From positions 1 to 44,420 of the forward strand of contig JACUUO010000006.1 of assembly GCA_014859275.1 (NCBI GenBank): a stretch of 44,420 nucleotides of DNA, in the 5' to 3' direction. The stretch is from Actinomycetota bacterium (GTDB lineage: Bacteria; Actinomycetota; Aquicultoria; Aquicultorales; Aquicultoraceae). Position 1 is the first letter of the stretch, and each line of letters starts with the position of its first letter. Positions 1 through 44,420 of the stretch are shown piece after piece. The notes beneath the pieces are model-generated. The model ran no database searches. It was not told the DNA's origin and was given only the letters and a program-made list of their open reading frames with translations. The position numbers and the translations under genes are program-made.

Positions 1-349
1 TGTATTGTCAATACCTGATTAAATAATTTATAGCTTTTACTGCTTTTTTATCAGGGCTAAAGCCCTGAGCTACAATTCTGTTCTTCTCTTCTGGCTCCTG
101 GCCCTGTCTTCTGTCTTCTGTCTTCTCCATCTAGACCCCCATTACAATTGGCCATTGGCTAATTCCCCTCATCTTCTACTCACACCCTGCAGCACCGCAG
201 CACCGGGTAACTGGATACCTATATCTTAGCTTATGTGCTATTCCTTAGGGCCGAGCCTGTCTCGGCCCCTACATCCTTCACATCCCCGAACCCTGGTCCC
301 TAGCCCCTGGCCCCTATTCACCAATTCACCCATTCACCGACTATTGGTC
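1..349. other. Intergenic region downstream of leuS, repeat-rich
   Basis: I see no supportable gene here. The stretch holds a short palindrome (51-74), C/T-rich low-complexity text, and at about 187-290 a fragment shared with other intergenic regions (a 'gggtaactggatacc' block, then 'gtgctattccttagggccg'). The same text recurs near 3226-3300, 36842-36938 and 40553-40590. It lies on the 3' side of leuS. No hairpin followed by a U-run was found to end leuS. Confidence 0.5.
51..74. repeat. Family A extragenic palindrome, single arm
   Basis: AGGGCTAAAGCCCT is a self-complementary core followed by GAGCTAC. It matches one arm of the larger two-armed elements at 7237-7346 and 39311-39380, so it is a partial copy of a dispersed palindromic repeat. 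Confidence 0.6.
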
Positions 350-2821
350 CTATTTAGCAACTATATTTACCAGTTTGCCAGGTACAACGAAAATATTTCT
401 TACATGTTTATCGCCTATGTTGGCGATTACTTTTTCCGATGCCAGGGCGGTGCGCCTCATATCTTCCTCTGAAATATCAGCGGCGACCGTAATTTTATCC
501 CTAACTTTACCGTTTACCTGAACAACTAGCGTTACCTCTTCTGCCTTTGCCAACTCTGGATCGTACTTAGGCCAAGCATGAAGGTGAATGCTTTTCTCCT
601 TGCCCAACCCCTCCCAAAGTTCTTCGGTGAGATGCGGGGCGAAGGGTGCGAGCAACAGAACAAGATTTTCAATTGCTTCCTTAATGACAGCAGGATTACG
701 ACCAGCCCCCTCACCGTACTTATACATCGCGTTTACCAGCTCCATGGTTGCGCTTATCGCGGTATTGAAGCTGAAGCGGGCTATATCACCGGTCACCCTT
801 TTTATCGTTTTGTGTACTATATAGCGCAGGTCTCGTTCCGCCGACCCCAGCTCGCCTGGAATTGCCGCCGTCGTACCTGCAACCAGTTGTTTGTTATCCT
901 CAACCAGCCTCCAGACGCGGTTTAAGAACCTATACGAGCCTTCAACTCCGCGATCGCTCCATTCCAGCTCCTTCTCCGGCGGAGAAGCGAACAGGATAAA
1001 GAGTCTTGCGGTATCTGCACCGTACATGTCGATAATGCTGACGGGGCTCACAACATTACCCTTAGATTTGGACATCGTCACGCCATCTTTTAGGACCATC
1101 CCTTGCGTGAGAAGGTTCTTGAACGGTTCAACACTGCTTACCATACCCATATCGTAGAGGACCTTTGTGAAAAACCTTGAGTACAGCAGGTGGAGCACGG
1201 CGTGCTCAATTCCGCCGATATATTGGTCTACCGGCATCCAGTAATCGACAGCCTCTTTTGTAAACGGAAGTTTATCCTCACGTGGGCTACAGTAGCGCAG
1301 GAAGTACCAGGATGAATCAACGAACGTATCCATAGTATCCGTCTCGCGCCTTGCAGGTTCATCGCATATAGGGCAGACCGTCTTAACAAACGATTCATGC
1401 TTGGCAAGCGGCGAGCCACCGAAACCGGTAATCCCTACATCCTCCGGGAGAATGACCGGGAGGTCCTCTTCTTTTACCGGCACTATACCACATGTCTCGC
1501 AGTAAACTACCGGTATTGGATTTCCCCAATAGCGCTGCCTTGAGATAAGCCAATCTCGCAGCCTGTAATTTACCGCCGCTTCTCCGACTCCCTTTTCTTC
1601 TAAGTACTCGGTAACCCTCTTCACGCCCTCGGTCTGGGGTGTGCCATCAAACGGGCCAGAATTGACCATAACGCCCTCACCCTCATACGCCTGGGCCATC
1701 ATATCTGGATTTAGCATTTCGCCAGATGGCTGTATTACAGCTCTAATCGGTAGGCCGTACTTCATCGCAAATTCAAAATCGCGTTGATCATGCGCTGGAA
1801 CCGCCATGACGGCGCCTGTCCCATACCCCATCATAATGTAATCGGCAAGGTAGACGGGAATTTCCTCACCGTTTACTGGATTTATCACATATACCCCGGT
1901 AAAGAAGCCGTTTTTCTCCTTTTCCGCAGAGATTCGATCAATCTCTGTCTCACCGGCGACCTTTTGCCTGAATTCTACTGCACCAGCCTCGTACTCCGTC
2001 CCTTTAATGAGCTCATTAACCATCGGATGTTCCGGAGCAAGCAGGAAGAACGTCGCTCCGAACAGTGTATCAGGCCTGGTGGTAAAGACAGTAATCTTCT
2101 TATCGCTACCCCTGATTTGGAAATCCACCAGAGCGCCCTCACTTCTGCCTATCCAATTGCGCTGCATTATGCGAACCCGCTCCGGCCAGCCATCCAATAG
2201 CTTTAGATCATCCAATAGCCTTTCGGTATAATCGGTAATCTTAAAGAACCACTGCTCAAGCTCCCTAATTTCCGCAACGGTGCCACAACGCCAGCACATG
2301 CCGGCCTCCACCTGCTCGTTGGCGAGAACCGTCTCACATCCCGGACACCAGTTCACATTGGCCTTTTTGCGGTAGGCAAGGCCGCGCTCATAAAACTTTA
2401 AGAACAGCCACTGGCCCCACTTGTAATAATCGGGACTGGCCGTTGTTATCTCGCGATCCCAATCATAGCTCAGGCCGAGCTGCTTCAGTTGGACCCGCAT
2501 ACTGTCTATGTTGCTATACGTCCATTCCTTGGGATGGATGCCCCTGGCAATCGCTGCATTCTCGGCAGGGAGACCGAAGGCATCATAACCGATGGGATGG
2601 AGAACATTGTACCCATTCATTCTGTTATATCGTGCGACAACATCCCCTATTGAGTAATTGCGAACATGGCCCATATGAAGCTCGCCTGATGGATACGGGA
2701 ACATCTCCAGTATGTATTTTTCGGGCTTCGATGGGTCCTCGAACGTGCGATAGATGTCCTGGTCTTCCCATCTCTTTTGCCATTTATTCTCGATTTCTTT
2801 GTGGTTATATCGCTCGGCCAT
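350..2821 (-). CDS. leuS: Leucyl-tRNA synthetase
   Basis: This is a class Ia aminoacyl-tRNA synthetase that charges tRNA-Leu with leucine in the cytoplasm. The 823-residue product has the usual bacterial length. It shows the HIGH-type motif as HMGHVRNY near residue 50, a zinc-binding region with two CxxC pairs (CPGC and CWRC, about residues 158-180), an editing (CP1) insertion with the [12 protein letters not shown] segment, and the KMSKS-type loop as TMSKS followed by KGN. The C-terminal anticodon-binding and leucine-specific regions are complete. The ATG follows a clear AGGAGG Shine-Dalgarno sequence at 2826-2831. The gene appears monocistronic, with long repeat-filled DNA on both sides. 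No T-box leader was recognised upstream. Confidence 0.97.
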
Positions 2822-2838
2822 TTAACCTCCTAAAAGCT

Positions 2839-2867
2839 AGGATATTTTTATGAAATAATATCGTCAA
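2839..2867 (-). promoter_or_regulatory. Candidate sigma-A promoter for leuS
   Basis: On the minus strand TTGACG (2862-2867) and TATCCT (2839-2844) are separated by 17 bases. Transcription would begin only about 10 bases before the start codon, leaving a very short leader that still includes the AGGAGG. The -10 box matches the consensus at four of six positions, so this is tentative. Confidence 0.35.
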
Positions 2868-3109
2868 AATATTGCCCGTTATACACAACATTCTTCATTT
2901 TAAAAGAAATTACGGATAAAAAGAATGGCATAAGAGTTAATATCAGAATATTAGTATTAGGGGACGTTGTTTCACTTGTTAACTTTCTTGCAGCGCAGCC
3001 TATTTTGATGTAGCTATCAGCGGTCAGCTATCAGCCGTCAGCATGTGGGTGTGAGGTGAGGGTATTCACCCTCGCCCTGCCCTCTCCCAGAGGGAGAGGG
3101 AGATAAAAT

Positions 3110-3335
3110 ACGCCCGATAAATCGGGCAATTACGGGCGGACACATCAGCCTATTACTGGCCTTCCTGGACTAAGAAAACTCACAGTTTCTGTTAGCCAGT
3201 ACCAGGGCAAAAGACAAGCTCTGCCACTTACAGTGCTGTAGCACTGGGTAACTAGATACCTACACCTTAGCTGTGTGCTATTTCTTAGGGCAAAAGACAA
3301 GCTCTGCCCCTACATATATGGATGATCATGGGAAT
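3110..3335. repeat. Family B/C composite dispersed repeat, copy 1
   Basis: The block starts with the palindrome CCCGATAAATCGGGC and its 'acgggcggacac' tail. It continues through 'ctaagaaaactcacag' and 'agccagtaccagggc', and ends with 'gacaagctctgcccctac' and 'atatatggatgatcatggg'. The same ordered text appears at 19697-19850 and, rearranged, at 40553-40745. It has no coding potential. It lies in the long gap between leuS and tRNA-Ala, which otherwise shows no gene. Confidence 0.7.
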
Positions 3336-3351
3336 ACTTATCATCCTTGAT

Positions 3352-3550
3352 CCACCAACTTATCATCCTTAAAGAGCCAAAGGCTCTCAATTTGTCTGAA
3401 GAGCCGTAAGACCCCCAAGTCGTCATCCTGAGCCGCAGTGAAACGGAGGCGAAGGATCTCAATCGTATTTTCTATATTTTAAGCATTAGAATGCCTTTGT
3501 ATTAACCAGCACTTTATTGGTAATATGCTACCTGATGGCATAATAATGAC
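3352..3550 (-). repeat. Family D dispersed repeat, copy 1 (inverted)
   Basis: Read on the minus strand, this block matches 28370-28634 and 44219-44390 almost word for word. Shared text includes 'gtcattattatgcc', 'aaggcattctaat', 'atagaaaatacgatt' and 'gatccttcgcctccgtttc'. The end towards 3352 also shares 'ggctctttaaggatga' with the second copy. The ends carry short complementary GTCAT/ATGAC sequences, as in miniature inverted-repeat elements, but no coding region is present. Confidence 0.75.
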
Positions 3551-3633
3551 TTGCGGCCCTATTGGGCCTCACCCTTCACTTATCTCCCACAATAATTCAA
3601 TCTACTCTCTACTATCTACTTTCTACTCTCTAG

Positions 3634-3664
3634 AAAAAAGACCGCCAAAAGGCGGTCTTTTTTT
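3634..3664 (-). terminator. Rho-independent terminator after tRNA-Ala
   Basis: GACCGCC and GGCGGTC form a stem with an AAAA loop, flanked by A-run and T-run extensions that also pair. It sits immediately downstream of the tRNA on the minus strand. The symmetric A/T flanks would let it work from either side. Confidence 0.88.
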
Positions 3665-3667
3665 CTG

Positions 3668-3739
3668 TGGAGCCAGAGGGATTTGAACCCTCGACCCCTT
3701 GGCTGCCAGCCAAGTGCTCTCCCGCTGAGCTATGGCCCC
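3668..3739 (-). tRNA. tRNA-Ala (anticodon GGC)
   Basis: The minus strand folds into a full cloverleaf. The acceptor GGGGCCA pairs with TGGCTCC (one G-T pair), the D-stem is GCTC/GAGC, the anticodon stem is CTTGG/CCAAG with loop CTGGCAG giving anticodon GGC, and the T-stem is GAGGG/CCCTC with loop TTCAAAT. The discriminator is A. The 3' CCA is not encoded, because CAG follows, so it must be added after transcription. The next 235 bases (3740-3975) show no gene. Confidence 0.95.
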
Positions 3740-3975
3740 ATCATTCTACTTGCTCATCGGTATTATAACGGTTACCGTCCATGCTGCCTAGTACGGGTCT
3801 CAGCAGCGGGTTCAGAAGCGAGTTCATACTTCTGACACCGGCTTATACGATCACTGGCTCTCTACCAGATAAAAATCAGCCACCCTTTCTCGTCAAAACT
3901 GATGTATAAATTATCCTTACATTATAGTAAGGATTTAGCGGGATAAAATCAACGGAAAGAACAAGGCCTGGTACC

Positions 3976-4326
3976 TTAACCTGTTTCTCCCCACTTCCGA
4001 TGGGGGGCATCGGCCCAGAGCCTCTCTAGTCGATAATATTCGCGTTGTTCCTGTGTGAAGACATGGATTACGACTGAACCATAATCAAGTAGAATCCAGC
4101 TTTTGTCTCTATCGCCCTCAAGTCCGATCTTCCTTACCTTAAGGCCGCGCAATCTCTCCTCAATACTATCCACAATCGTCTCAACCTGGCGATTCGTCTG
4201 CCCACTGCAGATTACGAAATAGTCAGTGATTATTGACACATTGCCAATATCAATTATTACTATATCGCTAGCCTGCTTACCGGCGGCGACTGAAGCTGCT
4301 ATCTCTACTATCTCCTTGGAGTCCAG
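3976..4326 (-). CDS. rsfS: Ribosomal silencing factor RsfS (CTG start)
   Basis: RsfS binds ribosomal protein uL14 on the large subunit and blocks subunit joining when nutrients are scarce. The 116-residue product matches the family: an N-terminal DSKEIVEIA segment, SDIVIIDIG, the ITDYFVICSG core, and a C-terminal SWILLDYGSVVIHVF strand-rich stretch. An ATA/GTG start inside the reading frame would cut off conserved residues. The only initiator that preserves them is CTG at 4324-4326, placed six bases after GAGGAGG, with an in-frame TAG just upstream of the ribosome-binding site. A non-AUG CTG start is therefore strongly implied. The gene is the last of the nadD-yqeK-LytR-like-rsfS group, 48 bases after its neighbour. 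Confidence 0.93.
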   Translation of the reverse strand: MDSKEIVEIAASVAAGKQASDIVIIDIGNVSIITDYFVICSGQTNRQVETIVDSIEERLRGLKVRKIGLEGDRDKSWILLDYGSVVIHVFTQEQREYYRLERLWADAPHRKWGETG

Positions 4327-4374
4327 CTTTGTCCTCCTCTAGTACTCCATCACACATCAGTTGACAGTAAGAAA

Positions 4375-5676
4375 TTAGAATTTATAATCCTTACCAATAA
4401 TTATGGCAATCTCGGCAAGGTCCGGGGCGGTCGCCTGGATTAATATATCCCCAACGCCGAGGATTTGCTTTACTGCCTTTGCTTTTTCTTTGAACTCTTC
4501 ATTATACACGATTATCCTCGTGTTCTTATAATCAAAATTATCGGCGTTCCTAATATCACTTACCATAAACCCCTTTGCATACAGTTTATTCGAAACATCT
4601 CTGCCAATCCCGGGCTGCCCGGAACCATTTAGAATTATTACCCTAACAACTTCGGCATTCGCTTCTCTTTTTATTCCCCATAATGCCTCGAGTAGACGAT
4701 TAACTTCTTCATTATCTGGTTGGCAATAAGGTTCTCCATTTATACTGATAAGTTTTACCGGTAATGAGATTATATTTACTTCTGCAGCGCTTATTCTTGT
4801 GATTTTTTTGCGGTAGGCCTCCTTCTCGGCAGCCAAGAAACCGGTCTCCACGGCCTTATTAAAAGCAATTTCAAAGCGGCGCTCGTTAACTAAATATTCA
4901 AAATCGCTATGATGCATTATAATATAGTTTTCGATCGGCACCTTGAGTAATCCCTCAACCGCCCTTTTGGTTGATTTTATACCCATGGTAAGTGAATCGC
5001 CAATCTGATCAAGCCCAAGATCAGGGGTACTTAAATAAGTCCTCTCAGGTATACTAACTGCTTGTATTGTACGGTTCTGAAAATTCAACTTGGCCAGCAA
5101 CAGACCTCTCGCTTTTTCACGTCCATCTACCCCCTCGGCCCCGACCACGAGCACATTAATGAGCGGCTTAATGACAAACGGCTCTTTCTTATCCTTGGTA
5201 TCTCTTTGCTCAGTTTTTACAGTTACCTTGCTACGATCTTCTCCAGGCTTTCCCTGTTCCGGTGCCGCAATCCGCAGTAAAACCAACGTAACAAGTAAGA
5301 CCACCACAACCGAGGCTAGAGAGGAGATCAAAATAAACTTGCGATCGCGTTGTTTGATTTTCTCAAACCATAAACGAGCTGCAGATGAAAGGCGAGCTAC
5401 TGGTGGCTTGATTTTCTTCAGCCACGGGCGAGCTACTGGTGATAACTGAGCTTCCGGTAACTCCTGTTTTTGTTCTTCTTGTGGTTCATTCTGTTCTTCT
5501 TTTTTAACTTCCGCGCGTGGCGACGAACTGGCGATCTGGGCATCCTTAAGCTGCTTTACTAACGCAGGGTCAACGGTAGCAAAGTGGTTCTTTACCTCAA
5601 CGCCCAATTCTTGAAGTCTATCCATAAGTTCAATACTGGATATGCCCATCTGCTTTGCCAGCTCATAAACTCTCAC
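4375..5676 (-). CDS. Membrane protein with IF2-N-like, LytR-CpsA-Psr-like and LytR_C domains
   Basis: The 433-residue product has an unusual layout. Residues 1-50 ([20 protein letters not shown] onward) resemble the small IF-2 N-terminal helical domain. A low-complexity E/Q/K linker follows, then one membrane segment at about 115-135 (rich in V and L). An extracellular region follows with a LytR-CpsA-Psr-like core ([10 protein letters not shown] at about 173, later [13 protein letters not shown]), and residues 340-433 form a LytR_C domain ([15 protein letters not shown]). The LCP core looks short and lacks several expected catalytic arginines, so wall-polymer transferase activity is doubtful. 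It starts with GTG, overlapping the stop of the mini-ORF at 5673-5741 by four bases. Members of this locus in Actinomycetota and Firmicutes often carry a LytR_C protein here. Confidence 0.8.
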
Positions 5677-5741
5677 GATGGCTCACTCTGTTCTTCTTGC
5701 GATTCATTCTGTTCTTCTGATGGTTCGAAAATTTCATCCAT
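5673..5741 (-). CDS. Possible 22-residue acidic micro-ORF bridging yqeK and the LytR-like gene
   Basis: An ATG overlapping the yqeK stop (ATGGATGA) opens a frame encoding an acidic E/Q/S peptide that ends EEQSEPS. Its TGA overlaps the GTG start of the next gene as GTGA. Both junctions are the kind used for translational coupling, and the frame exactly fills the gap between the two genes. The peptide resembles the [11 protein letters not shown] linker inside the next protein, so it may be a duplicated piece of that linker. No separate ribosome-binding site is obvious. It could be a real coupling peptide or chance. Confidence 0.4.
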
Positions 5742-6309
5742 TTTGCTTTAATACCAACCTATTCCATACCTCAATCGTTGTCGGGTGTATTAGTTTCCTA
5801 GCTCTAATAAGATGCATTAGCGAGTGTGCATATGCTTCCTTAAACACCTCATCCAGATCATCAAGCGCTATTCTTCTAAGTAAGTCAAGACCTTGATACA
5901 GCCTCCCGGGCTCTATCACATCTGCTACATAGATTATCTTATCAAACTTTCCCATAAATACCGATCCAATTGTATGATTCGCTATAGAGGCGATAATCTC
6001 CTTGTCTTTTACACACAATTCCGATTCGACTAGCCGAGCACCGATCTTAGCATGCAGAAGATATGGAAATGCTAACTCGACCGGATTTACCTCAATCCCA
6101 AATCTCTCTGCCTGAGAAACAAGCTCCTCATCGCTCATCGATTTTGCGTAATCATGCAGCAGCCCAGCAATATAGGCCTTCCCTTCATCTACACCGAAGG
6201 CACGCGCCATCCTTGCCGCAGTCCCCGCCGTTCTCAAGCTATGCTCATAATGCTCTGGTATCAGTCTATTCTTCAACTTTTCTTTAATCGATTCGATATC
6301 ATAACTCAC
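5734..6309 (-). CDS. yqeK: HD-domain Ap4A hydrolase-like protein YqeK
   Basis: YqeK proteins are HD-superfamily metal hydrolases that split diadenosine tetraphosphate symmetrically into two ADP. The 191-residue product shows the ordered metal ligands: EHSLRTA near residue 20, the HD pair in AGLLHDYAKSM near 52, HAKIGA near 86 and NHTIGS near 112. It is therefore likely active. It starts with GTG seven bases after the nadD stop, which suggests translational coupling. Pairing with nadD links dinucleotide turnover to NAD synthesis, a conserved arrangement. Confidence 0.93.
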   Translation of the reverse strand: MSYDIESIKEKLKNRLIPEHYEHSLRTAGTAARMARAFGVDEGKAYIAGLLHDYAKSMSDEELVSQAERFGIEVNPVELAFPYLLHAKIGARLVESELCVKDKEIIASIANHTIGSVFMGKFDKIIYVADVIEPGRLYQGLDLLRRIALDDLDEVFKEAYAHSLMHLIRARKLIHPTTIEVWNRLVLKQNG

Positions 6310-6316
6310 GGCCGGT

Positions 6317-6955
6317 TTAATCTTTCCAAAATCCAGATTTTTCGATATAACTTGCTACTCCCTCAGGTACTAGATACCTTATAGGCCTATTTTCCCTTAC
6401 TCGTCTTCTAATATCAGTCGATGATATAGCAAGGGCAGGTATTTCCATTATTGATACCTTAGGTTTTCCCTTTACTCTCCCTTTATCTTCGGGTAAAACA
6501 TGCAACTTCTTAAACTTTTCCAGGCTATAACCTGGACGTGTTGCAGCTATAAACTCAGTCAGCTCTACGAGTTTCTCCGCATTCCTCCACGTAAGAATCT
6601 CCCAGACAGCATCGGCACCAGTGATGAAGAAAAGCTTGACCTCTGGCCCGAATATTTCGTGTAATTCGAGCAATGTATCTATGGTGTACGAGGGCCCTTT
6701 GCGCTCGATCTCAAGCCTTGATACGAAAAAATCGGGGTTGGATGCGGTTGCAATTACAGTCAAGATATATCTCTCCTCGGGAGGGAGGATTTCTTTATCG
6801 GTTTTATGAGGGGGAACCCCAGCTGGCATGAAGATGACTTTGTCCAGGTTAAACTGGAAAAGCGCTTCCTCTGCAGTCACCAGATGACCATAGTGGATAG
6901 GATTAAATGTGCCGCCCATCACCCCCAGACGAGAACGCTTCTTTTCCTCCGGCAT
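6317..6955 (-). CDS. nadD: Nicotinate-nucleotide adenylyltransferase
   Basis: NadD transfers AMP from ATP to nicotinate mononucleotide to make deamido-NAD in the cytoplasm. The nucleotidyltransferase signature GGTFNPIHYGH lies near the N-terminus and ISSTDIRRRV near the C-terminus, with the adenylate-binding GADAVWEILTW in between. The frame is open 12 codons further upstream, but the ATG at 6955 follows AGAGGTGG and gives the normal 212-residue length, so I use it. It is the first gene of the operon with yqeK, the LytR-like gene and rsfS. The usual obgE and proBA neighbours upstream are absent here. Confidence 0.95.
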   Translation of the reverse strand: MPEEKKRSRLGVMGGTFNPIHYGHLVTAEEALFQFNLDKVIFMPAGVPPHKTDKEILPPEERYILTVIATASNPDFFVSRLEIERKGPSYTIDTLLELHEIFGPEVKLFFITGADAVWEILTWRNAEKLVELTEFIAATRPGYSLEKFKKLHVLPEDKGRVKGKPKVSIMEIPALAISSTDIRRRVRENRPIRYLVPEGVASYIEKSGFWKD

Positions 6956-7532
6956 CTCTCCACCTCTAGCGCAATACATTGCAAAACACACACCGCTTAA
7001 TGTTTTGTTTATCGCTCATTAATTATACCAGTAAAATGAGTTAAGAGTTACTATATTTAAGGGGCTACTTTCATCCCCTTTGATCAGGATTAGGGGGTGA
7101 ATAATAAGAATTGCAGTTGCTCGATTTATCGAGCGGAAAACATGCCCCATAAATTGGCAACCGTATTTTGGTTTTGTGCCTCAAAGACCTTGCATCTATA
7201 AAACAACAACTTAACAATCAGTGCTTTCACCAGATCGTAGCGCAGCCCTTTAGGGCTGCTACTGCGATGATATTTTAGTAGGGCTAAAGAGGTGCTACAG
7301 CTGTGGTATGCCGTAGTGTTTTAGCAGGGCTAAAGCCCTGCGCTACGGGGATGCGATGGGAAGAGGTATGACTCAAGCGAGTTGTAAAATCCCTGTGGCT
7401 AAAGATCGCCCCATAAATGGGGCAACTACGATCAGGTTAGAGCTAAAGATCGCCCGATAAATCTATTAGGCTAGAGTTCTATCCTACAGCCAAAGCTTCA
7501 TTATCGCTCTCGGCATGATCGCCTAAGGGTTA
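6956..7532. other. Intergenic region with palindromic repeats
   Basis: No credible gene is visible in these 577 bases. They hold the two-armed family A palindrome (7237-7346) and degenerate family B fragments around 7139 and 7405-7470 (for example 'gccccataaatggggc'). The region separates nadD from the glycosyltransferase gene, so it must contain the nadD operon promoter, but no box pair is convincing. Confidence 0.5.
7237..7346. repeat. Family A two-armed palindromic element, copy 1
   Basis: The left arm reads GTAGCGCAGCCC then TTTAGGGCTGCTAC. The right arm (7318-7346) reads TAGCAGGGCTAAAGCCCTG then CGCTAC. Each arm is internally self-complementary, and the outer ends pair with each other (GTAGCGCAG with CTGCGCTAC). 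A partial third arm lies between them near 7278-7300. The same architecture recurs at 39311-39380, which points to a mobile or amplified extragenic element. Confidence 0.7.
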
Positions 7533-8945
7533 TCAAGCCGCGGTTGTCCAGGGTTTTTCAAGTGCGAGCGCATGAACAAGATCATGCCTGCTGATAATAC
7601 CAATAAGTTGATCATTGCTCATAACCGGAACGCGTTTGACCCTGTTTCGGATAAGAATCGAGGCCACCCGGTGAACGGGATCTTTCTCGTTAACGGTTAT
7701 AACGTTCTTGGACATCAGCTCATTCACCTTATCGCCCGCCTTAGCCAGTATATCATCTTCGGTGACAATACCGACGAGCTTTCCGTCGGATACCACCGGC
7801 ACGCCGCTGATGTCATGCTCGGCGAGTACCTTTATCAGCTCTTCTCTTGATGTCCCGGGGCTTACGGTCACTACCTCGGCGGTCATCACATCTCGCGCAA
7901 TTACCGCCCTTACGGCGCCATAAAGCACGGTTTTGTAGGCTTCCTCATAGCCCTCAACCATCTTATCGACCGAGAAGTGATCCGCTATATACTGGCGGCA
8001 AGCGCTCGCATTGATTTCCGGGATACGGTTAACCGCATTGACCAGATCGTCTAAAGAATCACCTAAGAACCCGTTCACCCCATCCTTGATTATCTCAACC
8101 GCTGCACCCCTCCTTAAAGCTAGAACTGGGGTACCGGTCGCCATCGACTCGATCATAACCAGGCCGAAAGGCTCTTCCCATTGGCTTGTAAATAGGGTCG
8201 CATAGGCGTTTTTATATAGTTCGAGCTTTTGCTCCACCGTTATATCGCCCATTATTTCAACGTCTCCCTGCGAAAGAAGTGGTTTTACTGTCTTCCTAAA
8301 GTACTCTTTCTCATGGGCTTCAGTCATCTTTATCGCCATTTTTAGCTTGCGCTTTGTCCTGATAGCAATCCTTACCGCCAGATCAAGACCCTTCTCCCAG
8401 TTAGCCCTGCCAATAAAGAAAAGATAATCTTCTTTTTTATCGGAAAATGGTACACCGCCAAGATCGATTCCGTTATAAACAGTCTGGACAAAATTTATCC
8501 CTTCCTCACCATAGAGACGGCGCTGCGTATTGCTGATCGACACGAAATAATTCTGCTGCCCAAATGCGCTCATCCTACGGGACAACTCAGCACCCCATTC
8601 TGCAGGACCATGAAGCGTATATATTGTCTTTACGGGAAGCCACGTATTGTGATACATTGTGTGATCATGGATTACATCGGCCTTCTCCAAAAATGATCTA
8701 ACAAATGAATACTCCGAAAATGCACTCTGTAGCGGTGTGCCGTAACCTGGCCAATCCTGACCTATATGCTTTGGGGTTATCGGTACCAGCTGTGCCTTGG
8801 TACGAGAATCACCAGCTGCAAAAAGCAGCACATCATGCCCCCTATCTACTAATCCATCGGCCAGCTGGCTTACTACAAGCTCAGCTCCCCCATAGCCGGT
8901 GGGCGGTATGGGAAGCCAGGGTCCGGCAATCATAGCTATCTTCAT
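7533..8945 (-). CDS. GT4-type glycosyltransferase fused to a C-terminal CBS pair
   Basis: Residues 1-345 form a GT-B glycosyltransferase of family 4. The N-terminal PPTGYGGAELVV segment, a FIGRANWEKG linker and the nucleotide-sugar site EEPFGLVMIESMATGTPVLA (the E-x7-E pattern) are all present. From about residue 358 to the end there are two CBS domains (VIARDVMTAEVVTV, GVPVVSDGKLVGIVTEDDI, then ELMSKNVITV and RVPVMSNDQLIGIISRHDL). CBS pairs usually bind adenosine nucleotides and regulate an attached activity. Start: the ATG at 8945 follows AGGAGG; the frame is open 13 codons further but without a site. The sugar donor and acceptor are unknown. This looks like a single-gene unit with no obvious partner. 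Confidence 0.9.
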   Translation of the reverse strand: MKIAMIAGPWLPIPPTGYGGAELVVSQLADGLVDRGHDVLLFAAGDSRTKAQLVPITPKHIGQDWPGYGTPLQSAFSEYSFVRSFLEKADVIHDHTMYHNTWLPVKTIYTLHGPAEWGAELSRRMSAFGQQNYFVSISNTQRRLYGEEGINFVQTVYNGIDLGGVPFSDKKEDYLFFIGRANWEKGLDLAVRIAIRTKRKLKMAIKMTEAHEKEYFRKTVKPLLSQGDVEIMGDITVEQKLELYKNAYATLFTSQWEEPFGLVMIESMATGTPVLALRRGAAVEIIKDGVNGFLGDSLDDLVNAVNRIPEINASACRQYIADHFSVDKMVEGYEEAYKTVLYGAVRAVIARDVMTAEVVTVSPGTSREELIKVLAEHDISGVPVVSDGKLVGIVTEDDILAKAGDKVNELMSKNVITVNEKDPVHRVASILIRNRVKRVPVMSNDQLIGIISRHDLVHALALEKPWTTAA

Positions 8946-9167
8946 AATTCGCCTCCTAAAACTGAAATCTAAGCGACCCCGCACAGACGGAGTTTAACCC
9001 GGCTATTATCTAGTCAATAAATTGGATGGCTAGGCCAAGGTCTACCGCAGTATCCAGGTCTAGCTAAATTTTTATACCCTTTTGCTGAACTACAAAAACC
9101 GCTGGAGCAGTTATTTAAAATAGTGCAAACAGTTTGCGCCGAACCGTATTGTGGTATTTAAACTGCG

Positions 9168-9788
9168 ATGTCTAAAATTGGGAAATCGCAGGTCATAAAG
9201 CAAATCCGTGAGGACATCGCAAATTGCGACTTTTGCCGGATGCTTGCCGGTGTCGGCGATATTCCGGTGTTTCCCCGCGGGAACTTGGATGCCGCCTGCA
9301 TGCTTGTCGGAGAGGGGCCCGGCGAGCAGGAAGAAAAGCAGCAGAAGCCCTTTGTCGGTGCAGCCGGTCGGCTTCTCGAAGAAACCCTTAAGAACCTTGG
9401 TTTCGATATCGAGCACGACTTTTATATAACAAACATAGTGAAGTATCGGTCTTTTAATACGCTTCCCTCAGGAAGAAAGGCGAATAAACCACCCACGGTG
9501 AAGCATATAAATGCCGAGCGCGATTTTCTAGAGCGCGAGATAGCTATTATAAAGCCGAAGCTCATCGTGGCACTTGGTGCCAAAGCAAGTCAATGGTTCT
9601 TGGGAAAAGGTTTCAAGCTCACTCAGGATCACGGCAAGTTTTATAATTGGCATGGGATCGAAGTTCTACCTACCTATCATCCAGCGGCCATACTCAGAGC
9701 CCGCGCTGCCGGTAACGGCGGGGAAAGGGTGCAAGATTTCAAGCAAGACCTGCAGAAGATAAAGGAGATTATAAATCCTCCCCTTTAA
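9168..9788 (+). CDS. Family 4-type uracil-DNA glycosylase with incomplete Fe-S ligands
   Basis: Family 4 enzymes remove uracil from DNA. The 206-residue product has the family motif A (GEGPGEQEEKQQKPFVGAAG, residues 48-67), the motif ALGAKAS, and the C-terminal HPAAIL loop. Family 4 enzymes normally hold a 4Fe-4S cluster with four cysteines: an N-terminal CxxC and two later ones. Here only C20 and C23 of the CxxC remain. The later positions, in NIVKYRS and NAERDFL, are Tyr93 and Glu117. Either the cluster is lost or other ligands replace them (C44 is a candidate). Glycosylase activity is therefore likely but not assured. The gene stands alone, divergent from the glycosyltransferase gene. Confidence 0.87.
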   Translation: MSKIGKSQVIKQIREDIANCDFCRMLAGVGDIPVFPRGNLDAACMLVGEGPGEQEEKQQKPFVGAAGRLLEETLKNLGFDIEHDFYITNIVKYRSFNTLPSGRKANKPPTVKHINAERDFLEREIAIIKPKLIVALGAKASQWFLGKGFKLTQDHGKFYNWHGIEVLPTYHPAAILRARAAGNGGERVQDFKQDLQKIKEIINPPL

Positions 9789-9969
9789 TTAAGGAAAATT
9801 AAAGAAATCGGTCTGACTGTAAGCATCGGCGGCGCTGGAGTCTTCGATGGAATTTTCCTCACCGGAATAATTGCTGCTCTTTTCTTGACCCGATGAGTTT
9901 CTTGCCGAGCACTGCTTACACTGCTTATAAATTCCAGTGATTTTCAGCCCCCTGGCTGGACCCCATCCC

Positions 9970-10022
9970 TTATAGCTGGCAAACGTTAGCAATCGATCTT
10001 TGCTTTTTCGCCAAAGCTATAA
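9970..10022. other. Structured inverted repeat, possible RNA element
   Basis: TTATAGCT (9970-9977) pairs with AGCTATAA (10015-10022). Inside, GGC pairs with GCC, and AGCAA pairs with TTGCT around a short loop. The plus-strand text GGCAAAC, hairpin, then CGCCAAAGCTA is reminiscent of the first half of a cyclic di-GMP-I riboswitch, but the tetraloop and the second half are not recognisable. The flanking stretch 9789-10187 has no convincing gene. Confidence 0.3.
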
Positions 10023-10149
10023 TAGAATGCTAATATTGCGTTTAGGTAGAGACAAATAAGGGAATAACTAGTATAAAAACAAGGCTTTCAAGTAACGAGC
10101 AAGACCAAGACCACTATAAATCCCCTATTCACAGCAAAAATCAAAAAAG

Positions 10150-10180
10150 CGCCTCAGACTTGAAATGCCCTCGGGAGGCG
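10150..10180 (+). promoter_or_regulatory. Hairpin sequestering the ribosome-binding site of the STAS gene
   Basis: CGCCTC (10150-10155) pairs with GAGGCG (10175-10180). The second arm overlaps GGGAGG, the only Shine-Dalgarno candidate for the ATG at 10188. A small CCC/GGG hairpin lies inside. Pairing would hide the ribosome-binding site, which suggests translational control. No ligand or protein is implied by the sequence. Confidence 0.4.
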
Positions 10181-10187
10181 TGTAGTT

Positions 10188-10610
10188 ATGAATCAGCAGA
10201 GAGCGGTTGCTAAAAGTTTGGATCGAGCACCAACGAGGAGGAGAAATAGCCGCATAAAAGCAAGATCACTCTCCTTTTCGATAAAATACAATCCCCCTGG
10301 TACCTGCGAATTATCGTTCGGGGGTTCAATGACCGAGCCGTTTTTAAGCGCAGATCATTTTCCGTTAGACAACATTTTCGAAAGCAAGCTGGATAGAGCC
10401 TACATCGATTTGATGGGAGTGAAGTACATCGACGATGCTGGTATCAAGCTTCTACTTCAAATTATGAAGAAGATTGAAAGAAAGGGTATCAAGTTCCAGC
10501 TGTTTTACGCCAGTGGTCAAGTTAGCTCAAAAATTGAGTCATCTGGACTTAATGATTACTTCGCAAAACCGAGTTGGTTCTGCGAAGAGCGCACAGATTT
10601 CAATCAGTGA
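10188..10610 (+). CDS. STAS-domain protein (anti-anti-sigma-like)
   Basis: The 140-residue product has a basic, probably unstructured N-terminus of about 30 residues, followed by a STAS-like fold: LDRAYIDLMGVKYIDDAG at about 69-86, LLLQIMKKIERKGIKFQLF, and SSKIESSGLNDYFA. In anti-anti-sigma factors the loop normally reads DSSG or DSAG, where the Ser is phosphorylated to switch partner binding. Here it is DDAG, so Asp stands at the phospho-site. A constitutive or kinase-independent form is possible. No sigma factor or kinase gene is adjacent. The start is chosen because GGGAGG lies eight bases upstream. Confidence 0.7.
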   Translation: MNQQRAVAKSLDRAPTRRRNSRIKARSLSFSIKYNPPGTCELSFGGSMTEPFLSADHFPLDNIFESKLDRAYIDLMGVKYIDDAGIKLLLQIMKKIERKGIKFQLFYASGQVSSKIESSGLNDYFAKPSWFCEERTDFNQ

Positions 10611-10831
10611 TGGCCAATCCTGCAATCCGCGCATTAAGGTACTCTTCGCTCATTTAGGAACCTTCTTATCTGCTTGCACCTGTCGGCATATCGTCCGTGA
10701 TGGGTATGGATCGAATATGGCCGAAAATATGAACGATAAGCATCAACCCCGGCTGAGATAAGGGGCGCACAATGAGCCTGTTTGTCTAGGCATTCATGGG
10801 CCTTTCCCCCACTTGGAGGTCTCTTGACTAG

Positions 10832-10945
10832 CTCCATTGCCGTCTTGCCGGAAGTCCTATAGCGGTTATTATCAACGTATCCATTCTCGTTGTGGTAGCT
10901 GCTGCGCTCTACCTGCGTCCGCAACTTCTTGAGAGCGTGAAGTAA
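10832..10945 (+). pseudogene. Possible remnant of a membrane protein C-terminus
   Basis: A frame without a start codon, beginning right after an in-frame TAG, encodes a hydrophobic helix (VIINVSILVVVAAALYL) followed by RPQLLESVK and a stop. This looks like the last transmembrane helix and tail of a lost membrane protein. The parent family is not identifiable, and chance is possible in such a short stretch. Confidence 0.25.
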
Positions 10946-11041
10946 GTAAATGCCTAGCATGCTGCTACGGGGGATGTAGATAAAATGCCCGATTCATCGG
11001 CTTAGGAAGGCTACCGGATAGTGGCAACCGAAAATAGTCCA

Positions 11042-11073
11042 TCACCATTTTAAGGTCGAATATAAAATCGGTG
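11042..11073 (+). promoter_or_regulatory. Leader hairpin upstream of the sugar dehydrogenase
   Basis: TCACC-ATTTTA pairs with TAAAAT-GGTGA, with one bulged base, around an eight-base loop. It ends 34 bases before the ATG at 11108. No U-run follows, so it is more likely a leader structure or operator than a terminator. Its role is unknown. Confidence 0.3.
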
Positions 11074-11107
11074 ACTAATAATTTATTGAGTGGGGCAAAA
11101 TACCTAC

Positions 11108-12226
11108 ATGAAAAATAGTGGACGTGCACTTACAACGTTATCTGCCCTTATAATAATTATTGCTACCCTACCTCTTCTCCTAACTGGCTGCCCGAGGCAA
11201 CCAGCTGAGAGGCTCCCTACAACAACCACCACCCGGGTTGACGAGAGGCCCGCCTTACCACAGGAGATAAATGGCCTTGACCAACCGGTTGCAATGGCCT
11301 TCTCGCCTGATGGGCGCATCTTTATAACCGAGCGAGTCGGGCGCATCAGGATTTTCGAGGAAGGGCACCTCAGAGAGCAACCCTTTGCAACTGTTGATGT
11401 GCCTCGATTGAGAGGCTACCACGAGACCGGTCTTCTAGGAATAGCTCTCCATCCTGATTTTGAAACCCAACCTTACATATACGTTTATCACACGCATACA
11501 AGAGATGGTCGTCTATTCAATAGAGTTGTCAGGTTCAGGGATGATTCTGGGGGTTCGCCAAGCCCCGAGATAATAATCGACAACATACCGGCTGGACGTA
11601 TACATAACGGAGGCATAATTGTATTCGGACCGGATGAAAATCTCTATATCTCAACCGGAGACTCCGGCCAGAGCAACCTCGCCCAGAATATTGATTCAAC
11701 CGCCGGGAAGATTCTGCGCGTTGAACCCAACGGCGACATTCCGGCAGATAACCCCTTCCCTAACTCACCCGTCTACTCCTACGGGCATCGAAATGTCTTC
11801 GGGATGGCCTTCCATCCCGAAACGGGCGTACTTTATATTACAGAGAATGGGCCGGATCGGGATGATGAAATAAACAGGATTGAGGCTGGCGGGAACTTTG
11901 GCTGGCCTATCGTAACCGGAAGAGCCGGGGATGAGCGCTTTATCGACCCGCTCACCACATATACCCCAAATATCGCGCCGACACAGGCGATATTCTACAC
12001 CGGGGATCTAATCAATAATATCAGAGGTAGATTCATCTTTGGGGCTTATAACACCGGCAATCTCCGGGCACTTGAGTTAGCGGGGCCAGGCAACGGCCGT
12101 GTAGAGCGAGATGAGGTGGTATTCGATGCAAACCGACCAATCATTGGGGTCGCACAATCACCGGATGGCGCTATATACATTGCCAATACTGATTCAATTA
12201 GAAGGATTGAGAGGTTGGAGGATTAG
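11108..12226 (+). CDS. PQQ-dependent sugar dehydrogenase-like lipoprotein
   Basis: The product has a lipoprotein signal peptide (hydrophobic core LSALIIIIATLPLLL, lipobox LLTGC), then a Thr-rich linker, then a six-bladed beta-propeller of the soluble glucose dehydrogenase / Yli-I family. Diagnostic segments are the catalytic-type RIHNGG, YSYGHRNVFG, the calcium and PQQ-site TENGPDRDDEINR, and GGNFGWP. It should oxidise aldose sugars outside the membrane using PQQ, if PQQ is available. No PQQ synthesis genes occur in this window. The frame is open six codons upstream to a GTG, but the ATG at 11108 gives a cleaner signal peptide. It converges on the next gene with no bases between the two stop codons. 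Confidence 0.88.
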   Translation: MKNSGRALTTLSALIIIIATLPLLLTGCPRQPAERLPTTTTTRVDERPALPQEINGLDQPVAMAFSPDGRIFITERVGRIRIFEEGHLREQPFATVDVPRLRGYHETGLLGIALHPDFETQPYIYVYHTHTRDGRLFNRVVRFRDDSGGSPSPEIIIDNIPAGRIHNGGIIVFGPDENLYISTGDSGQSNLAQNIDSTAGKILRVEPNGDIPADNPFPNSPVYSYGHRNVFGMAFHPETGVLYITENGPDRDDEINRIEAGGNFGWPIVTGRAGDERFIDPLTTYTPNIAPTQAIFYTGDLINNIRGRFIFGAYNTGNLRALELAGPGNGRVERDEVVFDANRPIIGVAQSPDGAIYIANTDSIRRIERLED

Positions 12227-12763
12227 TCATACTGACGGATCCAAAAGGCCATCTATATGTTTCTCAGCCTTTCTCCACTTCTCAAAAGGCAGGTTATCCT
12301 TAACCGACTTAGCAAAATCTTGAAGGCCGTCTAGTTCCAGAGGCACCCTGATGGTGCCCTTAGAGCTGGTTATGGTAAAACAGGAGCCAGGTCTAGGGAA
12401 CCCCGCGCTAAAATAGACTGAATCTACCTCATCCCATCTAATAAAAAGCTCCTTAGACCATATCTGCCTCTTAATCCCACCTCTCATTATCCTGTAAGAT
12501 GACCCGAAATATCTAGTGATCTCGCGCTGGGCCTGAACGGTTGCCATTGTTACTGGTACCACCATCAATAGTAAACTTAAGCTGCGTTCTCCTTTTAGGA
12601 ACTCAGTAATAACAAAATATAGCGGGAGGGTTATCGCCAATACAATAAGAACGATTATCCCAACCCTCTTACCGGCGCTGTTTAAGGCGCTGTATTCCAA
12701 AATCAAATCACCCGATAATCTATCTCTACGTGCTTTCGGTTTGCCTATCTTCCAAACGGCCAT
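12227..12763 (-). CDS. Membrane protein with PH-like domain
   Basis: The 178-residue product has a cytoplasmic N-terminus (MAVWKIGKPKARRDRL onward), two hydrophobic segments at about residues 32-55 and 62-80, then a soluble beta-rich C-terminal region (YRIMRGGIKRQIWSKELFIR, then SCFTITSSKGTIRVPLE). This resembles bacterial PH-like or YcxB-like proteins. The start is set at 12763, where AAGGTG precedes the ATG; the frame remains open 13 codons further. No partner is visible. Its stop codon abuts that of the sugar dehydrogenase on the other strand. Confidence 0.6.
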   Translation of the reverse strand: MAVWKIGKPKARRDRLSGDLILEYSALNSAGKRVGIIVLIVLAITLPLYFVITEFLKGERSLSLLLMVVPVTMATVQAQREITRYFGSSYRIMRGGIKRQIWSKELFIRWDEVDSVYFSAGFPRPGSCFTITSSKGTIRVPLELDGLQDFAKSVKDNLPFEKWRKAEKHIDGLLDPSV

Positions 12764-12844
12764 TCTTGCACCTTTCTCGGCTGCTATCCCCTTAAAGCAC
12801 ATTCGATATATCTATAGCCCTATCGGTTATATTTTTATCGGCGT

Positions 12845-13354
12845 TTATGATTCCTCTCGTAAAAACACCAATTGCTGTAAACTATCTCGCCTGCCCGTTT
12901 GGGGGGATGCCGCAGGGTGGCCTATAGCAATAACCGACATTAGCTCAAAACTGCCAGGAACATCGAGTGTCCGTTCAACCATCTCCCTTTTGGTCAGGAT
13001 CTGCCCTAGCCAGCATGCCCCCAAACCCAGAGAGTGTGCCATAAGAAGCATGCTCTGAATACAGGCACCAATTGCCTGAACATCTTTTGTTCTATCGTAT
13101 GTAACAAGGCGGTCTAAAAAGACAGCAATTAAAACATCGGCACTAAGAATTATCGATGAATATCTCGTGGCTGCTGCCAATTCTCTCTTTGTCTTGTCTT
13201 TTCTAACGACCGCAAACCGCCAGGGCTGGTTGTTTAAACCAGATGGCGCCCAACGTCCCGCCTCAAGTATTGCGTTAACATCAGCATCATCTACTCTCTC
13301 CCCGGTAAACTTTCTTACGCTCCTTCTTGTTCTGATAATTTCGAGTAACCCCAT
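12845..13354 (-). CDS. Nitroreductase family protein
   Basis: The 169-residue product begins with the classic FMN-binding start of the family, IIRTRRSVRKFTGERV, followed by APSGLNNQPWRFAVV, and has GACIQSMLLMAHSLGLGACW in the middle. Such proteins are cytoplasmic FMN flavoenzymes that reduce nitro groups, quinones or other acceptors with NAD(P)H; the substrate is not predictable here. The length is typical of the short subgroup. It lies 82 bases upstream of the PH-like gene on the same strand, so the two could be cotranscribed. Confidence 0.9.
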   Translation of the reverse strand: MGLLEIIRTRRSVRKFTGERVDDADVNAILEAGRWAPSGLNNQPWRFAVVRKDKTKRELAAATRYSSIILSADVLIAVFLDRLVTYDRTKDVQAIGACIQSMLLMAHSLGLGACWLGQILTKREMVERTLDVPGSFELMSVIAIGHPAASPQTGRRDSLQQLVFLREES

Positions 13355-13664
13355 GCGACCCCTTTTCTAGTTAGTCAACCATCAACCTAATCAACCTAAT
13401 CAGCCTGCCCCTGGCCAGCAATATCCTATTTTATAGAGCCTCTGTAAGCCCGATACACGAGATGACTACATAAAATCCTAGCGCAATACTTGTATTAATA
13501 GATAGTATACATTAGATAACCCAGAAGAGCTAGCCTATATATTGCTAGCCTATATATTAATAGGTAGAGAAGCGAGCGAGCGCCTAAGAGGATAAGCTGG
13601 CAATAATGAAAATACTATTGAGATTCTTCACTCCGCTCACGCTACGCTATAAGAATGACATCTT
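13355..13664. other. Intergenic, A/T-rich, with repeat text
   Basis: No gene is visible. An imperfect tandem 'gctagcctatatatt' occurs near 13530-13560. Near 13615-13665 is a fragment of the type 'gagattcttcactccgctc ... aagaatgacat', related in style to the dispersed repeat text around 44160-44215. Confidence 0.45.
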
Positions 13665-13985
13665 CTATAATGGTGAATAGTTACAGGGTGCTGCATTGCG
13701 GAAGTTAGAAGATGGGTAGGAGGGTAGATATATAAGTAGGGGTCTGGTATAAAGGCTGAATTTATTGCCAGGGTCTCCCTTCAGGAGATTGTATTTGACA
13801 GATGCAGCAACAAAATGAACTAACTCAGTATCCTCAAAGCTCGAATTGGCATCGATTACTTTAAGAAGTGCACCGTCAATGAAGCTCATCGTACTTGAAA
13901 CATCGATAATTGTCGCCGTGGTCTCAGTACTGGGACAGGACCCTAAAACGTAAATGTCGATGGACAGCGATCGTTTAGAACGCAT
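13665..13985 (-). pseudogene. Possible STAS-like fragment
   Basis: A 106-codon frame overlaps the 3' end of nth by 43 bases. Its centre, ATIIDVSSTMSFIDGALLKV followed by DTELVHFVAASVKYNLL and GNKFSLY, resembles the second half of a STAS domain, including the position of the phospho-site loop (FIDG). The N-terminal 25 residues are antithetical to the fold, and the tail after SLYT looks random. It is best read as a truncated relict, or as chance. Confidence 0.3.
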
Positions 13986-14578
13986 ATATCACACCTGGGC
14001 TTCCTGGCACCGCAAATTGCCCTCCCGTGCTCAATCAAAAGATAGGTAAATGTAAACCACTCATCTTTAGGGATAATGTCCATCAGATCTCGCTCTACCC
14101 TCACAGGATTGGCATTTTCACTAAGGCCAAGGCGATTTGAGAGACGCTTAACATGGGTATCGACCGCTATCCCTTCAACCACCCCAAAAGCATTTCCAAG
14201 GACTATATTTGCGGTCTTTCTCGCAACACCCGGGAGTTGAATTAACTCCTCCATGGTGGAAGGAACCTCGCCGCCAAACCGATCGATTACCATGCTGGCG
14301 GCTCCTTTAATATTCCTGGCCTTGTTGCGGAAAAATCCAGTAGGGCGGATGTCCTGCTCGAGTTCCTCGAGTGATACATCTGCATAGTCATTAATATTCT
14401 TATACTTCTTAAAAAGACCCACCGTGACCTCGTTTACTTTTTTATCCGTGCATTGAGCAGATAAGATCACCGCGACAAGAAGCTCAAATGAGTTAGAGTA
14501 ATTGAGGACTATACCGGCTTGTGGATATTCACCTCTCAGGCGCTCAATTATATCCTTTTCCCTATCTTTAACCAGCAC
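13943..14578 (-). CDS. nth: Endonuclease III
   Basis: Endonuclease III is a bifunctional DNA glycosylase and AP lyase that removes oxidised pyrimidines. The 211-residue product has the helix-hairpin-helix LPGVARKTANIVLGNAFG with the catalytic Lys, the catalytic Asp in GIAVDTHVKRLSNRLG, and the C-terminal 4Fe-4S ligands spaced C-x6-C-x2-C-x5-C (CGARKPRCDICVLNDRC). All key residues are intact. It lies 20 bases downstream of a ferredoxin gene on the same strand and is probably cotranscribed with it. Confidence 0.96.
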   Translation of the reverse strand: MLVKDREKDIIERLRGEYPQAGIVLNYSNSFELLVAVILSAQCTDKKVNEVTVGLFKKYKNINDYADVSLEELEQDIRPTGFFRNKARNIKGAASMVIDRFGGEVPSTMEELIQLPGVARKTANIVLGNAFGVVEGIAVDTHVKRLSNRLGLSENANPVRVERDLMDIIPKDEWFTFTYLLIEHGRAICGARKPRCDICVLNDRCPSTFTF

Positions 14579-14598
14579 CCAGCAGACCCCTCGCTGTT

Positions 14599-14793
14599 CT
14601 ATTCCTCACCAAAACTGATCGCCCCTGCCGGACACTCCTCGACCGCCTGCTCACAACAATCAGAGAGGTTGCAATCAGCACCCTCTATTACATGTGAAAG
14701 ACCATTATCGTCACCAAGCTCGAATATGCTCGGGCAGACGGCTTCGCAACTGCCACAACCGATGCAGAGATCATGCTCTACCTTTGGAATCAT
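14599..14793 (-). CDS. 4Fe-4S ferredoxin
   Basis: The 64-residue product carries CIGCGSCEAVCP near the N-terminus and a distal CPAGAI, the ligand set of a single-cluster bacterial ferredoxin. Two further cysteines (CNLSDCC) sit where such proteins often carry a disulfide. It is a small soluble electron carrier, and its partner is not indicated. It immediately precedes nth, also an Fe-S protein gene, and probably shares a transcript with it. Confidence 0.93.
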   Translation of the reverse strand: MIPKVEHDLCIGCGSCEAVCPSIFELGDDNGLSHVIEGADCNLSDCCEQAVEECPAGAISFGEE

Positions 14794-15139
14794 CTTTGTC
14801 CCCCTACGATTAAGTGTAACAGATTGGCCAGTTGATTATCATCAAATTTCGGCTTTCCACTTAGGAAGCACCCATTCATTTTGCAGCAATAGGCTTTGCC
14901 TTGCTTGCTGGCATCGAAATCTGAGGCATTCCAGCAGTTACCCATAAATTAGGTAACCGCTATTATCTGCTCAACATTCTATAAAATACTTGGAAACCTT
15001 AAAAAAGAAGGATAAAATCGAATCACTAGGATCTATGATATATATGATATCGCTAATTACTGCGAGGCTTATAATTTCTTGGTTATAGATCCTAGCTATA
15101 CTTTAGATATTAATTATGACTAGATAGGAGGCTAATCCG
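14794..15139. other. Divergent intergenic region
   Basis: These 346 bases separate the ferredoxin-nth unit (minus) from the TauE/SafE gene (plus) and must carry promoters for both. No gene is seen. The right half contains the long inverted repeat listed at 15026-15095 and a consensus AGGAGG before 15140. Confidence 0.5.
15026..15095 (+). promoter_or_regulatory. Long inverted repeat in the leader of the TauE/SafE gene
   Basis: CTAGGATCTAT (15026-15036) and ATAGATCCTAG (15085-15095) are perfect 11-base complements. Three more pairs follow inward if G-U is allowed. The 48-base enclosed region is A/T-rich with a 'gatatatatgatatc' palindrome. It ends 44 bases before the GTG start. It could be a structured leader RNA or a spaced operator pair. 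Confidence 0.35.
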
Positions 15140-16108
15140 GTGCATTTCCCTGTCTCGGGCGTAGATGTTCTCCCCCCAATCCCCCCGCTGGTTGCTCTCG
15201 CTGTATCTTCAATAACCGCTTCTGCAGGTGTATCCGGTGCTTTTCTCCTGTTACCATTTCAGGTCAGCGTATTGGGGTTTACAAGCCCAGCCGTCAGCCC
15301 GACTAACTTGATTTATAATATTGTCGCTATTCCAGGCGGGCTGTACCGGTACATTAAGGAAGGGCGTATGGCCTGGCCTTTGACCTGGGTGGTTATTCTC
15401 GGTACGCTGCCAGGCGTTTTTGTTGGTGCGCTTATCCGTATAAGATATTTACCCGATCCACGCGCCTTTAAGCTATTCATGGGATCGGTTTTACTCTATC
15501 TTGGCGTGCGCCTGCTTTACGAAACGACCGGGCGCTATATCAAAAGCAAGGCGCAGAGTAAGGCCATAGAGGAGAAGTTCCGCGAGCGGGTTAATCAAGC
15601 CAGGGGTACGGCTAAAGCGCAGATAACTGCAGGGCTGCCAGTCGATGCGGTAGTCAAAACAAAGCACATATCCCTCCTTCGCATAGAGTATACGTTCTGG
15701 GGTGAAACTTTTTCTTTCAGCACCCTTAGCGTATTCTTTCTTGCTCTTGTTGTGGGCTTAATCGGCGGTATTTACGGTATCGGCGGTGGAGCAATTATCG
15801 CTCCCTTCTGCGTATCCTTTCTCGGCCTTCCCGTATACACGGTAGCCGGTGCCGCCTTAGCGGGAACCTTTCTTACCTCAATCGCAGGAGTAACATTCTT
15901 TCACATTCTTGACTTTATGCCGCTAAGCAGCCAGGCCTCAATCGCGCCCGATTGGGCACTGGGAGCGCTATTTGGGGTGGGCGGCCTTCTCGGCACCTAT
16001 TTCGGCGCACGCATACAAAAGTTTCTACCCGATCGCCTTATCCGCAGCATTCTCGGCACCCTGATAACCTTCCTGGCCATCCAGTACATCGTACAGTTTT
16101 TCATGTAG
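15140..16108 (+). CDS. TauE/SafE family membrane transporter
   Basis: The 322-residue product is an integral membrane protein with about eight hydrophobic helices, in the two-lobe pattern of the sulfite/sulfonate exporter family. The first lobe contains SPTNLIYNIVAIPGGL, and the second has GLIGGIYGIGGGAIIAPF and the C-terminal GTYFGARIQKFLP. A soluble loop at about residues 130-180 joins the lobes. Family members export sulfite, sulfoacetate or other organosulfur anions; the substrate here is unknown. It starts with GTG, eight bases after AGGAGG. The next gene is a multiheme cytochrome, so a sulfur-related role is possible but unproven. Confidence 0.9.
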   Translation: MHFPVSGVDVLPPIPPLVALAVSSITASAGVSGAFLLLPFQVSVLGFTSPAVSPTNLIYNIVAIPGGLYRYIKEGRMAWPLTWVVILGTLPGVFVGALIRIRYLPDPRAFKLFMGSVLLYLGVRLLYETTGRYIKSKAQSKAIEEKFRERVNQARGTAKAQITAGLPVDAVVKTKHISLLRIEYTFWGETFSFSTLSVFFLALVVGLIGGIYGIGGGAIIAPFCVSFLGLPVYTVAGAALAGTFLTSIAGVTFFHILDFMPLSSQASIAPDWALGALFGVGGLLGTYFGARIQKFLPDRLIRSILGTLITFLAIQYIVQFFM

Positions 16109-16242
16109 TTCTCTTATTGGATGGTAGTTTGATCAATCGATATCTGGTACTTTATTAGAAGCCATCACCTATTTCCATATTGCCTAGAGCGTTATCTTAG
16201 GTTATAATTCCTTAACTTTATAATGATTGTGAGGGTTTGTAC

Positions 16243-17027
16243 ATGAAGCTCAATATTAAACTCTTATCAGTAGTAGTTATTGGCATAGCGGTATTATCTG
16301 GAGGCACGCTGTGGGCGACCTCGCAATCAGGATTTTGCCAGTCTTGCCACGAGATGAAGGAGGACTATCGTGCCTGGCAAGCCTCAACTCATAAAGATGT
16401 CAGTTGTATATCTTGCCATATAGGACCTGGAGCTATCAACTTCATACAGCATAAAATAGTAGCTGTAAAAGAAGTAGCCTATCACATCACAGGTAACTAT
16501 GAGAAACCCATTAACAAGAATGCTACACTTAGCGAAAGTTTGCCGTCTTCGCACTGCGCGTCTTCATCCTGCCACGACTCGCCCGGAAAAATATCTAATG
16601 AGCGGCTGATATTTGATCACGATAAGCATAAGAATACCAACTTAAACTGCGCATACTGCCATAACAGAGTTGCTCACCCGGGACTAGAGGATTATAAAGA
16701 CCGTAAAAGCATGTCCTTATGCGTCGATTGCCACCAGGAGAAGAACGGTCCAACTAAATGCGACGCCTGCCATCCGGCCGAATTCGAGCGTAGGCCCGCT
16801 TCTCACATAAAAGAAGACTGGCCAAAGGGCCACGACAAAGGCGATGTATCGGCTTGCTCCGACTGCCACTTTTATACAGACCGCTTCTGCACCGGCTTCA
16901 TGGCCTGCCTGTGCCTCACGAGGAGGGCTGGCGGGGTTCTCATGGCAAGAATAGGTCTTTGTTAGACCTGTGCAGCAAGTGCCATGATAAGGAGACTTAT
17001 TGCACCAAGTGCCATGGTCCAAAATAG
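16243..17027 (+). CDS. NapC/NirT-type multiheme cytochrome c, frameshifted
   Basis: The product begins with a membrane anchor (LLSVVVIGIAVLSGGTLW) and NapC/NrfH-like hemes: CQSCH and CISCH, followed by CASSSCH (a CX4CH site), CAYCH, CVDCH, CDACH and CSDCH. The frame then breaks at about 16903. Adding one base there restores CTGCH and continues through CSKCH and CTKCH to a TAG at 17027, for 261 residues and ten heme sites. As sequenced, the protein stops at 16965 with a garbled tail. The membrane-anchored NapC-like start suggests it takes electrons from quinol and passes them outward. The ATG at 16243 follows GTGAGGG. Whether the indel is biological or an error is unresolved. Confidence 0.85.
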
Positions 17028-17265
17028 AATCCTAATAAAGATCTATTGTACACAGTGCAATACCTTCCTTTATAAATACAGGAAAAGAACTAACGGGGCC
17101 TTGGTTAAATGCCATGCCGATAGAATTATTGAGGATGGTACCAGGGGCGATTTAAAATGCCCCGGTTGCGGCCAAGAATTCGCCAGATTTAAGATGATAA
17201 AAAACCGACTAGTTCAAAAGATTATTCGAGGTAGGGTCTTCATCAAAGGCCATCTTAAAAGGTAG
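17014..17265 (+). CDS. Small zinc-ribbon protein
   Basis: The product of about 83 residues has CTQC near the N-terminus and CPGC later, with an intervening cysteine in LVKCHAD, so it probably folds as a zinc ribbon. A basic C-terminus (KMIKNRLVQKIIRGRVFIKG) follows. I do not recognise a function. The ATG at 17014 overlaps the last 14 bases of the restored cytochrome frame, a tight junction that suggests cotranscription. A GTG or ATG further upstream would add residues that are cytochrome sequence in another frame. Confidence 0.6.
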   Translation: MVQNRILIKIYCTQCNTFLYKYRKRTNGALVKCHADRIIEDGTRGDLKCPGCGQEFARFKMIKNRLVQKIIRGRVFIKGHLKR

Positions 17266-17276
17266 CTCTATTACTT

Positions 17277-17302
17277 ATAAGGGGTCGATATCGACCCCTT
17301 AT
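17277..17302. terminator. Bidirectional terminator between convergent genes
   Basis: ATAAGGGGTCGA pairs perfectly with TCGACCCCTTAT around a central AT, giving a 26-base palindrome. It lies between the stop of the zinc-ribbon gene (plus) and the stop of the anti-sigma-like gene (minus). The flanking T-run is weak, but position and stability fit a terminator for both. Confidence 0.7.
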
Positions 17303-17304
17303 TC

Positions 17305-19011
17305 TCAGTTAATCTTCACGAGGCTTTCTGCGGCCTTAATGACTATGTCTTTATTCGGGCCTGACAGAGAGGGCCACGACGTTATTTCTACGGTTGAGTT
17401 GCCAACATCGATAAAGAGCCTATAAATAAAGGGGCGCACTTGGTCAATTCTTTCCCCATATCTAGTTTTCTCCTCATATAAGATAGCCGGTTTTTCACTA
17501 ATTGTAATCTCTGTTTTTGTAGGCTCTATCCATCCCCCAGGTACCCCAGGTGGTGAGTCTGGGCAAGTTCCTTTGATTAAGGAGGGTTTGAAGGCAGGCC
17601 GGTTCGTGATGAATAAAGTATTGTGTTCTGGATCATTATAAACAGCAACATACTTGCTATCAGGGGCACCTTGAAGAGTGCTATCGGACGGCCCGCCTGA
17701 CCCGTCTTCCGGCCATCCCTTGTAATAACCGAAACCACCAAGTTTGAATCCTTCGAAAGATTCTCCTACATAATAAAGATCGAACTCTTTGAACTTCTTA
17801 GCTTTAGCAGGTGAAAAGTTGAGTTGGGTTATGGAGTCGGCGTTTTCGGGCACCTCGAGACTGAATACATCCTCAGTAAGGTCTTGTGCATCGAGCAGTT
17901 TAAAGTCCTCAAACATCACCGTTCGCTTATAAATTATCTCCCTTTCTTGATTCGGTTCAACCTTCCATGTTTGGTAGGTAATTCTTAGAGGTTGATAATT
18001 GTCTTTTCTAATATCACTGACGATCTCACTGCTCATAACACCGCTATCACTGCCATCATTATCAGGTAGCGGCCCTCCCGAATGGGAAGTCGTCTCTGAA
18101 TAGGAAATCGACTCAGAGGTTGTAGGCTTTGCTGGTAGAAGAATGTAGCCATAAATATCACCTTCTATCCTGGCTATCTCACCGGTTAACCTGTCTATCT
18201 CACTGCTAATGTCACTGCCATCATTAGCTTTTTTGGATAGCGTCTCTTTCAACCTATAGGCCTCAACACCATCAACAGTTTCTTCACTTAGGATCACTGC
18301 TTTGTCATTCTTAAGAAGTTCTCGGTACCGCTTAATATAGCCACTCACGGGATCACTAAAGCGCGAGGCGTAGATCTTCGGGGTATCCACTCCTCCTACA
18401 TGGAGCTTATCGCCATCTTTTACCACATATAGAGTACCCTCATCCCTCACGAGCACCTTCCCCGTAAATTCCTTACCATTCCTAGAGCGATAATGACGAA
18501 TCCATTTCATCGTCTTTTTATCATAATCAACCCAGAACTCATCCTGCCAAGAAATAGGCTCCTCTCCACTCTGCCCCCTCTGCCAAGCAGGAGCATCAGG
18601 CTCCTTATCTAGCTGACCCTTAATTTTATAGTAAGTGATCTTCCCTGGTTGCCCCATAGCAGCGATGGCTCTTTGCATAATTAGAGTATCTGATGGCGGG
18701 TTAAAGATTCCAGATAACAGAAATGCGGTAACTAAAGCAGCTATGATACCGCCAGCAAGTAAGATCTTTAGCAGCTTTTTGGATAACCTCCGGGTAGACG
18801 CCGAGCCCTGGAGGCTGCACGCATCTTCCCCTTTCTCCACCTTATGAAGTATGCGATCCTGCACATCCTCATCAAGCTTGATATCCTTACGGAAGGCGTT
18901 TCTGACTCTTGTCGCGGTCGATACCATTTCAGAGGAATCAGAAATGCCTTGCTCAATTTGAGCTGCCAGCTTCTCCGCCTCTCGTTTCTCGAACCAGTAA
19001 AACATCGGCAT
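17305..19011 (-). CDS. Large transmembrane anti-sigma factor-like protein
   Basis: The 568-residue product has a cytoplasmic N-terminus of about 80 residues with charged helices (EKLAAQIEQGISDSSEM onward), one membrane helix (LLKILLAGGIIAALVTAFLL, about 80-100), and a very large extracellular part. The extracellular part contains a lipoprotein-sorting or RseB-like region (KIYASRFSDPVSGYIKRY, then LTEDVFSLEVPENAD) and a C-terminal DUF4367-like region (FKLGGFGYYKGW, FITNRP). Its gene overlaps the ECF sigma gene by 59 bases and follows AAAGGAGGGG, typical of a sigma/anti-sigma pair. It is therefore most likely the membrane sensor and inhibitor of that sigma factor. No zinc-binding HxxxCxxC motif is visible. 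Confidence 0.75.
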   Translation of the reverse strand: MPMFYWFEKREAEKLAAQIEQGISDSSEMVSTATRVRNAFRKDIKLDEDVQDRILHKVEKGEDACSLQGSASTRRLSKKLLKILLAGGIIAALVTAFLLSGIFNPPSDTLIMQRAIAAMGQPGKITYYKIKGQLDKEPDAPAWQRGQSGEEPISWQDEFWVDYDKKTMKWIRHYRSRNGKEFTGKVLVRDEGTLYVVKDGDKLHVGGVDTPKIYASRFSDPVSGYIKRYRELLKNDKAVILSEETVDGVEAYRLKETLSKKANDGSDISSEIDRLTGEIARIEGDIYGYILLPAKPTTSESISYSETTSHSGGPLPDNDGSDSGVMSSEIVSDIRKDNYQPLRITYQTWKVEPNQEREIIYKRTVMFEDFKLLDAQDLTEDVFSLEVPENADSITQLNFSPAKAKKFKEFDLYYVGESFEGFKLGGFGYYKGWPEDGSGGPSDSTLQGAPDSKYVAVYNDPEHNTLFITNRPAFKPSLIKGTCPDSPPGVPGGWIEPTKTEITISEKPAILYEEKTRYGERIDQVRPFIYRLFIDVGNSTVEITSWPSLSGPNKDIVIKAAESLVKIN

Positions 19012-19492
19012 TCCCCTCCTTTAAGATTCTTCTTAATCCTTTTATACCGCGGTAAAAAAGCATCTTCACCGCACCTTCCTTCTTACTAAGGAAATTGGCC
19101 ACATCTTTGAAGCTCATGTCCTCAACTATCTTCAGGTATATTACCTGCTGCTGTTTTGGATTCAGGCTTCTAAGGGCCTGCCAAACCTCCTCGTCCTCCC
19201 ATGGCGAGTTAAAATGGCCTTGAGCTACTTCGAGCTGCTCCTCCAAATGCCCAAGCCTCGTCGCTTTGCGGTATCGGTCGATACAGAGGTTGCCGGCAAC
19301 CGTAAAAAGCCAGGCTAATATGCGATCCTGCTCTACTTTATCGTAGTTCTCTAAGAATCTAACGAATACTTCGGCCGTGATATCCTCTGCATCCTGATCG
19401 GAATTCATTCGAAAAAGGCAGTAACGATAGATTCTCTCCACGTGTGTCCGGTAAACATCAATGAGGTGATCTTCGACCACGAACTCCTCCAC
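18953..19492 (-). CDS. ECF-type RNA polymerase sigma factor
   Basis: The 179-residue product shows sigma region 2 (YRTHVERIYRYCLFRMNSDQ, then AEDITAEVFVRFLENYDK and the -10-binding WLFTVAGNLCIDRYRK) and region 4 (LRSLNPKQQQVIYLKIVEDM, then SFKDVANFLSKKEGAVKML), the two domains of an ECF sigma factor. It is followed, with overlap, by its probable membrane anti-sigma. Two GTG starts are possible, at 19492 and 19480; the first is abutted by AAGGAG with almost no spacing, so the second is credible. The target genes are not known. Confidence 0.93.
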   Translation of the reverse strand: MEEFVVEDHLIDVYRTHVERIYRYCLFRMNSDQDAEDITAEVFVRFLENYDKVEQDRILAWLFTVAGNLCIDRYRKATRLGHLEEQLEVAQGHFNSPWEDEEVWQALRSLNPKQQQVIYLKIVEDMSFKDVANFLSKKEGAVKMLFYRGIKGLRRILKEGNADVLLVRETRGGEAGSSN

Positions 19493-19643
19493 CTCCTTAA
19501 ACAGGTGAGCTCAACCCTTTACTTACTTTAACAATTAGGAGCGCAAAAAAGTAACATAGTCTGTAGATCAGGGATTTGGGTACCTTATTGAAGGGGGTTG
19601 TTTTTCTCTGCAAATTTTCCGCTATTCCCTTGCATATATGAGA

Positions 19644-19669
19644 AAAAATGGCTCGAGAGAGCCATTTTT
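19644..19669 (-). terminator. Terminator of the chemotaxis operon
   Basis: AAAAATGGCTC and GAGCCATTTTT form an 11-base-pair stem with a GAGA loop and flanking A/T runs, so it can act in either direction. It lies downstream of the GGDEF gene on the minus strand, after a repeat block, and before the ECF sigma gene. It probably ends the che transcript. Confidence 0.78.
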
Positions 19670-19696
19670 ACTGTCTTGCTCCTGGATCGAACTAAA

Positions 19697-19850
19697 GATC
19701 AGCTGTAGGGGTTGAGCCTGTCTCGACCTTTCTTAGGGCGGACACGTCGGCCCATCACGGGCCCTCATGGCCTAAGAAAACTCACGTTTCCATAGCCAGT
19801 ACCAGGGCAGAGACAAGCTCTGCCCCTACATATATGTTTGATCATGGGGG
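19697..19850. repeat. Family C dispersed repeat, copy 2
   Basis: Text shared with 3110-3335 and 40553-40745 includes 'gagcctgtctcgac', 'ggcccatcacgggcc', 'ctaagaaaactcac', 'agccagtaccagggc' and 'acaagctctgcccctac', with a trailing 'gatcatggggg'. It lies in the 3' untranslated region of the chemotaxis operon, between the last gene and the terminator. Confidence 0.65.
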
Positions 19851-19900
19851 AATCCTTCCCCAGGAATAATCCCCCTTGCAGGCTAACGCCCTTTCTCCCC

Positions 19901-21358
19901 TCAAGGGGAGGGACTAGTCCCAAAGACGTATGTTCTGTTTCGCCCACCTCTCTTGGCCACATAGAGCGCCTCATCAGCAGCCTTAACCAAGTCCTCGGGG
20001 GTTGCTGCGTCGGTTGGGTAACAAGCAACGCCGAGGCTGATTGTCCTATTAACGACAGGCAGCTCCTCATTGCCTGGGAAATCTGACTGCTCAACGGTAC
20101 GTCTTATTCTCTCGGCAACCACTAAAGCATTCTTTTTATCGGTTGCCGGCAAGATCACCGCAAATTCTTCGCCTCCGTAGCGGGCAGGCACGTCTATATC
20201 TCGAGTATTCTTTTTCAGTATCTGCGCTAATCTCTTTAACGCCAAATCTCCCTTTGGATGGCCGAAAGCGTCGTTATAATCTTTAAAATAATCAATGTCG
20301 ATCATGATAAGAGAGACAACTTGGTTTGTCCGCTCAGCGCGGCGCACCTCTTCCCGAAGCTTCCCTTGGAAATAACCGTGGTTAAACAGTTCGGTCAATC
20401 TATCAGTATCTGACAACCACTTGAGCTCCTCGCTAAAAAGCGCATTCTGGAGAGCAAATGCGCTCATCACCGCGATGTTTTCATATCTCTCCTGCTCTAC
20501 AGGAGTTAGCTCTCGGCTCTTGGTGGTCGCGGTTGCTAGAACTCCGAGGATTTCATCTTGCATCCTTAACGGTATTGCAATTTGTGAGCCTGTCCAGGTG
20601 CTATCATAAAGGAATGAAACTTCTGGCGCCGGGTCCGTCTCCCTTATCATCTCTTCTCCGTTGGCAGCTAGACCAATGATTGTTTCTCCGGGCAAGACTC
20701 TTGCCCTGAAACCAGAGGGAGCGCGGCCTCGTGTGCTTTTAAGCTCAAGGTCACCTGCTCGGTGGTCAAGAAGGTATGTGCATGCGATTTCGGCGGCAAG
20801 TATTCCGACCGCTCCATCGGAAATAAGCTCGCACACCTGTACGAGATTAAGGCGCCCAGCTAGCGCTTTGAAGAATTCATGGGTGAAATATAGTTCCGCA
20901 AGCCTTCCCTCAAGCTCAACGTTGGTTTTTGTAAGTGTTTCGTACTCTTTTTTAAGAGCATTGTGAGCCTTGGTGCTCTTGTCTATCGCTCGTTCAAGTC
21001 TCTCTATCGCCCCGATCATGTCAATAAGAGCTTTTGAGCTTAGACCACTGATAATATGAACCCCGGGCGTGGTTATAGCCGAAGCCATCCTGGCGACCTC
21101 AACGTTGCCGGTCAGATCAATTACGGAATTGAAATTTTGCGACCCCAAGTTGCTTTTGAGTGATTGAAGCTTGGTTTTATGATGGTCGGGGGAGATTTCA
21201 ATTACAGCACATGGCTCGAGACCCGAGACCTCGGAGAACATCCTGGCTATTTTGCAATCACCCTTATTAACAATGAACAATGGTTTGGAACCGGGTAGGT
21301 TAAGGAATTCCCTGTTCTTGCTAATTTTCGCTCCTTTGGGCTCCTTAGTTCTTCTCAT
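19901..21358 (-). CDS. Diguanylate cyclase with N-terminal Rossmann-like, GAF and GGDEF domains
   Basis: The 485-residue product probably makes cyclic di-GMP from two GTP. Residues 25-130 look like a nucleotide-binding alpha/beta domain (PLFIVNKGDCKIARMF, VIDLTGNVEVARMAS) that I cannot assign. A coiled linker follows (IERLERAIDKSTKAHNALKK), then a GAF domain (about 165-310), and a GGDEF domain with the active GGEEF near residue 400. An intact inhibitory site, RDID, lies five residues before GGEEF, so product feedback is expected. It is the last gene of the chemotaxis operon. A cyclase cotranscribed with che genes suggests that motility and the motile-to-sessile switch are controlled together. 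Confidence 0.88.
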   Translation of the reverse strand: MRRTKEPKGAKISKNREFLNLPGSKPLFIVNKGDCKIARMFSEVSGLEPCAVIEISPDHHKTKLQSLKSNLGSQNFNSVIDLTGNVEVARMASAITTPGVHIISGLSSKALIDMIGAIERLERAIDKSTKAHNALKKEYETLTKTNVELEGRLAELYFTHEFFKALAGRLNLVQVCELISDGAVGILAAEIACTYLLDHRAGDLELKSTRGRAPSGFRARVLPGETIIGLAANGEEMIRETDPAPEVSFLYDSTWTGSQIAIPLRMQDEILGVLATATTKSRELTPVEQERYENIAVMSAFALQNALFSEELKWLSDTDRLTELFNHGYFQGKLREEVRRAERTNQVVSLIMIDIDYFKDYNDAFGHPKGDLALKRLAQILKKNTRDIDVPARYGGEEFAVILPATDKKNALVVAERIRRTVEQSDFPGNEELPVVNRTISLGVACYPTDAATPEDLVKAADEALYVAKRGGRNRTYVFGTSPSP

Positions 21359-21373
21359 TAGAAACCTGCCCTT

Positions 21374-21865
21374 CTATAATCGCTTTGTTTTGCCGCTTGC
21401 AAGCCTTACTACCAAGCAACCGGTCTTAGTATCAAAAAAAACCGAGCGGGCCGTTTGGCCGCCTACATCCGAGGCGACAAGGGGTATGCCCATCTGTCTA
21501 AGCACCCGCCTAACCATTTCTATATTGTTTCTACCGATGGCTCCAATAGAGGAGGCTTTACTTTCAAACATTGCGGACCCTCCCGCTATCTTGGCCACAA
21601 TCATACCGTTGCACCCGGCCTCCTTCATTTTCTTAAGCATGCTTGGAATAGCCTGATCTGCATACTTGCCGGGTGCATGAATTGACCGAGATATCTCCTT
21701 TGGCAGCATGATATGGGCCAGTCCACCAATCTTACGTTTTTTGTCATAGAGGGCGACGGCAACGCATGATCCAAGCGCACGACTTACCAGTATTGCCGGT
21801 TCTTTCGAGACCCTAAGCTCACCTAAACCGACGTCTATCTGCCATTTCTTTAGCTCTCCAACCAT
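21374..21865 (-). CDS. cheD: Chemoreceptor glutamine deamidase CheD
   Basis: CheD deamidates receptor glutamines and is regulated by CheC. The 163-residue product has the catalytic LGSCVAVALYDKKRKIGGLAH with the active Cys and His, and the GGSAMF segment. Its ATG at 21865 begins one base after the cheC stop, with GGGAG about 11 bases upstream. The CheC-CheD pair is typical of Firmicutes, Thermotogae and many deep-branching lineages rather than enteric bacteria. Confidence 0.95.
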   Translation of the reverse strand: MVGELKKWQIDVGLGELRVSKEPAILVSRALGSCVAVALYDKKRKIGGLAHIMLPKEISRSIHAPGKYADQAIPSMLKKMKEAGCNGMIVAKIAGGSAMFESKASSIGAIGRNNIEMVRRVLRQMGIPLVASDVGGQTARSVFFDTKTGCLVVRLASGKTKRL

Positions 21866-21868
21866 CGT

Positions 21869-22483
21869 CTAATGTACTCCCATTTTTGTTAGTACTGTTT
21901 GCAACGCATTTGGATTTGGCAGAAAGACAATATGCCCCTCAATCTCATCTTCGTTATCTATAAACCTTGTTTGGATCAGGATTCCAAACCCAGCCTCAAG
22001 GTCAAGCTCGAGCGCTACAGCCTCAACGAGCGCCCCACCCATATCAAATGAGAAGCTTGGCTCAGAGGCTGCTGCTTTTAGACCAGTAAATTCGCTCAGT
22101 GCATCAAGGTAGGAACTAATCATGATGTCGCCAATCCTGGTCAGCAGATGTTGCCCCTCATCACTAAGGCAAGCTGTGCTCTCGCTTTTTCCTAAGAGAA
22201 CCGAGACCATGCGCTTGGCACTACCCTCAGACATTAAGAAAAGCGTAGATCCATCAATATCACCGGTGATTCTTACGTAGACTCCTGCTATGAGTTCCTC
22301 TGGTTCATGAATTATTTCCGTCGGCAACTTGATGGGTGGAATGATCTTGACGTGGGGCACCAGGATCAAGATCTTCCTGTCCATCAGGCGTGAAAGTGAC
22401 GTCGCTGCATGACCGGCTCCGATATTTCCGGTCTCCCGCAGAGCATCAAGAGCGAACTCCCCAAAATTCACATTACTAGGCAT
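21869..22483 (-). CDS. cheC: CheY-P phosphatase CheC with one intact active site
   Basis: CheC removes phosphate from CheY-P and binds CheD. The family signature D-x3-E-x2-N-x22-P occurs twice in a typical CheC. The first is intact in DALRETGN with the Pro 23 residues on. The second keeps the spacing (HLLTRIGD, then Pro) but has Arg for Glu and Asp for Asn, so that site should be inactive. The 204 residues match the usual length. AGGAGGG precedes the ATG, and the gene overlaps the end of cheA by eight bases. Confidence 0.94.
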   Translation of the reverse strand: MPSNVNFGEFALDALRETGNIGAGHAATSLSRLMDRKILILVPHVKIIPPIKLPTEIIHEPEELIAGVYVRITGDIDGSTLFLMSEGSAKRMVSVLLGKSESTACLSDEGQHLLTRIGDIMISSYLDALSEFTGLKAAASEPSFSFDMGGALVEAVALELDLEAGFGILIQTRFIDNEDEIEGHIVFLPNPNALQTVLTKMGVH

Positions 22484-24134
22484 AACTCCCTCCTAGGTCG
22501 TGCCGATTTTGCAATAGACTTCTAGGATCAATGACAAGGGCCACTCTCCCATCTCCCAGCACGGCCGATCCTGCAAGGCCGTTGATACATTGCAAGAATT
22601 CGCAGAGCGGCTTAACGACGATTTCCTGTTTTCTGAGCACATGCTCGACCTTTAACCCGATCTTGTTATCGCCAACCTGGACGATTACAGCATAGCCCGG
22701 TTCCCTACCTGGACCAATCCCGCCAAAGATTGCCTGTTGGTCAACCAGGGGAACCGTCTCCCCTCTCATGATGACAACCTGACTGTCCCCTATCCTGCGC
22801 ACATTACCATTGCGGCAGGATACTATATCGATAACGTTGCTTAAGGGTAACGCAAAGATCTGCCTTCTAATGGTAACCATTAGAGCGGGGATTAGGGCGA
22901 GCGTCAAAGGGACCTCAAGGCTGAAGGTTGTTCCAAGGCCAAGCTTTGAGTGGATTCTTAAAACCCCACCCAACGCATCAATCTTATCTTTGACGGCATT
23001 AAGGCCGACTCCTCGGCCAGATATTGATGTAGCCTCGCTCATAGTTGTAAATTTAGGCCTATACAGCAGCGAGTATGCATTATCGCCCTCCATCGACTCG
23101 ATCTCCTCTTTAGTTGCCATACCCTTTTCCAGGGAAATTCGCTTAATCTTCTCCACATCAATCCCTCTGCCATCATCAGAGACCTCAATGATAGCAATGT
23201 CATGCTTCCTTGCAGCAGAGAGGCTGATCGTGCCCCGTCTCGGTTTTCCTGAATCAACGCGATCATCAGGAGGCTCTATTCCGTGATCGACAGCATTCCT
23301 CAATAGATGGACCAATGGTTCGCTAATTTCATCAAGGACCATCCGGTCAAGCTTAATATTGTGATCTTTAACCATCAAGTCGACTTCTTTGCCAAGTTGG
23401 TGTGCGGCATCTCGCACCATCCTTGGGAATCGGTTAAAGGTATAGCTGACAGGAACCATCCTCATTTGCAGGGTCTCTTGCTGGAGCTCTGAGGCTATTA
23501 TGTTTAACTTATCGAATGCAGTAGTGAGAGATTCAAACTGCTTCGAGGATATGATGACCTCAAGATGTGTCAGGCTAATAACCATCTCGCTAACTAGGTT
23601 AAGAAGATTATCTAGGTGGGCGGCGTTTACTCTGATCGTCTCACCATGCGTTGTCTGTTTGATCCTCGAGACGGCTTTATCTCTTTGTTTTGGCGGTTTA
23701 ACATCTGGCGCTTTTATATCACACTTTAACTTATTTATGACGACGGTTTCTATCTCTGAGATATATGCCCCTCTGCCCAAGTCGAGCGCCGACTTTAATT
23801 CTTCTAGGTTATCGATATCGCCATTCTTTAGGAACGAATTTAAAGCATCCAGGCAGCTAAATAATAGATCAAGAAGCTCGCCGTCAATTGCGATCTCTCC
23901 ACTTCTGACTCTGTCAAGCAGGGTCTCCATACCATGGGTAAGGTCAGCCATCCTATCAAAGCCCATCGTGGCCGCCATGCCCTTCAAAGTATGCGCGATG
24001 CGGAACGTCTCGTTTATTTGGGATTCGTTAGCACCATTTCTCTCAAGGGCAAGAAGCGAATCATTGAGGCCATCAAGCAACTCTGCTGCTTCTGTGTTAA
24101 ATATATCATGATAGGCTGAGGCGTCTAAGCTCAT
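22476..24134 (-). CDS. cheA: Chemotaxis histidine kinase CheA, P2 domain absent
   Basis: CheA autophosphorylates on an HPt histidine and passes phosphate to CheY and CheB. The 552-residue product has the HPt domain with His48 (RIAHTLKGMAATMGF), dimerisation P3, an ATP-binding P4 (N-box HLLRNAVDHGIEPP, DDGRGID, GRGVGLNAVKDKI) and a CheW-like P5. Only a short linker (DIKAPDVKPPKQRDKAVSRI) joins P1 and P3, so the CheY/CheB-binding P2 domain is missing, which explains the small size. I use the ATG at 24134, which has GAGAGGGGG before it; the frame is open 50 codons upstream. The gene overlaps the end of cheB by 29 bases. Confidence 0.95.
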   Translation of the reverse strand: MSLDASAYHDIFNTEAAELLDGLNDSLLALERNGANESQINETFRIAHTLKGMAATMGFDRMADLTHGMETLLDRVRSGEIAIDGELLDLLFSCLDALNSFLKNGDIDNLEELKSALDLGRGAYISEIETVVINKLKCDIKAPDVKPPKQRDKAVSRIKQTTHGETIRVNAAHLDNLLNLVSEMVISLTHLEVIISSKQFESLTTAFDKLNIIASELQQETLQMRMVPVSYTFNRFPRMVRDAAHQLGKEVDLMVKDHNIKLDRMVLDEISEPLVHLLRNAVDHGIEPPDDRVDSGKPRRGTISLSAARKHDIAIIEVSDDGRGIDVEKIKRISLEKGMATKEEIESMEGDNAYSLLYRPKFTTMSEATSISGRGVGLNAVKDKIDALGGVLRIHSKLGLGTTFSLEVPLTLALIPALMVTIRRQIFALPLSNVIDIVSCRNGNVRRIGDSQVVIMRGETVPLVDQQAIFGGIGPGREPGYAVIVQVGDNKIGLKVEHVLRKQEIVVKPLCEFLQCINGLAGSAVLGDGRVALVIDPRSLLQNRHDLGGSYA

Positions 24135-25197
24135 CCTGTGCCCCCTCTCCGGCACAGATATGTATGAGCGCTTTGGCAATCCCGGTAATAGGGAGCACTT
24201 CATCCACACAGCCCTTTTCAAGGGCCGCCTTTGGCATTCCGAAAACAATGCTTGTTTCTTCATCCTGAACAATTGTCTGCCCACGCCAGCGCTTGATTAA
24301 TTGCATGCCGTTAGCCCCATCTACTCCCATCCCCGACAGGAGAACCCCGATACTTCTTGACTTAAATCGTTTAGCCACCGAAACCATCAGCTTATCCACC
24401 GATGGTTTAACTCCCCATAGCTTCGGACCTTCCTCAAGTATTATTATTGGTTTACCACTTTCTTTTCCAACAACCATGTGAAAGCCACCTGGGGCTATAA
24501 AGGCTACACCTGGGCTGATCACATCCCCATCCTCCGCTTCCTTGACAATCATATTTGATAATTGGCCGATTCTTTCCACGAACGATCTTGAGAAGCCTGG
24601 CGGCAAGTGCTGAACTATAAGAACAGATGCTGGTAAACCCTTGGGTAGAGATTTTAGAACAACCTCAAGAGCGTCTAGTCCACCAGTCGATGCGCCCATC
24701 GCCACTACCTTGTTCATGAAGAGCGCCTCACGGCAATCCGGTAGCTGAGTCTGGTCCGCTCGTTGAGGTATTGGGGCATCTGAGCTTGCGCTTTGCTTTG
24801 ATAAGTTTACTGCAGCAACAGCCTTGATTTTATCTACCAGCTCAGCAGCAAATTCTTCTGAATCTTTAAGCAAGATATGAGAAGAATTTGCAATGAAGCC
24901 TGCAGCCCCCTGACTGATTGCCTCACATACCACTTCTGGCGAACTTGCACTGCCTACCATTAAGACTCGGGTTGGATGCTCCTTCATAATGTACTTGAGT
25001 GCCTCCAACCCATTCAGCTTTGGCATCTCGATGTCGAGCGTTACCACATCAGGGGAGAGAAGCTTTGTCTTTTCAATTGCCTCTAGCCCATTCCGGGCAA
25101 TGCCAACTATCGCTACCTCGCTGTCTGCCGAAATTATATTCACTATAATTGAGCGCATCAGCGCTGAGTCATCAACAACCAAAACACGTATTGGCAT
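24106..25197 (-). CDS. cheB: Chemotaxis response regulator methylesterase CheB
   Basis: CheB demethylates and deamidates receptor glutamates. An N-terminal receiver (VLVVDDSALMR, LDIEMPKLNGLEAL, with the phospho-Asp) is followed by a linker and a C-terminal esterase. The catalytic triad is visible: Ser in GASTGG, His in VQHLPPGF and Asp in GMGVDGANG. The 363 residues are normal. It overlaps cheA by 29 bases and follows cheY by 22 bases in the same operon. Confidence 0.97.
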   Translation of the reverse strand: MPIRVLVVDDSALMRSIIVNIISADSEVAIVGIARNGLEAIEKTKLLSPDVVTLDIEMPKLNGLEALKYIMKEHPTRVLMVGSASSPEVVCEAISQGAAGFIANSSHILLKDSEEFAAELVDKIKAVAAVNLSKQSASSDAPIPQRADQTQLPDCREALFMNKVVAMGASTGGLDALEVVLKSLPKGLPASVLIVQHLPPGFSRSFVERIGQLSNMIVKEAEDGDVISPGVAFIAPGGFHMVVGKESGKPIIILEEGPKLWGVKPSVDKLMVSVAKRFKSRSIGVLLSGMGVDGANGMQLIKRWRGQTIVQDEETSIVFGMPKAALEKGCVDEVLPITGIAKALIHICAGEGAQDELRRLSLS

Positions 25198-25219
25198 TGG
25201 ATTGTCATCCGTTCTCTAA

Positions 25220-25582
25220 TTACTTGTTAAGGGAGTTAGTAAGCGTTTTGATTATCTTGTTTGGCTGAAATGGTTTGGTAATGAAATCTACCGCTCCAGC
25301 CCCGAGGGCTTCAAATATCAATTTCTCCTGGCCCATTGCGCTAACCATCACAACTCTGGCATCCACATCGTTTTCGAGAATAATCTTAAGCGCTGAGATG
25401 CCATCCATCTCAGGCATGGTAATGTCCATCGTCACAAGATCGGGCTTGAGATAATTGTACTTATCAACAGCCTCAACACCGGTGGCTGCCTCTCCCACGA
25501 CAGTAAACCCATTGCGCGTAAGAATATCCTTTATCATAGTGCGCATAAATACTGCATCATCGACAACCAAGACGCGTTTCAC
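25220..25582 (-). CDS. cheY: Chemotaxis response regulator CheY
   Basis: The 120-residue single receiver domain has the acidic pocket (VVDDAVFMR), the phosphorylated Asp in VTMDITMPEMDG, Thr/Ser region VVMVSAMG and the conserved Lys in ITKPFQP. Phospho-CheY would bind the flagellar switch. It starts with GTG, overlapping the cheW stop as GTGA, and GGGAGG precedes it. Proximity to cheW, cheB and cheA makes CheY the likely primary target of CheA rather than another single-domain regulator. Confidence 0.93.
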   Translation of the reverse strand: MKRVLVVDDAVFMRTMIKDILTRNGFTVVGEAATGVEAVDKYNYLKPDLVTMDITMPEMDGISALKIILENDVDARVVMVSAMGQEKLIFEALGAGAVDFITKPFQPNKIIKTLTNSLNK

Positions 25583-26088
25583 TCTACCTGCGCCTCCCTC
25601 ATCGATTTTACAGTCCTCGACGATAGCGAGATTCTGCTCAAGCTGCGGGAAGGAAGGATCTTTCCGGGATCCAAGAGAATTATGAGACGATCGCCAATAT
25701 TAGCAACCGCCCGCAGCACATCCTTCACTTCCTTGCCTATTGCCAGGTTAGGAATAGGGACAACTTCATCGCCGCTGAGTTTCAGTATCTCCGTCGCCAT
25801 ATCCACCTGTAAACCGATCTGCTGGTTATCGCTCAAATTAATCACCACGATGCGCTCATTTGAGGTAAACTCCGTTCTCGGGAGATTAAATCGCTCTCGC
25901 GCATCAATAACCGGGATAACCGTCCCGCGCAAGTTAATTAGACCAATGACAGATTTTGGCGCTCTAGGCAGCGGTGTTATCTCGGTTGGCCGGATTATCT
26001 CCGACACGGCGAGAACCTCCATGCCAAACTCCTCGTCACCAATGCGAAAAACAACCACCTTTTCCTCACTAGAAACCCCTGTAACCAT
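25579..26088 (-). CDS. cheW: Chemotaxis coupling protein CheW
   Basis: CheW links CheA to receptors. The 169-residue product has the SH3-like CheW fold with the expected sequence: VFRIGDEEFGMEVLAVSEII, SVIGLINLRGTVIPVIDARE and IGLQVDMATEILKL. It has no extra domain. It lies seven bases downstream of the receptor gene and overlaps cheY by four bases. Confidence 0.95.
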   Translation of the reverse strand: MVTGVSSEEKVVVFRIGDEEFGMEVLAVSEIIRPTEITPLPRAPKSVIGLINLRGTVIPVIDARERFNLPRTEFTSNERIVVINLSDNQQIGLQVDMATEILKLSGDEVVPIPNLAIGKEVKDVLRAVANIGDRLIILLDPGKILPSRSLSRISLSSRTVKSMREAQVE

Positions 26089-26095
26089 ACTTGAC

Positions 26096-27424
26096 TCACC
26101 TTATCTTAAACCGACCGACTGATTCCCTGAGCTCATTAGCCATTTCAGCAAGCTCTTGAGATGCGGCAGTGATTTCTTCCATGCATGCCGTCTGTTCTTC
26201 GGTCACAGCAGCTGTTTCCTGCGCGCTTGCGGCGTTCTCTTCGACAACAGAGACTATATCGGCCATAGCTCTTTCGACCTTTTCTGAGGCGATTGTCTGT
26301 TCCTGCATCATCTCAGAGATTCGGTGTGCTATCTGCCTGGTCTCATGCGTTGCTCTGGTAATGTGTTTGAGCGCTTCACCAGCCTCGTTGACTACCCTGA
26401 CGCCCTCTTCAATCTCACGCTTGCCAGTATCCATTGCAACAACCGCTGCTTCAGTATCGCGCCGGACTTCGCTGAGAAGAGAGCCGATTTGGTCCGCTGC
26501 TTTAGCTGATCCCTCAGCTAGCTTACGTACTTCCTCAGCAACAACCGCAAAGCCCTTACCAGCCTCACCAGCTCGTGCTGCCTCAATAGCTGCATTTAGC
26601 GCCAAGAGATTGGTTTGGTCCGCGATATCCGTTATCACATCTATTATCTTTGTTACTGCCTGAGAGCGCTCCCCAAGAGCAGATACCGTGGTTGCCGAGC
26701 GGCTGATAACTTCCTGAACTTCAGTAATTTTGGATAACGCCCTTGCGGTTGCAGCTTCACCGTGTTCAGCAATGTTGGTTGCCTCTTCAGATATCTCTGC
26801 TGTTGCTTGTGACTGGCTAGCGACATCGCGCACGACCTGAGCCATTCGCTTCATAGAATGTGCGGCCTCCTCCGTCTTCTGGGCTTGAAGTTCGGCTCCC
26901 TTGGATATCTGTTGTATGCTTGTTGAGACTTCCATCGTAGCAGTATTCACATTTTGGGCAGAGAGCAAGAGTTGGTTTGCGGCTAAACTCAGCGACTCGG
27001 ACGAGTTTTGGATCTGGGAAACCATGCCGTGGAGATTCTCAATGACGTTATTTACTTGCCCGCATAGGATGCCTATCTCATCCTTCCGCTTTATTTCTAC
27101 TGTGCTTGTAAGATCACCGGTTGATGCTCTGTTGAGTGTTACTCCAGCGCTTCTTATAGGATTGGTGACGAATCTACGGAAACTGGAAATCCAAAGTGGA
27201 CTACCGATCAATATTGCCACCAGAGGCATCTTAATTAGTGCCATCTGGGCAAGCGTCCAGATCAGCGGCCGCATATCCGTATGTCCAGGGACAAGTCGCA
27301 TGACGTCAGGTGCCAACCACACCAGACCCACAACAACAGCGGGGCCCACAGAAACAAGTGTTAATACATAGCATAGGAAAATAACGCTTTGATAAAAGGA
27401 CAACCTATCAGATTGGCTCTTCAT
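26096..27424 (-). CDS. Methyl-accepting chemotaxis protein without a periplasmic sensor
   Basis: The 442-residue receptor has two membrane helices (about residues 10-32 and 50-75) separated by only some 15 to 20 residues, so no ligand domain fits outside. A HAMP domain follows ([20 protein letters not shown]), then the long signalling coiled coil with the hairpin tip [20 protein letters not shown] and [20 protein letters not shown]. The C-terminus lacks the CheR-binding pentapeptide. It may sense membrane state or a cytoplasmic cue, or work with other receptors. It overlaps cheR by 17 bases and precedes cheW. Confidence 0.93.
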
Positions 27425-28283
27425 TCCCTTCCCCCTCTCTCAAGATACGCTCCTGGCTCCTTTGATAAATACGGAGCAGCATATTCACAGGCTCCAAGAG
27501 CGTGACTGCTTCGCCTACCAATCTTTCGCTATTCCCCAGAATGAGATATCCATTCTTGAGCAAGGAATTGCAGAGCACACTTTGCAATCTTTCCTGTTGA
27601 GACTTGCTAAAATAAATCATTACGTTTCGGCAGAAAATAATGTCAACCATTTTAATCGGTTCTTCGGCAAAAAGGTCCAATTGCTTGAATTTTACAAGCG
27701 ATTTAATAACTGGCGAGACCTCTAAATAATCTCCGTAATCAATTAGATAGCGTTTCAAGTAACGCTCTACAATCTCTGAGGAACATTGCTTTAAACACCG
27801 CTGCTCATAGCGACCAAGCTTGGCATGTGCAATAGCGTTCTGATCTAAATCCGTTCCGGTGACTGAGATCGTGAGTCTCTCCGAGCGGTGGGCAATCGCG
27901 CGATGCAGGATCATTGCGATCGAATAAGCTTCCTCTCCCGTTGCGCAGCCCGCATTCCATGCCCTGATCAGTGATTGCTTGTGCTTCACTTTTCTTGAGA
28001 TTAATTCAGGCGCCAAATTATTCGCGATAAACTTGAAAACTTCGGTGTCACGGAAGAACTCTGTTAAGTTGACCGTGAGCTTGTCCAGTAGTCGGCTGTA
28101 TTCTTCAGGGTCCTTATTGAGAAGCCTCCAATACTCTAAACAATTTCTTGATCGGGTCGCATGCATCCTGATGAGCAGTCTTCTTTGCAGGTAAGAAGGG
28201 CGAAGCTGTCGACAGTCAAAGCCATGCTTCTCAATCTTTCTTATGATCATTTCTAGGCCGCACTCATCTATTGAGGGCTCCAC
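27408..28283 (-). CDS. cheR: Chemotaxis receptor methyltransferase CheR
   Basis: CheR methylates receptor glutamates with S-adenosylmethionine. The N-terminal helical domain ([20 protein letters not shown]) precedes the methyltransferase domain with the SAM-binding [17 protein letters not shown] and [15 protein letters not shown] at 28307 opens the frame, but it would lie at or before the predicted transcription start. The GTG at 28283 follows AAAGGA by six bases, so I use that; the product is 291 residues. It is the first gene of the chemotaxis operon. Confidence 0.93.
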
Positions 28284-28312
28284 ACCATTTCCTTTCGCTT
28301 GCGACACAATAA

Positions 28313-28339
28313 TTATCGGTCTTTACGATATAACCTTAA
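28313..28339 (-). promoter_or_regulatory. Sigma-28 (FliA/SigD)-like promoter of the chemotaxis operon
   Basis: On the minus strand TTAAGGTT (28332-28339), an 11-base spacer and ACCGATAA (28313-28320) match the flagellar sigma consensus TAAAGTTT-N11-GCCGATAA at 13 of 16 positions, with the exact spacing. Transcription would begin near 28306, just before the chosen cheR start. This makes control by the flagellar sigma factor likely, though no flagellar genes lie in the window. Confidence 0.6.
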
Positions 28340-28369
28340 GTAAAATATAGAGAGGCAGCATGAAGAATT

Positions 28370-28634
28370 TCGTCATTATTATGCTGCTAGGTAGTATATG
28401 ACCAATAAGGTGTTGTTGATACAAAAGGCATTCTAATACTTAAAAATATAGAAAATACGATTTAGATCCTTCGCCTCCGTTTCCCCTTCGGCTTCCCCCT
28501 CGGCTACGCTCGGGGCTTCGGCTTACCAGGGCTTCGACTCACCCGGCTCAGAATGACAAGTTGGGGGTCTCTGGCTCTTTAAGGATGACAAGTTTGGGGT
28601 CTCTGGCTCTTTAAGGATGACAGATTGGTGGATT
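28370..28634 (+). repeat. Family D dispersed repeat, copy 2
   Basis: This is the longest copy of the element seen inverted at 3352-3550 and direct at 44219-44390. It includes an internal tandem of 'ggggtctctggctctttaaggatgaca'-type units, written here as two approximate copies at about 28563-28622. It lies just upstream of the che promoter and abuts or extends into the PAS remnant, consistent with insertion or recombination at this point. Confidence 0.75.
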
Positions 28635-28961
28635 GCAAAATCCCTGAGTCAAAGTAATATTGCCCATCAAGAGCTGCAAATATTGCCGAATAAATAAGTT
28701 TGTAAAGTTTTGATTGAAGCTTTTTCTTATTAAGACCACATCCAAGATAGGCCCGCTATCTACAACGTATGGAGAAGCGTTAATCGACACAATTATGCGG
28801 CTACCATCCGGTCTTTCAATAGCCTGCTCTATGTCATATACAGGCTTTCGCTCCTCAATAACGCGCACAAATGGATGGTCGCTTCTGGAGAAGGGCTTGC
28901 CATCCAGGGTCGTGGCTTTCCATGGTGGATTTTTATAGCCTCTACCGATGGAGTGAATCAT
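28611..28961 (-). pseudogene. PAS-domain fragment
   Basis: Residues 5-80 of this frame resemble the central part of a PAS domain: PPWKATTLDGKPFSR, HPFVRVIEERKPVYDIEQAI and ERPDGSRIIVSINASPYVVD. The last 35 residues look unrelated and run towards the family D repeat. No kinase, cyclase or receptor domain follows. It is most likely a relic of a PAS-containing sensor, broken off where the repeat begins. Upstream of its ATG the similarity also stops. Confidence 0.6.
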
Positions 28962-29054
28962 GCCTGTTTAAATGGGAACTGCTTTTTGATTATACCCAAG
29001 TTATGCGTGGCCATACATGCTTGTTTAGTGATTAGGTGCACGAGGGGAAATATC

Positions 29055-29291
29055 CGTGAGCTTCATGTTGCTGGGGATACAGCGATTATGGAGTTTAACG
29101 TAGTCGGAACACATACTGGGCGCTTTCTCGATTATGAGCCAACCGGGCGCACGTTTGATATCGATTCTTGCCTTATCTTTAAGGTTAAAGACAGCAAGAT
29201 CATCAAGCACACGACCTACCTTGATACAGCTACGATACTGCGCGCCTTGGGGATAATCACCATACCGGGTGTCCGTCCAGAGGCGGCTTAA
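29055..29291 (+). pseudogene. C-terminal remnant of a SnoaL-like ester cyclase family protein
   Basis: The frame encodes HVAGDTAIMEFNVVGTHTG, a PTGRTFDIDSCLIFKVKDSK stretch, then TTYLDTATILRALGI. This order, GTH then PTGR, then a Tyr-x-Asp ending with LRALG, matches the C-terminal half of SnoaL-like or ester-cyclase proteins. Upstream codons (before about 29055) are antisense to the PAS remnant and have no family character, so the N-terminus is gone. The likely first in-frame ATG is at 29088. Confidence 0.55.
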
Positions 29292-29725
29292 AGGGTGTAG
29301 CGTAACGTCATAGAGCACGCCTTATTTTCCTGAAGGAGAATAATATGTCTGATTAGAACAGCTTAGTGCCACTCTTGTGTCTAAGATAGCCTAAGCAAGT
29401 AATAAGAATCTATTTATAAACATCGACCTGACGGTGGTAAGCTATTCAAGATGAAAGCACAGTCGCGGATTCTGATACACCTGGACTAACGAAGGTTGCG
29501 GCTATGTATAGCCTAAGCTTCTATATTTATCCTCGGATCGGACAGTATTCAAACTGCTGGAGAAATTAGTAATTGCTTGCCGATAAAAGAATCTGGAAAA
29601 TTTATAGCAACGCCCTATCCGCTGGTTGGGCGAAAAGTAATCCGAAAATATTCCGCACTTCCGCGGTGGGTAGGTTGGATAAATTTGCCTACTGGGCCGT
29701 CAAACCCAGCCTACCAATTTCATGC
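29292..29725. other. Intergenic region in the accessory island
   Basis: No gene is supported here. It contains copy 1 of the family F repeat (29527-29585) and hairpins near 29670-29720. One of these, CTGGG with CCCAG, lies within a longer GGTAGG/CCTACC arm pair just downstream of the tautomerase gene. It has no T-run on the minus strand, so a terminator role is unproven. Confidence 0.4.
29527..29585. repeat. Family F repeat, copy 1 (diverged)
   Basis: CTCGGATCGGACAGTATTC followed by AAACTGCTGGAGAAATTAG aligns with copies at 30058, 32376 and 34383. Four copies lie in 4.9 kb, all in the same orientation and all in gaps between gene blocks of the accessory island. Confidence 0.55.
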
Positions 29726-29944
29726 TTAAGCAGCTTGTATGATCTTTTTGACATCAGCTAGACCAAGCGCAGTTCCACCGATCCCCCAATTACCGCTTTT
29801 GATCTCATTAACTATAACCCATGTGACATCTCGGAGTTTCTCACTCTCGACTGCTGCGATGGCGTCCGTGATTTTTTGAATTAAATCCTTGGTTTGTTCG
29901 GGAGTAAGTTCGCCTTCAAAAACCTTAATTTCAATGAGTGGCAC
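29726..29944 (-). CDS. 4-oxalocrotonate tautomerase family protein
   Basis: Family members use an N-terminal proline, exposed after removal of the initiator Met, as a general base for keto-enol tautomerisation. The GTG at 29944 follows AAGGAGGAAG closely and gives a 72-residue product starting PLIEIKVFEG, so Pro is residue 2 before processing. The VTWVIVNEIKSGNWGIGG segment is typical. The frame extends 27 codons upstream, but those residues would bury Pro1. The substrate is unknown. The gene stands alone between repeats. Confidence 0.88.
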   Translation of the reverse strand: MPLIEIKVFEGELTPEQTKDLIQKITDAIAAVESEKLRDVTWVIVNEIKSGNWGIGGTALGLADVKKIIQAA

Positions 29945-30057
29945 TTTTCTTCCTCCTTCTTTAGTTGTTATGGCGTCTAACATGTCCTTGAACTTATTCC
30001 ACAAATAGTGGAACTGTATTCTCACCAGTTTTTCCCTGTGTTTGAGCGCACTCTAAA

Positions 30058-30125
30058 ATTACATCCCCGGATCGGACAATTTTCGAACTCTTTTGGAGCA
30101 TTTGTGCTTATGTGTTTCTGCTTAG
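30058..30125. repeat. Family F repeat, copy 2
   Basis: CCCCGGATCGGACAATTTTC followed by GAACTC and 'ttggagcatttgtgctta' is the best preserved copy. It lies in the 202-base gap between the tautomerase gene and the truncated helical-protein gene. Confidence 0.65.
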
Positions 30126-30146
30126 ACCACTCAAGTTGAAGGATGG

Positions 30147-31717
30147 CTAGTAACCTCGTCGTTCCTCTCTTGCTTTTTCATACTCTATGTTAATTTCAAT
30201 ATCCGAGACATACTCGTCAATCCACCGTTTAACATTATCATTATCCTCTTCTTCTCTAAACTTAAGTAAGCTAGCTTTCTTTCCCTTATAATGGGCGCTT
30301 GCAGGCCTACTCCAACCTTCTGTAGAGAAATTGGCCATTAGATTTCTACGTACATCCTCACGGTCACCATACCTAACGAGGAGTTCTCTTGCATAACATA
30401 TGGTGTCATCACTGTGAAAGAGAACTTTTGGAACAAATGTCGCTAGATACCAAGCTCGATTATCAACGTCTTTGTCAACCCACTCCCAAAGCTTGGTCGC
30501 AGGTATCAGAGTAATTGCTTCTCGTCTTAACCACTGCCGAATATCAAAAGCTCTGGAATCAAATGGTGGTCCTAAATATTTCTCTACCAAGCCCCAGATA
30601 TCATCAGGATGTTTCTTCGTAATTTGATTTAGAACATCAAGCGTTTTTGAATGATAATTATCAATAATTGTGCCGTCTTCGCCGAAGTGTTCTAGCATTA
30701 CACTTGCCAATGCAATGCTATCTTCTGGATATGCCTCAACAAATCGTTTCCCAATACCCTCCCAATGAAACTCGTCCATTTGGTTTCTAACCATATTTAA
30801 TTGCGTGGTAAATAATGATTTATGGGTTAAAAGGCTTAAAGTTAGATACTTCGGAATATTATAAGGTGATTCTTTTCTGAGATAGTAAAAATAGAATAGG
30901 TCTAGAGCTATAGAGACAGCAGTCTCTTCATCACTATCTAGTAAGAACTCTACCCATAGTTGGAGCACATCTTCTGATAAATCCGCAATGACACTCCCCC
31001 AGCCAAAAACATGAAAATCTGAAGCTTTAATGATCCCCTCTTTGGCAAGGTTAAGAACGCGCAAAGCTGCACGGTCGGACATACCAGAGCGCCATGTCAA
31101 CTCAGCGATTTTTGATTTTAGCTCATTGTCTTTCGCAAGCTTATCAAGCTCACTTTCCCATCGATAGCTATCTAATTCAAACATTGCTCTCAGGTAGCCA
31201 CCGATAAAGAAAATGATTCCCTCTTCACCAGCACTTTTTTGAGCCTCTAGGATCATCAGTAAGAGTTCGAAATCATGGTCACGCTTGCCTAATTCGTACC
31301 CAAAGCTAAAACCTTCGCAGCCTCTTTGGTTACTAACCAACCCAACTCTGGTTTAAGCAATGATTTATCACCAATTGCTTGATTAGCCAATTCCTCGATT
31401 TTCTTGTGAAGAGTATCTATCGGATCGCCCTCTTCATCTACGCTATCTTCAAGTAAGTTCATACCGACATACCGCATAAGAAGCGAGGAGAAATCATTTC
31501 CAACCAGATTATCCCTTAAATCTTTTAAGCCCTTGAGGGTTTCTTCAGGCAATTCCTTGCCATCAAAACGTATAACTTCTATCACCCTAGCTATAATTTT
31601 CTTTCGATCTACATATTCCTTTTTCGGCAGTTCATTTAACGATTCCAAAACCATAGGCGCTAAGCTCTGTATAAGAATTAATCCTCTGACCAGTGTCTGT
31701 GACCAGTGGGACGTTGC
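30147..31717 (-). pseudogene. Truncated, frameshifted large helical protein (C-terminal part)
   Basis: Two overlapping frames (31289-31654 and 30147-31340) join into one protein if a T is added in the T-run that reads as AAAA at 31308-31311. The joint is then KEAAKVFSFGYELGKRDHDF. Reading upstream from the ATG at 31654, the same frame continues with HWSQTLVRGLILIQSLAP to a stop at 31718, with no start codon, so the N-terminus is missing. The protein is rich in helical repeats and ends SRPASAHYKGKK and KRWIDEYVSDIEINIEYEKA. It resembles the C-terminal region of very large uncharacterised ATPase-like proteins, but I cannot name a family, and a defence role is only a guess. Confidence 0.6.
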
Positions 31718-31796
31718 TCATATTCTACAGATTCTTTATTATGGATTTAACCACATCCAAGAATTTGTATTAACCGAGTAGCGTCCTACTTCCTAC

Positions 31797-32267
31797 TTAT
31801 TCATCTTGGTTATCTTTAACCACTATTTTTAAGATAGGTAGTGCCCGTCGCTTCCCTTCCAACCATGTTACATATTCTCCAACCTGTTCTGCCCCCATCT
31901 TTTTGTAAAAACCCTCAGCTTTCGGATCGGATAAGATGATGATCCCTTTCTTCCCAGAACGTTTCACTTGTCCAATGGCATCTTGAAACAGGACCCTACC
32001 GACTCCTGAACGAATAGCGCCTGGCCAAACCCACATGTGGCCTAGATCCCACCATTCCCCTTTATCCTCAAGAGCATAAAATCCGACTAGTTCTCCGTCT
32101 CTGACAGCTATCCGCACATTATTCTTCCGAATGTACGAGTCGGTTACTGTAAGCTCATCATGCCAGAGTTCGGTCCAGTGCTTAGGGTAACCCCAGAAGC
32201 TTTTCGCTGCTGTAGCGATCTTAGTCAATTCATCTGCCTGCTCAGGTTTTGCATCGATGATTTTCAT
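31797..32267 (-). CDS. GNAT family N-acetyltransferase
   Basis: The 156-residue product shows the GNAT order: an N-terminal IIDAKPEQADELTKIA, the central VGFYALEDKGEWWDLGHMWV strand region, the acetyl-CoA loop RSGVGRVLFQDAIGQ (R-x-G-x-G), and the C-terminal GFYKKMGAEQVGEYVTW. It should transfer an acetyl group from acetyl-CoA to a small molecule or protein; the substrate is not predictable. It follows the truncated helical gene's lost upstream part on the same strand, with AAGAG before the ATG. Confidence 0.88.
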   Translation of the reverse strand: MKIIDAKPEQADELTKIATAAKSFWGYPKHWTELWHDELTVTDSYIRKNNVRIAVRDGELVGFYALEDKGEWWDLGHMWVWPGAIRSGVGRVLFQDAIGQVKRSGKKGIIILSDPKAEGFYKKMGAEQVGEYVTWLEGKRRALPILKIVVKDNQDE

Positions 32268-32375
32268 CTCTTAACAATTCGATCGGATAGGATATCTAAA
32301 GCAAGAACATTCTCCAAATCACATAGACTTCTATACCCAGCGCAATGGCTATCTCAAGCCATAATCTTAAGTTTC

Positions 32376-32432
32376 GATCCCCGGATAGGGCAATCTTCAA
32401 ATTATTCGAATATTTGTGCTGGTATGCTTAGT
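32376..32432. repeat. Family F repeat, copy 3
   Basis: GATCCCCGGATAGGGCAATC followed by 'tattcgaatatttgtgct' and 'ggtatgcttag' aligns with the other copies. Copies 3 and 4 also share 'aatctta' and 'gtttc' on the left side. Confidence 0.6.
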
Positions 32433-32443
32433 TTTAACTAAGC
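32426..32443. other. Perfect short hairpin
   Basis: GCTTAGTT pairs with AACTAAGC around TT. It overlaps the end of family F copy 3. There is no following T-run on either strand. Its role is unknown. Confidence 0.4.
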
Positions 32444-32548
32444 TTTCAGTTACCGTTTTAAAGATCTTTGCATCTGGACACAAATTTATTGAAGATCTAT
32501 GTCCTTGATGCATCGTTAGCGCAAAAATATTGAACGGGGTGAATAAAA

Positions 32549-33049
32549 GTGACAAAGAATAAGACAACGATAATAGCAGAGCCAGAAAAACAAGAAATCA
32601 TTATTATCCGCGAATTTGATGCACCACGAGAGCTTGTATTTAAAGCTTATACGGACCCTGAACTCTATAAGCAGTGGCTCGGGCCAAGAAACCTTACCAT
32701 GAAAATTGAGAAATTCGAGCCAAGATTTGGTGGCACATACCGATACATTCATATCGATGAGAACGGAAACGAGTATGCGTTTCATGGTGTCTATCATGAG
32801 GTGCGCCCGCCTGAGCTCATTATTGATACGTTTGAATTTGAGGGACTACCCGAGCCAGGACACGCCGCTCTTGAAACGTTGAAGCTCGAAGAGTTGCCGG
32901 GGGGTAGGACCAAAACTGTCTCTCATTCTGTTTTTCAATCAGTGGCAGATCGCGATGGCATGATAGGGACCGACATAGAAAGAGGCATCAATGAAGGATA
33001 TGATCGTCTTGATGAGCTCTTAGAAAAGATGCAAAAGCCTGCCGCATGA
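32549..33049 (+). CDS. SRPBCC (AHSA1-type) domain protein
   Basis: The 166-residue product matches the activator of Hsp90 ATPase 1-like group of the START/SRPBCC fold: [60 protein letters not shown] and [11 protein letters not shown]. Many small bacterial members bind hydrophobic ligands; the ligand here is unknown. It starts with GTG after GGGGTGA. It lies 135 bases upstream of the epoxide hydrolase gene on the same strand, so cotranscription is possible. Confidence 0.9.
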
Positions 33050-33184
33050 TAAGCGGGATTGAGAAGGCCTCGCTCATCATCCAGGTTGTGGTTTGGCATA
33101 GACATAATATTACATTGGCTCCCTGGGTCGGATTCATTCGAGTCTATGACAGAAAACTGGCTAAACTATTTAAAAGGAGGATGA

Positions 33185-34332
33185 ATGAGACTAAGGCCGC
33201 TTACTATTGCCATTCCAGACACCCAGCTTGCCGACCTCCGAGAGCGGCTGGAACGCACCCGCTGGCCAGACGAGGTTACCGACGCCGATTGGGATTATGG
33301 TACAAACCTTGGCTATATGAAAGAGTTTGCGGACTATTGGCTAAGGGATTATGATTGGCGACACGAAGAAGCAAACCTTAACAAGCTAGCCCACTTTACT
33401 GCTGCTATTGATGCACTGACTATTCATTTTATATACGAACGCGGCGAGGGGCCGAATCCGATGCCTCTTATCATAACCCATGGTTGGCCCGGCAGCTTTT
33501 ATGAACTAATAAAACTGATACCTCTGCTAACCAACTTGGAACGGCATGGCGGAAAGCCAGAACAATCATTTGACGTCATTATCCCTTCCTTGCCTGGCTT
33601 TGGCTTCTCCAGCCGTCCAACTGAACGTGGATGGACAATAGATAAGACTGCCACGGTTTGGTCAAAACTCATGCACGATGTATTAGGTTACAAGCACTAT
33701 GCTGTTAGCGGCACTGACTGGGGAAGCGGTGTCGCTCGCCTGTTAGCATTCTATTATCCAGATGAGGTCAGCGCGATGCATCTTTCAAACTTTAGTTACC
33801 CAGACTTTACGCCCGACCAGCACAACTTGCAAAACCTGACAGAGGCCGAAAAGGCATATCAAGGAAATCCGCTCGAATGGTTGATGACTAGGGCGCCTAT
33901 GCCGTAGTGCAAAGCAGTAGGCCGCAAACCTTAGCCTACGGACTCAACGACTCGCCCGTAGGTCTGGCTGCCTGGTTGCTTGACAAGTTCCGATCGCTCA
34001 GCGACTGTGACGGCAAACTCGAAACTCGGTTTACCAAAGATGAGCTCATCACCAATATCATGATCTATTGGTTGACTGAAACCGCCAACTCTGCCGCCAG
34101 GACGTATTTTGAGAACAGTGACGAAACGCCCCTCAAGGGTGGCCAGCGAATAGAAACGCCAACCGGAGTCGCTTCTTTTACTAAGCACTTCAAAATGCCT
34201 CGCGAGTATGCCGAGCGCAGCATGAACATTACACATTGGACCGAGATTCCGCGCGGAGGACACTTTGGTGCTATGGGAGAGCCAGAGCTGCTCGCCAACG
34301 ATATGCGAGCGTTCTTTAGCGATTACGGTTAG
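33185..34332 (+). pseudogene. Epoxide hydrolase, interrupted by a frameshift
   Basis: The product is an EHN-type epoxide hydrolase (alpha/beta-hydrolase fold). The N-terminal cap-like region reads IPDTQLADLRERLERTRWPD. The HGWPGSF oxyanion segment and the nucleophile Asp in GTDWGSG follow. The C-terminal part (PQTLAYGLNDSPVGLAAWL, then RGGHFGAMGEPE with the catalytic His) is in another frame. The break lies near 33895-33905, where a single-base change would turn TRAPMP into a TRA-YAVVQSSRPQTL continuation. As sequenced, the first frame stops at 33907. All catalytic residues are present across the two frames, so it is either a recent pseudogene or an assembly error. The start is the ATG at 33185, following AGGAGG by four bases. 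Confidence 0.8.
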
Positions 34333-34673
34333 CAAGGTAACGCAGTTTATATCTGCCGCATTCAATCTTAGTTTCACTCATGCTCCCCCGGATTCTCACT
34401 TATTCGAACTTTTTACAGTAATCGTCAGTTTGATTGCTTAGGTTAGTTTTTCAACGGTTGATATTATGGGAATTTAGACCCTATCACTATATGACAATGA
34501 CATTTCAAGTTTGCTTTGCTTCGTGGTTTTGGATTTACCCTACACACCTAAGGGTAAAGCTTTATGAGAGAAGGTGCCTCAAAATTCCGAATATCAGGCG
34601 TTTGCTGAATTAGGCAATCAAGCTAACAAGTAATTGATGCATTTATGCAGGCGCCTTATATGGCACCAGTAGG
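34333..34673. other. Intergenic region with family F repeat
   Basis: No gene is visible. It contains family F copy 4 and A/T-rich text without a clear promoter or terminator. It separates the epoxide hydrolase from the aminoglycoside acetyltransferase-like gene. Confidence 0.45.
34383..34441. repeat. Family F repeat, copy 4 (diverged)
   Basis: CTCCCCCGGATTCTC, then 'ttattcgaacttttt' and 'tgattgcttagg', aligns with the other three copies. The central GGACAATTTTC is diverged. Confidence 0.5.
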
Positions 34674-35543
34674 ATGTTTAGTTGCATTATATGGATCGGT
34701 AAAAACAGTGTTATGTTTCAAGCCATGGAAAGTCAAAGGTTGCCCATTGTTCATAGTCAGCTCGTAAGGGACTTAATCCGCCTCGGATTGGAAGCCGGGG
34801 ACACGGTTATGGTGCACTCCTCTATGCGGGCGGTTGGCAAAGTGCTTGGTGGTCCCGATGTGGTCATCCGCGCGCTCTTAGACGTCATCGGGGCTGCTGG
34901 CACCGTCATGATGTATGTTGACTGGGAAGATGGCGTGCAGCACCTGACCCGAGACGATGCGGCAGAGAAATTGGATGTGCGATTGTTAGAGGAATTACCC
35001 CCGTTTAATCCAAAAACGTCGCGTGCGCGACGAGCCCATGGAATTCTCTCGGAGTTTCTTCGGACATGGCCGGGGGCTTGCCGAAGCGGCAATCCGGATG
35101 CATCTATTGCTGCAGTTGGCGTACAAGCCCAGTGGCTATGCGCTGATCACCCACTTCAGTATGGGTACGGCCCTGGCTCACCTCTGGCAAAGTTGGTGGA
35201 AGTGCGGGGCAAGGTGCTGCTCCTTGGCGCCCCATTCGATACAGTTACCTTACTCCACTATGCTGAACACATGGCGCGACTCCCCAACAAGAGAGTGATA
35301 CGCTACCGTGAACCGCTGCTTGTAAACGGGGCAAAGGTGTGGATGGAGATTGAGGAGTTCGATACGAGCCAACCTGTCGTTGCTGGAGCTTGGGAAAGTT
35401 ATTTTGCCGACATAGTTCAGGAGTATTTAGCCTCTGGGAAGGGCAGGTCAGGGCAGGTTGGGTATGCGCCATCGTATCTGTTGAATGCTGCAGACCTGTA
35501 TCAATATGCGGTGGCGTGGATGGAAGGGCATTTCGGAACATAG
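34674..35543 (+). CDS. Aminoglycoside 3-N-acetyltransferase family protein
   Basis: The product belongs to the AAC(3) (Antibiotic_NAT) family, which acetylates the 3-amino group of 2-deoxystreptamine aminoglycosides with acetyl-CoA. Recognised segments are TVMVHSSMRAVGKVLGGPDV, ARRAHGILSEFLRTWPGA, SIAAVGVQAQWLCADHPLQY, KVLLLGAPFDTVTLLHYAEH and the C-terminal YLLNAADLYQYAV. The 289-residue frame begins at 34674, but ATGs at 34713 and 34725 give starts closer to the family norm (MESQRLPIVHSQ). Resistance is an inference from family only; environmental members may act on other amines. It lies at the end of the accessory island, with only 16 bases to the opposing ABC gene. Confidence 0.9.
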   Translation: MFSCIIWIGKNSVMFQAMESQRLPIVHSQLVRDLIRLGLEAGDTVMVHSSMRAVGKVLGGPDVVIRALLDVIGAAGTVMMYVDWEDGVQHLTRDDAAEKLDVRLLEELPPFNPKTSRARRAHGILSEFLRTWPGACRSGNPDASIAAVGVQAQWLCADHPLQYGYGPGSPLAKLVEVRGKVLLLGAPFDTVTLLHYAEHMARLPNKRVIRYREPLLVNGAKVWMEIEEFDTSQPVVAGAWESYFADIVQEYLASGKGRSGQVGYAPSYLLNAADLYQYAVAWMEGHFGT

Positions 35544-35559
35544 TATAGATTGGTCATAA

Positions 35560-36534
35560 CTACCGTTTGTGTTCGATGAGGCCGACGAATACATCCTCCA
35601 GGCTCGGCTCAACTTCCTGGATTGAGAAATCTTTAAAGCCGCTATTATATAGGTGCTCCCCTACTTTCTCTCCATCCGTGGCCGAATCAACCTTGGCGTG
35701 GATGGTGGCGCCATAAAAGTACGCCTCACTGACCCCAGATGCACTAGTGATAGCTCGAAGTGCTTCCTGAGACGCATCGATACTTACTTCAATGATTGCG
35801 CCTGTCATGTGCTCTTTCTTTAGCTGGTCTGGCGTACCTAAGGCGATCATATCACCCTGGAAGATAAAACCGAGCCGGTGGCAGTGCTCCGCCTCATCCA
35901 TGTAGTGGGTCGTTACAAACAAGGTTATGCCAGCCTCTGCCATATGATAGAGCATCTCCCAGAAGTTCCGGCGCGAGATAGGGTCGACACCGCCCGTCGG
36001 CTCATCGAGGAAGACCATTTCCGGCTCATGGATGATCGCGCAACCCAGGGCCAATCTCTGCTTCCAGCCTGTGGAGAGGTTTGCAGCAAGCTCATTCTCC
36101 CTTCCCTTCAGGCCGACCATCTCAAGAACGAAGTTCTTGCGCCCAGCAAGCCGTGCATCTTTAAGGCCATAGATACCGCCGTAGAAGTCGAGATTTTCGA
36201 CGACCGTAAGGTCGTCGTAAAGGCTAAACTTCTGCGACATATACCCGATACGGCGCTTGATCTCCTCGGATTGGGTGGCGACATCGAGCCCAAGCACGCT
36301 CGCTTGGCCCCCGCTTGGCTCAAGAATCCCACAGAGCATGCGAATGGTAGTCGATTTACCAGAACCATTTGGCCCCAAGAAACCAAATATCTCGCCGCGC
36401 TGGACATCAAAGGAGATGTTATTTACCGCGGTAAATACACCGAACTTTTTAGTAAGCCCGTCAACTACTATCGATTTTTCGTAATTGTTGTTTGCACTTC
36501 TCAAACTTTCCCACCCGTTTCGCTGTGATGCCAT
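35560..36534 (-). CDS. ABC-2 exporter ATP-binding protein (canonical half)
   Basis: The 324-residue product is a full nucleotide-binding domain with a C-terminal extension. Walker A is GPNGSGKST, the signature is LSTGWKQRLALG, Walker B is MVFLDEPTGGVDP, and the switch loop is FVTTHYMDEAEHC with the His intact. The order and wording resemble the second ATPase domain of E. coli YbhF. It is the last gene of the minus-strand efflux cluster, 443 bases from the preceding permease gene. With the degenerate ATPase at 39472 it would form an asymmetric pair driving the two permeases. Confidence 0.92.
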   Translation of the reverse strand: MASQRNGWESLRSANNNYEKSIVVDGLTKKFGVFTAVNNISFDVQRGEIFGFLGPNGSGKSTTIRMLCGILEPSGGQASVLGLDVATQSEEIKRRIGYMSQKFSLYDDLTVVENLDFYGGIYGLKDARLAGRKNFVLEMVGLKGRENELAANLSTGWKQRLALGCAIIHEPEMVFLDEPTGGVDPISRRNFWEMLYHMAEAGITLFVTTHYMDEAEHCHRLGFIFQGDMIALGTPDQLKKEHMTGAIIEVSIDASQEALRAITSASGVSEAYFYGATIHAKVDSATDGEKVGEHLYNSGFKDFSIQEVEPSLEDVFVGLIEHKR

Positions 36535-36977
36535 CTTGCATTGGATATACAGAGACCGTCATGAGATTGCCACGTCGCTCGCTTCGCTCACTCCTCGCAA
36601 TGACAGGTGTAATAGGACCATAGGTTTCTTTCCTAAACTACCCACTTTCAGTGGGTCGGGTGCTCCTCCTAAGGACACACTTCTTTTACCAGGAGTGTCC
36701 TTCCTTAAACTACCCACCTTCAGGTGGGTCGAGTGCTCGCAATAACAGGTATAATACATTGGCTATTGGCCAATTACCCACATCTCTTGCTTCCACTTGG
36801 CCAATGGCTAATCCCACACCTCTTTCCTACATTAACTGGTAACTGCAGCACTGGGTAACTGGATACCCACACCTCTTTCCCACATTCTGCAGCACGGCAG
36901 CACTGCAGCACTGGGTAACTGGATACCCACACCTCTTACCCTCACTTTCAACTCACCCATTCACCCATTCACCTATC
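36535..36977. repeat. Repeat-rich intergenic region
   Basis: Nothing here looks coding. A 35-base unit 'aaactacccac...gtgggtc' occurs at 36631-36665 and 36702-36737, each with its own CCCAC/GTGGG hairpin. Between them AAGGACAC (36671-36678) pairs with GTGTCCTT (36695-36702). Further on, a 36-base direct repeat ('gcagcactgggtaactgg' and 'atacccacacctctt') occurs at 36842-36877 and 36902-36937, with a 60-base period. Text near 36560-36605 resembles 'gcaatgaca'-ending extragenic repeats. Confidence 0.6.
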
Positions 36978-38108
36978 TCAATCAGCAAACCGTTTCTGGA
37001 ATCGCAGTACACTCACCCCGAAGATTAAAATCCCCAGGAGCGAAAGTATCAGCACCTGGTCCCAGAGCGCTGCCATTCCTACGCCCTTAAGGAATATCCC
37101 CCGCACTATTACTAAAAAATACCTGAGCGGGATTACATATGTCAGAACCTGGATGACCTTCGGCATGTTCTCTATCGGGAAGATGAAGCCCGAGAGCATC
37201 ATCGATGGCATCATGAAAAACCATGCGGTCATCTGCGCCTGGTGCTGCGTCCGTGATATCGTTGACACGAAGAGCCCCTGGCCTACCGTTGTGAATAAAA
37301 AGGCGATGCAAAGAGCCAACAACAAAAAGATATTTCCCCTAAAGGGGACGCCAAACCACCATACCCCAATCCCGACTATCAGGCCTATCTCGATGAACGC
37401 GATCGCTACAAACGGCAGCACCTTTCCCATTAAGAGTTCCCAGCGCTTTATAGGCGTAACTATGAGCTGCTCGAGCGTACCACGCTCCCGCTCCTTCACT
37501 ATCGCCACCGATGTGATGATCATGGTAATCAGCGTGATGATCATACCGATCAATCCCGGGACCATGTAGTTTACGCTCTTTAGATCGGGGTTGTACCATA
37601 CCCTGACCCTAGGCTCAACCGATGATACCTTAGGAGCAATAGCACTCATTGCCTCCATCCTGCGCCCCATCAGCTCCTGCGATCGTGCAGCGATTATTCC
37701 CATTGCGTACTGCTGAGCCTGCACACCGGCGTTCGCATCGGAGCCATCAAGGACGAGCATCACCTCGGCCACGCGTCCAGATTTTATATCGCTCTGGTAG
37801 CCCTTTGGCAGTATCACGCCAAGCGTCGCCTTATCCGCTCGGATAAGTTCGGGTACCTCCGATTCGCTGTTTACACGCCGCACGATCTCGAAGTACCCGG
37901 CGTTCGTAAACTTCTCTGCAATAATCCTGCTCTCGGCAGTGCGATCGCTATCGACAAGGACAACACCGATATGTTTGACCTCAGTCTGAACGACGTAACC
38001 AAAAAGGATCAGTTGTATAAGAGGAGCTATAAATAAGAGCGGTAGCAGTCTCCTATCCCGGAGAAGCTGGATTATCTCCTTCCTGGCAAGCATCAACACG
38101 CGGTTCAT
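36978..38108 (-). CDS. ABC-2 type permease (second)
   Basis: The 376-residue product has a first membrane helix (LLPLLFIAPLIQLILFGYVV), a large extracytoplasmic domain of about 130 residues (VLVDSDRTAESRII, LVLDGSDANAGV), then five helices containing GLIGMIITLITMIITSVAIV and the conserved EREKGTLEQLIVTPIKRWEL-type coupling segment (here ERERGTLEQL). This is the YhhJ/YbhR-type ABC-2 permease layout. The gene overlaps the upstream permease by four bases (ATGA), so the two are translated together and probably form a heterodimer. Confidence 0.93.
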   Translation of the reverse strand: MNRVLMLARKEIIQLLRDRRLLPLLFIAPLIQLILFGYVVQTEVKHIGVVLVDSDRTAESRIIAEKFTNAGYFEIVRRVNSESEVPELIRADKATLGVILPKGYQSDIKSGRVAEVMLVLDGSDANAGVQAQQYAMGIIAARSQELMGRRMEAMSAIAPKVSSVEPRVRVWYNPDLKSVNYMVPGLIGMIITLITMIITSVAIVKERERGTLEQLIVTPIKRWELLMGKVLPFVAIAFIEIGLIVGIGVWWFGVPFRGNIFLLLALCIAFLFTTVGQGLFVSTISRTQHQAQMTAWFFMMPSMMLSGFIFPIENMPKVIQVLTYVIPLRYFLVIVRGIFLKGVGMAALWDQVLILSLLGILIFGVSVLRFQKRFAD

Positions 38109-39235
38109 GCAAACGCCCTCCTCAGGCGCACCGAAGCGATGATGATCATCAGCGTTGCAAATAGTGCGAGCGCCATAAGGTTGGGCCAGAGCACGCTAAT
38201 TCCGACACCCTTTAAAAAGATGCCCCTTATAACCACGAGGAAATACCGAGCTGGCACTAAGTACGTTATATATTGTAGTACCAGTGGCATGCTCTTTATG
38301 GGAAATACGAAACCGGAGAGCAGGAACGCCGGGAGAAACGTCGTCATAAACGCCCCAAAGCTCGCCACCTGCTGTGAATCAGTAGCCGCTGAAATCACCA
38401 GCCCCAGCCCTAGCGTCCCGGCAACGTAGATTATCAGGCTAAAGAAGAGTAAAAGAAGGCTTCCGTTCATGGGCACCTTAAACCACAGCGTACCAACTGC
38501 TGTTATGAGAACTGCCTCAAAGAAAGCGATCACAACATAGGGGATTATCTTCCCCAAGATGATTTCCCAGCTCTTAACCGGCGATATGATGATGTTCTCG
38601 AGTGTACCCCTCTCCTTCTCGCGAACGAGCGCAACCGATATGCTGATTGTGGTAACGGTCATCATGATCAAAGCCATCAAACCCGGCACTATAAAATTAA
38701 CGCTTCGTAGCTCAGGGTTGTACCAGACCCTAGCCCTGATTTCGATCGGTGATAGATCCCGCGTAATTGCAACGCCCTTTTTATAGAGAGAATCCGCCGT
38801 CACCTTTGCCGAAAACCTGCCGATTATCGCCGATGAATAGCCGGTTGCCACCCGAGCTAGATTGGGATCTGAGCCATCGACGAGGGCCTGTACCTTGGTA
38901 TTCTTGTCAGATAGGATGCTATCCTCAAACCCTTTAGGGATAATGATCGCTACTTTAATCATGCCGGCATCAAGCCTCTCGGCAAAATCGGCCTTACTTG
39001 GTCTAGCGGTTATATCAAAGTAGCCTGAGCTTGAAAAATTCTCTATCAGCCTTCGACTGGTGGCCGACCGGTCGCTATCATAGATAGCGACCGGTATATG
39101 GTTAATATCCAAGCTCAGCGCATAACCGAACATAAGCAGCTGGAAAAGCGGCAGGAACAGTGTGATGCCGAGCGTCCTCGGGTCGCGCAGGATATGTATA
39201 AATTCTTTTCGTGTGATCGCTTTTATGAGTCTCAT
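38105..39235 (-). CDS. ABC-2 type permease (first)
   Basis: This is the same layout and length as its neighbour: an N-terminal helix (ITLFLPLFQLLMFGYAL), an extracytoplasmic domain (AIYDSDRSATSRRLIENF, ALVDGSDPNLARVA), and five C-terminal helices with REKERGTLENIIISPVKSWE. The two permeases are clearly paralogous, from a tandem duplication typical of the YbhS/YbhR pair. It overlaps the second permease by four bases. The family exports drugs, ions or lipids; the substrate is not readable from sequence. Confidence 0.93.
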   Translation of the reverse strand: MRLIKAITRKEFIHILRDPRTLGITLFLPLFQLLMFGYALSLDINHIPVAIYDSDRSATSRRLIENFSSSGYFDITARPSKADFAERLDAGMIKVAIIIPKGFEDSILSDKNTKVQALVDGSDPNLARVATGYSSAIIGRFSAKVTADSLYKKGVAITRDLSPIEIRARVWYNPELRSVNFIVPGLMALIMMTVTTISISVALVREKERGTLENIIISPVKSWEIILGKIIPYVVIAFFEAVLITAVGTLWFKVPMNGSLLLLFFSLIIYVAGTLGLGLVISAATDSQQVASFGAFMTTFLPAFLLSGFVFPIKSMPLVLQYITYLVPARYFLVVIRGIFLKGVGISVLWPNLMALALFATLMIIIASVRLRRAFA

Positions 39236-39310
39236 ACCGTCTTCACCTTTTATTAGCTACAGGGACTTTATAGTTTAAATCATTACCTACATAACCAGCA
39301 CTTGCATTTT

Positions 39311-39380
39311 GTAGCGCAGCCCTTCAGGGCTGCTATAAAGGCGCCTGATGCCATATAGCAGGGCTAAAGCCCTGCGCTAC
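39311..39380. repeat. Family A two-armed palindromic element, copy 2
   Basis: The left arm GTAGCGCAGCCC then TTCAGGGCTGC and the right arm (39354-39380) GCAGGGCTAAAGCCCTGC then GCTAC repeat the architecture of 7237-7346. It lies in the 236-base gap between the ATPase and first permease genes, inside the predicted efflux operon. Confidence 0.7.
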
Positions 39381-39471
39381 AACGAAAACGATTAAAGTCT
39401 CTAGGACCGGTCCAGTTTCTTCGCTTATCTATAAGCTATGCCTTGTGCCCTTCAGCTCGCCTTTAGTCTGC

Positions 39472-40410
39472 TTATTCTTGGACCCTTTGCCTTGACCTCT
39501 TCATCATCTCGATGAATGCACTCTCCATAGTCTGGGCTTTCGGTATCGCCGATATAACCTCGACCTTATCTGAGAGATCGCATCTCAATCTCTCGATAGC
39601 CTCTGAAGCGGCATCCACAGTAACCAGCAGCCGCTCACCATACACCTCCACATCCCGGACGTAGCCGAGCCCGCGCACTATCCTTCGCGCCTCACGCTGC
39701 GGCTTTGCAATAAGCTCTACTATCTCGCCACTTAGAGATGTCTTTATGGACTGCGGGGAATCGCACATGCTTATCTTTCCATTATCTATAAAGGCAACCG
39801 TTGAGCAGCGCTCCGCCTCATCCATATAAGGCGTGGAGACGAGGAGCGTTATGCCCCTGCTTCTGAGCTCGGATAGTATTGCCCAGAACTCGCGCCTGCT
39901 GACCGGATCGACGCCGGTTGTGGGCTCATCGAGAAAGAGTATTTCTGGCTCATAGATGAGGGTACATGCAAGCGCGAGTTTCTGCTTCATGCCACCCGAT
40001 AAGAACTCGGCCTGGCGGTCTGTAAAGGCCTCAAGTCGCGCGAAGTGGAGGAGTTCTTTCATCCTCTTGGCGTGCTCAGCCTCGGGGAGGCCGTAAATGT
40101 CGGCAAAAAAGCGCAGATTTTCCTCGACCGTTAAATCCCCGTAGAGATTGAATCTCTGCGACATATAGCCAATGCGGCCACGAACAGCCCTGGCCTCGCG
40201 CACTATGTCCTTGCCCCACAGCCTCACCTCACCGGAGGTGGGCTTCAGAATCGTTGAGAGCACGCGGATGGTCGTCGTCTTGCCAGCTCCATCTTGCCCG
40301 ACAAGGCCGAATATCTCGCCTTCTTTGACCCGGATGTTGACGCCATCGACCGCCCGCACACTTGGGAAATCAACTATTAAGTTTTCTGTTTCAATAACGT
40401 GTCTGATCAT
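39472..40410 (-). CDS. ABC-2 exporter ATP-binding protein (degenerate half)
   Basis: The product has Walker A GQDGAGKT, signature LSGGMKQKLAL and Walker B LFLDEPTTGVDP, but the switch loop reads LLVSTPYMDEAERC. Pro replaces the His that polarises catalytic water in active ABC ATPases. The same oddity occurs in the first ATPase domain of the fused YbhF type. It is therefore probably a non-hydrolysing partner of the canonical ATPase at 35560. The start is uncertain: a GTG, an ATG at 40410 or one at 40434 are all in frame, without a clear ribosome-binding site; 40410 fits the family best. Confidence 0.9.
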   Translation of the reverse strand: MIRHVIETENLIVDFPSVRAVDGVNIRVKEGEIFGLVGQDGAGKTTTIRVLSTILKPTSGEVRLWGKDIVREARAVRGRIGYMSQRFNLYGDLTVEENLRFFADIYGLPEAEHAKRMKELLHFARLEAFTDRQAEFLSGGMKQKLALACTLIYEPEILFLDEPTTGVDPVSRREFWAILSELRSRGITLLVSTPYMDEAERCSTVAFIDNGKISMCDSPQSIKTSLSGEIVELIAKPQREARRIVRGLGYVRDVEVYGERLLVTVDAASEAIERLRCDLSDKVEVISAIPKAQTMESAFIEMMKRSRQRVQE

Positions 40411-40552
40411 CACTAAGTACCTATAACCACCCATGTATAGGGCTCATACCTATCATAGTTAGCCCATCGGCACGATGTCATAAAGTGCCAATGTACTGCC
40501 GTCAGTGCCAACGTTCCAAAGTGCCAATGTACTGCCGTGCCAATATCCATTC

Positions 40553-40745
40553 GTACCTACATCTTAGCTGTGTGCTATTCCTTAGGGCCGAGACGTCGGC
40601 CCATCACGGGCCTCCCTGGTCTAAGAAAACTCACAGTTTCTATAGCCAGTAGGGGCCCTGAGCCTGTCTCGACCCTTCCTAGGGCTCATACGCCCGATAA
40701 ATCGGGCAACTACGGGCGGACACAGGGTCCGCCCCTACGTATTGG
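40553..40745. repeat. Family B/C composite dispersed repeat, copy 3
   Basis: Shared text with 3110-3335 and 19697-19850 includes 'gtgctattccttaggg', 'ggcccatcacgggcc', 'ctaagaaaactcacag', 'tatagccagta' and the palindrome CCCGATAAATCGGGC with 'actacgggcggacac'. The order of blocks differs from copy 1. Confidence 0.65.
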
Positions 40746-40792
40746 ATGATCATGGCTAATGGCTGATCTCTCTCATCCTCCACCCACGTTGA

Positions 40793-40826
40793 TACGCCCG
40801 ATAAATCGGGCAACTACGGGCGGAGA
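40793..40826. repeat. Family B palindrome
   Basis: TACGCCCGATAAATCGGGC followed by 'aactacgggcgga' is a second family B copy within about 100 bases of the one at 40689-40723. CCCGAT and ATCGGG pair, and CGCCCG and CGGGCG flank. Confidence 0.65.
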
Positions 40827-41158
40827 TAAACTCCGCCCCTACAGCACTGGATAACTATCCCCACATCTCTTACCCACATCAACATTGGCACTTTGGCACA
40901 GTATAGTTAGTAGTTCATAGTTCATAGAATAGTACCCACACCTCTTACCCACATATTGGCTATTGGCTCTTGGCCATTGGCTGATCTCCCTCATCTACTG
41001 CCCACATCAATAGTTAGTAGTTCATAGAGTAGTGACTACGCCTCTTACCTATATATCGACCGGAGACAGGGGACCGAAGACCGGTGACTGCCTTACCAAC
41101 ATCTCTTACCCACACCCCTGGACCCTGGCCTCCGATTCACCCGTAACCTGGCAACCAG

Positions 41159-41923
41159 CTACCGTAATTCTGCATCTGCCGGCATGCCGGGCTTTAATAA
41201 GCCATCAGCGTTATCAACCTTGATCGTCACGCCAAAGACGAGATTGCTCCTCTGCTCCTTTGTCTGCACGTTTTGCGGGGTGAATTCGGCCCCGGATGCG
41301 ATTTCAGTGACCCTGCCTGTAAATTTCTTACCTGGAAACGCGCCGGCTTTAATTACTAACCCCTGGCCTATCTTAACCTTCCCCAACTCCTTTTCATCTA
41401 CATATATTGTTAATTCAAGCGAGGAGACCTTCCCTATAACAGCCAGCGTGAAGCCAGGGTTTACCATCTCGCCTTCTCTGAGTGGTAGACTTAATACAAT
41501 CCCATCGGCCGGCGATTTTATAACCGCATATGATTGCTGGATTCTTGCGATTGAGAGGGCGGCTTCGGCTTGTTTTAATTGAGCGCTGGCGGCCCTTTTC
41601 TCGGCGTTGGTATCAGCATCGTCCAATGCGGCCTGTGCCACCTCAACACCAGCTTGAGCCGCTAATACCTGATCTTTTAACACGCGATCATCGAGAGTTA
41701 CCAGAGTGTCTCCCTTCTTGACCTTACCCCCTTCTTTGGCCTTAATCGCTATGACTTCGGCGGCAAGCTGGGAGCCGATATGCACCTCCATCGCCTCAAG
41801 TGTCCCAGAACCTTCGATTTTTCCATTTGAGGAGCCTTGCACGCCCGCATAGTAGTACCAACCAGTGCCAGCAGTTGCGAATAAAATAAGCATCAGAGGA
41901 ACCACAATCAGTCTCTTTTTCAT
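41159..41923 (-). CDS. Membrane fusion (HlyD-type) protein, short form
   Basis: The 254-residue periplasmic adaptor has an N-terminal anchor (MKKRLIVVPLMLILFATAGT), a biotinyl-lipoyl half (VIAIKAKEGGKVKKGDTLVT), a coiled-coil hairpin (LAAQAGVEVAQAALDDADTN), the second lipoyl half (VIKSPADGIVLSLPLREGEM) and a barrel domain. It resembles YbhG. The ATG at 41923 follows GGGAGG; the frame is open five codons upstream. It is the second gene after tetR on the minus strand, 33 bases after the longer paralogue. Confidence 0.92.
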   Translation of the reverse strand: MKKRLIVVPLMLILFATAGTGWYYYAGVQGSSNGKIEGSGTLEAMEVHIGSQLAAEVIAIKAKEGGKVKKGDTLVTLDDRVLKDQVLAAQAGVEVAQAALDDADTNAEKRAASAQLKQAEAALSIARIQQSYAVIKSPADGIVLSLPLREGEMVNPGFTLAVIGKVSSLELTIYVDEKELGKVKIGQGLVIKAGAFPGKKFTGRVTEIASGAEFTPQNVQTKEQRSNLVFGVTIKVDNADGLLKPGMPADAELR

Positions 41924-41956
41924 AATCGATCCTCCCAATAAACCAATTTCCTGAAA

Positions 41957-43306
41957 CTATACGCCACCGGTTATTACCCTCACATCCGCCGGCATGCCCG
42001 CCTTGAGAATACCGTCCTCGTTTACAACCTCAACTGTTACATGAATAACCCGGATAAGTTCGAGCTCACTTGATGTAAGGTTGGTGGGCGCGAACATGGC
42101 CTTGCCACCAAGACCAATTACTCTGCCTTCAAAAATCCGGCCCGGCGCCGTGTCGACCATCACCTCAACAGTATCCCCTTTTGCAATACGCCCAGCGTCC
42201 TTCACCGGGATATAGATATTGAGTCTCAACCTATCCTCGTGGGTAATCGACATCACCACCTGGCCTGGATATAGAACCGAACCCTCAGCTATCTTAAGAT
42301 CTTTAATTCTCCCGGAGGTTCCAGCCCTGATTTTGGTCGTTTCCATAACCTTTCGAGCGATCGCCAGCCCCACTTCCGCCTGATCCCTTCTCTTTTTGAG
42401 TACGGCAACCTTACCCGCAATCTCGGAGGTACCCTCCCCTACCTTTCTTCGACCTTCAGATATATTGACCAGACCCTCATTCATCTTGCTTAGACCCTGG
42501 TTGAACCTTTGTTTGCCGGCCGCAAGCCCAGCCGTGGCACGAGCAATCCCGGATTCGAGCTGGGATTTTACCGCAGATAGCTGGCGAATAGCTTCGCCAA
42601 GCTCCGCCTGCTTGCGAACTGCCCCCTGAAGCGTAGCGTTTGCCTGCTCAATTCGCTGGGCTTTCGTGGGATCACTATCCGGGAGGGCTTGAGCGCTATC
42701 GAGCGCCTTCCTCGCCTCGCTCTCCGCCCGGGTGGCTGCTGCAAGCCCGGCCTGGGCCCGTTCAAGCCCTGATTTCACTGATGCCAGCTTCTCCTGCATC
42801 TGGGTGATCTTCGCCTGTCCCTCTGCATACTTTGCGCTAAATTCACGCTTCGCCTCAGCGCGCTTCGATTTAAGCTCAACTTCTGCCTCGTTCAACTCGC
42901 TCCTCTTCTCGGTGAGCTCACCGCGCTTATCTTCTAAACCCTCTATCGTTGCCTGTATAAAATCGTATTGGGCCTGCGCTTTTTTAAGGTTTTCCCTGGC
43001 CAGCCCTCCGGAGATTGTAAGCAACGGATCGCCCCGCTTGACCAGATCCCCTGGCTCGACATGTAACGCTTCAACTACCCCGGCGGGCTTGCGGGGACCG
43101 GATTTGCCGGTCGATGATTTTAAGCCCTTATTCATGTCCATCCCGAGCAGGGCAAGCTCTACCGGTATGCCCACTGCAACCTTTTCTTCTTCGAGAATGC
43201 CGGATGCTTCTACCGCGCGACTTTTCTGTCCGGCCTCAGCGAAGAACGCCATTGAAAGAGCTATCAACAATACCGTTATGGCTACCGCCGCAACCTTAGC
43301 CTTCAT
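41957..43306 (-). CDS. Membrane fusion (HlyD-type) protein with long coiled coil
   Basis: The 449-residue protein has a signal or anchor helix (VAAVAITVLLIALSMAFF), a lipoyl half (GVVEALHVEPGDLVKRGDPL), then a very long coiled-coil hairpin from about residue 115 to 320 (Ala/Glu/Lys/Gln-rich), the second lipoyl half (TKIRAGTSGRIKDLKIAEGS) and a beta-barrel domain ending in AGMPADVRVI. The long hairpin would reach across a thick wall or to an outer-membrane partner. It overlaps tetR by 11 bases and follows GAGGCAGGG. Two adaptor genes in one cluster is unusual. Confidence 0.92.
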   Translation of the reverse strand: MKAKVAAVAITVLLIALSMAFFAEAGQKSRAVEASGILEEEKVAVGIPVELALLGMDMNKGLKSSTGKSGPRKPAGVVEALHVEPGDLVKRGDPLLTISGGLARENLKKAQAQYDFIQATIEGLEDKRGELTEKRSELNEAEVELKSKRAEAKREFSAKYAEGQAKITQMQEKLASVKSGLERAQAGLAAATRAESEARKALDSAQALPDSDPTKAQRIEQANATLQGAVRKQAELGEAIRQLSAVKSQLESGIARATAGLAAGKQRFNQGLSKMNEGLVNISEGRRKVGEGTSEIAGKVAVLKKRRDQAEVGLAIARKVMETTKIRAGTSGRIKDLKIAEGSVLYPGQVVMSITHEDRLRLNIYIPVKDAGRIAKGDTVEVMVDTAPGRIFEGRVIGLGGKAMFAPTNLTSSELELIRVIHVTVEVVNEDGILKAGMPADVRVITGGV

Positions 43307-43946
43307 ATCCCTGCCTCAAGCCGTTTATCGCTATATCAATCGTATTTTCCGCGATCTCTTTGGTATTAATTTTTCCGGTAAATAGCTTAAACTGCAGAGC
43401 TTGGCCGATCACCAGACCCAAAATCGCCACTGCAGCCCGCCCCGGGTCCACCTGCCTGAATTCGCCCGATTGAATGCCCTCTTTGATTATAGATTCGAGT
43501 CGGTTTAAATACTCCCGGCGAAAGCCGGCCATAATTTCCCTAACTCTTGAATCATTTGACACCAGGCTTTGCGCGAAGAAGGGCATAACCGGCCCGACAG
43601 TCTTTACTATCTTAAGATGATTGCGAATTATAATCTCGATCTTTTCTGAGGCGGTTGTAGCTTTCTCGATACCCTTTCCTATCTTTGCGAAAAGGCGCAC
43701 CTTGGCAAACCGTATCAGCGAGAGCAAGAGGTCTTCCTTCTTCTCGACGTAATAGTAGATGGTCCCTTTGGCAATACCCGCATCATTGGCGATGTCCTGT
43801 ATCGATGTGTTATCGAAACCCTTCTCATTAAAGACCTTTGCTGCGCTCGCCATTATCTTGAGGCGCGTGCGCTCACTCTTCGTCATCGGGCGGGACTCGT
43901 CCTCAAAAAGCTCTATTATGTTATCGGTGTCTCTCGTCTCGACCAT
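43296..43946 (-). CDS. TetR/AcrR family transcriptional regulator
   Basis: The 216-residue product has an N-terminal helix-turn-helix (IMASAAKVFNEKGFDNTSIQ, then DIANDAGIAKGTIYYYVEKK) and a helical ligand-binding domain with the C-terminal AAVAILGLVIGQALQFKLF. It is the first gene of the efflux cluster, in the position of E. coli CecR (YbiH), which represses ybhGFSR. Three operator-like palindromes lie directly upstream over its own promoter, so autorepression is very likely. A start at M21 (MTKSERTRLK) is possible. Confidence 0.94.
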   Translation of the reverse strand: MVETRDTDNIIELFEDESRPMTKSERTRLKIMASAAKVFNEKGFDNTSIQDIANDAGIAKGTIYYYVEKKEDLLLSLIRFAKVRLFAKIGKGIEKATTASEKIEIIIRNHLKIVKTVGPVMPFFAQSLVSNDSRVREIMAGFRREYLNRLESIIKEGIQSGEFRQVDPGRAAVAILGLVIGQALQFKLFTGKINTKEIAENTIDIAINGLRQGYEG

Positions 43947-44001
43947 ACTCCATTCCCCTGCAAGGCAATCTGCTAATTAGTATCTTCCCTTTTTGCCGAA
44001 A

Positions 44002-44076
44002 TTTCGACCAGCTGGTCAATTTAATTATAGTATTTTCGACCGATCGGTCAATAATTTTCGACCAATCAGTCGAAAA
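44002..44076 (-). promoter_or_regulatory. Sigma-A promoter with three TetR-type operators
   Basis: The minus strand has TTGACC (44046-44051), a 16-base spacer and TATAAT (44024-44029). Three 12-base palindromes GACC-NNNN-GGTC or GTC overlie it: GACCAGCTGGTC (44006-44017), GACCGATCGGTC (44038-44049) and GACCAATCAGTC (44060-44071), the last extended by TTTTC/GAAAA. Their centres are 32 and 22 bases apart, close to whole helical turns, so the regulator would bind on one face. The middle site covers the -35 box and the first site covers the start point. Confidence 0.85.
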
Positions 44077-44218
44077 TTTTTAATTTATTGTCGGGCAGGG
44101 ACGACTGTCCGGAGGGCTTTCGCAATTCGATGCTTCTAGCTATTGACAGCTGTCATCCCTTCGGCTTGCTCAGGACAGGTCTGAACGTAGCGTAAGCGGA
44201 GTGAAGAATCTAAATAAT

Positions 44219-44390
44219 ATCGTCATTATTATGCCACTAGGTAGCATATGATCAATAAGGTGTTGGTTGATACAAAGGCATTCTAATACTTAAAAATATA
44301 GAAAATACGATTTAGATCCTTCGCCTCCGTTTCCCCTTCGGCTTCGCTCAGGGCTTCGACTCACCCGGCTCAGACACCCTATGTCAAGCC
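44219..44390 (+). repeat. Family D dispersed repeat, copy 3
   Basis: This is a direct copy of 28370-28634, starting with 'cgtcattattatgcc' and 'ctaggtagcatatgatc', with 'gatacaaaggcattctaat' and 'gatccttcgcctccgtttcc'. It diverges after 'cacccggctcaga'. The window ends 30 bases later. Region 44080-44218 before it has no gene; it holds 'caggacaggt' and 'gtaagcggagtgaagaatct' text of the same repeat style. Confidence 0.75.
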
Positions 44391-44420
44391 CCTATCTACC
44401 AGGAATAATAAAAGCCCTTA

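Follow-up and report, generated by a model that had tools for sequence, protein, structure and literature searches.

Three putative operators on the promoter of a TetR-family gene heading a YbhGFSR-like ABC-2 exporter operon

The window, by which we mean the whole 44,420-nucleotide stretch of DNA that was analysed, contains an operon on the minus strand whose first gene encodes a TetR-family regulator of 216 aa (tetR, 43296–43946). Membrane-fusion protein 1 (HlyD-like, 41957–43306, minus strand, with HlyD_3 and HlyD_D23 matches) overlaps the tetR stop by 11 bases and is conserved beside tetR, and it is followed by membrane-fusion protein 2 (HlyD-like, 41159–41938, minus strand), which was assigned by a domain match and whose best equivalog-type match, PRK03598 secretion protein HlyD, is below cut-off. 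The remaining genes, also on the minus strand and assigned by domain and synteny, are ABC ATPase 1 (39472–40434, ABC_tran), ABC-2 permease 1 (38105–39235, ABC2_membrane_3), ABC-2 permease 2 (36978–38108, ABC2_membrane_3), and ABC ATPase 2 (35560–36534, ABC_tran and DrrA1-3_C, with synteny in G001, G004, G007 and G008). All of the exporter genes lie downstream of tetR in the same direction, the gene order is also found in relatives, and the regulator and pump genes remain linked there. The ordered series of TetR regulator, HlyD-type fusion protein, ABC ATPase and two ABC-2 permeases is that of a YbhGFSR-type system, an assignment by layout and not by equivalog, and as judged from its predicted products the operon encodes a YbhGFSR-like ABC-2 exporter for small molecules. 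HlyD-type fusion proteins usually span to an outer membrane, and here two of them (41957–43306 and 41159–41938) are encoded in a genome that is probably actinomycetotal.

Three gaps interrupt the operon, at 40435–41158 (724 bp), 39236–39471 (236 bp) and 36535–36977 (443 bp), and co-transcription of the distal genes is therefore uncertain in this genome. The first gap is full of short repeats, among them one of 29 nt, CGCCCGATAAATCGGGCAACTACGGGCGG, that occurs 35 times across the genome when up to three mismatches are allowed (control, 0); the junction between the first fusion protein and the ATPase is only ~10–25 bp in G005, G004 and G007. Further repeats, CTTCGGCTTGCTCAGG and CTTCGGCTTCGCTCAGG, are located at 44150–44200 and 44318–44365 of the window and resemble dispersed intergenic repeats.

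Both domains expected of a TetR-family protein score above their Pfam gathering cut-offs in the regulator, with 55 bits against 24 for the N-terminal helix-turn-helix (TetR_N, PF00440) and 50.9 bits against 26.4 for the C-terminal ligand domain (TetR_C_24, PF17932). It reaches no NCBIfam equivalog cut-off. The best score is for FadR, at 86.8 bits versus a cut-off of 200, so that it cannot be assigned as Bacillus FadR, and assignments as RutR (45.1 bits versus 368) or as an orthologue of CecR (YbiH; 22.7 bits versus 365) were likewise rejected. FadR/YsiA and DarR are both among its PDB matches, and Bacillus FadR/YsiA and mycobacterial DarR are its closest named relatives by sequence. On these comparisons the regulator is an uncharacterised member of the TetR family, nearest to the FadR-type regulators.

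Upstream of tetR are three similar palindromes of about 20 bp, read here on the minus strand, on which inspection of the sequence and a repeat finder agree, the latter returning copies of 22 nt each at 44000–44021, 44032–44053 and 44054–44075. We refer to these putative operators as O1 (upstream; 44056–44075, core 44060–44071, minus strand GACTGATTGGTC), O2 (44034–44053, core 44038–44049, GACCGATCGGTC), and O3 (44002–44021, core 44006–44017, GACCAGCTGGTC). Two of the cores are exact GACC-N4-GGTC and the third is GACC-N4-AGTC, and the centres are 22 bp (O1–O2) and 32 bp (O2–O3) apart. Two or more GACY-N4-RGTC sites occurred in none of 20,000 dinucleotide-preserving shuffles of 43947–44130, and a motif-free test found three similar palindromes in no shuffle. 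A family of three such palindromes is present at a single place within the 44-kb window.

The array is superimposed on a strong match to a promoter. On the minus strand, TTGACC (44051–44046) and TATAAT (44029–44024) are separated by 16 bp and match 11 of the 12 consensus bases; the -35 box is the left arm of O2, and when the last T of TATAAT is counted as -7 the predicted start is 44017, where the O3 core begins. In this numbering the O2 core extends from -32 to -21 and the O1 core from -54 to -43. An earlier reading of the sequence alone had described three palindromes with centres 32 and 22 bp apart that overlap the -35 box and the start point, and both parts of that description hold. Its further proposal, that these are TetR operators on a sigma-A promoter, agrees with a promoter of the sigma-70/A type and, as to the operators, is very probable given that the array is retained upstream of tetR orthologues.

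We compared seven promoters, the one in the window and those of the six relatives (among 98) that have a tetR orthologue, all of which belong to the same family and share 59–72% protein identity. The sequence around the array has diverged, and the array itself is kept on the orthologous promoter. All six orthologous promoters have O2 on the -35 box together with TATAAT, such that O2 is present in 7/7 with a -35 box of TTGACC or TTGACT, and the -10 box is identical throughout. O3 is present in six of the seven, being missing only in G002, and O1 is recognizable in five: among the relatives, G005, G002 and G001 have a good copy, that of G007 is degenerate, and in G009 and G004 the site is either broken or missing. 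Because G002, G004 and G009 each lack one outer site, the full set of three is not essential. The 18 recognizable sites yield a symmetric motif of 20 bp in which the GAC and AAA positions do not vary; in the direction of transcription it reads WWTTGACCRNNYGGTCGAAA. In a phylum-wide sample, paired upstream sites (O1 and O2) were found in 4 of 296 genomes, each time at the tetR promoter.

The spacings behave differently from one another. The O1–O2 distance is 22 bp in all five genomes with a recognizable O1, and the O2–O3 distance is 32 bp in five of six, the exception being G001 with 34 bp. The -35/-10 spacer of G001 is 18 bp instead of 16 bp and the distance of O3 from the -10 box is unchanged, suggesting that the promoter, and not the helix, sets the O2–O3 distance. 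Since O3 tracks the -10 box and O1 is always 22 bp from O2, it appears that the promoter determines the position of O3, and O2 that of O1. Several relatives have a divergently oriented, rubrerythrin-like gene on the upstream side of the tetR promoter (L077 1982–2509, L023 2797–3333 and L026 9985–10446). Divergent control of this gene was considered and set aside, as no site conservation ties the array to it; the contig of the window ends 474 bp upstream of tetR, before any rubrerythrin-like gene.

A natural deletion is seen in sister genus g4, in which both G003 and G008 keep the exporter genes and have tetR cut to its last ~40 codons, with the first ~170 residues deleted. A single operator is left before the tetR remnant, joined directly to tetR codon ~173. 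The junction is common to both species, so an assembly error in a single genome does not account for it. The remaining operator is TTGACCTAGCGGTCGA in G008 and differs by one substitution in G003; by our reading of the sequence, the flank to its left is most like that of O2. Loss of the DNA-binding part of the regulator thus accompanies loss of the array, although the deletion may itself have removed other sites such as O3, and this is weak evidence for a coupling of the two. A perfect motif match in G008 (C103) does not represent an additional target in a genome lacking tetR: it is the remnant of the same promoter beside the truncated gene. At the two sister-genus loci with the shortened tetR (L077 2703–2848 and L078 4060–4216) the first fusion protein has 298 aa, versus 449.

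The sequence-only reading had also offered GACC-N4-GGTC as a searchable operator with which to scan the genome for a regulon. Neither use succeeds: the pattern is exact in only two of the three sites, and its 35 matches in the genome, compared with 60 in the reversed control, show no enrichment. A loosened 18-bp motif was similarly rejected as a regulon finder (139 matches versus 123 in the control at two mismatches). Within the window, WWTTGACCRNNYGGTCGAAA marks a single locus. A pattern search of the genome with the 18-bp motif and at most one mismatch returned the three operators and 16 other places, all within open reading frames, one of them near a contig end (C48) in a 91-codon frame; no other intergenic site was present among the matches examined at this threshold. 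With every one of these other matches placed in an open reading frame, the regulator probably acts locally, controlling its own operon only.

The palindromes overlap the regulator's own promoter and are conserved with it. As they sit on the promoter of a TetR-family gene and recur upstream of its orthologues, they are very probably operators of the adjacent regulator. Building on the observed sites, promoter match, conservation, linkage and local uniqueness, we infer that this regulator binds them and, with high likelihood, represses its own operon through all three. A plausible course of events is that, without inducer, dimers on O2 would mask the -35 box and spacer and dimers on O3 the start point, while O1, at its fixed distance of 22 bp, would carry an adjacent dimer that probably stabilizes the one on O2. 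From what is known of the family, a small molecule that the exporter likely transports would then free the dimers, such that regulator and pump are transcribed together. Binding by another regulator of the same genome would accommodate the several further TetR-like candidates it encodes (10 at first look) and the fact that a GACC-GGTC core is common among TetR regulators, but the array adjoins only tetR, and the sister genus without the regulator's DNA-binding part has one site; we regard this as very unlikely. A role for the palindromes as RNA hairpins or as a terminator is more improbable still. A terminator scan did report one terminator-like stem at O1 (44053–44078, plus strand), and the 5' end of the RNA would fold into a short stem at O3, but shuffles average 0.6 terminator-like matches, O1 and O2 are upstream of the predicted start and absent from the operon RNA, and the operator arms are kept as sequence, not by pairing alone.

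If the adjacent regulator does repress through these sites, how they would act together is a separate question. The sequence-only reading had placed all three on one face of the DNA, on which dimers would contact or loop to give strongly cooperative, switch-like repression. At 10.5 bp per turn, 32 bp and 22 bp are 3.05 and 2.10 turns, so that both spacings are indeed near whole turns, and the 22 bp does not vary among five genomes; moreover the dimers of DarR, a relative by sequence, interact when bound, albeit at a single site of 20 bp, and its operator (TAGATACTCCGGAGTATCTA; PMC10636190) is unrelated. By simple arithmetic, however, both spacings fall within 1 bp of whole turns by chance about once in 12, such that phasing alone is a weak argument, and phasing of all three is not conserved: the 34 bp of G001 (3.24 turns) tracks its 18-bp promoter spacer, which weakens the argument for O3, and one outer site is missing in each of G002, G004 and G009. 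We consider phasing of the whole array somewhat doubtful. That the sites are independent, redundant operators, with O2 and O3 each blocking RNA polymerase and the number of sites raising effective repressor occupancy, is a reasonable if tentative proposition, as the spacing that O3 retains is to the -10 box and not to O2, and either outer site can be lost; it leaves the invariant O1–O2 distance without a need, though shared descent could account for this in five genomes. The fixed spacing favours cooperativity between O1 and O2, for which a sharp response is possible. An unlikely arrangement, for which we found no description in any exporter regulator, would combine these elements, with O1 and O2 forming a 42-bp composite operator for two contacting dimers 22 bp apart, its downstream half being the -35 box, and O3 acting independently as a roadblock whose place the promoter sets.

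TetR-regulated promoters that carry several operators are already known, as in Tn10, where two tandem operators, tetO1 and tetO2, lie between the divergent tetR and tetA genes. The locus described here is similar in having a TetR-type repressor and tandem palindromic operators over a promoter that is presumably autoregulated, and differs in that up to three operators serve one promoter and one of them contains the -35 box. The operator of RutR is TTGACCANNTGGTCAA, which has nearly the same palindromic core, TTGACC-N4-GGTC, although the regulator itself is different. In Escherichia coli, CecR (YbiH) binds at its exporter genes, the ybiH-ybhGFSR operon (PMC7190983, PMC6790063). The two operons are alike in starting with a tetR-family gene followed by genes for membrane-fusion protein, ATPase and two ABC-2 permeases, and in placing a regulator on its own exporter operon, as reported for E. 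coli and as predicted here, whereas the operon in the window has two fusion proteins and two separate ATPases. With the search terms used, we found no relevant paper on triple TetR operators in the open literature. The array is a well-conserved further case, with informative natural variants, and not a new kind of system. These variants (a lost O1, a lost O3, a spacer 2 bp longer, and a deleted regulator) separate what determines the position of each site, the promoter for O3 and the neighbouring site for O1. The host probably belongs to an uncultured lineage of Actinomycetota in which few regulators have been studied, and WWTTGACCRNNYGGTCGAAA is a specific, testable candidate operator for an uncharacterised exporter regulator.
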